From the NCBI GenBank assembly GCA_946902875.1, contig OX336339.1, forward strand, positions 21,173,349 through 21,237,348: DNA of 64,000 nt. The letters are read 5' to 3'. The notes beneath the pieces were generated by a model. It did not search any database and was not told the origin of the DNA. It saw only the letters and a program-made list of their open reading frames with translations. Every line of letters begins with the position of its first letter. Position 1 is the first letter of the stretch. Of this stretch, positions 1 through 64,000 are shown piece after piece. Both the position numbers and the translations under genes were made by a program. The stretch comes from Nematopogon swammerdamellus (taxonomy: Eukaryota; Arthropoda; Insecta; Lepidoptera; Adelidae).

Positions 1-401
1 CTAGAGCAAATTGGCAAAATGAAATGAAAAGAAAATGAAAATAAACTTCATTGTACACCATTATTAAAAAGGTCAGAAATGGCGTTTTATTCCTTGCAGC
101 ATTTCTTATGAACTAACCTTCGGTATGTGGGAGTATGCATCGAGATAACAAGACGCGAGAGAGTGTGGGTGCTGTTAACTGTTTTATAATTTTTTTAGAA
201 GCATTCTTATGAGAAGTTTAGTGTTTTGACCTTGTTTATTTTTCACAACTTTAATTAGGGCTTTTCTTGTTCAGATGGTCCTTAATTCGGAAACAAATCT
301 TACTTTAAAATTTTAAATTTCAAAAATTATCTACATTTTAGTTTTTAGGTTTCCGTACCGCGGCTGCGCTTGGCGGTGGCTACATATCCTAAATCCATCC
401 T
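1..401. other. AT-rich stretch without recognised feature
   Basis: I see no coding signal, repeat boundary or RNA gene here. The DNA is AT-rich with short homopolymer runs, as expected of insect intron or intergenic sequence. Confidence 0.5.
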
Positions 402-532
402 TAGATGAGCCATAAAACGTCGGTGCGAATTGATTGAGTAATTCTCAACTTGTAAGCGAACATAGAATCAAGGACGGCGCTGCGGTCGGTCAGTCGACGC
501 ACCGGTACACTTTTTTCCACTTTATTTAATAG
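402..532 (+). repeat. Interspersed repeat R, copy 1
   Basis: This segment shares an ordered set of blocks with 20405-20510 and 30745-30860: a GATGAGCC-like start, a block around AATTGATTGAGTAATTCTC, a 'TTGTAAGCGA' block and a T-rich end near TTTATT. Three similar copies in one window make it an interspersed repeat. The element class is unknown and no terminal repeats were seen. Confidence 0.5.
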
Positions 533-1644
533 GGTTTTGAAATAAAATAAAATAAAAATATATTTACAGTCAGATCATAATTTTTTTCTTTTTTGAAAAT
601 CTAAATTCCCTAATGCATTTTTCTATTGTTCTACTTACATACGAGTTTATGTCGAATGTTGTTTGGTAAGTAATACATTTAATATTATATTTTAGTTTAA
701 GTTTTATTATTTACCAAAGAACAGTGAATGAAATATTAGTGAGTTTAAAAATGGAATTAACACAAGCTTTTATAACATTCCCACATTCCCATTTGCTTCA
801 AATTGAAAATTAATTTAGGGCAGAACATTTCGAAATTATCAATAGAGTAATTTTGTTAGCGATGCCACCCAAGTTTTTAAAGCTTTTTTTCCAACTTTGC
901 CTTCACGAGCTCGCGGGCTCCGAAAGTTGGCGCCAATGCGTAACGCTTCGTCGTTCGATGCTCGTCATGTCATGCTCTTCCCGGCAGATGGAGAATGTTC
1001 AGTGAAAAGTTCGCCGTTTCTTGTACTAAAAATAGCACGGTCATAAAATTTGGGGGAGAATATTAATATTGTATCATTCTGACTATAGTACCTTCTTATT
1101 GGAACGAAGTCAGGCCTCACGCACTCTATGTACTTGCGCGCGCTAACTACCTACCGCCCAGCGGGCCGCCGCCGGCGGCGGCGCGACGGTCTAATTCAGT
1201 GGAAATACGTCAGCCGCGCGAAGCATACCTACACGTTCGCCCACGCAACTGCGCGCACCTGCAAAGCAATAATCACTTTACACTGATCGTTTAGGTACAT
1301 TTTCGCACGCAGCGATTGGCGACGTGAAACAGTAGGCTATTAAAGCCGAAGGTATGGAACTTTTTCTATGGAGTGATTTATCTGTTAAGAAGTAACTATT
1401 AAGTAATCTGTGACGAAGTTCCTTATCGCATGTTCCACTCCAGACACTTGGCGAATGAGAGCTAGGCCGAAAAAAGTGTAAGACGTCGACCACAGATTGC
1501 TTCGACCGTCACGACACTTGCTGTAGTATGTGTATTCTTGTGTTTACAAGCGTATGTCTATATATAGGTATATTATTGCAGTATAGACGTGCGGTGCCGC
1601 CATCAGCTTTGTTCGTATATGCTTACCTATGTGTGTTTTTTTTT
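533..1644. other. Mostly unassigned, with a CpG-rich patch at 1120-1265
   Basis: The stretch is AT-rich except for 1120-1265, where CG dinucleotides cluster (the block around GCCGCCGGCGGCGGCGCG). Such patches in AT-rich insect DNA can mark promoters or conserved exons, but I found no convincing start codon, splice pair or long frame. The open frames here are short and not recognisable. Confidence 0.4.
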
Positions 1645-2290
1645 ATTGACAGCGCGAAATATGGCGCCGAGCCACCCATAAGGTGTCTAACAACGCCCAT
1701 GGACATTCGGTCGTATGCGGGGGTTGCGAATGCCATGCCAGCCTGACAGGTGCCCATTCACGCCCCTCTTGAAGGACCCGAGACTGTACGTGGGGGGAAA
1801 TAAGTATATGGGCAGGGAGAGCGTTCCAGAGTTTACCGGTTCTGTAGAGGAAAGATCTGCAGAATCGGTTGGTACGCATCCGCGGTAAGTCCAGCGTGTA
1901 GGGATGCAATGCCCTGCCCAGTGCGCGTGGTGCGAAGGTGGAAAGGGGACGGCGGGATCGCATTAAACAGCTCCTCCGAGCACTCCCCATGGAATAAGCG
2001 ATAGAACACACTTAGTGAGCCGACATCCCTATATACGGTGTTGCAGTGGTTCAAGATCGCAGGACATTTCGGGGTCACCCACTAGTCGCACGGCTCGACG
2101 CTGGATTGAGTCCAGAGGCGCAAGCTGGTATTTGGCAGAGCCATCCTACAGGTGCGAGCAGTACTCCAAGCAGGACCTGATCTGCGATTTATACAGAAGC
2201 AGCTTTTGGTCCGTTGTATGTGTTTTTCATTGTGCCTGTTATCTAATACATAATACATATACAGCGAAATGAACTTCGTTCCAACCGAGT
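1645..2290 (-). pseudogene. Decayed LINE reverse-transcriptase C-terminus, 5'-truncated
   Basis: On the - strand, pieces of the C-terminal part of a Jockey/CR1-like LINE polyprotein can be read by switching frames. In order they are a 'SCLEYCSHL' block, 'LDSIQRRAVRLV', 'LSVFYRLFHGECSEELFNAI', 'LHPYTLDLPRMRTNRFCRSF' and 'RTGKLWNALPAHI'. This order (palm/thumb end, then the WN-LP motif) is typical of non-LTR retrotransposon C-termini in insects. The intact family has an endonuclease and an RT of roughly 900-1,000 residues, so only the last fifth remains. Frameshifts and stops show it is dead. A second copy of its 3' part lies at 62640-62860 in the same orientation. The clade is inferred from motif order only. 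Confidence 0.8.
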
Positions 2291-3329
2291 GTCCCACAAC
2301 ACCTATACTCTTTTGATTTTTTTTATGGAAGCTATTTAACGCACGTTTGGAATGAGGACTTAACTCACAAAAAGTGAAACGTCACGAAATTATGAACGGA
2401 AGTTGCAACGCTCCTCATTGACTAGGCACCGTGTATTGTTGCCCTGAGCGCTATCTATGAGGTATTTTGAAGTCAAACCATTGCATAGCTATGATGTGAA
2501 AGAATACGTTGATTTTTTTCGTCAATTTAATATTGCGAAGAAATTAAACTACCTATAAATATTACCTTAAAAATAAACTATCTATTGGAATTGTACAAAA
2601 CTATATAACGAAACAAGAAAAAGTAGGTACTATCAAATTTTTTTAATGAGGCATTATTTTAGATTTAGTTTCATAATTAAAAAAGCAAAATTTTCCATTT
2701 TAAAGTTTTCATTTAATTATAACAAAAGTCCTCCAGTTGATCTTCTTAATTAATAATGAGCACGTAGTATTGAAATATTTTATTTATTTGATTTAAGTAT
2801 GTGGTTTACTTGAAAAACATTGCATTATTTATTTGCTTTCATTTAGTTCATTTCTCAGTTACTACATTCGTTCGCACATAATGTATGAATTTCACACTGT
2901 ATCAAATTTTAAACAGAAGCTATGGAAACTAAAGAGGGCTTCTTCACACTGCAGCGTATGTTGAAAAATATTGTGACTCCTCAATTCCTCATAGAGCCGC
3001 AAAATCCGCGAGAATTGACGGATGTTCCACAATTTCAATGGCTGGGCTCCTGCGCTATTGATTCGCGTTGAATCCGCGAACGAGCTGCTTTCAATATGCT
3101 GGAAACTATTCAAACTCAAAAAAAGCTCTTCTAAAATTTCGTTGGGCGTGGTGCGCAACTTCCTCTTCTGGATGGCAATAATCCCCCGTTGAGTGAGAAA
3201 TGCGCCAACGCGCGATAAGTACGCAGTTTCGGGCGTACTGATTTCAGAAAATGTTTGGCCTCAGATCCCCCCGGGTGATGGCCAGAATTCCTACTTGGTA
3301 CTTATGTAAGATTCTAAGATTAATTAGAT
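2291..3329. other. AT-rich, no recognised feature
   Basis: I found no repeat shared with the rest of the window. An open frame of 88 codons at 2892-3158 (-) resembles no family I know and lies in mixed-composition DNA. Confidence 0.4.
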
Positions 3330-3640
3330 ACAAGTAAAGATTCAGATATTTATTTCACCATAAAGAACACACAACATTAACAATATTTCATTGAGACATA
3401 TGCATATTCAGTATGCTTCGTCATAATTTTTTTATGTCCCTATCAGCAATGCAATATGTATAAGGAAAAACCGGGCAAGAAACCTCATAGAGTTTTTTTT
3501 AATGTAACTTACATACAAAGTTAAAATTATGTAAAATATAACATATTATATCTAAGGAAAAGAAAAAATATGTAGAGTATATTATATCAATAAAAAAGAA
3601 AATGAAATACATAGAACATAAGTAGGGTTCTGTCAAGGCA
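3330..3640. repeat. LINE 3'-tail-like repeat B, copy 1
   Basis: This segment aligns along its length with 9990-10330. Shared landmarks are TTCAGATATTTATTTC, ATAAAGAACACACAAC, AACAATATTTCATTGAGA, 'CGTCATAATTTTTTT', 'ACCGGGCAAGAAACCT' and a terminal run of A-rich words. A weaker relative is at 25900-26090 (AGCCGGCAAGAAACTTCGCA). The landmarks fit the 3' untranslated part of a LINE inserted in - orientation. Confidence 0.6.
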
Positions 3641-4397
3641 TTAATAAAAGTTGAGTTTATACTATAAACAATTCATTCGTATCATCGAAGCCAGCGAACT
3701 GTATTTACAAAAACAAAATAACTTGTCTTAGATAAATATTTTCAGCTGACTCTGGAACACATTGTCACTATTTATAGATTTAATTTTATCAGGAACATTT
3801 TCGTACATTTTGGGTCCAATGTGATATTCTGTATATACTATATTGAGTATCCTTGAGTATACTCCAATTAGTAATATGTAGTAGTAATATGTAACTACAT
3901 TTTAAATATATACCTACTCCTTTCCTATCTATACGGGTCACGTTTCTCCGAGCATAAACAGTGGAAGATATTCACGGCACCGCCTCTTGCAAGACAATCC
4001 TCGCATCGGCAGTCCACAGGATAAAATTTCGTGTGTTAATAAAAAGGGAGTTCCGAAAAGGGACTTAGAGGGATCGGGGAGATCGGCTCCAGATTCAACA
4101 GGCGAGGGGACGAATATATTAAGTTTTTGTGCGTATCCGATGTGCCGCGATATCCACCCGAGGCATTTTATACACGCAAATAATAATCCGACAAGCATTT
4201 TATATGCGTCCAATGGAAAGTTTTATACGGATTTGCGTACATAAGACTGAGATATGGGACTTGCGTGTTTATATCAACATTTTACACTATAAGTAAATTA
4301 CAGCGATTTGATAATTAATAAAGATATAAATTAGTCTACGTTCATTTTACATACCAGCATTCGTAGTAGTACAGTAAACTAAAATAAAATGTTTTTG
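3641..4397. other. Unassigned
   Basis: AT-rich flanks surround a more even-composition block at 3940-4250 that is open on both strands (91 and 85 codons). Neither frame resembles a known family and there is no splice or promoter evidence. Confidence 0.4.
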
Positions 4398-4560
4398 TTT
4401 TCAACCGACTTCAAAAGGAGGAGGTTCTCAATTCGACTGTATGTTTTTGTATTTGTGTTACGCGATTACTACGTCATTGTGGGCCGATTTGAAAATTCTT
4501 AAAAAAAATTATCGAAATTGGTTCAGCGGTTTTTGAAAAATCAACAAAAAACTATGGTTT
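4398..4560 (+). repeat. AACCGACTTCAAAA element, copy 1
   Basis: It starts at 'AACCGACTTCAAAAGGAGG' and continues with GTTCTCAATTCGACTGTATG. Related copies are at 21968-22210 and 41348-41577. I recognise this as a very common lepidopteran interspersed repeat. A short piece of the associated fold-back MITE (GAGTTGAAGGCGGT) lies downstream at about 4870-4890. Confidence 0.6.
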
Positions 4561-6183
4561 GTGGTTACCTTCAGCAAAACTTTTGATGTGAACCTTTTCA
4601 GCAGTAAAAACATAAGCATGTCGATACCTCAGCACCAAAATTTTGCAGTTTGACACATGGCGAATAATTCTGTACCACTTTAACCGATTTCGATTATTCT
4701 TTTTATGTAATATTACTAAAAAGGATGTAATAAAAACTGTTTTAAAAAACATAAAACAGATTCCAAAAAAAAAAAAAAACTTGTACTAAATAGTATTAAA
4801 TAATATTTTTAAATTTTCTGTCATTGTATTGATTGAAATATATGAATCGATATTATGATTCATATTCGGGCCCTTGAGTTGAAGGCGGTACAAAAGCACA
4901 CCTGAAAATTGATTGATGGACCCCTTTTGTGCTGTACGTATGTATATTGGTACATTTACACGAAAGAAATAAAGCAAAAAGCTTAGCTTTACAATTTGTT
5001 TTGCCCGGTTATTCATAAAACCACCAAAACTCTATTACAGCGCATTTTGCTCCGCCGAGTTTTTCCACACAATGCCCTCGATTCCACGACCCTCTTCAAG
5101 TGTTGGTTTATTAACGTCACTGCTTCGCCTAGGCGATAGTTCCTCCGCGCCGCGTGAAATCAAATGATAAACCTACCCAGAGCTTGCGCGCTGGGCCGTG
5201 ACAGCAGCTGAAATGATATACGCAAGTATATATTATGTACGTACCAGTGTATTCGGAATAGGTAAAATTCCTTCACTGAGAAGCGCTTGAACAAACATGT
5301 AAATAAACTACGAATAAATGAAACTTGTTTTATTTATTCGTAATTTCACGAATCTTCTATTCGCATTGCTTTACCAGAAACATTGGCTTTAGGTACGTCT
5401 ACAACTTTATCAGCTACTCAATCTAGCTACTATAACAACAATATGGAGCAGTATTCACTATATCTGAAATGGAAAGCAAAATAATATTATACTTTAGCCT
5501 GTAATTCCATTTACTGCTTGAAAAGTTGTATCAAGGCTTAAATGCACTGGGAAACAAATGTCGCAGACGGGTTCGGGTACTTCTACGGTCTATGTTACGA
5601 AGAAGATCTTTCAATATGTCACGGAACATGTTCTCTGTACCCACCAGTAGATATACCGCCCGCAAAATGTTCCGCGGCAAGGATTGAAGCAAATAATTTG
5701 CTTATGTCGGCTCTCCAGTCCATACGTTGGTAAAAAAAAAACAAAAAATTTAGTTTTAACTCGTTCTAACGAAGCAATACGAGAAAAACATTAGCAAAAT
5801 GGAACTGAAAAGTTTGCCTTATTTGACATAGCGATGGTTTACAGGCAATACCTCGTAACCCACAAAAAAGCCGAAATCGAGTTAAGTATACAGAAAAATT
5901 TCAAATTAAAAACTTTATGTGCTTGCAAAAACTCGCAACCCACGGTCTAATGAATTTAATCATTTGAAATAGTGGCAATAAATCACTTCGCCAAGCGAGT
6001 GGCTTGGAGTGGTAACATGTTGCGAAATTTGCGTGCTATTTCTCGTTAGCCACAGCAATAGCTGTGAAAATAATGAATAATATTTTTTAATTAAAACTAT
6101 TAAAAGCAATGATACACGAAAAAAATATTTATATCATTATGTGTGAAATAAAAAAGTTTTCACTTTTTCACGTAAAATTTGGT
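4561..6183. other. Unassigned, with a small hairpin at 5308-5341
   Basis: No repeat family or gene was recognised. A short inverted repeat at 5308-5341 has 12-14 bp arms of the form TACGAATAAA...TTTATTCGTA. A 63-codon frame at 5542-5733 (+) has no family match that I can recall. Confidence 0.35.
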
Positions 6184-6740
6184 CCCTGTGAGTTATGAGG
6201 CCTGTAAGCAGGTGTAGTGCCGGCAATAGATTTACAACTTTCTGAATTCAATTTCGTTGTTTTCTCCATAAATGTTTTGCCAACGCGCGGGTCGAGTCTC
6301 GTGGGTAAGCGGGTGCGCATCGAGACACAATCTATCAACGTCGGTCAAGCGGCGATTTCAAGCGTTGACGTGCCTCCTCTGTTCCCTCCGGAAGGGCGGG
6401 GGGCACTATGGCGACAGGGGACGCCGACAAAATGATTCTAGACAGTCCCAGTAGAGTGAATTGAAGTGGCCAATTGGGAATTCATTAAACCAGTACTAGG
6501 AATTTAGCACTGAAGAGAAGTTGGAATTTTAGGAAAGGTCAAAGAATTAGATATAATAGGGAAGATCACAGCTTAGGTTGGTTACACGGTAGAACGAGAG
6601 GTACATATTTATTACTGGGCAATAAACACAGAATAGATAATTAAGATTCAGATTCCTTTATCATCTGTACAATAACAAATCGACACACATTTTCGCGAAA
6701 AAAAATTTCAGGGTTAGAGTGCATTGTGATTAGTAACACT
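6184..6740. other. Unassigned, GC-richer centre
   Basis: The part from 6285 to 6430 is GC-richer and open in two frames on the + strand (72 and 60 codons), but it shows no known motif and no splice sites. A short LINE-tail-like AGATTCAGATTCCTTTATCA lies at 6650. Confidence 0.35.
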
Positions 6741-6957
6741 AGTGTTTAACCCGCACGGGTTGGAACCACCGCACTGAATGAAAGGTCGGTTGAAATGGAT
6801 ACGTAAATTGATCGTGTTTTCCGTCCAGTTCAGTGTAGCCGGCACGACCGAAGTGAAGCCCTGACATGGCACCTATTTCACCAATGTTTTATGGGGCTGA
6901 CATCACGAATGTAGTAGGCGATGATGTAGCCAACCGTGTCAGTTTCCATGAAAAAAT
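6741..6957 (+). mobile_element. SINE1, core plus 3' tail, 5'-truncated
   Basis: The copy contains the central domain (TTTAACCCGCACGGGTTGG, ACCACCGCACTGAATG) followed by the family tail (TTCAGTGTAGCCGGCACGAC, CACTGACATGGCACCT-like, TGACATCACG, GATGTAGCC, GTGTCAGTTTCCAT) and an A-rich end. The head is missing, as expected from incomplete reverse transcription. Confidence 0.85.
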
Positions 6958-7032
6958 AGTAACATTAACAGTAATAATACGTGATACTAACAATAGTAAC
7001 ATTAACACTGTAACACTAGTAACAGTAACAAT
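6958..7032. repeat. Low-complexity AGTAAC-rich stretch
   Basis: The words AGTAACA, TAACATTA and TAACACTA recur irregularly just after the SINE poly-A end. This looks like an expanded SINE tail. Confidence 0.5.
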
Positions 7033-7280
7033 GTTGCAATAAATTATATTTTCTAATTAATAATAATCAATATTTACTCTATCCATATTTAACATCTTCA
7101 TTTCTATAAATAATAAACTTGACTTGGCAATCGGACAGCTAAAATTTATAACAATAATATGAACGTACTACCAGTTTGTGATTGCCAAGTCAAGATTTTT
7201 TTTTTAGAGAAATGAAGATGTTAAATATGGATACAGTAACTAAAAATTGATTTTAATTAGAAAATATAATATATTGCAAC
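7033..7280. mobile_element. Fold-back MITE with about 100-bp terminal inverted repeats
   Basis: The left arm (7033-7133) runs from GTTGCAATAAATTATATT through CCATATTTAACATCTTCATT to TTGACTTGGCAATC. The right arm (7180-7280) is its reverse complement, with GATTGCCAAGTCAAG, AATGAAGATGTTAAATATGG and AATATAATATATTGCAAC. A loop of about 45 bp separates them. There is no coding capacity, so it is a non-autonomous DNA transposon of unknown superfamily. Confidence 0.8.
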
Positions 7281-7725
7281 CTTCATTGCAACATTTTTGA
7301 ATTGGCGCTTCAATTTTATGAAAAGACTTGGCTCAACATGGGATCTCACAACTTTTTACGGTGGAAAGATTGCGTGCGAGACTTGGCATATTTTTTAAAT
7401 TATATGTTTTTTGATGGGATACATAATAATATGTACATAATAGCGCAACCAATCTGGAGTATTCAGGCCCGTATATATTTTTACCTTTCCCTTGAACCGG
7501 AAAAGGATATGAACCCTTTCTCCTCCAGTCCTAATAATATTTCGGGTTTATATTTATCCTTACTACGTATGAAAGGAAACGAGAACGCGGTTATTACATC
7601 GCGAGATATTACTAGAGGATGCGCTGCCAAGAAAGTTTCAAATAAATCAAGTCGCAATAACCGATGCATAAAAACCCCCGACCCTTAAAAAATAATTAAA
7701 CCCCGAATAAATAACCCCGAAGATT
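7281..7725. other. Unassigned; 128-codon open frame
   Basis: A 128-codon frame at 7302-7688 (+) lies between two repeats. Its translation has no recognisable domain, and the opposite strand is also open for 62 codons. I do not call it a gene. Confidence 0.35.
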
Positions 7726-8100
7726 CAAAAATAATTTCCGTTATCTTACTTGAAGGAGTCGGGGGACCGCTAAGTAAATTCCCGCGCAGCTCTGAGTTTT
7801 TATATTTTATTTACTTAGCAGTCCCCCGACTCCTTCAAGTAAGTAAATGGAAATTATTTTTGGCTTTTTAAGGATCGGCGATTTTTTAAAAACCGCATGA
7901 AAATCGGTCCACTTTTTAAGATAATTAATTTCTTTATAACTTAGTTACTTGATTACTCGATTACACACATAGCTAAGAACCATCCTCATTAAACCGGCTT
8001 TCTAATAAAAAACCGCATCCAAATCGGTCCATCCGTTGGGGATGGACCGATTGCCACACACATACAAACATACACACACACGTTAAACTTATAATACCCC
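7726..8100 (-). repeat. 'CCCCGAC' hairpin repeat, copy 1
   Basis: It contains a hairpin with arms of about 50 bp (7729-7779 and 7808-7862) around ACTTGAAGGAGTCGGGGGAC and its complement. This is followed by 'AAAACCGCATCCAAATCGGT' and 'CATCCGTTGGGGATGGACCG'. The same parts occur in reverse orientation at 47013-47520, so this is one interspersed family in two orientations. Confidence 0.7.
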
Positions 8101-8526
8101 TCTTTATTCGTCGCGGTTAATAAAACAAAGAGTCAGGTGTCGCGGTACGCAGAGCCGAGAGGTAGAGGGGTGCTGGAGCGGGGAATGGGTCGGAGAGGGG
8201 AAGCGGAGTTTAAGAGCGAGTAGGACGCGCTGGCTGCGTGTGTATCGACGTCTCAGATCGATCAATTTACTCTGTTGCGGCTGAATGTCCATAACTTGGT
8301 GGAACAGAGAGTGGCGCGGCCGAGTGCACTCTCTGGCAAGAAGTTTATATATCTCGATGGGTAAGATACGCTATTTGTTCGTTGAAATGCTTTTATTTTG
8401 TTGTTGCCTCGGTACTACGGCCTCGATCCTAGATACTATATTTCCTAAATACTCCGTATGTAATAAACCTAGAAATTTACCTTGTTAAATTGTTGTTTTA
8501 TGCAAGGTTGGCGGGAAGGAATTGCC
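8101..8526. other. Unassigned
   Basis: The portion 8110-8300 is GC-richer and rich in purines. No splice pair, RNA gene or known repeat was recognised. Confidence 0.35.
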
Positions 8527-8527
8527 T

Positions 8528-8662
8528 TTTTAGGCTTCCGTACCCCGTACAATAAAAAAAATATATGAAAAAGTGAAAAATTAAACAAGAGACGTGTTTT
8601 TTCAACGTTTTTTTTTGTGGAGCGGAAACCTCGGTGTGCGAGGCCGACTCACACTTGGTCAT
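8528..8662 (+). repeat. AGGGTTCCGTA-family element, internally deleted
   Basis: It starts with TTAGGCTTCCGTACC and ends with CGGAAACCTCGGTGTGCGAG and ACTCACACTTGGTC. These are the two ends of the family seen complete at 32465-32936, with most of the middle missing. Confidence 0.55.
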
Positions 8663-9193
8663 GTTTTCATTAGAACTACATTGGAACCATGATTTTTTCA
8701 TCGACCGAATCAAATCGCGACCTATAATTTGAGCAGTGCCATTGCCACTGTTACCTGTTCGAATCGCCCATTACCCTCTGTAGTCATTATTGTTGCTATT
8801 GTTGAGAAATTTACGAAGAATTTATCATCGAATAAAGGAATACCGGGCCTTATGAGGCAATCATCATCAACATGGTAACAATCGGGAAAATTTTCTGAAG
8901 TTATATTATCGGACCCAAAGATTTTTTTAGTAGGTATTTCTTTATCTCGGAAAAATTTAGTGAACGTGGAAAAATATAAATATATACCCCTCGAATTGAG
9001 TAGGTACTTCCGCATTTTTAGAGTTCTGAGAGCGACGCAGGCAGGGACCCTTATAAAATCAGTCAGGTGTCTGTCCGTCCGTCCGTCTGTCTGTCAAAGA
9101 GTGTAGCTCCTAAACGACTTGAGCGATCTTGTGAAACTGGAAATGTTTATAGGTTTGCGGTAAGCAAACTCATGAGTTCTCTATTATATTTAA
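8663..9193. repeat. Unassigned, then a (TCTG/TCCG) microsatellite repeat
   Basis: From 8700 to 9010 I recognise nothing; the 97-codon frame on the - strand has no known motif. From 9015 there is a repeat block, 'GCAGGGACCCTTATAAAATC' plus a TCTGTCCGTCCG tract. It is shared with 35655-35740. Confidence 0.45.
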
Positions 9194-9581
9194 CTAGCTT
9201 TTGCCTTTGCCCGCGGCTTCGCTCGCGGTAGACTCGGTTTAATAGCAAATCCGATTCAAACGCAAATATGTAAATAAACTATCGTTTCTCTTATTTATCA
9301 CTCCCTACCTCCCCCTCCTACCCTTCCTAACTCTTCCCCTCTCACCCCTCCCCTCCGTCCTCTCCCCACTCCATCCGGCACTACCATTCAACACTAAATT
9401 CCGTTCATACTATACCTTCTCTGTTACTGCTCAGCCCTATTGCTATTTAGCGTGATGGTATATAACCTATAGTGAGCCTCAAGAACTACTCTTTACACTG
9501 GTACAAACTGCACCAAAATCTTAACTCAAACATACGTACATACAGACAGACGTTCCCTTTTATAAGACGTAGAGATAGAGA
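9194..9581 (-). mobile_element. Non-autonomous Helitron-like element
   Basis: Read on the - strand, it begins near TCTATCTCTACGTCTTATAA and ends with the GC-rich block GCGAGCGAAGCCGCGGGC followed by CTAG, with T next (9194-9197 on the + strand read CTAG). A TC start, CTRR end and subterminal GC-rich block are Helitron hallmarks. There is no Rep/helicase frame, so it is non-autonomous. Confidence 0.65.
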
Positions 9582-9989
9582 GTAGAGATAGAGGTAGGTG
9601 CCGCCAAAAATAAGTTGAAAATAAGAATATTTTTTTTCTAATAGGTCGAGTCTGTTATCATGGCTTACCAGTGCGACTTGTGACGAGCCACGTCGCTGTG
9701 CAGCTCGACGTTTCGAGTGGAACTCGTCATCGGGAGCACACGCTCATACTCCGGCAACAAGTGTGTCACTGACTGGTCCTCTTCTTCTTTTTTTTATTAT
9801 TAATCTCGTATTGGATACGAAGTCCTTTGGAGCCACCCCTTCTTCTGCTCCGCAAGTGTTGCCACCTCTTGAGCTTAGGCTGCGTTCCTCACTTCCTCGG
9901 GCGCGCAGAATACAGGACAGAAATAAGGTTGGTTGTTTTATGAAATATATTAAATTTTTGCTCTGTCTGAGGCAATAATTCTAAACAAT
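9582..9989. other. Unassigned
   Basis: The words GACGTTTCGAGTGGAACTCG and GGAGCACACGCTC at about 9700-9750 resemble the CGAAACGTCG motif of LINE 3' regions (compare 62530-62560). No gene was recognised. Confidence 0.35.
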
Positions 9990-10330
9990 AGGTTCAGATT
10001 CAGATATTTATTTCGCCATAAAGAACACACAACAATAACAATATTTCATTGAGAAATAAGCATATTTCTCAATGAAATATTGTACAATGAAGTATGGTTC
10101 GTCATAATTTTTTTTTGTGTCATGTCCCTTTCAGCAGTGCAATCTTTATGGAAGAACCGGGTAAGAAACCTTACAGAGCTTTTTTTAAAATATAACTTAC
10201 ATACTAAGTTTCATTATGTTAAATATAACATACTATAGAAAAATAAAAAATATTAAGTCAAGATACTATACCCATTAAATAAAAAGATAATAAAATACAA
10301 AACATAGAACATTAAGCGTTTTGTATAAAG
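9990..10330. repeat. LINE 3'-tail-like repeat B, copy 2
   Basis: It aligns with 3330-3640. This copy has acquired a perfect 19-bp inverted repeat (10040-10082, AATATTTCATTGAGAAATA and its complement around a 4-bp loop). Copy 1 lacks the hairpin, so the hairpin arose after the family spread. Confidence 0.6.
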
Positions 10331-10764
10331 TGTTTTGTATAAAATACCGAAATTGTAAATTTAGCGCTTACGGCATGAACACTATTTTGAAGTTATAGAG
10401 GAAATCAGAGGCGTCTCACGTGCGCGCGGGGCGCGGTGTGTCAGGTTCGCCTCGGGGAATGCCGGGCAGCGCAGCAGTGATGCATAAGTAGGAGCTACGG
10501 AACCCTCGATGTGTGCACAACGTTCGCACTTAGCATACTTTTTAGTTTTTAAGTCCGTTAAAAATAAATGTAAACATTGACAGTAGCAGGCTGACATCAA
10601 AAGCAAAAAATTAAAATGAAGAGACCGTGTTATGTGTGTATCATGCATGTGTTATCTATCACCACTCGCAAGCGTCACTGTTGCTGTTACCGTTACCAAA
10701 TCCTCCAGCTCCGGAAAATCCTTGGGGTCTCGGCGATATCTTTACACATCAAAATTGAAAACCG
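10331..10764. other. Unassigned, with AGGGTTCCGTA-family end at 10490-10545
   Basis: A short piece, 'ACGGAACCCTCGATGTGTGC' followed by CGCACTTAGC, matches the right end of the AGGGTTCCGTA family. The rest is not recognised. Confidence 0.35.
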
Positions 10765-10860
10765 TGTGGGGCCGGTACTTAAAAAGAATAGCCCCACTGC
10801 ATCTCTCCCCATGCATGTCGTAAAAAGCGACTAAGGGATAAGGACAAGATTCCGTGCTAA
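10765..10860 (+). repeat. Third-head element (GTGTGGGGCCGGTACTT)
   Basis: GTGTGGGGCCGGTACTTAAA, CCCCACTGCATCTCTCCCC and 'GTCGTAAAAAGCGACTAAGG' occur here as a free unit. The same unit forms the 5' part of the SINE1 copies at 24661-24952 and 31423-31755. Partial copies are at 41938-41990 and 42505-42540, both in - orientation. Confidence 0.6.
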
Positions 10861-11019
10861 AGGGCAACAGGTTCGCCACCTCTCACCTTGGCACGGTACT
10901 TCCATTGAGTCGTGCAGGAGGTGGGTCTTCGTGCCTTACTTGCTGTTTGATCGATTTAATCTTATTCGAATACTTTGCGTAACGTGGTGCTCGGTGCTGT
11001 GCTGTAATTTACCAGAGTT

Positions 11020-11085
11020 CTTGCAGCACAACACCGATTACTCTGCTTACCCCGATTGTCGGGATTCAGCGTGTGAGCTATGTAT
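11020..11085 (-). repeat. Fragment of the CACGC/ATCCCGACAATC repeat
   Basis: 'GCACAACACCGATTACTCTG' and 'CCCCGATTGTCGGGAT' match, in reverse complement, the block at 40560-40610. I recognise this as a common lepidopteran interspersed repeat. Class unknown. Confidence 0.5.
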
Positions 11086-11430
11086 TTATGCAAAAAATGT
11101 TAAATTCTCTTAATTTTGCAAATTTCATTTACATCAAAATCACTGATGAAGAAAAACTTTAAAACGCTTCAACGATTCGCTGCAGCGCTGAACTGAAACG
11201 ACATTTCCAGTTCATTATTTCAAGCGATGCCACGATACGGATATTACAAGGGAAACGATTGCGTCGGGGTCTCGCTTTGATTGCTTCGTTCGTTCGTATT
11301 TTGAGGTCTTGTTATTACTGGCTCTAGGAGACCTCTTCAAAAGCTAAGAAAAATCAAACAAACAAACAAAATGCTGAATGGGCAAGTTTGCAGTCGAGAA
11401 GAATATACCTACCATATAAAGCAAAAGATA
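11086..11430. other. Unassigned
   Basis: No feature was recognised apart from a short CAAACAAACAAA run near 11360. Confidence 0.4.
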
Positions 11431-12011
11431 TCTATACATATAATAAAATCGTAGAGGTAAGAAAGTCTGTACATTGAATATATTCGGAAAAAAACTAACC
11501 AGGGTGGCTTAAAATGAGATACTGAACATGTTAGAACAGTTTTTAAAATTTTTGTTTGTTTGTTTGTTTGTCTGTACGCGCATCACGCAAAAACCACTGA
11601 ACGGAATTAGACGAAACTTTGTATAGTGGCAGTTTATATGCCGGGTTAACATAATACGTAAAAAAAAATAACAAAAAAAAAAAAAAAATTACAATTTATA
11701 AACATTATTGCGCGTTTAAAATCACGTAGTCCAAAGTACATAATTATATCTTGAGAACTGGCAGCAAATACAATTTGAATAAAATATTCATTCGAAATTT
11801 AAAAATAAGTAGATACAACGAAAATGACAGTTCTTCTTTTTTATAACTTGAACACAATAGTCTATACATATCTATTCTTTCTATACATATCATAAAATCG
11901 TAAATGCAAAAATGTCTATTTGTACGCGCATCTCGCAAAAACCACTGAACGGAATTTGACGAAACTTTTTATAGTGACAGTGTATATCCCGGATGAACAT
12001 AATAATTATAA
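11431..12011 (+). repeat. 580-bp tandem duplication, unit 1 (Helitron 5'-end-like)
   Basis: The unit starts TCTATACATATAATAAAATC, which resembles 5' ends of lepidopteran Helitron-type elements. It contains two related half-units, around 'ACGCGCATCACGCAAAAACC' (11577) and 'ACGCGCATCTCGCAAAAACC' (11925). Unit 2 follows at once and differs, as far as I can see, only by one A in a poly-A run. Confidence 0.8.
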
Positions 12012-12591
12012 TCTATACATATAATAAAATCGTAGAGGTAAGAAAGTCTGTACATTGAATATATTCGGAAAAAAACTAACCAGGGTGGCTTAAAATGAGA
12101 TACTGAACATGTTAGAACAGTTTTTAAAATTTTTGTTTGTTTGTTTGTTTGTCTGTACGCGCATCACGCAAAAACCACTGAACGGAATTAGACGAAACTT
12201 TGTATAGTGGCAGTTTATATGCCGGGTTAACATAATACGTAAAAAAAAATAACAAAAAAAAAAAAAAATTACAATTTATAAACATTATTGCGCGTTTAAA
12301 ATCACGTAGTCCAAAGTACATAATTATATCTTGAGAACTGGCAGCAAATACAATTTGAATAAAATATTCATTCGAAATTTAAAAATAAGTAGATACAACG
12401 AAAATGACAGTTCTTCTTTTTTATAACTTGAACACAATAGTCTATACATATCTATTCTTTCTATACATATCATAAAATCGTAAATGCAAAAATGTCTATT
12501 TGTACGCGCATCTCGCAAAAACCACTGAACGGAATTTGACGAAACTTTTTATAGTGACAGTGTATATCCCGGATGAACATAATAATTAAAA
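12012..12591 (+). repeat. 580-bp tandem duplication, unit 2
   Basis: It is a near-perfect copy of 11431-12011. The 64-codon - strand frame is identical in both (11744-11938 and 12324-12518). The poly-A run near 12254 has 15 A instead of 16. The duplication must be recent, or reflect sequence homogenisation or an assembly artefact. Confidence 0.85.
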
Positions 12592-12772
12592 AATATAATA
12601 AAAATCACGTAATCCAAAGTAAAGGTAAAAAACTATTTTAAATGTCATGTTGACAACGGAGAACTGTCATCTCGACGTGAGTTGGCCGGTGACAAATTGT
12701 TTGATAAATAAAAATAATAATTGAAAGTCGAAGTTATGTCGCTGTCATTGGTGCAATAAAATTTATATATCT

Positions 12773-13300
12773 GTTGCCCGCGGCTTCGCTCGCGTGAAAT
12801 TCGTATTTTAAAAAAAGAAAGTAAGTAACTAAAGGCGGGCTTGAAGGCGGAGCTGAGTTCAGGAAGAAGAAAAACATTCTTGAAGAAAGTAAGTAACTAA
12901 GGGCGAGGCCGAAGGCCGAGCTCTATTCTGGAAGACCATAAACCTTCTCGAAGAAAGTAAGTAACTATGGGCGAGGCCGCAGGCCGAGCTGCGTTCAGGA
13001 AGAAGCTAAACCATCTTGAAGAAAGTAAGTAACTAAGGCGAGGCCGAAGGCCGAGCTACGTTCTGACAAATGATAAACCATCTCGAAGAAAGCAAGTAAC
13101 TAAGGGCGAGGCCGAAGGCCGAGCTGCGTTCAGGAAGAAGCTAAACCATCTTGAAGAAAGTAAGCAACTAAGGCGAGGCCGAAGGCCGAGCTACGTTCTG
13201 ACAAATGATAAACCATCTCGAAGAAAGCAAGTAACTAAGGGCGAGGCCGAAGGCCGAGCTGCGTTCAGGAAGAAGCTAATCCATCTCGAATAAAGTTAAT
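12773..13300 (-). repeat. 68-bp minisatellite, array 1 (about 7 units) with Helitron-type end
   Basis: It opens with TTGCCCGCGGCTTCGCTCGC plus GTGAAATTCG, the Helitron 3'-end block in - orientation. It then continues as a tandem array whose unit reads GGGCGAGGCCGAAGGCCGAG, CTGCGTTCAGGAAGA, a 'TAAACCATCT' part and GAAGAAAGTAAGTAACTAA. Units are about 66-68 bp and differ by a few substitutions. Confidence 0.85.
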
Positions 13301-13374
13301 TAATATTAAGATTGAGTTAATTTAATTTAAATTTTATTATAAAGTCCACGCTTCTAACGGCAAATATACCGTGC

Positions 13375-13567
13375 ATGCTAGAACCTCGCGGTTATTCCCG
13401 GCTGGATGGCAAGAGGCCCGATGCTATCACCTTAGTGCCATGGACTAAGGGTAGTTCTTTGATGTGGGACGCCACTTTTGTTCTCACATTGGCTCCAAGT
13501 CACGTTAGGACATCTTCAAGAGCGGCTGGCGCGGCCGACGCTGGGGCGGAGAGCCTCAAACGCAGCA
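13375..13567 (+). pseudogene. Retroelement-type fragment with PD-(D/E)xK-like motif (1)
   Basis: The + frame from 13375 reads EPRGYSRLDGKRPDAITLVP and continues to 'SLMWDATFVLTLAPSH' and an alanine-rich stretch. R14-P15-D16 followed 15 residues later by D32-A-T is the spacing of a PD-(D/E)xK nuclease core. I recall sequences of this type (EP-G-R-DGKRPDG-TL-PW-G--L-WD-T) being common in invertebrate repeats linked to retroelements, but cannot name the family precisely. The frame is cut off downstream, where repeat D begins (13568), and it has no upstream coding part. It is therefore a fragment. A second motif of the same plan lies at 19522-20181 (-). Confidence 0.55.
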
Positions 13568-13890
13568 AATCAATACTAATAATAAATCTGTAAGGGATGG
13601 TCATGGAGTAAGTTACTTTGTTTTAGGAAATATTGAGTTTGTAGCCTCTATGTATGATACTAAAGCTAAATTGACGATTTTTAGAAATCTTTTCTGTATG
13701 TATGTATGTATGTATGTATGTATGTTCCTCCATAACTCTTAAAGCCATAATCCGAATTTGATGAAACTTAGTACAAACCCATTTTACTATACGGGACACA
13801 GGATAGGCTTACTAAAATTCACTTCCGGCTACGCTAAGATGTGGCTCCCATACAAATCGAATTGTTCCAAGCGCCGAAATAATGGGCGGC
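13568..13890 (+). repeat. Interspersed repeat D, copy 1
   Basis: It begins AATAATAAATCTGTAAGGGA and continues with GTTACTTTGTTTTA, a (TGTA)n run at 13697-13724, 'CCTCCATAACTCTTAAA', TTTGATGAAACTTA, 'GACACAGGATAGGCT' and 'CGCTAAGATGTGGCT'. Copies are at 17255-17665 and 34797-35110, with a reversed piece at 37865-37975. Confidence 0.7.
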
Positions 13891-14382
13891 GCGGCGCGGC
13901 GGGGGTTAGTAGCGCGTCTCGCGGAGACTGGCAGCCCGGCGGCGGGGGCGAAGGCGCGGGACGCGGCGCGGGGTGCGGTCTATTCGGTGGTCTGGCGGAG
14001 CGCGGTGTGTGTGTGTATGCATTGTCTCGGCAGAGTTTCATAAATTTTAATTCGATTCATAATATTATGTAGGTTAACTTCGTTAGGTATCTATTTGATT
14101 AATTTTAGGTGCAAACCTATGAAAAAGTATTATTGCGAGTCGATGTTAGCGGATATTTATTTAACTGAAGTTCCTATTTGATTTAAGTTAATTGATCGTA
14201 TGTTTATTATATTGTACGTAGTGTAGTATGCGCGGTATATTAGCGAAGAGATTCTTATTTTTACCCGATTACGGCGAAGCGAAAAGGAGAGTTATGTTTT
14301 TGACCGGTACGTATGTATGTATGTTCAACTGTTCCCTCATAATAACTTCGACACTACTTATAATAATTTGACAAATGAGGTA
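13885..14382. other. GC-rich patch then unassigned AT-rich DNA
   Basis: 13885-14010 is strongly GC-rich (GGCGCGGCGCGGCGGGGG and similar). It is open on both strands, which is what composition alone would give. No splice sites were recognised around it. Confidence 0.35.
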
Positions 14383-14430
14383 TCGTTGGATGCGTCTTGA
14401 CCGTACGCTGGTCGTCAAGACGCATCCAAC
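14383..14430. other. Perfect 18-bp hairpin
   Basis: CGTTGGATGCGTCTTGAC and its exact reverse complement GTCAAGACGCATCCAACG flank a 12-bp loop. I do not recognise the host element. Confidence 0.75.
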
Positions 14431-14485
14431 GTCTATAGGCTATAGGATATGGCGCCCTCTAGAGGACATAAATAATGATAAAAAA

Positions 14486-16196
14486 TTGCCCGCGGCTTCG
14501 CTCGCGTGAAATTCGTATTTCAAAGAAAAAAATTAAGTAACTGAGGGCGAGCTGGGTTCAGGTAAACGATAAACCGTCTCGAAGAAAGTGAGTAACTTTT
14601 TGAGGCCGAAGGCGAAGTTGCGTTCAGGAAGACGATAAACCTTCTCGAAGACAGTAAGTAACTATGGGCGAGGCCGAAGGCCGAGCTGCGTTCAGGAAGA
14701 GGATAAACCATCTTTAAGAAAGTAAGTAACAAAGGGCGAGGCCGAAGGCCGAGCTGCGTTCAGGAAGAGGATAACCTTTTCGAAGAAAGTAAGTAATTAT
14801 GGGCGAGGCCGAAGGCCGAGCTGCGTTCAGGATGAGGGTAAACTTTTCGAAGAAAGTAAGTAACAGAGGGCGAGGCTGATGGCGGAGCTGCGTTCAGGAA
14901 AACGATAAACCTTCTCGAAGACAGTAAGTAACTATGGGCGAGGCCGAAGGCCGAGCTGCGTTCAGGAAGAGGATAACCTTTTCGAAGAAAGTAAGTAACA
15001 GAGGGCGAGGCCGAAGGCCGAGCTGCGTTCAGGAAGACGATAAACCTTTTCGAAGACAGTAAGTAACTATGGGCGAGGCCGAAGGCCGAGCTGCATTCAG
15101 CATGCGGGTAAACTTTTCGAAGAAAGTAAGTAACAGAGGGCGAGGCCGAAGGCCGAGCTGCGTTCAGGAAGACGATAAACCTTTTCGAAGACAGTAAGTA
15201 ACTATGGGCGAGGCCGAAGGCCGAGCTGCATTCAGCATGCGGGTAAACTTTTCGAAGAAAGTAAGTAACAGAGGGCGAGGCCGAAGGCCGAGCTGCGTTC
15301 AGGAAAACGATAAACCTTCTCGAAGACAGTAAGTAACTATGGGCGAGGCCGAAGGCCGAGCTGCGTTCAGGAAGAGGATGACCTGTTCGAAGAAAGTAAG
15401 TAACAGAGGGCGAGGCCGAAAGCCGAGCTTCGTTCAGGAAGACGATAAACCTTTTCGAAGACAGTAAGTAACTATAGGCGAGGCCGAAGGCCGAGCTGCG
15501 TTAAGGAAGACGATAAATTCTCGAAGACGGTAAGTAACTATGGGCAAGGCCGAAGGCCGAAATATGTTCAGGAAGAGGATAAACCTTTTCGAAGAAAGTA
15601 AGTAACAAAGAAGTTACTTTCTTCGAGAAGATTTATGGTCTTCCTGAACGCAGCTCGGCCTTCGGACTCGCCCTCGGTTACTTACATTCTTCGAAAAGGT
15701 TATCCTCTTCCTGAACGCAACTCGGCCTTCGGCCTCGCCCTTTGTTACTTACTTCTTAAAGATGGTTTATCCTCTTCGTGAACGCAGCTCGGCCTTCGGC
15801 CTCGCCCATAGTTACTTACTATCTTCGAAAAAGTTTATCGTCTTCCTGAACGCAGCTCGGCCTTCGGCCTCGCCCTCTGTTACTTACTTTCTTCGAAAAG
15901 GTTATCCTCTTCCTGAACGCAGCTCGGCCTTCGGCCTCGCCCTTTGTTACTTACTTTCTTATAGATGGTTTGTCCTCTTCCTGAACGAAGCTCGGCCTTC
16001 GGCCTCGCCCATAGTTACTTACTGTCTTCGAGAAGGTTTATCGTCTTCCTGAACGCAACTCCGCCTTCGGCCTCAAAAAGTTACTCACTTTCTTCGAGAT
16101 GGTTTATCGTTTACCTGAACCCAGCTCGCCTTAGTTACTTACTTTCTTCCTTTGAAATACAAATTTCACGCGAGCGAAGCCGCGGGCAAAAGCTAG
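14486..16196. mobile_element. Palindromic minisatellite element bounded by Helitron-type ends (array 2)
   Basis: The left edge reads TTGCCCGCGGCTTCGCTCGC and the right edge is its complement, ending GGGCAAAAGCTAG before T (16193-16196). Between them lie about 15-16 units of the 68-bp minisatellite in one direction (14545-15608) and about 8 in the other (15610-16150), turning at 15600-15615. The outermost units of both arms carry the same variants in the same order: a shortened first unit with 'GGTAAACGATAAAC', then 'GTGAGTAACTTTTTGAGG', then a 'GACAGTAAGTAACTATGGGC' unit. The arms are therefore copies of one ancestral sequence. About 135-bp dimer periodicity is visible near 15091 and 15226. 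The unit also encodes shifting frames, which I do not call genes. Confidence 0.8.
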
Positions 16197-16199
16197 TAT

Positions 16200-16550
16200 T
16201 AAATAAAGATAAACCTAACGAATTGCTAAAGTTATTTTTAACAGATCGAAGATTGGTCACTGAGGACAATTTAAAAGAAATTAAAAAAGATTCGTGCCAG
16301 GTAAAATTAAAATGGGTATTCCACAGGGTTCTGCAACTATATTAGGTAATACATTATTTTTAGTGTTTATTAATGGCTTTGCCTTAATTAAGATAGATGG
16401 TGTTTTAATACTTTTTGCCGACGACACTAGTATAAAGATCTCTCTTGAATCAATGCATGAACTGGAAATAAAATAAAATTCCGTAGTAGGAAAAATATCG
16501 GAATGGTTTGCTGCAAACGAACTGATACTAAATACATCGAAGACCAACTA
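16200..16550 (+). pseudogene. LINE reverse-transcriptase palm fragment with FADD
   Basis: Reading + frames, this is the central RT domain. It shows 'DSCQVKLKMGIPQGSATILG' (RT motif with the GIPQGS turn), 'NTLFLVFINGF', then 'VLILFADDTSIKI' with the catalytic FADD, and after a stop at about 16474 'VGKISEWFAANELILNTSKT'. This motif order is that of Jockey/CR1-like non-LTR elements. Only about 115 codons remain, with a frameshift before GIPQGS and an in-frame stop. It starts immediately after the Helitron-type end at 16196, so one element was cut by the other. Confidence 0.85.
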
Positions 16551-17254
16551 ACTATATGGTATTTTCAGGACGAAACTGTGGTCCCCGTGAGCCCTCTTTT
16601 TTTTCTAATTCCTCCGGCTCTATTGGTTGCCAGTCATGCATACGATTTTAAGGATTCTTTAATGACCCAACTCTGAGTTGTAAAATTTATATAGACAATT
16701 TATGTGACAATTAGAATTAAACTAATAAGATTTATGGATATATATCTGCATGAAGTAAACATTAGGTGCTTTCATTGTTTCGGCCGTTTATATTTATGAC
16801 AATACCAAAATTAAATAATTTTACGACTCACTAGTTTGATCAATTGCATGAAATTATGTGCTAAATACATGATCTGATGTTATTTACTTTGAAATCGTAA
16901 TTTACTACAATAAATACTAATTATACCCTAGAAATAGACTGTAACAATTTCCTCGACGCAGATACTAGAAGCAATGGACTTACCACACCGTCCGCAACTA
17001 GCAGGCAGCCGACTCCACACACCTGGAACGACCCACAAAAAAATCCTGATTCTAGGAATGTATCTCTAACTTTCTCCCGACAAACCCGACAGTCGCTAAC
17101 TAGAGGCGCTGCCGAGAATTCCTGCAAATTGGCCCAGATTTAACTATGCACTGGGCTGGTTAAAAATAAGCTTCGGTTAAATTGGCTAGGCGGGGTTGAA
17201 TCTGAAGAGTCGAATTCAGTAATCGAGAATCGAGTAAGCACGTATCATAAATAC
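16551..17254. other. Unassigned
   Basis: No known repeat or gene was recognised. The part from 16920 to 17155 is GC-richer, with a 68-codon - strand frame of no recognised family. Confidence 0.35.
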
Positions 17255-17665
17255 TGACAATAAATCTGTGAGGGATAGTCATGGACTAGTGGATAGTTAC
17301 TTTGTTTTATGAGATAATGCATTTCTAGACTAGTAATGATATGAAATTGCAAATTTAAAGGAATATTTATATATATAATGTTAAGACTTGAAAATTTTTT
17401 TTTATAATAAATTTTGAAAATTATTTGTTTGTATTAATAGTTACTAATACTAAAACGATATTGACGATTTTAGAAATATTTTCTGTATGTATGTATGTTA
17501 CTCCATAACTCTTAAACCGGTCATCCGAATTCGATGAAACTTAATACAAGCACATCTAGCTAGCTATACGTGACACGGTAGGCTAAATTAAATTCCGATT
17601 ACGCTAAGATGTGGCTCTCATATCCGATCGCTCGAATTGTTCCGCGCGCCGAAATAAAGGTACGG
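17255..17665 (+). repeat. Interspersed repeat D, copy 2
   Basis: The landmarks of copy 1 (13568-13890) recur in order: AATAAATCTGTGAGGGATAG, GTTACTTTGTTTTATGAGAT, 'CTCCATAACTCTTAAACCGG', 'CGATGAAACTTAATACAAG' and CGCTAAGATGTGGCTCTCAT. An AT-rich insertion lies between about 17330 and 17450. Confidence 0.65.
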
Positions 17666-17694
17666 TAGCGTCTAACATCTAAAAATGGCGATAT

Positions 17695-18115
17695 TTCTGA
17701 ATTGGGCTAGTCCATGGACCACGGCACGATTAGGCCACGGCATCAGTGGAGACAAAAAGTGTGAGTTCTGGGCCTGGGACTCATAATGAATGAGGTAAGG
17801 GTATGTTGTATCTTTTTACCTACCGTTATAAAAATCGCATTTCACTCTAGCTCCAAAAATCCTGGGATTCCTGTCGTCACGCCATTTAATATATTGTTGA
17901 TGTTTAAACATCTATAGGTACCGGGACCCCGAGAGTTTTTCGTGGCTGGAGTTAATTGTGATTTCGTAACGGTAACAGTACAAGTGGCGCTCTCGAGTGA
18001 AGTTACACGTGAGTCGCGGCACTAACACTTTTTATTGACACTCCACTGTTGCCTTGCCTTAGTCGTGCCGTGCTCATTGCCGTGCCGTTATCGCCTAGGC
18101 CCTAGAATAAAAAAA
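17695..18115. mobile_element. Fold-back element with imperfect long inverted repeats
   Basis: The left block, GGCACGATTAGGCCACGGCA then CAGTGGAGACAAAAAGTGTG, matches the reverse complement of 18015-18105 (GGCACGACTAAGGCAAGGCA, CAGTGGAGTGTCAATAAAAA). The arms are about 85-100 bp with indels around a centre of about 220 bp. No frame is present. It is a non-autonomous DNA element of unknown superfamily. Confidence 0.6.
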
Positions 18116-19028
18116 TATAATGGAAAATGCTTTACAGATATTTCTTACTTCGCCTAGTACGCAAGCAGCCTTGGCTTCCAGAAATAACACCTTTCTTGAT
18201 GTAGAATTCGCTACGAAATTACGTGTACGATTATAATTAGGCTGGCAGTGAGTTGACCCGCTGAAGCTAACATGTACATATATTTATTCGGTATCTACTT
18301 GAGGTGGATCGACGAGATAGGGGTCGGAGAACCCTTTTAGTTGCAAGGTTTGATTCATAGAACGGCGCCGTAGCACCGCCGCCATTTTAACTACTTCCGA
18401 CTTCTGTTAGCCTGGTACCTCCGTCGCCCCACCGACGAAGTCGATCGGAAATTGGTCGTTATTTTTCCCAGTCGGATGCCGCTCGTTCAATTTTCCCTAC
18501 AATCTCGGTCCCTGCGTTCGAGGAACTTTTAGAAATTTAATTAATTTAAAGTTAAAATCTATTGAATCTGCGAGACTCTCCAATAAGACTGAAGGTGCGG
18601 GGTGTTCACGTGAATGCCGACAAAACGGCCATTCTCAACGAAGGGAATCTCTTTGTAGGTAACAAAAGTTGATGAGCACAAAAAACTCTTGAACAACCTA
18701 AGGAATGTTATAAACTTCTTAATTCTGCGTTTATTAGCATTCCTCTTTGTAATTAAGCGTTTTTATATGTCCAGACAAAGACTTTCGTCGCAAATAGTTC
18801 GGTTGACGAGTTTCAGAGACGACAAGGTATTAACAAATTGAAGTCATTGCTGTTTCTCGTCATGTTCTTTACTCTATATTACTTACTCTAGTGGTACGTA
18901 GAGATCCTTTGTCTCTGCTGAACCCATTGGGAAACCGGTGTGACCTAATGTATGAATGTATGTGTGAATTTGCTCTAACGTTGTTCTGAACGAGGAAATT
19001 GAAGGGAACTTTCCTTCATATAATTAAA
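18116..19028. other. Unassigned
   Basis: Mixed composition, with a GC-richer part at 18360-18520. No gene or known repeat was recognised. Confidence 0.35.
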
Positions 19029-19288
19029 TAGCTGTGCCCACGGCTCCGTTCGCGGTAAAGACAATTTGATAGTTAATCGGGTTTCAATTGGAAATCGTCG
19101 AATTTTCTCCGCCTGTGTTCGCTTTCGGCCCTACTGTTCAGCTCATATGTATAATGGCGTGATGCTATATAACAACCTTGCCAAAACTAAACAGCAAATA
19201 AATAAGTTGAGCCGTTCTTGACTTACAAACGGACGTACATACACGGACACACAAACGGCAAACGTAGAATTGTATATTATGTAGAGAA
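19029..19288 (-). mobile_element. Non-autonomous Helitron-like element
   Basis: 'TAGCTGTGCCCACGGCTCCG' plus TTCGCGGTAAAG at the left is the family 3' end in - orientation. A 'GGCGTGATGCTATATAACAA' block and a purine-rich 5' end near GTAGAGAAAAAATAGAGA match the layout of 9194-9581. Confidence 0.6.
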
Positions 19289-19521
19289 AAAATAGAGATT
19301 TTTACTATTATTCTTCTAGGAGCAGGTCCGTTTCCAGCGACTCCACCCCCCTGCTTCTCTCACACCCTATGAGCCAGGAGCGAAGACCCAGCTCTGAAGG
19401 AAGGTGTGGATCTAAGCTTGCGATGGCTTCACCGAACATATCCGGGCCCATCGGCAGTAGAGGAGGGTATTAATCGAGGCCGGGACTAGCGAGTGGCCAC
19501 TCTAAATTTCCAGCGCATGCT
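19289..19521 (-). other. Probable 3' flank of the PD-(D/E)xK retroelement
   Basis: The sequence is GC-richer and follows the stop codon of the 19522-20181 frame on the - strand. No other identity was recognised. Confidence 0.35.
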
Positions 19522-20181
19522 TCACGTTTCGGCTCGCTTCAAGCCCTCGTCAGCTAGTCTGCGTTGACTAGGACGCGGGGAAACCACCGTCCCGCTCTCG
19601 ACCTCCCTCTCTCTACCTATCCATATTCTGTAGGATGCTTCCAGTGACGTTTTCGAAGCTCTCTCCATATATGAGCTTAGCGTCGATCTTGGGAGCCCTA
19701 GATTCTTGAAGAGACTGTAGAGCGACTTCGCTGGTAGTCCTCTTGCTCCGACTTCCACAGCGAAGAGATCAGTCTTGAATCCGTTTCTCACAATCCGGTC
19801 AACTAAGTTGCAGTACTTGTTAAGTTTGATGTTGTGGTCCTTCGGTATGTTACTTTCCCATGAAACTGTAAGTTCAACAAGTACTACATGCTTTGTCGCT
19901 TTTGAGAATATGAGTATATCCGGTCTTAATGCTGTGGTACAGATTTCCGAAGGCATTTGGTAATGCTTCTCATGTGTGTCCATCAACAATTCCGAATCCT
20001 TTGCTGCTCCCAAAATTGAAGAAGGTTTAGTCTTATCTTTGGGCAGCTTATTGGCTCCAGGTTTCACAAAGTTGACCTTCTGGAAGCCGCTACTGGTTTG
20101 CCCTTTCCTGGTTGGTCCGTGCAATTGACAGGTTGATGGCCTTTCAATATATGGCCTACCAATATGAAAAATATAGCGTAG
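19522..20181 (-). pseudogene. Retroelement-type open frame with PD-(D/E)xK-like motif (2)
   Basis: The frame is open for about 219 codons, from just after an in-frame stop at 20182-20184 to a stop at 19522. No start codon is certain: the first 'M' used at 20124 is a TTG. Counting from there, R67-P68-D69, then 'ILIFSKATKHVVLVELTVSWE' with E84-L-T, then 'KYCNLVDRIVRNGFKTDLF' and 'VEVGARGLPAKSLY'. RPD-x14-E-x-T with a following lysine-rich helix fits a PD-(D/E)xK nuclease fold. This type of C-terminal region ('RPDI---SELTVPWE---KY--L') is, to my knowledge, found in LINE-like elements of many animals. It may be a restriction-like endonuclease domain, but I cannot prove that. No RT domain adjoins it, so the copy is 5'-truncated. 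It is the longest uninterrupted frame in the window. Confidence 0.65.
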
Positions 20182-20186
20182 TTATA

Positions 20187-20350
20187 GAAGAATAGAATGA
20201 TCGTTTATTGCACTTTTTTGGTACAATTACACACTAAATAAAAAATTAACATTAGATATTAAGTGAAATGGGTCTAGGCGCAGCTTACAGGTGAACCCAT
20301 TGTGCAAACCTTGCTGATTTCAAGGCTATCCTTTTCCTAGTAATTAGTAA
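20187..20350 (-). repeat. LINE 3'-tail-like repeat
   Basis: 'GATCGTTTATTGCAC' and 'AATTACACACTAAATAAAAA' followed by 'GGCGCAGCTTACAGG' is the usual look of a LINE 3' untranslated region in - orientation (TTTATTGCACT is the complement of a polyadenylation context). Confidence 0.5.
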
Positions 20351-20404
20351 GTAACTATTACGCTAGGTGTTAACGCTAAGTTAGAGAACACTCCAAGCCG
20401 TTCC

Positions 20405-20510
20405 GTGGATGTGCCAAAAGACGTCAGTAAAAACCCCATGCAAATTGATTCAGTAATTCTCGACTTATAAGCGACGCATAAGTGGTTACAGATTTTCCGC
20501 TTTATTGATT
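20405..20510 (+). repeat. Interspersed repeat R, copy 2
   Basis: GATGTGCCAAAAGACGTCAG, TAAAAACC, CAAATTGATTCAGTAATTCT, 'CGACTTATAAGCGA' and 'GTTACAGATTTTCCGCTTTA' match the order in the copies at 402-532 and 30745-30860. Confidence 0.6.
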
Positions 20511-20944
20511 ACTTAGACAGTATAGACTGACCGATACGCCAACATAAACAATTTTATTTCAGAACCTTAAAATAATTCCACCGATTCGATATTATGTAAA
20601 ACACTTTGTTCACAGGCGCGATGTATTGTGCCGAGCCGGAGAACGTAAAATATTTTGATTCAATGGAGGCGGAGAGGCCCCGGGCGGGCGGGGCGCGACG
20701 TGACGCGCCACCACCACGATATACATTCTTCGCCTTCGAAGCCTCGCGTGCTGGCGGCTTTAGACGTGCTGATATGCCGTTGCGGCGGCGATTATATAGA
20801 GATTACCTACTAGGATGACCTGAAGCATGTTATGTGGGAATGTTGTTCAGACACAGAGGGCTCCATAGCCATTTCGTTCTTGCACGCGTAGGGATTGCGC
20901 GCAGCGATCAAGCGGTCGCAATGTGTGTTACATGATGTGCAAAG
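20511..20944 (+). other. Weak exon candidate at 20618-20818, otherwise unassigned
   Basis: A pyrimidine-containing acceptor (CACTTTGTTCACAG) is followed from 20618 by a GC-rich frame of about 67 codons ending in TGA. The frame is rich in Ala, Arg and Pro, and no clear donor site follows. It may be an exon or simply a GC-rich patch. The start of the frame reads AMYCAEPENVKYFDSMEAER. Confidence 0.25.
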
Positions 20945-21010
20945 AAGCCTTATCCCTTTAAGAGATTTCTTCCAGTCAAACTTTGGGTGTTTGAGAGTCG
21001 ATTAATATAG
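20945..21010 (-). repeat. LINE 3'-tail repeat C, fragment
   Basis: 'GCCTTATCCCTTTAAGAGAT', 'TTCTTCCAGTCAAACTTTGG' and 'TGTTTGAGAGTCG' match, in reverse complement, the tail at 59815-59980. Another copy is at 33515-33600. Confidence 0.6.
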
Positions 21011-21424
21011 GGAAATGTAACTAGGTGGCAGTAAAAAAATTTAGTGTGAGAATTAAAAATAAAATTATTAATTGTAATATTAATTATTGTAATGCATATA
21101 AAATATTTTTTGTCGTATGATGATGATTGATCAGATGATAAACAATCGTAATCAGAAAAAGAAAATTTCGCTTAGAAACTTAAGAAAAAAAAATTGCTGT
21201 CTATCCTGCCTTTCCGCAGATTTATGTCCGCGATTTACTAAAAAACTACAGATCAAAATTGCATGGCGATTATTCAATAACATTCAGCAACTCTTTGAGA
21301 TCGTTTTATAGGATATATATAATCACGCTATCTACTTATAGTACTGAGCAGTGGCTCTGATTGTGAGAGCAGTAAATTCATACAGATGTTACTTACTTAT
21401 CTACTTCATAATATATATATTTTT

Positions 21425-21472
21425 TGTCAATTTCATGCGCGCGAAGCCGCGGGCAAAAGTTAGTACTAGATA
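21425..21472 (+). mobile_element. Helitron-type 3' end remnant
   Basis: 'GCGCGAAGCCGCGGGCAAAA' followed by GTTAGT is the conserved 3' end, with CTAG changed to TTAG. No matching 5' end was recognised nearby. Confidence 0.6.
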
Positions 21473-21579
21473 AGAGTGTAAATAAATAGTGAAATTTAGT
21501 AAGAATGTGATTGTTCCCAGCTGGCCTACAGCCCCTGTTTGTGTGTGTACGTTCTACTATCAATTTTCTCTATTCGCAG

Positions 21580-21639
21580 AGCGGCGAAGCCTCCCGAGGC
21601 TCGGAGGCATCGACGCCGCGGTTCAAGCCGGCACAGGAG
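21580..21639 (+). CDS. Candidate internal coding exon of a host gene
   Basis: A 60-bp GC-rich island in AT-rich DNA is bounded by a strong acceptor (CAATTTTCTCTATTCGCAG, ending 21579) and a near-consensus donor (GAG followed by GTGAGT, 21640-21645). Being 60 bp, it adds 20 codons without changing frame. Frame 0 gives SGEASRGSEASTPRFKPAQE, a Ser/Glu/Pro-rich, probably disordered segment with high GC at third positions (about 16 of 20). The other two frames are also open, so phase is not proven. It is not part of any repeat seen in this window. I cannot name the gene. The neighbouring exons are likely outside the window or many kilobases away, which fits a long, TE-filled intron. It may be alternatively spliced. 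Confidence 0.6.
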
Positions 21640-21769
21640 GTGAGTGCTTACATGGTGCTTACTGAGTTGAGTTGAGGTGTAAGGAAAGTGTGTCGGGAGG
21701 GGTAGTAGCGTGTTCTACACAGGTTAATAGGACATTTTGGTTTTAATGCTTCGCGTTTGAAGATCTTAG

Positions 21770-21850
21770 AAAAACCGGACAAGTGAGTCCGACTCGCGCA
21801 CCGAGGTTTCCGCACCACAAAAAAAAATATGTTTCTTGCCCCCCTCAATT
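21770..21850 (-). repeat. AGGGTTCCGTA-family right end, fragment
   Basis: 'AAAACCGGACAAGTGAGTCC' and GACTCGCGCACCGAGG are the family's right end read in - orientation. A related inner part (TATATCCGCCATAATAACAC) follows at 21886. Confidence 0.6.
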
Positions 21851-21967
21851 GTTTTAATTATTAAATGTTTTTATGATTTGTTGTTATATCCGCCATAATA
21901 ACACATATTCTGTGAAAATTTCAACCCGCTAGCTACATACATATGTAGATACAGACACGTTCCCTTT

Positions 21968-22210
21968 TTAACCGACTTCAAAAAAAGGAGGAGGTTCTCA
22001 ATTCGACTGTATTTTTTTTATGTTTGCCCCCTCAGGACTTTTGACTGGGTGAACCGATTTTGATGATTCTTTTTTTTATTTGAAAGCTGGTGCTTCCCGT
22101 GTGGTCCCATTTCATTTTTTGGAAATTGGAAAGCGAGGCGATTCCGCCGAGTACATTAATAGCAAAAAATTACAAAAAAACTGTGAAATAAAGAACTATT
22201 TAAAAAAATA
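21968..22210 (+). repeat. AACCGACTTCAAAA element, copy 2
   Basis: It starts 'AACCGACTTCAAAAAAAGGA' and runs through 'GTTCTCAATTCGACTGTATT', 'CTTTTGACTGGGTGAACCGA', 'GATTCTTTTTTTTATTTG' and 'AAAGCTGGTGCTTCCC'. It matches 41348-41577 in order. Confidence 0.7.
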
Positions 22211-22353
22211 TAAAAACCGCCTTCAAAAATGACGCATGAAAGAAAACATGAGTGGATGATATCCTTTGTGATTTGTGTAGCCTTCTTTATCACCGCCTTC
22301 AACTCTAGGGTTAGATTTTTTTTTATTTCATACATTTTTGAAGGCGGTTTTTA
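22211..22353. mobile_element. Fold-back MITE next to the AACCGACTTC element, left arm deleted
   Basis: The outer ends AAAAACCGCCTTCAAAAATG and its complement are present. The left arm lacks about 50 bp that the sister copy at 41578-41777 has, while the right arm (CACCGCCTTCAACTCTAGGG) is intact. Confidence 0.7.
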
Positions 22354-22985
22354 TATTTTTTTAAATAGTTTTTTTAAGAAGTGGAGATAGAGATAGAGAT
22401 ACATTCATTTGCGGTCACCTCAACTTGACATTTGTGTCTACCCCGGGACGCACTACTCTGATCATTGAGTGAGGATCTTTGAGCTAATACTGTGCAGTTG
22501 ATTTAGTTGGTGGTATGGCGCCTAAAATTATTAATACTTTTTGAATTTTGTACCTACTTGTAAACGTTACACTTCAACGTTATGAAATTCCAATACTTGT
22601 TTGTTAGTTCACTTAGTTAGGAGCTCAGGTAGGTAGGAATTATATGAAAGTTCGTTATGTAATACCTATAGAATAATAATAATTACTATGTTGGCTTATT
22701 GGTACCTATTTAATTGAGGAATGTTTTGGTCTATATTACTAAACCAGCGAGTTGTGAAATTATTTCTTACGAAAACAGAATAACGGTGAGACTGTCGTTT
22801 GAAAAATAGTTGCCAGCAATCCAAAAACATCCCTCCCGGGAATACTCGATTTGGATATTTTCTTTAATACTTTTAAACTATGAATTTTGTAGGATATATT
22901 ACATTGTGCACTAGAAAAATGAACTTTCTAATTTGCCCCCCAAAATCTAAATTCGTACGTTTACGTTTACGCCCGTGATTTAAAT
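22354..22985. other. Unassigned
   Basis: AT-rich DNA with no recognised repeat, exon or RNA gene. Confidence 0.4.
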
Positions 22986-23145
22986 GCTATGCTCGTCGAT
23001 GATATGCTCGTGACTTACAGTATTCTTTTTTTGGTCCAGTAGTTTCTGAGAGATGAAGATGTTATGATGATGTGACAGATGGACGGACATACACAAGAGT
23101 GATTCTATAAGGGTTCCGTTCTTTTGAGGTACGGAACCCTTAAAA
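22986..23145 (-). repeat. AGGGTTCCGT-type repeat fragment
   Basis: The end 'AAGGGTTCCGTTCTTTTGAG' and GTACGGAACCCTTAAAAAAG form a short inverted pair. A GACAGATGGACGGACATACA stretch precedes it. It is related in layout to 63000-63070. Confidence 0.5.
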
Positions 23146-24500
23146 AAGCGAGGAAATCGCGGATAAAAGGTGACTAGGTACCTAGTATTTCTATAAAACA
23201 AACGATCTTCATAGCATCAAACCCTTTTAAATGAAAAAACATACACAGAAGGTTCCGTAGCAATTTCTTTCTTGCACGCACAGGGAGTGTCAGCGTTCCC
23301 ACATTCGCACCATGCCCAATTGCCCAACCACAAGAACACAATTTTAACGACAGAATAGTGTTTATGTTGTTCACAGATGAACTAAGTACCTTATTAATTT
23401 TCTATTAGATAATTACCTATTTAAATTTTCTTAAATATAAAAAAATCCTACTTTTGAATAAATTTTCTTCAGATTTAGTGAGCTTTATCTTCTGGAAGTA
23501 ATAACCTGGAACAGTGCTCGCGACGGACAGATGGACGGACAGACAAACAACAATAATGTTCTAATCATTATTTATTCCTCATTGTCTCCTGCGCATTTTA
23601 CTAAAGACATTGTCAACTCCAAACCACTATAGTAAAGTGAAAAGCGTACTGGAGACGGCTCGGCGAGAACCACTGTTGTAGAACACGAAACCAAAGAGCA
23701 GTGGGCGAGGGGACAATGAAGATGAAAGCTAAAAGCGTTCTCCTCTGCTAGGAACAAAAGAAAACTACATCTACTGCCTGTCGTTTTGTAATGGGAGCGA
23801 TGTAGGATTCAAAGCTAAAAATATGTAATACATAAAATTAACACAATCATATAATACTAAATAGTAAATAATATTTACTATTTAGTATTCGTAGTCGTCT
23901 ACAGTCGATAGATTGCCGGAACCTCAAGTTGATGAAAGCTCAGATGATAATGATAATTAATGTAATTTTTCACTTTATTCTCAATAAAACTTTTTTTCAA
24001 CAGGTGTTTTAATTATTTAAGTGAACTGAATACACAGACATGTTTGAGGCAAAAGTACCTAAGTAGTAATGACAATCTAAAGTGTTTGGAGCAAAAACTC
24101 ACTAAGTAGTAGTTTAAATTACATAAGTGGAAATAACAATCTAACATGTTTGAGGTAAAACTAATTAAGTACATTTTGAAAATTTACAGTAAAACCAACA
24201 ATAAAAAAACTTCAAATTCCACTTTTAATTGTGCAGTACACCATTAGGTATGTGTCCTAAAAAAATGGATTTCATCGGACTTCAGTGTGAATTATGGTAC
24301 CAAAATTTCACTAAAACTGGATTATCTCAGAACTTACAGTTTGTTAGTTAATGAGTTTTACCTCTACAACGGCGATATATAATATTACGTGACTATATTT
24401 AAATCTAAAAAAAAACATTTGTTTATTTTATTTACTGGTTTTTATTTTCTTTTATAAGGCAGCTTAACAGCTATTTACATATGCGCCACTTTTCATCACT
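23146..24500. other. Mostly unassigned; perfect palindrome at 23858-23896
   Basis: The palindrome has 17-bp arms (AATACTAAATAGTAAAT and its complement) around AAT. A 'TTTGAGGCAAAAGTACCTAA' motif recurs in variants at 24040-24170, hinting at a weak tandem repeat. No gene was recognised. Confidence 0.4.
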
Positions 24501-24502
24501 AG

Positions 24503-24547
24503 TAGATGTAGCCAACCGTGTCAGTTTCTATAAAAAAAAAAAAAAAA
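24503..24547 (+). mobile_element. SINE1 3' tail only
   Basis: 'GATGTAGCCAACCGTGTCAG' followed by TTTCTAT and a run of A. It is an extreme 5' truncation. Confidence 0.8.
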
Positions 24548-24660
24548 TATCTGTCTAATAACTATTACCAAATTCCGCGACATAATTGATCACTAATTAA
24601 TTACTTATCAAAATGTGTTACATAAACCGTAACAATATACATCCGGCGTTCAACAAAATG

Positions 24661-24952
24661 TTTTTTTTTTATGGAAACTGACACGGTTGGCTACATCACC
24701 TACAACATCCGTGATGTCAGCCCATAACACCGGGTGAACTAGTTGGCCATGTCAGTGCTTCCCTTCGGTCGTGCCGGCTACACTGAACTGGACGGAAAAC
24801 GACCTTTCATTCAGTGCGGTGGTACCAACCCGGGCGGGTTAAACCCTACCACCTAGTAATATAAGAGGGGAGTCATATCCCTTAGTCGCCTTTTACGACA
24901 TACACGTGGAGAGATGCAGTGGGGCTTTTAAAGTACCGGCCCCACACGGTAC
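24661..24952 (-). mobile_element. SINE1 with the third head type
   Basis: Read on the - strand, it runs GTGTGGGGCCGGTACTTTAA, CCCCACTGCATCTCTCC, 'TCGTAAAAGGCGACTAAGGG', then the shared core from ACTAGGTGGTAGGGTTTAAC, and the SINE1 tail ending in GTTTCCAT and poly-A. The tRNA/5S head is replaced. The junction (TATGACTCCC...TATTACTAGG) is the same as in 31423-31755, so this is a subfamily, not a chance hybrid. Confidence 0.8.
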
Positions 24953-25371
24953 AAAAGGGTGTTACATAAGCGGTGACTAGACGACTCGTCAAAAATCTTT
25001 CCTCCCACGCGGGTGCGCGACGCGGCCGCGCCGCCGGCGCCGTAGCCCCTATCCATTCTCGCTATAAAATTATTAAAATACTTTGATAAATTACAAAGCG
25101 GTCGCTGGCCGGCTCCGAATTCCGTCCTTGCCGCTTTAATTCTCGCCGCGCTGAGGGGATGCTTTTGTCCTGAAGCAAGACGTCATCTCTCGATATCTGT
25201 TATAGTGATAAGCGCGAGGTCACTCCCTGAGGGCAATGTTACTACGGTATTACGTTACGAAACGCTACGATCTGGGTACCAGAGGGATAGAGAGAATACC
25301 AATGAATACCGCTATATGGCTGGGCGTAAAACCAGCGTCGAATCTAGTGAAGATGTTCTCTGTTATCTGTT
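24953..25371. other. Unassigned, GC-rich patch at 25005-25050
   Basis: CG-rich words (GCGACGCGGCCGCGCCGCCG) occur without splice or start signals. The rest shows nothing recognisable. Confidence 0.35.
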
Positions 25372-25789
25372 ATTATTATTTTTTTATGTAATCCTCTATG
25401 GTTGGCTGAGTCGGAGGGGCCAAAGCACATGCTCCGACCAGCCAATATCACCTCCGAGAAGGTAGGTGCCATACCGGAGACTTCCCTGGATTGCTGGCTA
25501 TACTGGACTAGAGGAGAACACAACCGAGGCTGCTATGCGGCCATCTTACATCCAGTACGGTGGTACCAACCTAGTCGGCTGCAATTTTAGCCTACCACCT
25601 AGTAAGGGGCAAGGGAGGATTGAAGGGACCTACAGTTTTACACCGGTTCCGAACGGTGAAGCAGCAGGTGTAGGTATGCACGTAAATTTTTTCGTCAGAA
25701 TAAACTCATTGGTACACGCCGACCGGATTCGAACCTCGGACCTCTCGCACGAGAAGCCGATGCCCAAACCACTCGGCCACCCGCCGCTT
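25372..25789 (-). mobile_element. SINE2 (tRNA head), full length
   Basis: On the - strand the head reads GGCGGGTGGCCGAGTGG (pol III A box TGGCCGAGTGG) and, about 40 bp on, GAGGTTCGAATCCGG (B box GGTTCGAATCC). A body with the shared core (ACTAGGTGGTAGG and GGTTGGTACCACCG) and a tail ending 'CAACCATAGAGGATTACATA' and A-rich sequence follow. About 418 bp. Other copies are at 38686-39090 and 50225-50584. Confidence 0.85.
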
Positions 25790-25899
25790 GGTAGCGTTAG
25801 CGTAGACTATCTCCGGGTTCCACTGCGAAGACAGAAGGAGGGTTTTGATTTCGGCGGCGGTGTATGTATTTATTTATGTACGGAAATTCTTTTTATGAT

Positions 25900-26090
25900 A
25901 TTCTTTATTCTTTATTCTTTATTCATCATTCGTATGGTAGTACACTACGCTTGAATTTGTCCTGTTAGTTTTTACAATCCGGTTCGATTACACCCACAAA
26001 GAAGAGCCGGCAAGAAACTTCGCAGGGTTCTTTTTTTAACGTCTTCAATTACAATACATTGTGACTAGCTACATAATAGACACCGCTTAC
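25900..26090 (-). repeat. LINE 3'-tail-like repeat, relative of B
   Basis: A TTCTTTATTCTTTATTC run is followed by 'AAGAGCCGGCAAGAAACTTC' and a T-rich block, the same arrangement as 3330-3640 but diverged. Confidence 0.5.
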
Positions 26091-26846
26091 AGTGTTAAGA
26101 TATAGTTTGAGAGCTAGAATAACTATAATTTAATTATAATTTAACTATAATAACTATAATTTAAGCTTGATAATTCTGACCACATAAAATCAAAAGTTAA
26201 AGTAAAAGTATAGATAAAATCAGGTGTATAGAGCCTTTGTCAGAAATTGTTGATACATATCGTATCAAGTCATGTCAGTTATAAATATTCATACCACATT
26301 GTAGTACAATGTCAAATAAAATAAATAAATTTGATACTTAATGTATCAATTAGTCAAAGTAATATTTCAGTATGCGTGCTAAATAAACTTGATACTTAAT
26401 GTATCAATTAGTCAAATTAATATTTAGCATGCGTCAGCAGTATAAATTAAGGTACAGGTTGTACCCCGTCAAAATTCAAAATTTGTATGCAGTCAGAATC
26501 TCAAGCGAACATGTTTGTAGCATTTTCAGTTTATACCAGTGATAATACGAGGTAGTACAAATCTCAAAGACCAAAAAGTAATGTGATGAAAAATATAAAT
26601 CTGCGACAAATGTAACAGTTCATGACAGATACTATAGTTCCTTTTAAAAATATACGCCTAGCATATAAAATATACAATGTTACCAATTGGAGCAGGCCAG
26701 TCTCCACGAACAGCACCCGTTCACGAGCATCACGCTAGGGCCAGCCATCGCTTCCCTCAACCATATTTTAGGGAGAGAGGCGACCGGATAGATTAATAAA
26801 GGCGAGCCGGGATGATGTTGGCCTATCACACCTAAAGGTAGAGTAG
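26091..26846. other. Unassigned, with three TTGATAC-N5-GTATCAA dyads
   Basis: Perfect 7-bp dyads with a 5-bp spacer lie at 26250-26268, 26331-26349 and 26389-26407. The last two sit in a 58-bp direct repeat that also includes ATTAGTCAAA. No gene was recognised nearby. Confidence 0.55.
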
Positions 26847-26940
26847 ATGCCGTGTCAGTGCTTCCTTTTATTTGCGTCGGTTACACTGAACTGGACAGAA
26901 AACACGAACTATTTTCTATCATAGTCGTTTCGACTTGCGT
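26847..26940 (-). mobile_element. SINE1 fragment
   Basis: 'GTCAGTGCTTCCTTTTATTT', 'CGGTTACACTGAACTGGACA' and 'TAGTCGTTTCGACT' are from the middle of the SINE1 tail. Confidence 0.75.
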
Positions 26941-26989
26941 TAAACTGTACCTTTTGCAAAAATTTTAAGGGCAGTAGACATATTTAGAT

Positions 26990-27152
26990 TTTTTAGGTTT
27001 TCGTACCCACTATGGAAGCCTATTACTAAGCCTACGCCGTCTGTCTGTCTATCTGTCTGTCTGTCTGCCCTACTGCTGTATCTTTGGAACCGTAAAAAGT
27101 AGCCGGTTGAAATTTTAACAGAATATCTATTATTATGGCGAATATAAAATTC
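26990..27152 (+). repeat. AGGGTTCCGTA-family left part
   Basis: It runs 'TTAGGTTTTCGTACCCACTA', CTATTACTAAGCCTACGCCG, a TCTGTCTG run, 'GCTGTATCTTTGGAACCGTA' and 'GCCGGTTGAAATTTTAACAG'. It matches the first third of 32465-32936. Confidence 0.65.
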
Positions 27153-27166
27153 GATAAATCCTTACC

Positions 27167-27385
27167 TATAATAAAATCCAACGTCTGCTTTCTGTCTGTC
27201 TGAGTGTCTGTCTGTCCGCTTATAACTCGAGAACCACTGAACCGATTTTAATAAAACAAAATTCTACGGATAGCTTGATTCTTCCCATCAACTATAGGCT
27301 ACTTACTATCACGCTAAATGGCTTATGAGGTCAGCAGAGAAGTCAAATATGAGAGCGGGCGGAGCCGCGGGCTCAGCTATTCGAT
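27167..27385 (+). mobile_element. Short complete Helitron-like element
   Basis: It starts near 'ACCTATAATAAAATCCAACG' and ends 'GGCGGAGCCGCGGGCTCAGC' then TA before T. The interior (AACTCGAGAACCACTGAACC, 'ATCACGCTAAATGGCT') is shared in style with 9194-9581. Confidence 0.6.
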
Positions 27386-27415
27386 ATAAAGGTGGAAACA
27401 GCTATGTTAATAGTT

Positions 27416-27551
27416 TGTGTTTTCCGACCAGTTCAGTGTAGCCGGCACGATCAAAGAGAGAAGCACTGACATGGCACCTAGTTCACCCGGTGTTATGGGC
27501 TGACATCACGGACATTGTAGGTGATGTAGCCAACGGTGTCAGTTACCACAA
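27416..27551 (+). mobile_element. SINE1 tail
   Basis: TTCAGTGTAGCCGGCACGAT through 'GTTATGGGCTGACATCACGG' to a diverged end, CCAACGGTGTCAGTTACCAC, plus A-rich sequence. Confidence 0.8.
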
Positions 27552-27617
27552 AAAATATATATATAACAGCAAATCATAAAAATAGTAAAAATAATACATT
27601 AATCCCATTTTTCGTTT

Positions 27618-27840
27618 CGACCGACGTTTCATTCAGTGCGGTGGTACCAACCCGGGCGGATTAAACCCTACCATCAAGTAAGATTAGGAGGGAAGGGACC
27701 TACAGTTTTACGAGGAATCCGAACCTCGGTCAGCCTCCAACGGTCAGCGGTCACCCATCCAAGTACTGACCGCACCCAGCGTTGCTTAACATTCAATAGC
27801 GACAGTTGACTGTCTGCACCACTGAGCTATCGAGGCTGAC
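27618..27840 (-). mobile_element. SINE1 with tRNA/5S rRNA chimeric head
   Basis: On the - strand the head begins GTCAGCCTCGATAGCTCAGTGG (tRNA A box TAGCTCAGTGG). Next comes 'TTAAGCAACGCTGGGTGCGG' with 'TCAGTACTTGGATGGGTGAC', which matches the internal control region of 5S rRNA (A box, intermediate element, C box). Then comes GGTTCGGATTCC (tRNA B-box-like). The shared core with ACTGTAGGTCCC and ACCACCGCACTGAATG follows. The 3' tail is missing. It is the best-preserved head in the window. Confidence 0.85.
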
Positions 27841-28649
27841 AAAACATTTATCTAACCATACATTTATCTTCAGAAGAGCGCCATCTACTCCAGACATTTT
27901 AAAGTGTGAAATTTCATCGATAGATGGCTTGATACGTGCGAGTGCCACTCTAAAGTAAACTTGCACTTGGTCGGTTATTTTTTATTTGACTCGTCTTCAT
28001 TCAGTGCGGTGGTATCAATCCGTACTCCTTACAACACACTTTCTACAGATGCATGACTATTTTCACGTTCAGATCTTCCGCCATACCTAGCCCAAGTGAT
28101 CATTAACGCATCCTGCCCGCTCCCTGAAATTTTCCCATTACGACAAAAACGTACACAAGTAAGATCGTCACCGAAGCAAAATGATATTTTTCCCAACACA
28201 AACATTTTCGCAGGCGTCTAAAATTGATGACTGCAGCAACAATGGCGGAAAAGGTTGAAGCGGCAAATTCACATTAGGACTGGGTAGGCCCACAGAACGT
28301 AACAAACTAGTAGAAATCGCGCGATGACTCGTTGTGCGTACCACAAGTGAGCGTAGTTCCGCGTACTTGATCTTCGCCCATATCAGTCGTCTATACAAAT
28401 ACGTTAATACCTTAATGTGCTAATTGATTAAAGAATTGATCTAAAAGCAGTAAATTATAAAATCAAAATTAACAATCTTTTGAATGGGAATTTTGGTTAC
28501 ACTGGTCTTCATACTAATTAAGTTGATATTTTTTTAAATGTTTTTCATGAGTCCTTTCATATTTAGGAAACAGGTATTGGAAAGAATTAAATAAAAAAAT
28601 TTTTTGTGGCAAATACTGTTCTAATAAACTGGTTTTTAGTTAGATTTTT
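27841..28649. other. Mostly unassigned, small repeat scraps at 27960-28025
   Basis: 'ACTTGCACTTGGTCGGTTAT' resembles the right end of the AGGGTTCCGTA family, and 'CATTCAGTGCGGTGGTATCA' is a SINE1 core scrap. The rest, including a 76-codon - strand frame at 28168-28398, is not recognised. Confidence 0.4.
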
Positions 28650-28918
28650 TTTACAACATCCGTGATGTCAGCCCATAACACCGGGTGAACTAGGTGCCAT
28701 GTCAGTGCTTCCCTTCGATCGTGGCGGCTAAACTTAACTGGACGGAAAACCAACCATTTACATAGCCGTTTCCACCGACGACGTTTAATTCAGTGCTTTT
28801 CATTCAGTGCGGTGGTACCAACCCGGGCCGGATAAACCCTACCATCTATTAAGGAAAAAAGGGAAGGGACCTACAGTTTACGTGGAATTACGACCACGGT
28901 CAGCCCCCAACATAATAA
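28650..28918 (-). mobile_element. SINE1, core plus tail, inner duplication
   Basis: Tail and core are present ('ACAACATCCGTGATGTCAGC', 'ACCAACCCGGGCCGGATAAA', 'GGGACCTACAGTTTACG'). The word TTCAGTGC occurs twice in tandem near 28790, a small local duplication. The head is lost. Confidence 0.85.
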
Positions 28919-29904
28919 ATATATAAGTAATCTCGCTACTTCTACTCGCTTTGTATGTACGAGTATATTCTGTGGGGCTACCTACTTGATTCCTATTTTT
29001 ACTTTCGAATGAGAAATGGAACGTCGAGGGATGTTCGAGATAACGACGCAATGGGCCTGCTTTATTGAAATATTCGTCCGTAATGGCATTTAACAAGAAT
29101 AACAACTTGTGAAAAATCGTCAAAATGACTATTCGCTTTTGAGCCCGATACTAAATGTCGATTTGATGACTCCTTGAGGGTAATATGAACGAGCTATAAA
29201 TATTCGTTATCGACGTTCGCATTTGAAACGGAGCACATTCGTGTTGTTTTATTGCTGTACTAACGTTCGCTTCAGAACATCATGTGTAAATAATGGTTAA
29301 CAACTATCTACTCTATTTATTAAGTTAGGAGTTTTAGTTTAAAAATAACTTCTGTTTGTAATTTTACTTTTTAATGGTACTATCAAAAACATTCCACATG
29401 CTTTTCTATTTTCATCCTACTGCGAACGCAAAGGAGGGTGATATTTTTCACTTTGATGTAAGTATCATATATTTGCTTGAGTTTATTTAAAACCACCTAA
29501 AAACCGAAACATTATATGAAAAGATAAATAATTTAAATCAATGAAAGCGTAATTTGAATCTTTATTAAAATTAAATGGACCCCCGGCTTTGATGACACAG
29601 TACATAAGGGCGCTATTGTAGTTCATTACATCGCAATTGTCATTTGAAAATCGTGATCGGATTCAGAATTATTGTAGATGTGGACAAAAATACAAAAAAA
29701 TAGAACCGAAATACACGCTTGGAATTCAGAAGGCACCACAAGGCCACCCACGAAAATTCGGTTAATAAGGGCTGTATGCTATATATATTATGTATATAGC
29801 TTGCCTTTGCCCGCGGCTCCGCTCGCGATGTTGTAGGTTATCGTTAGGAGTTCGGTGAATGTTGTCGTGGACTATTTTATGAAACTAACTAAATGCAAAA
29901 TTTA
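28919..29904. other. Unassigned; Helitron-type end at 29797-29835
   Basis: 'CTTGCCTTTGCCCGCGGCTC' then CGCTCGCGATGTTGTAGG is a Helitron-type 3' end in - orientation without a recognised 5' end. The remainder has no recognised feature. Confidence 0.45.
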
Positions 29905-30143
29905 GTTTTATGTAAATTGACACTGTTGTCTACATCAATTACAACATCCGTGATTTCACCCCATTACTCCTTCGTGAAATAGGTGCCATATCAGTGTTTC
30001 CCTTTGGTTTTGCCGGCTACACTGAACTGGACGGAAAACACAAACTATTTACATAGCCGTTTCGACTGACCTTTGATTCAGTGCGGTGGTACCAATGCGG
30101 GCGGGTTAAACCCTGCCGCTAAGTGAGGTAAGGAGGGAGGGAA
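29905..30143 (-). mobile_element. SINE1, core plus tail
   Basis: 'AATTGACACTGTTGTCTACA', 'GTGCGGTGGTACCAATGCGG' and 'GTTAAACCCTGCCGCTAAG' mark tail and core. It is more diverged than other copies, so probably older. Confidence 0.85.
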
Positions 30144-30179
30144 GGAGCACTTCCTTCATGCATTCGTTTCATACATCTC

Positions 30180-30569
30180 TAATGCCGCGTACATACTGGT
30201 GCAATGTAACAATACAATGTACATACATATCATGCAATGCAAGAATTTGCCGTACGTTTTGCTGCAATGAAAACTGCAAGGTTACACAAGCTGTAACCAA
30301 TTCCCATAGTCTGGACATCTTGTGCAAGCGAAACGTACTTTTGTCGCGCACGCTTCAAGCTTGCAAGTCATTTGTGGGGCAACCCATTAAATTGTCGGTT
30401 TTTACAACGAACACAAGAAGCAAGAAGCGGGTGCACGTAAGTAGGTACTTAGTTGGTCCGAAGTAAATGCGCGGTTCGTTCGCGCGATGCGTCCATACTG
30501 TTGTTGTTACACGTGTAGAATGTTACATTGCACTGCATGTTACATTTCACCAGTCTATACGCGGCATAA
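30180..30569. mobile_element. 390-bp MITE with about 31-bp terminal inverted repeats
   Basis: The left end (TAATGCCGCGTACATACTGG then TGCAATGTAAC) and the reverse complement of the right end (TTATGCCGCGTATAGACTGG then TGAAATGTAAC) match at about 27 of 31 positions. The interior is cysteine-codon rich by chance and open on both strands, but has no known domain. Superfamily uncertain. Confidence 0.75.
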
Positions 30570-30744
30570 CACCCAGAGGCGTATTTTACCCCGTCGCGCG
30601 CCCACTGCTCCTGCTGCTTAGAGAAATATTATAATATTACGCAGCTTTTAACTTTTCATGCTCGATGCGATCAGAGAAAATTATTCGTAAATCGAATTCC
30701 AGGCTAACTGTTCCTGCGGCTCCGTGTCCCTGGCAAATTGACCC

Positions 30745-30860
30745 TAGATGTACGAGATAGCGTCAGTAAAAACTCCACGTGAATAGACTGAGTAGCTCTC
30801 GACTTACAAGCGAAAATTGGGAACGATCTGGCGCTGTTACAGATTTTCCTCTTTATTAGT
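30745..30860 (+). repeat. Interspersed repeat R, copy 3
   Basis: 'GCGTCAGTAAAAACTCCACG', 'TGAATAGACTGAGTAGCTCT', CGACTTACAAGCGA and 'GCGCTGTTACAGATTTTCCT' match the copies at 402-532 and 20405-20510. Confidence 0.65.
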
Positions 30861-31422
30861 AGGAATGTGCGATCGTTTGCCTTTTCGGCACAGCAGCGTC
30901 GAGGAGTCTTGAAAAATAATAGCTCGGACATTCCCATTGTCTCGCCCGCGATGAAAAAGAGCGATTATTTCTTGAGATTCTCCGACACTCTATTATTCGA
31001 GACAGATTTGGTGAGAACATTTCCGGAAGAAACGACAAAGGTTCGAGCATTTGAACGAAATCGCCGGCTTAAAATGAGATTTCAAATTATTTCAAAAGAG
31101 TCGTGAGGATCGCTCTACGATGTACCTACTGAGATTGAAAATGATGTTGAAAGTACCTATGTATGTGCTGATTCAGCAATTACTTCCAACATTTCAAGGT
31201 GTGATTCTGGAGCTTAAATTTTAATGTTTAGCGTTTGTAATTCTTTCAAAATCTCTGAAATAAATTCACGATCCTCATATTTGTTTGTGGGGGTTAATTC
31301 GAAAAATGCATGGGGTTTATAACAGAGCAGCGATTCATGCTCTGTGGGGATTGTGAAATATTTCTAGACTTTGAAAAATTACAAAGGGCAAAGTTGTCAT
31401 GAGCTCCAGAATCGCCCCTTTT
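30861..31422. other. Unassigned
   Basis: 30867-31106 is open on both strands (79 and 77 codons), but neither translation resembles a known family. No splice pair was recognised. Confidence 0.35.
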
Positions 31423-31755
31423 CTTTTATTTTTTTTATGGAAACTGACACGGTTGGCTACATCACCTACAACATCCGTGATGTCAGCCCATAACACCGGA
31501 TGAACTTGTTGCCACATCAGTGCTTCCCTTCGGTCGTGGCGGTTACACTGAACTGGACGGAAAACACAAACTATTTACATAGCCGTTTCGACCGACCTTT
31601 CATTCAGTGCGGTGGTACCAACCCGGGCGGGTTAAACCCTACCACCTAGTAATATAAGAAGGGAGTCATACATATCCCTTAGTCGCCTTTTACGACATAC
31701 ACGGGGAGAGATGCAGTAGGGCTATTCTTTTAAAGTACCGGCCCCACACGATACC
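31423..31755 (-). mobile_element. SINE1 with the third head type, best copy
   Basis: On the - strand it runs GTGTGGGGCCGGTACTTTAA, 'AGAATAGCCCTACTGCATCT', 'GTCGTAAAAGGCGACTAAGG', the shared core, and a complete SINE1 tail to GTTTCCAT and poly-A (T-run at 31423-31437). It shares head and junction with 24661-24952. Confidence 0.85.
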
Positions 31756-31994
31756 CTTAAAATTATTGTAGTATTTGCTGAATCACAGTGTATAAAATTC
31801 CGAAATAAACGAGACTAACAATAAAATGAAATTAATTTTATATTTTAATGTAGAAATTATACACATATAAAATATGCTAATAGAAAAAGTATTTACATGC
31901 TTGGTTTACTCTTTAGCACAATAGGTTCAGTATTTTTAACTTATCTTTCGAAAGGAGGCACACAAAAAAAAACATATTTTCAATTTTGTAACTA
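31756..31994. other. Unassigned
   Basis: AT-rich; nothing recognised. Confidence 0.4.
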
Positions 31995-32066
31995 ACACTG
32001 AATACCGGCAGGACTGGAGAAAACTTGAAGAGGCGTATGTCCAGCAGTGGTCATATAAACGCTAAC
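31995..32066 (+). pseudogene. RTE-type LINE, last codons only
   Basis: The + frame gives a 'DWRKLEEAYVQQWSYKR'-like end, the same C-terminus as the larger RTE-like fragment at 58392-58673 (EDWRKIGEAYVQQW). It is an extreme 5' truncation. Confidence 0.65.
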
Positions 32067-32464
32067 TCACTAACGAGGCCTTAATAATCAGTCGCATCGA
32101 AGTTAAGAATGATCCATAAAGGCAAATTGTCTGCAAACAGGACTGTACTAGCGTCGGATAGTGAAATTTGCCTACGCAATCACTACCTACCCTTCCATCC
32201 GAACATAGCTGTGTACCTTGCTGATATGTCCGTAGTGACAGCCCTATCATCATAGCATAACAATATAATATGATAGTAGATACGTAATAGTAGTAATTTG
32301 TATTTTTTTTCGGTATGAATATTAATTACTTAATTACATTAATTACATTAATTACTTAATTAATTACATTAATTGTAATTTTACCTTGCCACTTTCATTG
32401 GTCAAAAATAAAGTAAAATACGAGAGTATCGTTGATCATGTTATTTTCCTAAAGGAATGGCTTT
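32067..32464. other. Unassigned; ATTACATTA-rich stretch at 32320-32380
   Basis: A low-complexity run of ATTACTTAATTACATTA words lies at 32320-32380. Nothing else was recognised. Confidence 0.45.
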
Positions 32465-32509
32465 TTAGGGTTCCATATCAGGTACGGGACCCTATTACTA
32501 AGCCTACGC

Positions 32510-32541
<32 letters not shown>

Positions 32542-32936
32542 CGTCCGTCCGTCTGTCCGTCCGTCCGTCTGTCTGTCCGTCCGTCCGTTTGTCTGTCCGT
32601 CCGTCCGAGGGCTGTATCTCTTGAACCGTAATAGGTAGCCCGTTGAAATTTTCACAGAATATGTGTTATTATGGCCGATATAACAACAAATAAAAAAAAA
32701 AAATAATAAGAAAAAGTAAAAAATTCACGGGGGTTCCCATAGAAGAAACCAAAAAAGTGTGTGGCCGCATGCCATCTATCGAACAGATTATGAAGGACTT
32801 TAACTAATCATGACATTTAACTAATATGAAGCATTTCATAACACGCCATCTAGATGGCGTGAGTGGCGCTAGCCATGACATGGCGATACGGAACCCTCGG
32901 TGCACGAGTTCGACTCGCACTTGGCCGGTTTTTTTA
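32465..32936 (+). mobile_element. AGGGTTCCGTA-family element, full length
   Basis: It runs from TTAGGGTTCCATATCAGGTA, through CCTATTACTAAGCCTACGCC, a (TCTG/TCCG)n block at 32511-32607, 'GAGGGCTGTATCTCTTGAAC', 'CGTTGAAATTTTCACAGAAT', 'ATTATGGCCGATATAACAAC', to 'CGGAACCCTCGGTGCACGAG', 'TTCGACTCGCACTTGGCCGG' and a T-run. 54801-55208 is a second full copy (-), and at least six fragments occur elsewhere in the window. Class is uncertain: no coding frame, no clear terminal inverted repeat. A homologous fragment carries the same microsatellite inside, so the microsatellite travels with the element. Confidence 0.75.
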
Positions 32937-33784
32937 CCATGGGTTTGAAAACAGCTTCTTACTGCAATGAACATCAATGTAGTTGCAGGGTTTCATGCCT
33001 CGTATTTAGAGAAATAATAATTTGATAAGTTTTGCGTGGTTTTACTCAATTGGCTAACGGGAAAAGTTCAGTTGGGGATTTAGAAAATTCGTATTTTGAG
33101 TTTTTTTTTATATTTCCCGCGAGTATGTGCGGCAAGCTGATTGGTTGTCTCGAATTATATACTCTATGTCCTAGGCATCGCTCGTGCGATCTAGCCTAAT
33201 CGCTTCAAAGCCGACCGAAGCCGAATTGAAGCCAAATGCCGAAGGATGTTAAAAATATTTTTCCCATTTGTACATTTATTATCATTTATTTCAAAAATAT
33301 TATTTTGAATTTAAATTTGCAAACGTGTTTATAGTCTTAAACTACCTATCGACTTAACTTTTTAATGGTTTCGAAAAAGGCATTCTTCATTCATTAATTT
33401 TAAAATGGACCCAATAAACACGTAAAGAAAGTGATAGATGGAGAGAAATACGTTATTCCTCCAAAAAAAATTTACAAAAACAAGTTCGATATATAATTTA
33501 CATGATATGAGGGGCAAAGGCGAACTTATCCCTTACAGGCATTTCTTCCAGTCAATCTTTGAATGTTTGACAGTCGTACATATGTTGTGATATATACCTA
33601 CTTATTTGTAGTGTACTAACAATAATATAATTAAATATGTAACAACAATAGATTATAGTGACAGATAATAGACTTATATTTTATTTTATAAATGTTCACC
33701 GACTTAATCTGCGCCCACTACACGCGAATCCGATCTACCGCGTCAGCAGACCAGTAAGACGCATCCGGGTCACTATATTGGGAC
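32937..33784. other. Unassigned, LINE tail C fragment at 33515-33600
   Basis: 'GGCGAACTTATCCCTTACAG' and 'TTCTTCCAGTCAATCTTTGA' match tail C (59815-59980) in reverse. The left flank of the hAT-type MITE (ATTGGGAC, 33777-33784) ends this segment. Confidence 0.5.
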
Positions 33785-34210
33785 TAGTGTCCGACCGAAT
33801 ATTCGGTTTCGGCTTTCGGCTTTCGGCTTTCGGCCAATATTTGCCATATTCGGCAAACTTACGGTTTCGGCCGAAACTAGTGGTCACTTTCGGCCCAACC
33901 GAAAGTTGTTAGACAGACAAACCTTGTTTGATTTTTCATTATTAATAATTGTATTAATAATTGTGCATATAGTTTTATGCATTAAATAAAAAAATTCCCA
34001 TAATTATAAATACCTTTTATTGTCACTTGCATATCCTTCTACCTTAATAATGCATAAATAACTAACTAGGTACTTAAATACCATACATACTTTCGGCTAC
34101 GGCTTTCGGTTTCGGCTTCGGCTTTCGGCTTTCTGCCGAAAGTAGAATTTTGCCGAAATTCGGCTACGGCTTTTGGCCGAAAGTGAAAGTACACTTTCGG
34201 TCGGACACTA
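33785..34210. mobile_element. hAT-type MITE with 8-bp target-site duplication
   Basis: The element has 15-bp terminal inverted repeats, TAGTGTCCGACCGAA (33785-33799) and its complement ending CGGTCGGACACTA (34210). It is flanked on both sides by the exact 8-mer ATTGGGAC (33777-33784 and 34211-34218). An 8-bp duplication is the signature of the hAT superfamily. Near both ends, GCCGAAA/TTTCGGC words are repeated many times in both orientations (for example TTCGGCTTTCGGCTTTCGGC), a plausible set of subterminal transposase sites. The middle is AT-rich and non-coding. Confidence 0.88.
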
Positions 34211-34218
34211 ATTGGGAC

Positions 34219-34492
34219 CCGTGCAAAAACAAGCGGAGAAGAAGATTTTAGGAAACATTTGTATGAATTTTTTTTTATAAAATACTCAATCCGGCGTCAT
34301 ACTTGCTAACAGAGTCCTGCCAGCGTTACGCGCCGCGAAACGTAGAGCGCGGCCGTTTTGTTGAACGTGCTATTGACACGAGTGGACACTCGGCGCACGC
34401 ACGCTCCGTCTATACTCTATACTATAGAATATACTCTATAGGTCTACTAGGTAGACTATATAGGCAGATAGATACCCTATCATCATAAAATG
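34219..34492. other. Unassigned
   Basis: No recognised feature. A run of TACTCTATA words lies at 34410-34440. Confidence 0.4.
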
Positions 34493-34760
34493 AAATGTAA
34501 TATGTTTATTTATCTTATTTACACGATTATACAATTGGATGAATAACTTAACTTAACTTAAAAAACAATAAGATAAATGGGTGTCTGTCTCAGCTTATTG
34601 CTGCGACAGCGGGCGAGCCTTCTGCCGCAGCACTGATTTTCAGACAGACCCCTCTTTTCATTATATATTATTAAAAAGAACGTAACAAACACAATTGCGA
34701 TAGGGCTATAGATAAATACAATACAATATACTCACATACATACAAAATAATTTACATATA
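34493..34760 (-). repeat. LINE 3'-tail-like repeat
   Basis: 'ATATGTTTATTTATCTTATT', 'AACTTAACTTAACTTAAA' and 'GGTGTCTGTCTCAGCTTATT' give a typical - orientation LINE 3' UTR look. No second copy was recognised in the window, so confidence is limited. Confidence 0.4.
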
Positions 34761-34796
34761 ATAAATAACGCACACATCTAAAACATCATCATCATA

Positions 34797-35110
34797 TCAT
34801 ATCATACTAATAATAAATCTGTAAGGGATGGTCATAAAGTAAGTTACTTTGTTTTATGAGATATTGAGTTTGTAGAATATATATGTATTATACTAAAACT
34901 AATTTGACGATTTTTAAGAAATCATTTCTGAATGTATGTATGTACATAATATGTTCCTCCATAACTCTTAAACCGATCATCCGAATTTGATGAAACTTAT
35001 TACAAGCACATATAACTGCAGGACACAGGATAGGCTAAATAAAATTTTGTTCGGGTTACGCTAAGACGTGGCTTTCATACAAATCTAATTGTTTCGCGCG
35101 CCGAAATTAA
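34797..35110 (+). repeat. Interspersed repeat D, copy 3
   Basis: 'CTAATAATAAATCTGTAAGG', 'AAGTTACTTTGTTTTATGAG', 'TCCTCCATAACTCTTAAACC', 'TTTGATGAAACTTATTACAA' and 'CGCTAAGACGTGGCTTTCAT' follow the order of 13568-13890. Confidence 0.75.
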
Positions 35111-35159
35111 TGTAGAACGAGAGCGGGCTTACTTACTTGAATTAAATACCACCCGTGAA

Positions 35160-35345
35160 TTTCTTACTTTTTATTATTATTTGTTGTTATATCGGCCATA
35201 ATAACACATATTCTGTGAAAATTTCAACGGGCTACCTATTACGGTTAAAGAGATACAGCCCTCGGACAGACGGACAGACAGACAGACAGACGGCGGCGGC
35301 ATAGGCTTAGTAATAGGGTCCCGTACGACTGGGAAGAGAACCGTA
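35160..35345 (-). repeat. AGGGTTCCGTA-family left part
   Basis: 'TTATATCGGCCATAATAACA', 'TTTCAACGGGCTACC', a GACAGACAGACA run, 'GGCTTAGTAATAGGGTCCCG' and TAC are the left half of the family in - orientation. Confidence 0.7.
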
Positions 35346-35815
35346 CCGTAGAAAAGGGAAACTGTCAACTCTTCTTATTGCTTCGATTTCAGCAAATAAA
35401 TCCCATATTGTTGCGTGACTTTACATTCTCGCCGCTGTTAATGAAGCGAGTGAGCGGAAGCGTATAGTGTGGGGAACAGACTGCTGTGATCGGAATAAAT
35501 AAATTATCACACGAATAAATAAACAGTGAAATATGCATGATACATTTAATTTTTTTTATTTAGAAAGATAATTTATCATATTAAAACTTCGAAATGCAGA
35601 ACTATAGACTACAGTATCAAAAAAATTACCACACCCGGCAGATTTATGTCTCTTGTTTATGGTTCCGTAGTCAGCCATACTGGCAGGGACCCTTATAAAA
35701 TCGACCAGTTGTCTGTCCGTCCGTCGGTCTGTCTATCATCATTATCATAAAGTAGTCCATTTAGTACCTACGGCACGAAAAAAAATGTGAAGGGTATACC
35801 TACTTTATTAGGTTA
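35346..35815. other. Unassigned; GCAGGGACCCTTATAAAATC repeat at 35655-35740
   Basis: The block 'GGCAGGGACCCTTATAAAAT' plus TCTGTCCGTCCG recurs at 9040-9100. The rest is not recognised. Confidence 0.4.
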
Positions 35816-37850
35816 CTAGCTGAGCCCGCGGCTCCGCTCGCGTGAACTTCGTATTTCAAAGAAGAAAGTAAGTAACTGAGGGCGAGGCGGAAGGCCGAGC
35901 TGCGTTCTGGAAGACTATAAACCTTCTCGAAGAAAGCAAGTAACTGAGGGCGAGGCCGAAGGGCGAGCTGCGTTGAGGAAGACTATAAACCTTCTCGAAG
36001 AAAGTAAGTAACAGTGGGCAAGGCCGAAGGCCGAGCTGCGTTTAGGAAGACTATAAACCTTCTCGAAGAAAGCAAGTAACTGAGGGCGAGGCCGAAGGCC
36101 GAGCTTCGTTGAGGAAGACTATAAACTTTCTCGAAGAAAGCAAGTAACTGAGGGCGAGGCCGAAGGGCGAGCTGCGTTGAGGAAGACTATAAACCTTCTC
36201 GAAGAAAGTAAGTAACAGTGGGCAAGGCCGAAGGCCGAGCTGCGTTTAGGAAGACTATAAACCTTCTCGAAGAAAGTAAGTAACAAAGGGTGAGGCCGAA
36301 GGCCGAGCTGCGTTCAGGAAGACGATAAACTTTCTCGAAGAAGCAAGTAACTGAGGGCGAGGCCGAAGGCCGAGCTGCGTTGAGGAAGACTATAAACCTT
36401 CTCGAAGAAAGTAAGTAACAGTGGGCGAGGCCGAAGGCCGAGCTGCGTTTAGGAAGACTATAAACCTTCTCGAAGAAAGTAAGTAGCAAAGGGCGAGGCC
36501 GAAGGCCGAGCTGCGTTCAGGAAGGCGATAAATTTTCTCGAAGAAAGTAAGTAACTGAGGGCGAGGCCGAAGGCCGAGCTGCGTTCAGGAAGACTATAAA
36601 CCTTCTCGATGAAAGTAAGTAACAAAGGGTGAGGCCGAAGGCCGAGCTGCGTTCAGGAAGACGATAAACTTTCTCGAAGAAAGCAAGTAACTGAGGGCGA
36701 GGCCGAAGGCCGAGCTGCGTTGAGGAAGACTATAAACCTTCTCGAAGAAAGTAAGTAGCAAAGGGCGAGGCCGAAGGCCGAGCTGCGTTCAGGAAGACGA
36801 TAAACTTTCTCGAAGAAAGTAAGTAACTGAGGGCGAGGCCGAAGGCCGAGCTGCGTTCAGGAAGACTATAAACCTTCTCGAAGAAAGTAAGTAACAAAGG
36901 GCGAGGCCGAAGGCCGAGCTGCGTTCGGGAAGACGATAAACCTTCTCGAAGAAAGTAAGTAACTGAGGGCGAGGCCGAAGGCCGAGCTGCGTTCACGAAG
37001 ACGATAAACTTTCTCGTAGAAATAAAGTAACTGAGGGCGAGGCCGAAGGCCGAGCTGCGTTCAGGAAGACTATAAACCTTCTCGAAGAAAGTAAGCAACA
37101 GAGTGCGAGGCCGAAGGCCGAGCTGCGTTCAGGAAGACGATAACCTTTTCGAAGAAAGTAAGTAACAGAGGGCGAGGCCGAAGGCCGAGCTGCGTTCAGG
37201 AAAAATATAAACCTTCTCGAAGAAATTAAGTAATTGAGGGCGAGGCCGAAGGCCGAGCTTCGTTCAGGAAGACTATAAACCTTCTTGATGAAAGTACGTA
37301 ACTGAGGGCGAGGCCGAAGGCCGAGCTGCATTCAGGAAGACTATAAACCTTCTTGATGAAAGTAAGTAACTGAGGGCGAGGCCGAAGGCCGAGCTGCGTT
37401 CAGGAAGACTATAAACCTTCTCGAAGAAATTAAGTAATTGAGGGCGAGGCCGAAGGCCGAGCTGCGTTCAGGAAGACTATAAACCTTCTTAATGAAAGTA
37501 CGTAACTGAGGGCGAGGCCGAAGGCCGAGCTGCGTTCAGGAAGACGATGACCGTTTCGAAGAAAGTAAGTAACAGAGGGCGAGGCCGAAGGCCGAGCTGC
37601 GTTCAGGAAGGCCAATAACCTTCTCGATGAAAGTAAGTAACTAAGGGCGATGCCGACGGCCGAGCTGCGTTCAGGAAAACTATAAACCTTCTCGAAGAAA
37701 TTAAGTAATTGAGGGCGACGCGGAAGGCCGAGCTGCGTTCAGGAAGACTATAAACCATCTTGAAGAAAGTAAGTAACTATCGCCCATAGTTACTTACTGT
37801 CATCGAGAAGGTTTAGCGTCTTCCAGGATACAGGTCGGCCTTCGGCAAAA
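35816..37850 (-). repeat. 68-bp minisatellite, array 3 (about 28 units) with Helitron-type end
   Basis: It begins at CTAGCTGAGCCCGCGGCTCC plus GCTCGCGTGAACTTCG (Helitron-type 3' end in - orientation). About 28 tandem units of 66-69 bp follow up to about 37785, then one partial unit in the opposite direction (37785-37848). Units alternate between TAACTGAG, TAACAAAG and TAACAGTG endings. An exact pattern recurs with a 204-bp (three-unit) period near 36011 and 36215, a higher-order repeat. Long translated frames here are by-products of the repeat. Confidence 0.85.
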
Positions 37851-37864
37851 AAAAAAGATACCTA

Positions 37865-37975
37865 AGGAAGTAAAATAATCCACGTCTTAGCGTAACCGGA
37901 ACTGAATTTTATTCTCGTATAGCTAAATATACGTGTACTAATTTTAATCGAATTTAGAAGATCGGCTTAAATTTT
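37865..37975 (-). repeat. Interspersed repeat D, reversed fragment
   Basis: 'CCACGTCTTAGCGTAACCGG' and 'AACTGAATTTTATTCTCGTA' are the reverse complement of the last third of repeat D. Confidence 0.55.
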
Positions 37976-38021
37976 ATGGAGGAAATTCATACATACAAAT
38001 TCGCCTCGCCCCGCTGCTGCC

Positions 38022-38246
38022 CCCTCTCCGTCTCCGCCTCCGTCTCCGTCTCCGTCTCCGTCTCCGTCTCCGTCTCCGTCTCCGTCCCCGTCCCCGTCCC
38101 CGTCCCCGTCCCCGTCCCCGTCCCCGTCCCCGTCCCCGTCCCCGTCCCCGTCCCAGTCTCCGTCTCCGTCTCCGTCTCCGTCTCCGTCTCCGTCTCCGTC
38201 TCCCTCTCCCTCTCCCTCTCCCTCTCCCTCTCTCTCTCCCTCCCCT
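38022..38246. repeat. Compound hexanucleotide array
   Basis: It reads (TCCGTC)n, then (CCCGTC)n, then (TCCGTC)n again, then (TCCCTC)n and (TC)-rich sequence. The order is T-type, C-type, T-type. It creates SV/PV/SL repeats on one strand and a DG repeat on the other. These are artefacts of a hexamer, not proteins. Confidence 0.9.
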
Positions 38247-38274
38247 CCGCCTTCCCTCCCCCTCCCCATCATTT

Positions 38275-38563
38275 AATCCTAAAATCTAATTTTGAAATCA
38301 TCCCCTATTTTAATTTTAGGGTTGATTTAACTAAAACGCTGAAACACGTAATTCTTTATTTCATACCAAAAGCCTAAATATGAATCGTTATATCCCTAAC
38401 TTGAGATAGGATGGGTTCCCTATACAAACGTTCATCCCCTATTTCACCCCCTTAAGGGTTGTTTTTTGAGACAAAAGGTAGCCTATGTCCTTCCTCAGGA
38501 TCCAATTCATCTCCGTGCAATATTTTATCGAAATCTGTTCAGCGGTTTAGGCGTGAAAAGGTA

Positions 38564-38599
<36 letters not shown>

Positions 38600-38640
38600 C
38601 AGAGTTACTTTCGAATTTATAATATTAGTATGGAAGTATG
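38275..38640 (-). repeat. Interspersed repeat E, copy 1
   Basis: 'AAATCTAATTTTGAAATCAT', 'GGGTTGATTTAACTAAAACG', 'CAAAAGCCTAAATATGAATC', 'CACCCCCTTAAGGGTTGTTT', 'TTTTATCGAAATCTGTTCAG', a (CAGA)n block and AATTTATAATATTAGTATGG. The same parts occur in reverse at 63330-63940. Confidence 0.75.
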
Positions 38641-38685
38641 GAAGTATGGATTGATAAATAAAATAGCATTCTATCAATATCAATA

Positions 38686-39090
38686 AGCGGCGGGTCGCCG
38701 AGTGGTTTGAGCATCGGCTTCTCATGCGAGAGGTCCGAGGTTCGAATCCGGTCGGCATGTACCAATGAGTTTTTTCTGACGAAAAAATTTACGTGCATAC
38801 CTACACCCGCTGCTTCATCGTTCGGAACCGGCTTAAAACTGTAGGTCCCTTCCCTTACCCCTTACTAGGTGGTAGGCTCAAATTGTAGCCGACTGGGTTG
38901 GTACCACCGTACTGGATGTAAGATGGCCGCATAGCAGGCTCGGTTGTGTTCTCCTCTAGTCCAGTATAGCCAACAATCCAGGGAACTCTCCGGTATGTCA
39001 CCTACCTTCTCGGAGGTGATATTGGCTAGTCAGAGCATGTGCTTTGGCCCCTCTGACTCAGCCACCCATACCGGATTACATAAAAAAAAA
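38686..39090 (+). mobile_element. SINE2 (tRNA head), full length
   Basis: The head AAGCGGCGGGTCGCCGAGTG contains a mutated A box (TCGCCGAGTGG), followed by GAGGTTCGAATCCGG (B box). The shared core (CTAGGTGGTAGG, 'GGGTTGGTACCACCGTACTG') and the tail 'CTCAGCCACCCATACCGGAT' TACATAAAAAAAAA follow. The tail resembles the 3' end of the LINE at 49742-50190. About 405 bp. Confidence 0.88.
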
Positions 39091-39620
39091 GTAAACTGCG
39101 GCGCGTCGCTTTGCGATTTTATCGCAAGAACCTTCACATCCGAATTGTCACATTAAAAATGTTAAATGATACAAATAATCCTGGTAAATATCAAGAAATA
39201 ATTAACTATGACTTAAATAAATATTCATCAGTTCGTTATATACACTCGACACGCAAAATGTCCGCACATCACTTTTCCAACTGAGACGTTGCGTCGCACG
39301 CAATTCAACGCATCCATTTGCGTGTGAGCAAACCGGATTATGCGACTCACTAGATCGCTCTCGAAAAACGCCGAATTCCAACGGCGTGATTGAAAATCGC
39401 GATCCGCGGCCTCATCGTGAAAGCCTTCGGGGGTGAGGGGCGGGGGCGGGAGGGGGTGGAGTATGAGGAGGAGGGTTGAGGGGATCGTTGAAGGAGCACT
39501 CGGAAATCGCAACAATTGTGGCAAGCAAATTATTGAGGCCCCGAGGAAAACAAAATAGTATAACTGTGAATGTCACAGAGTTTACTTAAAATCATCGTGA
39601 AATCACTTCACTTTTTTGTA
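39091..39620. other. Unassigned, G-rich patch at 39425-39480
   Basis: A GGGGCGGGGGCGGGAGGGGG stretch could form G-quadruplexes. The neighbouring 98-codon - strand frame (39228-39524) has no recognised family. Confidence 0.35.
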
Positions 39621-39657
39621 CATACTAAACTAAATAAAATTTATTTAGTTTAGTATG
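39621..39657. other. Palindrome
   Basis: CATACTAAACTAAATAAA and its reverse complement TTTATTTAGTTTAGTATG face each other across one base. It is a perfect hairpin with 18-bp arms. Confidence 0.8.
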
Positions 39658-40259
39658 GAAAAAAAAGTTCATCGTAGAACAAAATGTAATCTAACTTTTT
39701 TGCTCCAAATAGGCTCAGGAGTACCTGGTTTGCTTTATGACCTAAGGTCATCAAACATCCTGTATACAAAACTAATAGTAAAAACCAGTAAGCCAATAAA
39801 AAAGTTACACATTAAACAATTCAAAATAAACTAAAACTACATATCCTTTTATGGTTTCCTAGTACCTAACTGAACCTAACCTAACCTTAGCAGGTCATAA
39901 AAAGAAACTACAACCAGTTATTAAGTTAGATTAATTGTTATCATAGCAGAAGTCTGCAGATATCATCGCATTCCGAAGCTTAGGGCACAGAATAGATATC
40001 TTAAGGTCAGCCGCGCTTGACTTTCTCCGTCGTCACTTATTGCGCTTCATATAAAACTATTACACAATAGGCGACGACAATGGCGTACTTTCCGACTTCA
40101 GGCCGCAGCTTCAATAACACAGCCCACAAACACTGCCCCGCCCCGCCCCGCCCCGCAACCATCCGCTATGTCGCCCGGCCCGCCCAGTTCCAGATCCACA
40201 AAGCTTGTCCGGCGCGGTCACAGAACAGTTACCACACATCCATAAGGATAAGGAAACTT
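39658..40259. other. Unassigned; (CCCCG)n at 40135-40156
   Basis: A short CCCCGCCCCGCCCCG run lies inside a 67-codon + frame with no known domain. Nothing else was recognised. Confidence 0.4.
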
Positions 40260-40455
40260 AAAAAAGACAAAAGTAAAGAATAAAGGGGAGACCCCATACA
40301 AGAAACGTGCTAAGAATTGATTTTTACATACCTATTCAAGCTACTAAATAACAGGTGGAGCCACAGGTACTTTGCATTGCAAACAGACAAAATGGTATAG
40401 CGGATCTACGGAACCCTCCGTGCGTGATTAAAACTCGCACTTGACCGATTATTTT
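40260..40455 (+). repeat. AGGGTTCCGTA-family right part
   Basis: 'CCCATACAAGAAACGTGCTA' and later 'CTACGGAACCCTCCGTGCGT', 'AAAACTCGCACTTGACCGAT' and a T-run give the right half of the family. Confidence 0.6.
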
Positions 40456-40524
40456 TAATTAAACTATTTATTATGTTGTGTGTTGTGGTGTAAATAAGCG
40501 AGAATCATTGCACATCCTCCACAT

Positions 40525-40800
40525 AGGACATACATACATACATACATAACTCACGCTTTTGTATCCCGACAATCAGGGTAAGCAGAGTAATCGGTGTTGT
40601 GCTATAAGTTCATACATACATACACATACATAACGTCACGCCTGCCTGCCTCCCAGTGGGGCAGGCAAAGAAAACAGACCCAGCCCACGCAAACAACCCA
40701 ACCTCCAAGCGCCACGATCCTGACACACTTTTGCCGCCTCTTCCACTCTCATAATGTTCTTCATACATGCTCGTCGGTTACGGGTCCTCCACATAGGAGT
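40525..40800 (+). repeat. ACATACATAAC/ATCCCGACAATC repeat
   Basis: A (CATA)n run, then 'ACTCACGCTTTTGTATCCCG', 'GGGTAAGCAGAGTAATCGGT', a second CATACATA run, 'CGTCACGCCTGCCTGC' and 'GTGGGGCAGGCAAAGAAAAC'. A fragment occurs reversed at 11020-11085. I recognise it as a common lepidopteran repeat. Confidence 0.6.
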
Positions 40801-41347
40801 GTGTAACTATTTCATATTGTAGCTGAATTGGTATGTCACCCCTCTGTCTCCATGATAATATATAAGTATATATATAAGTAAGAAGTATATACATTTATTT
40901 TTATTTATTTATGTAGTATTCGTTTGTAGTGAAATATATTTATCTATTCCCACATTACTAATGTTCGCCTATAAGTATATACCTCCCGCACATCCCAAGG
41001 TTAGCTAGAATATAACCATTATTATGTCTTTAAACTTGTCATTATTACTAGATCATGTATTGAAACCTTTCTAGATAAGTGTAGCCCCCAGATTTGTTTA
41101 TTCTGTGGTCTCGGGGGACTAACCCGACGGGGGTGGAAAACACGAGCAAACTGGCGCGAGTGCGGAAGACAGTTGTCTCGTATATTGCCCGTGTTTTAAT
41201 TATTTTTTACTTGTTTTATTTGCGGGTTCAAATATTGGGGAAGAGTCGCATGTGCTCGTAATTTAAAATATGCTTTTGACAGAAACTCGGTTAACATCGA
41301 GAATTTATTTTGCAGAGAAAAATGGCAAATATTTTCAGTTTTATTTT
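40801..41347. other. Unassigned
   Basis: AT-rich; no feature was recognised. Confidence 0.4.
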
Positions 41348-41577
41348 TTATCCGACTTCAAAAAAGGAGGAGGTTCTCAATTCGACTGTATTTTTTTAAT
41401 GTTTGTTACCTCAGAACTTTTGACTGGGTGAACCGATTTTGATGATTATTTTTTCATTTGAAAGCTGGTGCTTCCCATTTCAATTTGGTAAAGGTCAGAT
41501 TGGAAAGGGACAGTACATTGATAGCAAAAAATTACTAAAAAAAAACTGTGAAATAAAAAAACTATTTAAAAAAATAT
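41348..41577 (+). repeat. AACCGACTTCAAAA element, copy 3
   Basis: 'CCGACTTCAAAAAAGGAGGA', 'GGTTCTCAATTCGACTGTAT' and 'CTTTTGACTGGGTGAACCGA' match 21968-22210. The fold-back MITE follows at once, as in the other copy. Confidence 0.75.
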
Positions 41578-41777
41578 AAAAACCGCCTTCAAAAATGTAT
41601 GAAATAAAAAAAATCGAGCCCTAGAGTTGAAGGCGGTGCTAAAGCAAGCAAAAATTATGCATGCAAGAAAAAATTAGTGGATGATATCCATTGTGATTTG
41701 TGTAGCCTTCTTTAGCACCGCCTTCAACTCTAGGGTTCGATTTTTTTTTATTTCATACATTTTTGGAGGCGGTTTTT
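41578..41777. mobile_element. Fold-back MITE with about 66-bp arms, intact
   Basis: The left arm (AAAAACCGCCTTCAAAAATG, then 'GAGCCCTAGAGTTGAAGGCG' GTGCTAAAG) and the right arm (CTTTAGCACCGCCTTCAACT to GGAGGCGGTTTTT) are near-perfect reverse complements around a loop of about 60 bp. It is non-coding. Confidence 0.85.
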
Positions 41778-41937
41778 CGAAAAGATCAAAGTAAGCCGTC
41801 GCATCGCATCAGACTAAGTATAGGGACACAATAAAAAAAAAAATTACATTCGGACAAGACAAAGTAATTTATTTTCATCCAAATTTGTAAACAGTTGTCA
41901 ACTCTAGCCTCAAGGTGACTACTAGCCTGTCGCTCGG
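41778..41937. other. Unassigned
   Basis: Nothing was recognised. Confidence 0.4.
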
Positions 41938-42495
41938 CATCTTATCCCTTAGTTACCTTTTACGACATGCATGGGGAAAGATGCAGTGGGTCAGCCATCC
42001 GTCTTGTTGGTTACCCGAAACATACAGATGGTCTGGCTGGAGTCTCTGCGTCCCAGACGATTTGTAGTATGGCTTAGTCTGTTTGTTACAGATACCTACT
42101 ATCGCGGACGCTGCTCTGTGGGAATATAAGCTGTAACTATAGCATGCCTTATTCCTTGCCACCCGTCCTATCTCCGCATGACTCGTCGCAGAGAGACTCA
42201 GCACCCTTTTGTTGTTGACTTTGGGCTTTGAGAACCTAACGGTTCTCTAAATTTGTTTCTTTGTCGCACCGCTAGGGTGTGGAACTGTCTTCCGCCGAGT
42301 GTGTTTCCCGAATCCTTTAATCTGGGTGTCTTCAAACGACCTATTAACAGGTTAGACAGCCTAGCAACAGTCCGCAAATCTGCTGGCGTGGCACCTAACT
42401 GACCGTGGTTTCGCGAGGAGAGATGGTTTTGGCTCTGTCGAATGCACCGTTGTTGGTCTCTCGGCACAACCACCCATGTTGGTTTACATGAAAAA
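41938..42495 (+). pseudogene. LINE C-terminus with 3' UTR, family A
   Basis: A reversed third-head fragment (41938-41990) is followed by + strand LINE coding remains in several frames: 'GRCSVGI', 'PCHPSYLRMTRRRETQHPFV', 'NGSLNLFLCRTARVWNCLPP' and 'SVFPESFNLGVFKRPINRLD'. The 3' UTR ends GGCACAACCACCCATGTTGG TTTACATGAAAAA. It has the RTARVWN-LP motif of Jockey/CR1-like C-termini. Frameshifts make it a pseudogene. Other copies are at 49742-50190 and 61365-62420. Confidence 0.75.
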
Positions 42496-43376
42496 GTGGG
42501 TCTATACTTTTCAAGTACCGGGCCACACACGTTCCTTGAACGCTTGCTCAATAATTTTCAACCGGTAAACAAAATTATGCTCTCAATATTCAACCGGTTA
42601 TATCGCCTAAAAAAATTTCAAAGGAATTTTTTCCTTCGTGGTTATCGCCACTCGAGTCCCGCCGAGACCCTGCAAGAAATTATATTAAGCGCCCAATAAA
42701 AAATCCAATTTCCACATAAATATCGGCTTATTATGGAGCGATCTCGCTCTATTATTTCGTAGAATGTATTAGATTATTTGCCGGAAAGGTACAAGCGATC
42801 TGAGTACAATGGAGTGTTTTTTGTTAGCAATATTTTAAAGGAAATTTCTCTTTGTATTTCATTCAATTGAACCGGTAACCACCACTAGAGAACGAGGAAA
42901 TGATTGAAATACAATGCAGATATTATATTTGTTGGCAAAATTTAAATATGCTTTATTGTTCAAATCAAATCAAATCATTTATTGTGCACAAAAGAACAAT
43001 CACGCTAAAATACATAAACAAAAACATGTTTCCCATAAATTTACATTTTTGAGACGCTTTTAGCGACTTTTTTCCTCCAACACATTATTTCCTGTGATAT
43101 TTTTAAACAGAATTTGTTGAATAAGACACAAATGCGTACATGCGTACATAGTAATAAAATAGATAATATTATTATGTATTTTATTACCATGTCACACATA
43201 TTACTCCTAAATACATATTATGTATTAGGAGTCTGTTAAATTCGTTTTATTCCGGCCTAGTTTTAGTGGAATTTATTTTGAACTCATTGCAGCCATTTTT
43301 TAGCTCTTCGAGTTAAGACTGTGTTATATTTTATCATTGACTAAAAATTGCTTTAGGTTAGGTTATTTCTATTATA
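42496..43376. other. Mostly unassigned; repeat scraps
   Basis: 42505-42540 is a reversed third-head scrap (AAGTACCGGGCCACACACG). 42960-43040 has a LINE-tail look in - orientation (AAATCATTTATTGTGCACAA). No gene was recognised. Confidence 0.4.
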
Positions 43377-43633
43377 CAGGGTGTATTTTAATTGACTGCG
43401 TTCCTTTCAGGGGGTTGTTCTGTATCCTAAACTGAGTAACTTTTGTTCTACAGGTTTTGGAAATTGGGAAAAAAATCACTTTCTCCATACATTTAAGGGC
43501 AGACCTAACCTCCAAATGTATGGGGAAAGTGATATTTTTTTTGGAAATTCCAAAAGTTGTATAACAATAGTAGCTCAGTTTAAGATACGGAGCAACCCTC
43601 TAAAAGGAACGCAGCCAATTAAAATACAACCTG
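43377..43633. mobile_element. 257-bp fold-back MITE flanked by TA
   Basis: The ends CAGGGTGTATTTTAATTGAC and the complement of GCCAATTAAAATACAACCTG pair along about 85 bp ('GCGTTCCTTTCAGGGGGTTG', 'CCTAAACTGAGTAACTTTTG'). TA flanks both sides (43375-43376, 43634-43635), as in Tc1/mariner-type or Harbinger-like insertion. The inner arms also pair (TCACTTTCTCCATACATTTA). Confidence 0.8.
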
Positions 43634-43714
43634 TATATCAGCTAGTCGATCGTTGTCTACTCGATATTCCATGCGGCCAGTACTAGCCTACTCAAAATGT
43701 TTCTGTTTCCTCAG

Positions 43715-43866
43715 GCCTGTCCAAGTTGGGGACGGAACGTGCCCGGAGCTCTATCGAGACGCCGCACCTGTCCCCGTCGGTTCCCGCTCCGCCCTCCATC
43801 AAACTTCCTCCACACTTCAGACATTATAAAATTATACATATTTCAGCGAACAATTTCAGGAAATGA
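43715..43866 (+). CDS. Candidate 3'-terminal coding exon of a host gene
   Basis: A strong acceptor (ATGTTTCTGTTTCCTCAG, ending 43714) is followed by about 100 bp of GC-rich, coding-like DNA. Reading from the third base (codons from 43717) gives LSKLGTERARSSIETPHLSP then SVPAPPSIKLPPHF, with high GC at third positions, and continues through AT-rich codons to TGA at 43864-43866. The other frames are also open for some length. No good donor follows, which fits a last exon or an alternative terminal exon; no clear AATAAA is near. The Ser/Pro-rich content resembles the exon at 21580, and the phases would join if that exon is read in its third frame. That link is speculation. Confidence 0.4.
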
Positions 43867-44132
43867 GATTCCACTTTTTGGTTGAAATATTAATATAAAA
43901 ATCGAGGAATGCTCCCCGCGACGGAACACTCACTACCGCCGCGCGCCGCCGCTGTATGTGTCGAGTTAGTACCTACGTGCGAGATTTTTTCGTAAATTGG
44001 AAAAGTTTTGTCGTGAAGGGCTTACACGTGGGAAATATAAACTTTTAGATTGACCTAATTCACTGGATTGCCGGTAGTTTTGTTGTCTAAGAGTCGAATT
44101 GCGAAATTAATAAGTTTAAAATAAAAAATAAA
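43867..44132. other. Unassigned, GC-rich block at 43910-43980
   Basis: GCGACGGAACACTCACTACC and CCGCCGCGCGCCGCCGCT are GC-rich without further signals. Confidence 0.35.
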
Positions 44133-44730
44133 AATGTTGTAAAACCCGACTACGAAAAACGAAGAAACACGGCAAGATGGTCTTAGAGAGCCTAAAACGT
44201 GGAAAATGATGTATTCTGGCTCCCCGTTAATTATAATTTGTCTAATAAACAACAGAAGTATTTTCTTCTGTTCTAAGATCAACTTGCCGTGTTTTCTCCG
44301 TTTTTCATATTCTGCTTTTATAGAATTTGTATTTTAGTTTTATTTTATTATCTTTGAGTTCTAAACTTTGGAACTATGTAGTATATTTCCGAAACCAAAC
44401 TTTCAAGATCTATACTATCGTTGATTAATAACTATTCATTCGGGTTTTGGAGAAATTTTATCTTTACATTTTTGGTTGATATGGCGACTGGCGGCCGTCA
44501 TTTAGAATTTTCATTTTTAAAATTGGACTAGTCGTTTAATAAAGTTTATCATTAAAATTAAAAACTTTTATTTACAATACAATAAAACAAGAGAAAACAA
44601 TCTAAGACATATGTGTGAGGGTGTGTGAGTGAGTATGTGAGTAAGTGTGTGAAGGTGTATGTGTGGCTGTGTGTTTAACATTACTCTCCTTTTGGCCTCA
44701 CCATAGTCGGGTAACTTATTACTTATAACT
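44133..44730. repeat. Element bounded by AACCCGACTA words with an inner hairpin
   Basis: The left part has 'GTAAAACCCGACTACGAAAA' and the right part ends 'CACCATAGTCGGGTAACTTA', an inverted pair. Inside, AACGAAGAAACACGGCAAGA (44155) pairs with its complement at 44279-44303. A TG-rich microsatellite (GTGTGTGAGTGAGTATGTGA) lies at 44610-44675. Element class unknown. Confidence 0.5.
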
Positions 44731-45414
44731 TCTTCTTTGAGTGATTCTAGCAGTTATACTCCCCATCTCCTACCATTTGTTACCTAGCCTAGGTATGTCA
44801 GCTGTGTGTGCTGTACCTAACTGTAGTTTACACAGTAATGAAGGACATAAGCTCTTGTGTACTTATGGATTTTTTTAAAGTATTATCAAATAACTTGAAA
44901 ATAGAAAATCTGTCAAGAAAATACGAAAATACTCAAAATGAAAAAAATTCTTAGCTGAGTTACGAGTTCGAATTTATCAACACGATTTGATACAGACATT
45001 TAATTGCGCCCTTGTAAATTTCCACAAAAGTCCTCCCTACAACGGTCCCGATGTCCAAATAATTCGTAAGTTCACCCAAATGCGAAGGCGGGAAAGGTTT
45101 CATGACGTTTTCCAGGCAACGTCGTCGGAGCGAGGCCCGCTGCGGCGGAGGCTGCTCTACTGTTTATTTCCATTATTATTGTTATCCTTTCGCTGTTTAG
45201 AACCCGTTCCATTTTGTTCTGTATGCCGAGGAAAGAATACAGCTGAAATGGAAATTCCTGAATATCTTAGCAGTTGAGTTATTGACATAGCCCCGCCCGG
45301 CCGTGGTATGTACACGGACGAGCTCAGCTGGCTCATTGGAAAAGTTTTTAGAGCGTTTTTCATTCCACCCGGTCGCAGTTTTGTTCAAATATTTGATTAT
45401 TACAACTTTTGCGA
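44731..45414. other. Unassigned; possible acceptor at 45117
   Basis: A 96-codon + frame (44987-45277) contains a GC-rich centre preceded by GACGTTTTCCAG. It resembles no known family and lacks a donor, so I do not call an exon. Confidence 0.35.
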
Positions 45415-45604
45415 CGACGCACAGTGCAGTGAGCCTTTACCAAAAATCGAAAAATGAGCTATAAATTCCATGGACTTTCATCCTGCCGTTGTAAAGTAGA
45501 TAAGGCATTACTTCTAGGAATTATAGTTATACTCCGTGAACTGCGCTCATTGGCTCATGATCACCCCTCCAACTGGAACAATGTCGCGGCGAGTAGTTAA
45601 TCCC

Positions 45605-45699
45605 TCTTATCAGTTGTATGTTGTCCGTTGCATCGAATGTCCTAACAAAAGTATTAGCAAGTGTTTTGAAGTGATTGAAAATGGATTCTGTAGCCCAAG
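45605..45699 (+). CDS. Possible transcription start and first coding exon inside the Transib-like element
   Basis: TTATCAGTTG at 45608 fits an arthropod initiator (TCAGT). ATG at 45681 has a good context (GAAAATGG) and gives MDSVAQ, followed by an almost consensus donor (AAG then GTACGT, 45700). A good acceptor (TTTTTTTTTCAG, ending about 45952) would continue in frame for 18 residues (ERGSSYKNWSLRHKEQQK) to a stop. This could be the remnant of a transposase gene's 5' end. No domain is recognisable. Confidence 0.3.
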
Positions 45700-46354
45700 G
45701 TACGTAGTTTAATACGTTATATAAATGTTGTCTTTTTGTTTAAGATTTATTTTTCTATTAGGTCTTAAAAATACCCTTGAAAATTATCTATAATTAATGC
45801 AATTCCAAACTTTGACGAAGCTTTAAAAAAAAAGTGCGCAAAGTGTCTCGAGGTTTTTACTTTTTCTTGTAGCTATATTAATGTACTTTCAGATTTAGTA
45901 AAGTTTGTCTGCCAATATCTGCCAATAGGTAATATATAGATTTTTTTTTCAGAGAGGGGATCGTCATACAAAAATTGGAGCTTGCGGCATAAAGAGCAGC
46001 AAAAATGACCGCAAACAAGTTGTATTCAACGAAAAATGTTCTCGTTTGAGTATATTTGAACGATGAAAAATTATAAAAAATGTGAGTAGGTTATATCCTC
46101 GCAGAGGAAGGTATTTACACACAAATATGTGAGAATAGACGGCGATGTTAATGATTATTTGAAAAAAATGGCTCCAGTCTCGCAATGTAGATCTAGATAT
46201 ACCTACCGAATTTAGATTTAAGGGAAGACGATTATTCAGATTCTAATTAGTTTTAACGTTGTAATTTAATATTAATTATAAGTTTAATTATATATATATA
46301 TGATCTATATTCTATATATATAGCTATTATATATAAAAAATAATGTTATATATT

Positions 46355-46385
46355 GAAATATGAATAAAATAAAAATTTTATTTAA
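46355..46385 (+). terminator. Possible polyadenylation signal in the Transib-like element
   Basis: TATGAATAAAATAAAAATTT contains AATAAA about 75 bp before the right end. It fits the 3' end of a transcript starting near 45612. Confidence 0.35.
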
Positions 46386-46445
46386 ATACAGCCGGAGTTT
46401 CGATTTTTGTCCCATTCTTCCATACATTCACTGCACTGTGCGACG

Positions 46446-47012
46446 GCGAGACGATGACGAGACGGTATAACTTATAATCGATTTATTTTTTACTACTAAC
46501 AATAATCAACCCCTTCGCCGTCTACGTAACCGTAGTTTCGTAACCAGTTACCATAGAGAATAAAATATCTTTGCACGAAACCGGTTTCGATCTAAGAATT
46601 ATATTTCTGTATACGAAACTTACTAGTTACGAAAGAGGATAGTCGCCAGGGAGGAATTATTTTTTCTTTATACGGAAGCAATGGATGATTACAAGGGAAT
46701 TTTCAAAGACCTGTAATTGCGAGAAAGAAAAAAGTAGAATCACCAATAACGTAGAAGGATGGCTGACTCAACAATTTATTATAACCAACATAGGAGCTCA
46801 AATTAACAATTTTGACCTCCTTAATTTTTTCTAAGTCTAAAAAAGTCATGATCCAAATTTCATAAATTCAAAAAACTTCAAGAATCAAGAAATAGTTTTA
46901 TAAGAATGTATAAATAAGCCCAAAGAACATTAGAGCTGCAGAATCGCCAGTTAAAATGTTTGGTATTCATGCTGAATCCCACCTGTAAATTTTGCAATTT
47001 TAATGTTTTTAA
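46446..47012. other. Unassigned
   Basis: No feature was recognised. Confidence 0.4.
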
Positions 47013-47520
47013 CCCCCGACGCAAAACGAGGGATGTTACTAGTTTGACGCCTTCGTCTGTCTGTCTTTCTATTTGTCTGTCGGTCTGTGGTAGCTCCCAA
47101 ATGGATGGACCGATTTAGATGCGGTTTCTTTTATTAGAAAGCTGCCTTAACCGGGATGGTTCTTAACTGTGTTTGTAATCAAGTAAACGAAAAATTACGT
47201 CTCACAGATGAACCGATTTGGATGCGTTGTAATCAAATAATCAAAAGATGACTTCTCTTAAAGCTTGAAATAAACGTTAATTAAAAATTTAGAACACCCC
47301 CCACCCACAAACTTTTTTCAGCAACTTTTTTTTCAGCAAAATATTTTTTTTATTTTTGAGTAAAAAAATATTTTCGTTTATTTACTTAAAGGCGTCGGGG
47401 TACCGCTAAGTAGATAACCGTGTAGGTCTCAGTTTTAATTTATTTAGTTAGCTTACTTTATTTACTCCGACGCCTTTAAGTAACTAAGCGGAAATTATTT
47501 TTGACTTTTTAAGGGTAAAT
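47013..47520 (+). repeat. 'CCCCGAC' hairpin repeat, copy 2
   Basis: It starts AACCCCCGACGCAAAACGAG, has a TCTGTCTG block, 'CAAATGGATGGACCGATTTA', 'GCTGCCTTAACCGGGATGGT', then a hairpin around ACTTAAAGGCGTCGGGGTAC and ACTCCGACGCCTTTAAGTAA (47387-47490). It is the same family as 7726-8100 in the other orientation. Confidence 0.75.
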
Positions 47521-47934
47521 TTATAATTTAACGTTTTAAAAGTATTTTTCATATTAAGCCTATATGTATGTATGTCTTATGAAAACACCAGTTTTGATGA
47601 CACGACACTGCCAATATTGTGAATAAAATTTACGCAATCCGTCCAATGTCATACGTGAGGAGAAAATTGAACTAGATTTATTTCTGTCACGTAGAGAAGC
47701 GCCGGCTTGTTCACCCGACACATCCTACGTATGTTTTCGGAAAAATTCTCCTCAACTCGTTCGTGTTTCGTATCCACTACAAATCCGTCAACCGACATAA
47801 TATCTGAAGACTATAGCGACGGTTGCTTACCTACGTCACTATGCCAAGGCCAACCATCGCCTAATGTCTTATTAATCCATGATCGCCTAGTTCCTGGCGG
47901 AACAGCTGGCAGTTGTTTCCTTTGGTAGTGCCAG
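47521..47934. other. Unassigned
   Basis: A 73-codon + frame at 47707-47928 has no known motif. The rest is AT-rich. Confidence 0.35.
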
Positions 47935-48077
47935 ACACTTTTTTTATCCTGGCACGCTTGGCTACATCACCTATCCGTGAAGTCAGCCCATAACACCTTG
48001 GTGAACTAGTTGTCATGTCAGTGCATCCCTTCGGTCGTGCCGGCTAGAACTGGACGGAAAACACGAACTATTTAGAT
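47935..48077 (-). mobile_element. SINE1 tail fragment
   Basis: 'GGCACGCTTGGCTACATCAC', 'CGTGAAGTCAGCCCATAACA' and 'GGACGGAAAACACGAACTAT' give the tail. A second copy begins directly after (48078). Confidence 0.8.
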
Positions 48078-48270
48078 GTTTTTTTTTTATGGAGACTGAC
48101 ACGGTTGGCTACATCACCTACAACATCCGTGATGTCAGCCCATAACACCGGGTGAACTTGGTGCCACGTCAGTGCACCATAGCCGTTTCAACCGACCTTT
48201 CATTCAGTGCGGTGGATAAACCTACAACCTAGTAACGTAAGAAAGAAAGGACCTACAGTTTTGGGAAGGG
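48078..48270 (-). mobile_element. SINE1, tail plus part of core
   Basis: A T-run, then 'GACTGACACGGTTGGCTACA', 'ACACCGGGTGAACTTGGTGC', a deletion, 'CCATAGCCGTTTCAACCGAC', and core scraps to 'GGACCTACAGTTTTGGGAAG'. It was inserted next to the preceding copy. Confidence 0.8.
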
Positions 48271-48630
48271 ACTTAAAAAACTTTTTTAATATAATAAGAT
48301 TTTAAGATTTTATTGAATTAATTAAATAAATTAAAAGAATCAATTACACTGAACCGAATGCAATACAATAAACACCGTCATAACCGTTTTGACGGACCTT
48401 CATTGAGTGCGGTTGTATCAATCCGGAGGTGTAACCACGAGATTCCTTAGCTGATAAGCTACAGAAATGGTTATTACTTTGGTTATTACAATATTTTTAA
48501 TCCGGCTTATAATTTTCATGTTATTAGGGATTGTATGCGGAAAAGTTTTTTGGATGAAGCAATGGAGGCCAGTCGAAATAGCTATGAAAATGTTCGTGCT
48601 TTTCGTCTATTCAGTGTAGCCGGCGAGACT
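48271..48630. other. SINE1 scraps and unassigned DNA
   Basis: 48340-48440 keeps SINE1 core words in - orientation (ACCGTCATAACCGTTTTGAC, 'TTGAGTGCGGTTGTATCAAT'). 48605-48628 has TTCAGTGTAGCCGGCGAGAC (+). Confidence 0.55.
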
Positions 48631-48970
48631 AAAGTAAATAAAACCGGGCAAGTGCGAGTCGGACTCACGCAACGAGGTTTCGACAACACAAAAAGAAAAA
48701 CCTTGTGGAAACACGTTTATTGTAAATTAGTCAAAATTCATGATTAGTTAAAATGCTTCATACTCTTTTCGGTAGATGGCGCGCATACACTTTTTAGTTT
48801 CTTCTATGGGTACCCCTGTGAATTGTTTACTTTTTCTTATTTGTATTATTTGTTGTTATAAAAATTTCAACGGGTTACCTATTCGGGTTCAAGAGATACA
48901 GCCAGTGGATACAGCCCTCGGACAGACAGACAGACAATAGGGTCCCGTACCGGATACGGAACCCTAAAAA
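48631..48970 (-). repeat. AGGGTTCCGTA-family element, nearly complete
   Basis: From 'AAACCGGGCAAGTGCGAGTC', 'GGACTCACGCAACGAGGTTT', through 'GGTAGATGGCGCGCATACAC', to GACAGACAGACA and 'CCCGTACCGGATACGGAACC'. The middle is shortened. Confidence 0.75.
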
Positions 48971-49215
48971 CTGGCATGGTGCGTAGTTCACCAATATGCG
49001 ATACGATGATTTCACGGCTGTAGTCGGTGATGTAGACAACCTGTGTAAACATCCACGCCAGGTGCCTTAATGAAGGGCCGCCCACCGGGTGGGACAACGA
49101 CATCTGATACGTCGTACCAGTAGTGATTCTGTGCAGCTAAAGACCGGGAGTATTAGAGAATTATTGGAGGCGTATGTCCAGCAGTGGACATTGAAACGCT
49201 GACTGACGTAATCTC
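48971..49215 (+). other. SINE1 scrap, then RTE-type LINE end
   Basis: 48975-49062 has diverged SINE1 tail words ('GTTCACCAATATGCGATACG', 'GTAGTCGGTGATGTAGACAA'). 49155-49214 encodes the LINE RTE end 'LEAYVQQWTLKR' on the + strand. Confidence 0.6.
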
Positions 49216-49741
49216 GACGCTCTCGCATTCTTGAGTTCTCTGCTGTCAGTCAGTACCTAGCTAACACTCTGGCGTGCTCTAGCTAAAACTTTTCGGGCCG
49301 TTTAGCAGGATTAGGAAACTTTAGCCAACGGCCAAATAAATCTCCGACACTACTGGCCCGGAACAATAACTCGTTGATTTTTTGTCATAACTAGAACTTA
49401 TTTTCTTCTCTCGAGAGCGAAAACTCGATATTTGTATCGGCACTTAAGCGATTTTCACGGTGAATTATGGCCGAATCAGTAGGAGAGAGTGAAAGACGCA
49501 AAACAATTTGGAAACAAAGGCTCAATTAATTAAATTAATTTAATTAGAATATCTTATATATATTAATTTAGCCTATAAAAAGCTGTTAAGGGCTCTCCAG
49601 AGCTTTCCAGTCCAGAATATAAATACTTCTCAAACACTTCATTTTGGAAATTGTTGTACTATTCCACCACTTGTGTAATATCCCTCCAATGCTGTTACTA
49701 GTAATTGTAATTACTTTCCAGGCGATCGTTAGAGAATTAGA
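49216..49741. other. Unassigned
   Basis: AT-rich, no feature recognised. Confidence 0.4.
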
Positions 49742-50190
49742 ATGGTTATGCGAACATGTTTCGTTGTTGGAAATCATCACCTCAATGAAAGGATCCCCGT
49801 AGAAGAATTAAAAGAATGGAATCGCGATTGGTACACAATGCTTTATCTTCTACAACACTCAGTCTATTTATTCTACAGGTATTATCATGGAAGCTGCTCG
49901 GAGCAACTTGCATCTCTTATTCCTCGCCATCCAACCTATCTTCGCAGAACTCGCCACAGAGAAACTGAGCACTCTTTTTTTTGTTGACATTCATTGACTG
50001 GGCTTTTGAGAAACCGTCGATTCTCAAAATCGTTTCATTGTCGCACCGCTAGGTTGCCGCACCGCCGCTTCTGGCGAGCGTGTTCCACGAATCCTTTAAC
50101 CTGGGTATCTTCAAACGTCGCTGAGCGTGCGTTCTGTCGACTGCATTGGTCCCTCGGCACAGCCACCCATGTTGGTTTACATAAAAAACT
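49742..50190 (+). pseudogene. LINE C-terminus with 3' UTR, family A
   Basis: The + frame 49742-49987 includes 'HSVYLFYRYYHGSCSEQLAS', 'LIPRHPTYLRRTRHRETEHS'. After a shift come 'RFSKSFHCRTARL' and the 3' UTR, which ends 'CTCGGCACAGCCACCCATGT' TGGTTTACATAAAAAA. It is the same family as 41938-42495. The 5' part of the frame (about 40 residues before YRYYHG) also looks LINE-like but is not confidently placed. The 3' end closely resembles the SINE2 tail. Confidence 0.75.
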
Positions 50191-50224
50191 TGCCCTAGGC
50201 GGATCGCTTTTGTGGACATCTGCA

Positions 50225-50584
50225 TAAGCGGCGGGTGGCCGAGTGGTTTTGGCACCGGCTTCTCATGCGAGAGGTCGAAGGTTCGCATCTGGTCGGCGTG
50301 TACCAATGAGTTTTTTCTGACGAAAAAATTTGGTGCATATCTTGCAGATTCACCGTTCGGAACCGATGGAAAACTGTAGGTACCTTCCCGTAGCACCGTA
50401 CTGGATGTAAGATGGCCGCGCATAGCAGTCTCGGTTGTGTTCTCCTCTAGCTAGCTAAGTATAGCCAGCAATCCAGGGAAGTCTCCAATATGGCACGTAT
50501 CTTCTTGGAGGTGATATTGGCTGGTCGGAGCATGTGCTTTGGCCCCTCTGACTCAGCCACCCATACCGGATTACATAAAATAAA
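50225..50584 (+). mobile_element. SINE2 (tRNA head), core deleted
   Basis: 'AAGCGGCGGGTGGCCGAGTG' (A box intact), a damaged B box (AGGTTCGCATCTGG), a deletion between 'GTACCTTCCC' and 'ACCGTACTGGATGTAAGATG', then the tail 'CTCAGCCACCCATACCGGAT' TACATAAAATAAAAA. It lies directly after the LINE A 3' end. Confidence 0.85.
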
Positions 50585-51340
50585 AATCAAATGCGAATGC
50601 CAAAAAAATTCACAGATTTCGTGCCTCTCACGACTATCGAGCACATGAAAATGAATCTACGGAATTCGAAAATGAATCTGCGGAATTCGAAAAAAATTGT
50701 CGCTGAGCGACACGAGAAAGTCGGGATAAGGAAAAGGTTAGTTGGGTTCTGATGATGGAGCCGGAAGGAAGCCATAGGAACTCCTAGGCTCAAATTGTAG
50801 CTGACTAAACTGTCCAGAGGAATTTTTCTCAAATTTTTGATATCATTCTTCGTTTCCAAAATATCGAGCGCCAAAATCTAAAATTCGAAAAAAAAAATAT
50901 TTTTTGTTTCACTATTTCGGCCATAACTTTTTTCGTTTTTTACTTTCTCGAATAATTATTTTTGTACCTTACAGCTCTCATGAATACGCGTCTTTTGAGT
51001 CTTCTTTGAATATCATATCTTCACAACTCTCCGAGATATAAGGGGATCGCACTTTTTCGTGAAATCGGGGCCTATACTGAAACGAACCAAAAGACATTTT
51101 CAATGTCAAAAGTCAAAATGGTAAGACATGTCGTTTGCTTTCATGTCAAAAAAAACTTACAAATTAGCGAGAACGTGAATTTCACAAAATATATATCGAA
51201 AATAATCGAATCGGACAGAACAAATTGTGACAAATTCGAGTACAGTCATGCTGTCTAATGAATGCTTAATAAACAATATACAACAACAACAATATACAAT
51301 ATCACGATTTGATTAGATGTCCGTTCCACACTTTTGGAAT
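50585..51340. other. Unassigned; small tandem repeat at 50648-50695
   Basis: AAAATGAATCTACGGAATTC is present twice in tandem with one change. No gene was recognised. Confidence 0.4.
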
Positions 51341-51720
51341 GTTTGGTCCCAGCGATGATCTGGGCGGCCGCGGGTCGCTCCCGCCCGCCCATCTGCGGTA
51401 AGGCGCCGGGTCCGCCCGCCCAGCGCACATTCCGCCCTGGCATAGTTCAGGGATCGACGATGCCTGCGGCCGGCTAGACTGCCTCGGGATTTAGGGGTAG
51501 TAGCGAAATCACCCTCGCCGCCACAGCCTCAACAGTTAAGGGTAATTAATGAGGCGATATTGAGATAATCTGAGCTCGTGCTAACGGGGCACCGACCACT
51601 GAGCGCTCTTCCCGTCTGATTACTTTTATGCGCTGGAAGTGCATGTGATGAAACGCAACGCAACCACGACGTGCCGCCTCCGCGCCACCGCTGAGCGCCG
51701 ATTTCGATTGCCAGCAATTC
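51341..51720 (-). other. GC-rich block of unknown nature
   Basis: The - strand is open for 62 codons in each half (51255-51443, 51529-51717). The first contains 'RWAGGPGALPQMGGRERPAA', which I associate vaguely with repeat-derived frames, but I cannot support a family. Confidence 0.3.
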
Positions 51721-51779
51721 ATTTTATTTAAACCAATAATTTTTTTTTTTATTAAAGTAAATTAATTTTATAAAATTTC

Positions 51780-52085
51780 TTATTTTTTGCTCCATTCGGA
51801 AACCTATTATTAAAAGCTTATGCCATCTGTATGTCCGTTTGAGGGCTGTATTTTTTTAACCGTACTTAGGTAGCCGGTTGTTTTCACAGATTACGTTTTA
51901 TTATGGCGGATGTGGCAATAAATATAAAAAACCTAAAAATAGCAAAAAGTACAAAATTAAGAGGGTCTACATACAAATATCATAATATGCGAAAGAGCGC
52001 CATATACCGAATGATTAACATTATATCTACAAAGGTATGAAGGGTCACCGATATATGGCGTGAGCGAATACATAGAATTAGGTTG
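51780..52085 (+). repeat. AGGGTTCCGTA-family middle part
   Basis: 'AAACCTATTATTAAAAGCTT', 'GAGGGCTGTATTTTTTTAAC', 'GTAGCCGGTTGTTTTCACAG' and 'TTATTATGGCGGATGTGGCA', then 'AGCGCCATATACCGAATG' match the family order. Confidence 0.6.
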
Positions 52086-52122
52086 CCATCATTCCAACCA
52101 AGTTTGGGTGTATATCTTTCTA

Positions 52123-52410
52123 GGTGTGGTCGGTCGACTGTTATTAAGCAACCCTGGGCGCGGTCAGTAGTTGGATGGGTGACCGCTCGACCGTTGAAGG
52201 TTGAACCGTGGTTCGGATTCCACGTTAAACTGTAGGTCCCTTCCCTTCTTACCTTACTAGGTGGTAGGGTTATCCCGGCCGGTTCAGTGTAGCCGGCACG
52301 ACCGAAGGGAAGCACTGACACAGGACCCAGTTCACCAAGGTGTTATGGGCTGACATAACGAATGTAGTAGGTGATGTAGCCGACCGTGTCAGTTTCCATA
52401 AAAAAAAAAA
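52123..52410 (+). mobile_element. SINE1 with 5S-like head, part of core missing
   Basis: 'TTAAGCAACCCTGGGCGCGG' and 'TCAGTAGTTGGATGGGTGAC' are 5S-like. 'GTGGTTCGGATTCCACG' is B-box-like, then 'ACTGTAGGTCCCTTCCCTTC', 'CTAGGTGGTAGGGTTATCCC', a deletion, and the full tail to GTTTCCAT and poly-A. Confidence 0.85.
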
Positions 52411-52782
52411 CCACAAACATTCAATAAAATTATCTCGAGCGATTCGTCCAGATCGTTTACCCACGCGGCATGCTGTCCGTTTAATTTTATTCACCCCACG
52501 AAGCACCTGACCATTTGGCCCAATTCAACGGCGTTCTTAATTTAAGACCAGTTTATATCGCCGCGAGTTCGCTAGCTACTTGCTTATTCCCTAAATTCTT
52601 TAATATTGTTCGGAAAATGCCGATCGCTTCCCCGCAGCCGGTTACTGGGGTAGCCACTGCTTGACCTGAATTCCGGGCACGCCCATCCAGTCGCACTACT
52701 TTATAAAATGTCAGTTGGCGACTAGACGAAAGTCGTAGAGAGCAGTAGCTGTCAAATTCATGAAACAATTACATGAAGTGTG
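52411..52782. other. Unassigned
   Basis: No feature recognised; 71- and 78-codon - strand frames have no known motif. Confidence 0.35.
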
Positions 52783-52940
52783 GCGTTGAAACTGACACGG
52801 TTGAATACAGCATCCGTGATGTCATCCCATAACACCGGGTGAACTAGGTGCCATGTCAGTGTTTCCCTTCATTTCATGTCGGCTGCACTGAACTGGACGG
52901 AAAATACGAACTATTTACATAGCCGTTTCGACCGATGTGT
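52783..52940 (-). mobile_element. SINE1 tail
   Basis: 'GAAACTGACACGGTTGAATA', 'GCATCCGTGATGTCATCCCA' and 'TTTACATAGCCGTTTCGACC' in - orientation. Confidence 0.8.
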
Positions 52941-53021
52941 GATGTCTTGCTTGCACACATAACGGGTGTGAGCACGGTGTCTCGCGCGCGGCGCGCCTTG
53001 GCGCGGTGACCTAAACTCACA
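52941..53021. other. Unassigned spacer
   Basis: GC-rich (TCGCGCGCGGCGCGCC). Ends in TCACAGTGCAGCC just before the next SINE; the CACAGTGCAG word resembles the Transib end but has no partner or target duplication. Confidence 0.4.
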
Positions 53022-53312
53022 GTGCAGCCTTTGTCAGCAGCTATAACTCAATGGTGCGATCAGTCGACTGCCGGTCGTGCACACCTGGGCACGTTCAGAA
53101 CTTGGATGGGTGACCGTACGACCGTTGGAGACTGGCCGTGGTTGGGATTCCACGTAAAACTGTAAATTGTGTTTCCGTCCAGTTCAGTGTAGCTGGAACC
53201 ACTAAGGGGAAGCACTGACATGGCACCTAGCTCATCAAGGTGTTATGGGCTGACATCACGGATGTTGTATATTTGATGTAGCCAATCGTGTCAGTTTCTA
53301 TTTAAAAAAATA
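53022..53312 (+). mobile_element. SINE1 with tRNA/5S head, nearly full length, core deleted
   Basis: 'GTCAGCAGCTATAACTCAAT' GG is the tRNA A-box region, 'AACTTGGATGGGTGACCG' is the 5S C-box region, and 'GGTTGGGATTCCACG' is B-box-like. The core is deleted, and the tail runs from 'CCGTCCAGTTCAGTGTAGCT' to 'GTGTCAGTTTCTATTTAAAA'. Confidence 0.85.
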
Positions 53313-53639
53313 TCTAAAAATTGTGAGCGGCCGTGCTATTTTCTAGTCGCTCGCTAATATTATACTCGATAGTCCGGTCGAGCAATCTGGGGAAGGCAAA
53401 ATGATGTTTTGTTGCAAGCTCCACACCGGGGCGGGCGGGGGCGGGGCGGGCCGAGGGACGGGTTGCGATCGAGCCCGCATTGAATACACTTTTGAAGGGT
53501 GCCCATGATTGACTCGCTTCGATTTGATTTGTCGAGGTAACGAAAATGAGATTACTTTTCCACGTGACAGTTTTACTAGTGTTCATTTATTTATAGAAAC
53601 ACGGACAATGACGTATCATTGAATACGGATGGTAGTTTT
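53313..53639. other. Unassigned, GC-rich patch at 53428-53465
   Basis: GGGGCGGGCGGGGGCGGGGC lies in otherwise ordinary DNA. The 90-codon - strand frame has no known family. Confidence 0.35.
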
Positions 53640-53784
53640 TTTTATTGAATTCTTTTTTATTACCTTCAACATCCGTGATGTCAGTCAGCCCATAACACCT
53701 TGATGTACTAGGTGCGATGTCAGTGTTTCCTTTCGGTCGTGCACGCTACACGGACGGACGGAAAACACAAACTATTTACATGCA
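53640..53784 (-). mobile_element. SINE1 tail
   Basis: 'CAACATCCGTGATGTCAGTC' with a 4-bp duplication (CAGTCAG), 'GTCAGTGTTTCCTTTCGGTC' and 'GGACGGAAAACACAAACTAT'. Confidence 0.8.
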
Positions 53785-54800
53785 ACATTTAGACTGTGTG
53801 GACGTAACTGTTATTATTATTGCCTACTGTTAAACATTATAAAACATAAATTTTAATCTTTGTCTGGATTTTTGCGAATAAAATATGTAAATATGCCAAG
53901 AGTAATTTGCTTGGCCAGAATAGGTAGTGATATCTGATAATGTGTCTACTTTTAAGGCGGCGTTAGTCGCTCGCGCGGTAATACCAAAATAGTTTAATAT
54001 TTTATCGCGGAAGTTAAAGTAACCGGAAATAAGAGAAGCATTATTAAAACGCAGTGGATAGAGAAGGGTACATCAAATATTATTTATTGAACAGAATTTT
54101 CAAAAATCTTTTAGGAACACAGAAAAAAAAATCACAAACCAAATTTTGACAAAAATCTTTAACTTTCAAGATCCTCAAATTTTGAGTGAGAACTATATTA
54201 TTTTTCGCAATAATTGAAAAGACATCTTAATACATGCTACGGAGCCTTAATACGAAAAGTTCGAAACGGCCATAGTAAATTCTGATTCTCAATGTGAATT
54301 GTCTTAATTTTAACAATAATTTTACAATTTTTTTTAATTTAAATGGAATGAAAGTAAATAAATATATACTTTATTGAACACAAAAAATTTTTGAAAAGGC
54401 GAACTTAATGCCTTTTACTAACATTTAAGGAATGGTTACATTAACTTTACACACGTACATACATGGCAGACCGGCAGGATATAGATTTTAAAGAAGCAAG
54501 AACGACTTTCGTACTCAAATTGCCCTTTCACTGATCTGCCCACGTAATTTTAATTATTTAGTAGTAAACGGGCTAAGACTGGCGTTGAAATATATCGGCG
54601 CAGCTTGTGAGGCGTAAGTACACTGCAGCAGAAAAATCTAGGCAGACAGAGTAGGGTTCAACCTACTCAGTCAGGCTCTAAATCAGTGTTTCCCAAAAGT
54701 GTTAAGGCATTGCATTATTATAAAATTTTGGATGAAACATAACCTGAGATGGTGATATCGGCCATATATCTTACTAAGATCATGGTCCATACTTTTCAAA
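53785..54800. other. Mostly unassigned; LINE-tail look at 54354-54660
   Basis: 'AATATATACTTTATTGAACA' and later 'AGACTGGCGTTGAAATATAT', 'GCGCAGCTTGTGAGGCG' resemble a - orientation LINE 3' end, but no second copy is present. Nothing else was recognised. Confidence 0.4.
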
Positions 54801-55208
54801 GAAAAACCGGCCAAGTGCGAGTCGAACTCGCGCACCGAGGGCTCAGTATCGCCATGTCATGGTCAGCGCCACTCACGCCATCTATGGCGTGTTTTATGAA
54901 ATGCTTCATATTAGTTACAATTTCATGATTAGTTGAAATGCTTCATACTCTTTTTGGTAGATGGCGCGCATGCACTTTTTAGTTTTTTTATATGGGGACC
55001 CCGTGAATTTTTTACTTTCCTTATTTTTATTATTTGTTGTTATATCGGCCATAATAAATAACACATAAAATATTCTGTAACATTTGAACGGCCTACCTGT
55101 TACGGTTCAAGAGATACAGCCCTCGGACAGACAGACAAACGGACAGACAGACAGACGGCGTAGGCTTAGCAATAGGGTTCCGTACGACGGATACGGAACC
55201 CTAAAAAT
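54801..55208 (-). mobile_element. AGGGTTCCGTA-family element, full length
   Basis: 'AAAACCGGCCAAGTGCGAGT', 'CGAACTCGCGCACCGAGGGC', 'CATGTCATGGTCAGCGCCAC', 'GGCGTGTTTTATGAAATGCT', 'TTATATCGGCCATAATAA', 'GTTCAAGAGATACAGCCCTC', the GACAGACA block and 'CGTACGACGGATACGGAACC'. It is a reverse partner of 32465-32936. Confidence 0.8.
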
Positions 55209-56189
55209 GCACATATTGTGTTTTGTTCAGGAGATCCATTATCTCTGCCTACCTCATCGAGAAACTATAGAGGTAATATAAAATAGACTTTAAGAAATAG
55301 CATACCTATTGAGTATATTGAAATGAAAATAGAAACTTGGTACTGCTGACTATCGGGCTGTGGAAGAAATTGCCTTGTCATTTTAAGTGGTATAGTGTGT
55401 AATATTTATTACGTACTAGCTTTTTGCCCGCAGCTTCCCTCGCGGCATTGTAGGTTATGCTTATTTTGAGTCAACGCAATATATTCTCTCTCTCTCTCTC
55501 TCTCTCCTTCCTCCTTCCCCGCCCTTCCCTCCCTCCCATCTTAGGGTATGAATTGATTCGTTACAAAGCAAAACTTTAAAAAATTACCGGCTTTCCATAC
55601 AAAAGGCTGTGCGTTGTCTGTCAGTCAGTCAGTGCTAAGAATAGTATTAAGTTATTACTAGGTTTTGCCCACGGCTTCGCTTTGCATAACTTTTTGCTCA
55701 CAGCTCAGGCCGCCGATGATTTATTATTTATAGCCACAGAAAACCAGAAGTGACAGAATGTAAGAATGAAAACTGTATATAAATTCTCTCCAGGAAGACA
55801 GTTTTACTCCGTAGGTAGAGCAATACAATTTTACCCATAAAAGTGGTAGGTAATTAATTACTGCCACGTTGGGAACCACTGGCCTAGACGCTGGGACAAA
55901 TTACCAGTCTTGTACCTAAAACCTCGGGTTGTGTTAGTCTTGTCTGCTTTCTAAGTTTGAGACCCTTTTAGACCAGTTTAGTTGGGGAAGTTGAGAATAA
56001 ATTATCGGAAGTTTCGTGCGAGTCGCACGTCTAAATAAGTGTACATAACATGTTTCTTCTGTGACACGCACGAGACAGAGGACCGTGTCCGTGACCGCAG
56101 AGCATAATTAATATAGGGTTGATCATAGTTAACTTGTATTATTGCTCAAAATTGTTTACATTAAAAACATATCACGTTGAAAGACGGTT
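55209..56189. other. Two Helitron-type ends and a (TC)n run, otherwise unassigned
   Basis: 55424-55450 (ACTAGCTTTTTGCCCGCAGC TTCCCTCGCGG) and 55658-55685 (ACTAGGTTTTGCCCACGGCT TCGC) are Helitron-type 3' ends in - orientation. 55483-55506 is (TC)n. No 5' ends were identified. Confidence 0.5.
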
Positions 56190-56365
56190 TAAAAAAAACC
56201 GGCCAAGTTCGAGTCGAACTCGCGCAGGTAGGTTTCATCACCACAAAAAAAAGTTGAAAAAATACGATTCTTGTTTGATTATTATCCGTCAAATAACACA
56301 TATTCTGTGAACATTTCAACTTCTAGCTATTACGGTTCCAAAGATACAGCCATCGGACCTGACCG
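56190..56365 (-). repeat. AGGGTTCCGTA-family, internally deleted
   Basis: 'AAAAACCGGCCAAGTTCGAG' and 'TCGAACTCGCGCAGGTAGG', then 'AATAACACATATTCTGTGAA' and 'TACGGTTCCAAAGATACAGC'. Confidence 0.65.
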
Positions 56366-56639
56366 CCCCTAGGTGTGCTTAATATCACGAACGACTTTCT
56401 TTTTGGCTTTCGCTTTTGGGTTTTTATTTAATCAAAATTGTTTATGATTTTTGACTAAGATTGAAAATTGTTTATGTGCCTTTGTTTTTGAAACTGAATT
56501 ATATATATATATATATATATATTTGTAGATGTCTTGTTTCATTTTTCACTTTTGTGTATCTTGTTTCATACAAAAGTGCAAAGTGCAAGCTCACCAGTCA
56601 TAAGCTGAGATAAATAATTCATAAAAAAAATAACTATAA
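56366..56639. repeat. AT-rich with (AT)n microsatellite at 56501-56522
   Basis: About 11 AT repeats. The flanking words CTTGTTTCAT and CAAAAGTGCAAAGTGCAA recur locally. No gene. Confidence 0.6.
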
Positions 56640-57030
56640 TAACAACTCTCGAAGGATATTCAACAGCTAGAACGAGTCCAAAGAAAATTCACAAAAATAC
56701 CACATCTTAGTTACGAAGAGAGCTAAAGCTACCCTCCCTGGAAGCTCGACGCCAGGGAGGGGATCTAATAGAGGTGTACAAAATTCTGACGTGTAAATAC
56801 GATTGCCCTGAGCTGATCCAAATGTTCACATTGAATCAAAACGTTCATCTTCGAGGCCACAGCATGAAACTACGTCGAACAATCTTTAACAGCAATACTC
56901 GCAAACATTTCATAACAAACAGAGTGGTGGTCCACTGGAATCAACTTCCACAGGAAGTAATAAGCGCACTTAGTATCAACCAATTCAAAAATAGACTGGA
57001 TAAATATCTAACAAATAAAACATAATCTCA
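56640..57030 (+). pseudogene. CR1/Jockey-like LINE C-terminus
   Basis: The + strand reads 'DIQQLERVQRKFTKIPHLSY' (thumb helix), then a frameshift, then from 56774 'MYKILTCKYDCPELIQMFTL', 'LRRTIFNSNTRKHFITNRVV', 'VHWNQLPQEVISALSINQFK' and 'NRLDKYLTNKT' before a stop. The order VYKIL - R--F-NRVV--WN-LP--V--A-S-N-FK--LD is the standard C-terminus of CR1/L2-like and related LINEs. Only about 130 codons survive. It is a different family from the 1645 and 41938 fragments. Confidence 0.85.
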
Positions 57031-57559
57031 AAGAGAGTGCTCAAGAACGTTAATAAAAAAAAAAAACATATTTAATAAATCTAAGATAATTACGAAAAAC
57101 TACAAATTTTAACTGGATTTAAAAATCAGCCAAGGCTGCCTGTCTAAAATAAATAAACTAAAGCTGCAAGCTTACAATTAAAAATAATTATTCCTTCTAG
57201 CGATCCTCGTTCGGAGAGCTACTTCGAACAAAGGTTCAGAATTGCAGTGCAGTACAGCTTGGGAATGTGGCGAGTGTCCTCGGAACATTCCGCTCTGCTT
57301 ATCTCGAGTCCAAATTTTAGTGATATTTTTGAAGTGAAAACTTTTTTAGCGGCGCTTGGCACTTTTTTAGGTGTGTAAAAAATGTTAAACTCGCGTCAGA
57401 TCTCGAAAAGCGACAGATTTATTTTTATTATTTAAAATGTAACCTTAAGTCATTGCATTAAGGGTTAAGTTACGAGTGGCTCGGGATCAATTCTGTTCGT
57501 CTCTCAGTGACAGTAAAACCGAAAGCGAATCAAGGGAATCCGATATTCGTTTGGTCGTT
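57031..57559. other. Unassigned
   Basis: A GC-richer centre at 57195-57320 contains GAACATTCCGCTCTG-like text but no confident motif. Nothing was recognised. Confidence 0.35.
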
Positions 57560-57640
57560 TATGTGATTTCGTGGCTCAATGGATTTTTTTTCAGTTTAGA
57601 ATTTGTATTTTTTGACCATGGGTTCGAATCCCTCAATTTT
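57560..57640 (+). ncRNA. tRNA-like remnant (A and B boxes)
   Basis: TGGCTCAATGG (57572-57582) fits a pol III A box, and GGGTTCGAATCCC (57620-57632) is a perfect B box with a paired stem. They are 49 bp apart, as in a tRNA with a long middle. T-runs follow. No acceptor stem can be paired, so it is a tRNA pseudogene or the head of a third SINE family rather than a working tRNA. Confidence 0.4.
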
Positions 57641-58363
57641 TTTTTGTTTTTTTTTTCTTTTGTTTTCTTAAGCAATGTTACGGTGTTTAAATTTTTTTAG
57701 GGTGTTTAGTTTTTTTTATAACCACCTAAGAATTATGTTCAGAAATACAAAAAGTTTAAAATTACAAAAAATACAAAAATACAAACGGAGTGCAACTGGG
57801 GCTTTTTTAAATTGTTATGTAATTTTAATTTTCTTTAATAACAATAATTACACTTTACATTTTTATATACATTATTTCCACCTCTTTAAAGCCACACATT
57901 TCTATTGTTTAGCTGACTCATTCATCGGCAGCAGGCAGGGTTGTCGAAATAAGCGTTCAAAATTTGTCTTTCACGACAGGACACAAGCGTTCGACTGTTC
58001 CGAAAGTTGCTGTGAAAATTAATAAACTTTGAAAAGGGTCCGCGCTATGTCGGGCCACCCCCTGGCGAGCTAGCGACGCTTGTACCTAGTATATGTAGAC
58101 GAACTATGCGAACATGCTAAACGCGAGGCACTTAGAAGCATATTTTACATTTATGGGTGGTCGCAAAAAATAATCATGATGTATTTTGCATTATTTTCGT
58201 ACTTGTTCGACGTCAACACTAACCACCAGGAATACATTTTTATACATTTGTTGTATTTTAGTAACTGTGATTTATTTCTATACACCTTGGAAATTATTTC
58301 ATAATGCCTTCGGCGTCCTATTTTCAGGCATTTTTCTAAATGAACTTAGAACAACGAAAGTAC
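57641..58363. other. Unassigned
   Basis: T-rich then ordinary DNA; 115- and 74-codon + frames show no known motif. Confidence 0.35.
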
Positions 58364-58680
58364 ATGTACGTACAGTCAGTCAGTCAGTCAGTCAGCGTGT
58401 AAGCGTCCACTGTTGGACATACGCCTCTCCAATTTTCCTCCAGTCCTCCCGGCCTTCAGAGATACGGAACCACTGCTTTCCGCCGACGTACTTGATGTCG
58501 TGGTCCCACCTGACGGGTGGTCTTCCCACACTCCGCTTTACTGTCCACGGCCGCCAGTGTAGGACACGGTTACTCCAACGGTCATCGTCTCTTCGGCTAA
58601 CGTGCCCAGCCCACTGCCACTTGAGCTTAACCACCCGGTGTCCAATATCGACTACTTTGGTGCGTTGACACAAAAGTAGT
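58364..58680 (-). pseudogene. RTE-type LINE C-terminus and 3' end
   Basis: On the - strand the frame 58673-58392 contains 'KVVDIGHRVVKLKWQWAGHV', 'SRRDDDRWSNRVLHWRPWTV', 'GRPPVRWDHDIKYVGGKQWF' and ends 'EDWRKIGEAYVQQWTLTR'. The LKWQWAGHVxRR and GRPPxRWxDD motifs and the EAYVQQW end are characteristic of RTE/BovB-like LINEs. Only the last 93 or so codons remain; the intact family encodes endonuclease plus RT of about 1,000 residues. The 3' end carries (GACT)n (58375-58396), the usual short tandem tail of RTE elements. Smaller copies of the same end are at 31995 and 49155 (+). Confidence 0.88.
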
Positions 58681-58703
58681 CGATCAGCGTCGGGATTTGG
58701 AGA

Positions 58704-58792
58704 GAGACAGTCCGGTTGTAGAGCGTCATCCCTGTCGCACAGTAACCTGCGAATTAGTGCGACAGAGACGACGCTCTACAACCAGACTGTCT
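58704..58792. mobile_element. Small inverted-repeat element
   Basis: GACAGTCCGGTTGTAGAGCG TCATCCCTGTCGCAC pairs with its complement at 58757-58792 (about 31 of 35 positions), with a 16-bp loop. It may be a miniature fold-back element or a structured RNA remnant. Confidence 0.6.
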
Positions 58793-59814
58793 TCTGCAAA
58801 GCCCGAAGTGCATTATTTATCACCGAGTAGATACTGTACGTACATTGTATATGTCGCAGGAAGATGTTGATCTTATCTCTAAAGATTAGATCAAACCACA
58901 GGTTTACCATCTTACCGTGACAACACATTTTCGCGACGGCTTTTTCGGAAATGTAATCTCGGCTTTAGCGTGAGCAAGTTGCACGTGCTCGGGGGTGTGC
59001 GTATGGCGGAGGATCTCTAGTTAGAAGTAGGGGTGGTCCTGAATAGATTATTCACTTACTAGGAGATTAGAATACGTTATTCATAACGCTCTATATTATT
59101 CCTGGATCGGGCCGGCTGTGAACTTAGAATAACATAAAATCGCGTTCATACTTTGTGGAGTGTTTTGATTTACCTATTCCAAACTGAATAAACTCTTTAT
59201 ACTAAACTGACTAACTCTTTATTTATTTATTTATTTTTTATTTTAAACTTTTAAAGAAACAAACAGTTACAAAATAAGTACATAGAAAATTAACTCTAGT
59301 CTAACACCTAAACCAGTAAAGTTTCTACAATTTAATTTTAATCTTACAATTTAATGATATCAACAAAACTTATGGAAAATATATATAGATAAAAATTAAA
59401 TGTATACATTTGTTTAAATTTGGAAAAGAAAGGAAAAAATATTTATTGAATTCTTATAAATGAAAAAAAAAAAACTAAAACATTGCGATTTAGATTCTTG
59501 AGAGAGTGAGTCCAATTACCTATGGTTACCTATGGTACTTTATACTCTTTAAACTAAATATACTCTTTGTGAAGTCAAAATTTAAAAAATCCTCTAATTC
59601 TTAATGGACAAGTATATATGTATATATTTAGGTATTATGTATTATATAAATTGTAATTCATATGTATTTAATTTAATCTGTAAATAGTAATTTATATATA
59701 TATATAATTAACTAGTATGTACTTATATGTAGTGTATATTATAGTATATTATAGTTATTTTCCTTATATTATATTTTACATTCCCACACTCAAGTCTTTT
59801 GCTACTACCTACTT
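58793..59814. other. Unassigned, AT-rich; possible LINE tail at 59220-59345
   Basis: TTATTTATTTATTTATTTTT followed by 'AACAAACAGTTACAAAATAA' and 'TAACTCTAGTCTAACACCTA' has a - orientation LINE-tail look. No second copy was recognised. Confidence 0.4.
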
Positions 59815-59980
59815 ATATCTCGCAACATACGACTCTCAAACATCCAAAGGTTGACTGGGAGAAATCCCTGTAAGGGATAAGTCCGCCTTTGCCCCTCATG
59901 TAAATTTCTTTTGTTTGTTTATGTTAAATGTTTTTTGGAACAATAAAGTATTTCTATCTATCTATCTATCTATACTATGT
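59815..59980 (+). repeat. LINE 3'-tail repeat C with (ATCT)n end
   Basis: 'CATACGACTCTCAAACATCC', 'AAAGGTTGACTGGGAGAAAT', 'CCCTGTAAGGGATAAGTCCG', 'CCTTTGCCCCTCATGTAAAT', an AATAAAG word, then TTTCTATCTATCTATCTAT. Fragments occur reversed at 20945-21010 and 33515-33600. Confidence 0.7.
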
Positions 59981-59992
59981 ACGCCCTATAAT

Positions 59993-60285
59993 CAGCCTCG
60001 GTAGCTCAGTCGTGTGATCGTGGACATCATTCGTGGTCATAAGCACACCTGGGCGAGATCACAATGGATGGGTTTCCGTTCGACCGTTGGAGGACTGACC
60101 GTAGTTCAGATTTGACGTAAAACTATAGGTTCACTCCCTTCTTACCTTACTTTACTAGGTGGTAGAGTTTAACCCGCCCGGGTTGATACCACCGCACTAA
60201 ATGAAGGTCGGTCGAAACGGCTATGTAAATAGTTCATGTTATCAGTTCACTTCAGTGTAGCCGGCACGACCAAAGGAAACTCATG
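59993..60285 (+). mobile_element. SINE1 with tRNA/5S head, 3'-truncated
   Basis: 'CAGCCTCGGTAGCTCAGTCG' (tRNA A-box region), a diverged 5S part ('CACAATGGATGGGTTTCC'), 'AACTATAGGTTCACTCCCTT', the complete core 'GTTTAACCCGCCCGGGTTGA', and the tail up to 'GTGTAGCCGGCACGACCAAA', where another sequence starts. Confidence 0.85.
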
Positions 60286-60790
60286 AATAAACACATCCAT
60301 GTATGAGACTGAAAAAAAAATTCTGCAGTCGAGTTTTTTGATACAGAAAAAAGATTGTTCTGTTTGTCCCTTATAGATGGAGTTCTTGCCAAGTTTTTCC
60401 GAGTCCCGAAGTCTTTTCATGTCTTTTGTAATCTTCCATTCAGGCCATTGGCCTTCTCTCCTGAATCTATAGAGAGGGGCGTGTTGTTTCCAGTGAAATA
60501 TGCACTTTGAGACTTGTATCGCAGAATGCGTTCGCTGCACAGAGCAAGAAATCACGCGGGGGAAGACGGCCTCCGATCGCTGTACTGTGGTTCGCTGTGT
60601 TCGGCTCTAAGGAGCCACTCACAGATGAGAGAGATTATATGTAGATGGTCATCAAGAGCGGTCTGTATGGGAACACCTTGCCGCCAAAATTAAATACCAC
60701 TCAAGTTGCATTAATGCTCCCAGTGCACGCGGTCTCTCAGATGTCGTATGCCAATGAAAGCAAGAAAAAAAAAATATTTTTATTTTTTTT
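60286..60790. other. Unassigned
   Basis: A 102-codon - strand frame (60247-60555) partly overlaps the SINE and has no recognised domain. Confidence 0.35.
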
Positions 60791-61364
60791 ATTTTATTTA
60801 TTCAGTAATCATACAGTACATTTTTTTTTTTTTTTTTTTTTAATCTCCTTATGATACTGCAAGCTGTCAGGAATTTGACATTCAACAGTAAGTTATAAAT
60901 GTTAGTTGTCTTGCACGGACAGTATCCATTGATTACACCCGCATTTATATTAACGTCTTCTCAGTAGAGTAGATCTTGTGGAGCTTTCCTCTTTATACAG
61001 TACATAACTGAAAATTAATATACAATATTTGACAAACTAAAAACCAGCTAAGATTACATTAATAGATAAGTAGTAATATTATAAAAAAAAAGTATGATGC
61101 TAACTTAAAAAGACACACTTTCTAGAAAACAAAATGGAATAACAAAACTATAACTATCGGCAAAAACTAACTAACAATATCGGCATCCTCTGCCATAAGC
61201 GCTAACATTTCGCATAATGCAGCGACACAGACGTTTGATCGTCTATCTGGCCGTTATCACTCTGATCTGCGGAGCCACTCCTCATGATTAGTGAGTGCAA
61301 GAGTAGAGCAAAAAATGGCGCCAGCCAAAAACATTTCATGTGGCTTACGTTTGCTAGTGAGTTG
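60791..61364. other. T-run and unassigned DNA
   Basis: A poly-T run of about 23 bases at 60820-60842 precedes AT-rich text with a LINE-tail look (- orientation). Nothing definite. Confidence 0.4.
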
Positions 61365-62420
61365 CCCCGTATATTATATATATATTTTTATGTAAACCAA
61401 CATGGGTGGCTGTGCCGAGGGACAAATGATGCAATCGTCAAAGCCGAAATCAACTCTCCTCGCGAAGCCACGCTAAGTTAGGCGCTACCACGCGACGCTG
61501 GACGTTTTAAGACACCCAGGTTGTTGCGTGTTTAAAATCACATAGTGTCAAAATAATACTTTCCTGTCAGTGTGACAACAGAATTATAAATAATTTAAAG
61601 AATAACAACAGACAAGGCTGCATGGTATAATACCTTTGCCTATCCCAAAAAAAGGGATAAAACAACCAAAAAAAAAAAAAAAGAAATAACATCTTGTTCA
61701 TCTGGGCGATGCCTAAATATTTTATTTCGTCTTATTGATTAATTAATTGTTGTATAACAGCCGTCTCGTATTGAGGTGAGTTTTTGTTAATATCTAAGGC
61801 CTGTATTGATATAGCATATAAAGTATTATAATAATCAAAGTGTACTAAGCTATGTTCAAATATTTCAGCGGCTGTTTAATTATAAGACTTGTTCTCGACT
61901 CTGCAAGTTTTTATTCCGGCTTGGACACAGCCGTAAATCAGGTCCTGGCGCCCAACCTGCCTTCCTCAACATCCCCACGACCCGTACCGACTCGCCTATA
62001 CCGGGGTGCAAGAAATATACGCTACAAGGTTAAAGGATTCGGGAAACACACTTACTGGAAAACAGTTCCACACGCTAGCCGTGCGACAAAGAAATGATAT
62101 TGAGAACCGATGGGTTGTTAAAAGCCGAATGTCAACTACAAAGTCTGAGTCTCTATGCGACGAGTAATGAAAATATCCGTCTTGTTCGTGACCCGAAACT
62201 TACTGGTGGTCTAGAGTAGCTGAATCACAGACGTTTCGTGAGTTCGCTTAGTTTGACTTACAGACAATATGATGTGCGCTGCTGCTCTGAGGACCTAGTA
62301 TTCTTTATCAGTATTCCCTGCCACCCGTCCTATCTCCCCAATACCTCACGCTCAGCACCCTATGGTTGTTGATATTGAGCTTTTGAAAACAAATTATCTC
62401 TCAAAATCATTTATTTTCGT
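61365..62420. pseudogene. LINE family A, rearranged copy (parts in both orientations)
   Basis: 61378-61505 (-) is the family A 3' UTR, from its tail (TATGTAAACCAACATGGGTG, 'GCTGTGCCGAGGGAC') inward. 61990-62130 (-) encodes 'FLCRTASVWNCFPVSVFPES'. In contrast, 62170-62430 (+) encodes upstream parts: an 'RLVRDPKLTGGLE'-like block, 'CHPSYL' and 'LSKSFIFVPP'. So the 3' portion lies on the - strand and the preceding portion is inverted. An unrelated or diverged stretch (61510-61985) separates the 3' UTR from the C-terminus. Confidence 0.6.
61761..61775 (+). other. Micro-exon candidate
   Basis: ATTGTTGTATAACAG, then CCGTCTCGTATTGAG, then GTGAGTTTTT gives acceptor, 15 bp and a strong donor. The tract before the AG is only moderately pyrimidine-rich. 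It could easily be chance. Confidence 0.2.
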
Positions 62421-62639
62421 ACCGCCTACTAATGTTTTTAAGTTTACACTTTTATTAATTATATTCAGTTTGACGTCTGGTACAACGGACACCAGACGTC
62501 GGCTCCAGGAACTCCCGCAGTTCCTGATGAAGCCCGTGACGTAGCGGTCGAAACGTCGACTTATGTAAGTCTTTAAACCTACTGTTAATCCGGAAACTTA
62601 AAAATGAATATTCGTACCGCCTGTCTTCCGCCGAGTGTT
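62421..62639. repeat. LINE 3'-region scrap
   Basis: 'CAGTTCCTGATGAAGCCCGT' and 'GTAGCGGTCGAAACGTCGAC' have the form of a common insect LINE 3' region; compare GACGTTTCGAG at 9710. Confidence 0.45.
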
Positions 62640-62862
62640 TTTTTTTTATAGTAAGCGCGACATGTGGCGCCGAGCCACCCATAAGGTGTCTAGCGTCGCC
62701 CATGGACATTCGGTCGCATGTGGGGGCTGCTCATGCCATGCCGGCCTGACAGGTGCCCGTTCACGCCTCTTTTGAAGGACCCAAGACTGTACTTGGGGGG
62801 AAATATGTGGGCAGGGAGAGCGTTCCAGAGTTTACCAGTACTGTGGAGGAAAGAGTGTGTCT
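62640..62862 (-). pseudogene. LINE C-terminus, second copy of the 1645 family
   Basis: 'GTGGCGCCGAGCCACCCATA', 'AGGTGTCTAGCGTCGCCCAT', 'CATGCCGGCCTGACAGGTGC' and 'GGGCAGGGAGAGCGTTCCAG' match 1655-1860 closely. On the - strand these give the 'WNALP' end and the 3' UTR. Confidence 0.8.
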
Positions 62863-63329
62863 GCCGGTTAAAAATTTATTTGTATAGAACATGAACGTAC
62901 AGGTCTTAGTCCAACCAAAGAAAATACACCTTTAGCAAACAAAAGGAAACTTATGGTCTGAAAATGAATTATGATTTTCAATGTATTTTTTTATTTATAG
63001 GGTTCCGTACATTAAAAAAGGAAAAACGGAACCCTTATAGAATTACTTTGAAGTCTGTCTGTTCGTCTGTCACAGCTTATTTTCTCCGAATCTACTGAGT
63101 GTAGAATGTAGAAATTTGGTACATAGCGTTTTTTCGTTTTATGTTATTTGGAAAACCTTAGTACCTACTTAGAAATGAATGCGGTGGATAAGTGGTCGCA
63201 GTCTAGTAACCCCAGACAAACGTAGCCAAATAATGACTAAGCAGAAATGGTTTTATAATAAAATATACATTCGAACAAACACAAGCATACCTAAGGTACA
63301 TGCACACACACCGTGCACATCCATCCATA
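62863..63329. other. AGGGTTCCGTA-type scrap and unassigned DNA
   Basis: 63000-63070 has 'AGGGTTCCGTACATTAAAAA' and AACGGAACCCTTATAG followed by TCTGTCTG, like 22986-23145. No gene was recognised. Confidence 0.45.
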
Positions 63330-63945
63330 TCCATACTAATATTATAAATTCGAAAGTAACTCTGTTGTCTGTCTGTCTGTTACCTTTTCACGCCTAAACC
63401 GCTGAACAGATTTCGATAAAATATTACACGGAGATGAATTGCATCCCGAGGACGGACATAGGCTACTTTTTGTCTCAAAAAACAACCCTTAAGGGGGTGA
63501 AATAGAGGATGAAAGTTTGTATGGGGAACTCAGCATTTCTTAAGTTAGGGATATGACAATTTATATTAGGGCTTTTGGTATGAAATAAAGAAACGTGTTT
63601 TAGCGTTTTTGCTAAATCAACCCTTAAATTAAAATAGGGGTTGATTTCAAAATTAGATTTTAGGATTTTATGAAATTTTGTACGGAGCTGAATTGCATCC
63701 TGAGGAAGAACATAGGCTACCTTTTGTCTCAAAAAAACAACCCTTAAGGGGGTGAAATAGGGGATGAAAAAATGTATGGGGAACCCATCATTTCTCAAGT
63801 TAGGGATATGAAAATTCATATTTAGGCTTTTGGTATAAAATAAAGAATTACGTGTTTCAGCGTTTTTGCTAAATCAACCCTTAAATTAAAATAAGGGATG
63901 ATTTAAAAATTAGGTTTTAGGATTTTAAATGATTTTAAATAATTG
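63330..63945 (+). repeat. Interspersed repeat E, copy 2, tandem dimer
   Basis: After CCATACTAATATTATAAATT and a TCTG block, the body (about 255 bp) is present twice: 'AACAACCCTTAAGGGGGTGA' at 63481 and 63736, 'TTGCTAAATCAACCCTTAAA' in both. The family also occurs as a single unit, reversed, at 38275-38640. Confidence 0.8.
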
Positions 63946-64000
63946 TATCCATACTGGGGGTGGTTTTGAAGAGTGGGGTTGAGGTACGGGGGAGGAGTCC
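63946..64000. other. Window edge, unassigned
   Basis: A G-rich end; too short to interpret. Confidence 0.3.

Follow-up and report, generated by a model that had tools for sequence, protein, structure and literature searches.

Structure and boundaries of the element

The locus described here raises the question of whether a 1,021 bp stretch with short inverted ends, located at positions 45420 to 46440 of the window (the whole 64 kb stretch of DNA analysed), is a transposon of the Transib family, and whether its two ends are equivalent. A preliminary description had reported 13 bp inverted ends lying 1,021 bp apart and a direct CGACG 5-mer on both sides, and had pointed to the Transib hallmarks of a CACWRTG heptamer and a 5 bp GC-rich duplication. 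All of these observations were borne out, the heptamer hallmark by CACAGTG and the duplication hallmark by CGACG, and the borders of the element are arranged as follows.

45415..45419, + strand: target-site duplication CGACG, left copy
45420..45432, + strand: left terminal inverted repeat CACAGTGCAGTGA; its first 7 bases are the consensus RSS heptamer CACAGTG
46428..46440, - strand: right terminal inverted repeat CACAGTGCAGTGA, exact match
46441..46445, + strand: target-site duplication CGACG, right copy

The terminal repeats are identical at 13 of 13 positions and define an outer end-to-end distance of 1,021 bp; elsewhere in the window CACAGTGCAGTGA has one further site, which carries two mismatches. 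Transib ends begin with a CACWRTG-like heptamer, and the CACAGTG that starts both ends of the element fits this motif at all seven bases. The CGACG flank repeat is exact (5/5), GC-rich and in agreement with CNNNG. Transib duplications in the fly are likewise 5 bp long, as recorded for 532/533 hopper insertions and 7/7 transib2 insertions (PMC3276498). When flank lengths of 2 to 12 were compared, the repeat was exact only at 5 and, trivially, at 2, and boundary shifts of -4 to +7 (lengths 4, 5, 6, 8 and 9) gave an exact repeat only at the reported boundary. The 7 bp flanks were identical at 0/7 positions. The 8 bp flanks, CGACGACG and CGACGGCG, were identical at 7/8, a match that arises because the flank is rich in CGA and ACG; for the same reason, part of the CGACG duplication could pre-date the insertion.

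Chance expectation and repeat content of the window

We counted every exact 13 nt inverted pair within 6 kb that had an adjoining 5 nt direct repeat. Three such structures were present in the window, the element included, compared with a mean of 0.02 in dinucleotide shuffles (n = 200), where at least one was seen in 4/200 and one with a CAC start in none. Dinucleotide shuffles understate chance because the window is repeat-rich, with 2919 exact 13 nt inverted pairs within 6 kb in the window versus 11.5 in the shuffles. Free of this bias is a test on CACWRTG pairs: the 22 CACWRTG sites of the window form seven inverted pairs 100-6000 bp apart, and a 5 nt flank repeat accompanied one of the seven, which is the element, against 0.007 expected.

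The two other structures with 5 nt direct repeats were rejected as candidates. The pair at 24688-27532 falls in two copies of a dispersed repeat, and it is a false pair because these copies are inverted; the pair at 41162-42295 has nothing similar outside its 13 bases. The dispersed repeat concerned is approximately 150-330 bp long and is found in both orientations, at 74-87% identity, at 6740-6956, 24663-24952, 27391-27559, 28652-28864, 29906-30139, 31429-31754 and 52788-52935, and another dispersed repeat of approximately 400 bp has three copies (25373-25789, 38685-39094 and 50226-50595; 77-92% identity). We also noted 68 bp satellite arrays at 12815-13296, 14544-16132 and 35861-37778, with higher periods of 135 bp and 202-203 bp; between 14544-15606 and 15614-16132 the satellite repeats change orientation across a gap of only 7 bp. 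A 588 bp head-to-tail repeat (11430-12017 and 12011-12597, spanning 11430-12597 with 99.3% identity) may reflect tandem duplication in the recent past, a pair of terminal repeats or an artefact of assembly.

Unequally spaced subterminal blocks

Beyond the features given in the preliminary description, the follow-up analysis added a subterminal block, CAAAAATCGAAA, and its unequal spacing from the two ends.

45440..45448, + strand: left nonamer-like block CCAAAAATC, 7/9 to ACAAAAACC, behind a 13 bp spacer
45441..45452, + strand: left subterminal block CAAAAATCGAAA, exact at both ends
46398..46409, - strand: right subterminal block CAAAAATCGAAA, exact at both ends
46402..46410, - strand: right nonamer-like block ACAAAAATC, 8/9 to ACAAAAACC, behind a 23 bp spacer

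The two ends have CAAAAATCGAAA in common at 12/12 positions, and the right copy lies 10 bp deeper than the left. Scored against an RSS consensus of heptamer CACAGTG and nonamer ACAAAAACC (PMC8289069), the left end reads CACAGTG-13-CCAAAAATC and the right end CACAGTG-23-ACAAAAATC. A shared word of at least 12 in the subterminal 57 bp was obtained from 1/5000 shuffled end pairs and 5/5000 random real window pairs; within the window the pattern CACAGTGCAGTGA-N7..19-CAAAAATC was confined to the two element ends, and it occurred 0 times in 100 shuffles.

The nonamer alone was dropped as strong evidence because a nonamer-like block of at least 7/9 stands at a 12±1 or 23±1 spacer behind 6 of the 22 CACWRTG heptamers in the window, only two of these six being the element ends. 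Exact CACAGTG sites number four in the window, and the two outside the element score 6 and 3 for the nonamer. It is the shared 12-mer together with its 10 bp shift, and not nonamer likeness, that carries the weight of the evidence. Spacers within 12±1 and 23±1 were found at opposite ends of this single copy, as 13 and 23, the short spacer of the left end being 13 and not the canonical 12. With 13 replacing 12, the layout of the element ends resembles that of paired 12/23 V(D)J signals.

Coding capacity, possible gene relic and host

The element has a G+C content of 31.5%. Its longest stop-free frame is antisense and extends over 92 codons, and the longest frame starting from ATG has 51, far short of the 489 aa transposase of Hztransib (PMC1852546). 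No full transposase is therefore encoded, in agreement with the non-autonomous status proposed in the preliminary description, and the RAG1L and RAG2L genes that a RAGL transposon carries between its ends are absent, there being no frame above 92 codons. Along the + strand of the interior we noted a possible relic of a gene.

45681..45699, + strand: possible first coding exon relic, ATG...CAAG, then GTACGT
45700..45952, + strand: possible intron GTACGT...TTTTTTTTTCAG, recognised by eye only
45953..46251, + strand: possible broken second exon, with stops in all frames

By eye, an ATG at 45681 is followed by GTACGT at 45700, a polypyrimidine-CAG stretch up to 45952 and then a broken frame, an arrangement that weakly supports the interior body being a transposase gene remnant after internal loss. 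The coding relic stays unproven because the PDB and protein searches gave no relative: the exon-like piece returned five PDB sequences, all unrelated endoglucanases (E 0.48-0.79), and the read-through relic pieces returned 45 candidates from a search of 5.8 billion proteins, none of them at E<=10. The longest (antisense) frame, used in a protein search to look for further copies, gave one candidate, likewise not at E<=10. A RAG1-core-like transposase was found neither inside the element nor by the relic protein search.

A second copy of the element was not found in the 64 kb window, and its ends are absent from the window's dispersed repeats. Viral contigs, prokaryote genome contigs and phages, which are poor places for moth DNA, contained no match to it. 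Rfam gave 0 matches for the whole window. Pfam was run on 10 of the 117 window frames of at least 75 codons, of which nine were empty and one had two sub-cut-off hits; a degenerate transposase may still lie elsewhere in the window.

The preliminary description had also assigned the DNA to a moth or butterfly genome, and a neighbouring retroelement-like ORF (58395-58775, - strand) supports this. It has 74 relatives at E<=0.001, of which 16/74 carry an organism name; these represent 10 species, presumably all moths or butterflies, and the assignment is supported by 16/16 named relatives. Several of the named relatives of this retroelement tail are called endonuclease-reverse transcriptase.

Comparison with known Transibs and RSSs

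The Transib families N1, N2 and N3 of Anopheles are non-autonomous by naming convention. Asymmetric 12/23 (±1) ends have been described for Drosophila melanogaster Transib5 and for Anopheles gambiae Transib2, N1, N2 and N3 (PMC8355894, citing Kapitonov and Jurka 2005), so the unequal 12/23-like Transib layout was already known from fly and Anopheles. Like the element, these families have a heptamer and a nonamer-like block with spacers of 12 or 23 (±1) that are unequal between the ends; compared by description only, they differ in their fly or mosquito hosts, the host of the element being probably a lepidopteran, and in that the element has 13 as its short spacer. We found no report of unequal 12/23-like Transib ends in Lepidoptera in a literature search whose coverage lacked the main Transib papers and Repbase.

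According to PMC8289069, most Transibs are symmetric, including Hztransib of Helicoverpa zea, which has little or no nonamer similarity and is the only lepidopteran Transib with biochemistry. Hztransib is 3,518 bp long, encodes a 489 aa transposase and has long terminal repeats and a GCTCG duplication (PMC1852546). It shares with the element a lepidopteran host and a 5 bp GC-rich duplication (GCTCG versus CGACG), whereas the element is 1,021 bp long, has no such gene, and has 13 bp repeats and unequal ends in place of long repeats and symmetry. The Transib MITEs of Helicoverpa armigera (PMC7764229), here compared by description only, are like the element in being non-autonomous, with CNNNG duplications and inverted ends of 13-27 bp, but measure 83-386 bp as against 1,021 bp.

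Relative to the vertebrate 12/23 RSS (consensus of PMC8289069), the element has an identical heptamer, CACAGTG, nonamer-like blocks matching at 8/9 and 7/9, and spacers of 23 and 13. Vertebrate RSSs differ in that they form the borders of gene segments, whereas those of the element are transposon ends with a target duplication, and in a short spacer of 12 as opposed to 13. We know of no involvement of RAG2 in the element.

Identity of the element and alternative explanations

In our judgement a non-autonomous Transib DNA transposon is the likely identity of the 1,021 bp stretch; this copy has probably undergone internal deletion and would have been mobilised by a RAG1-like transposase encoded elsewhere in the genome. 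A scheme of binding, nicking, hairpin formation and insertion with a 5 bp stagger is established for Transib and RAG1. Following this scheme, a Transib transposase would bind to each end at its heptamer and its nonamer-like block and nick and cleave 5′ of each CAC, with hairpins forming on the flanks upon cleavage; the excised element would then be joined to a GC-rich target with a 5 bp stagger, and repair of the staggered target would produce the CGACG pair. The 10 bp difference between the ends, which like that separating 12 from 23 spacers is about one helical turn, may make them non-equivalent in the synaptic complex, as in 12/23 RSS pairs.

Each of the three other explanations that we weighed, a P element, a hAT5-type element and chance, is possible but requires an extra assumption. 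P elements have internal transposase sites that are unequally spaced at the two ends, and the 7/8 agreement of the 8 bp flanks could be read as the slightly diverged 8 bp duplication (CGACGACG/CGACGGCG) of a non-autonomous member of the P superfamily. P is known to use GC-rich targets (GTCCGGAC; PMC3276498), and P elements are present in Helicoverpa armigera (PMC7764229). This origin is nevertheless improbable, as the 5 bp repeat matches perfectly and no mutation has to be invoked, whereas the three extra bases fall in a CGA/ACG-rich stretch and neither a 7 bp nor an 8 bp duplication is exact (0/7 and 7/8). CACWRTG moreover fits at 7/7 bases, the inner shared block is RSS-nonamer-like, and the ends of P are 31 bp in the fly (PMC10299278).

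We consider it very improbable that another cut-and-paste superfamily giving 5 bp duplications, such as the hAT5 group, is responsible. The CACAGTG start of the element is unlike the usual hAT start, and to our knowledge no hAT has an RSS-like heptamer/nonamer arrangement. At the duplication lengths of hAT the flanks of the element agree at 7/8 for 8 bp and exactly for 5 bp (hAT5), and hAT families with 5 bp duplications do exist (PMC12730594). The least probable explanation is that the ends are chance inverted repeats in repeat-rich DNA with no transposon between them; the 2919 inverted pairs counted above lend it some substance, as do the two other pairs with 5 nt direct repeats, at least one of which is an accident of dispersed repeats, but the ends of the element fall outside every dispersed repeat in the window, and they combine exact termini, an exact duplication and a further shared 12-mer.

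Significance of the unequal ends

Read as a Transib element, the locus would be a RAG-kin transposon of a moth or butterfly in which CACAGTG with nonamers matching at 8/9 and 7/9, at 23 and 13 bp, makes up a near-canonical V(D)J signal pair. We suggest only tentatively, and with considerable doubt, that 12/23-type asymmetry is functional in an extant insect lineage, where it would depend on a RAG1-like enzyme acting without RAG2. The origin of the 12/23 rule of antibody-gene assembly is an open question on which the element bears. The single copy seen here would place unequal ends of RSS type in a further insect order and so extend the layout beyond flies and mosquitoes; the element also provides a natural end pair for measuring the preference of Transib transposase or RAG for unlike ends.
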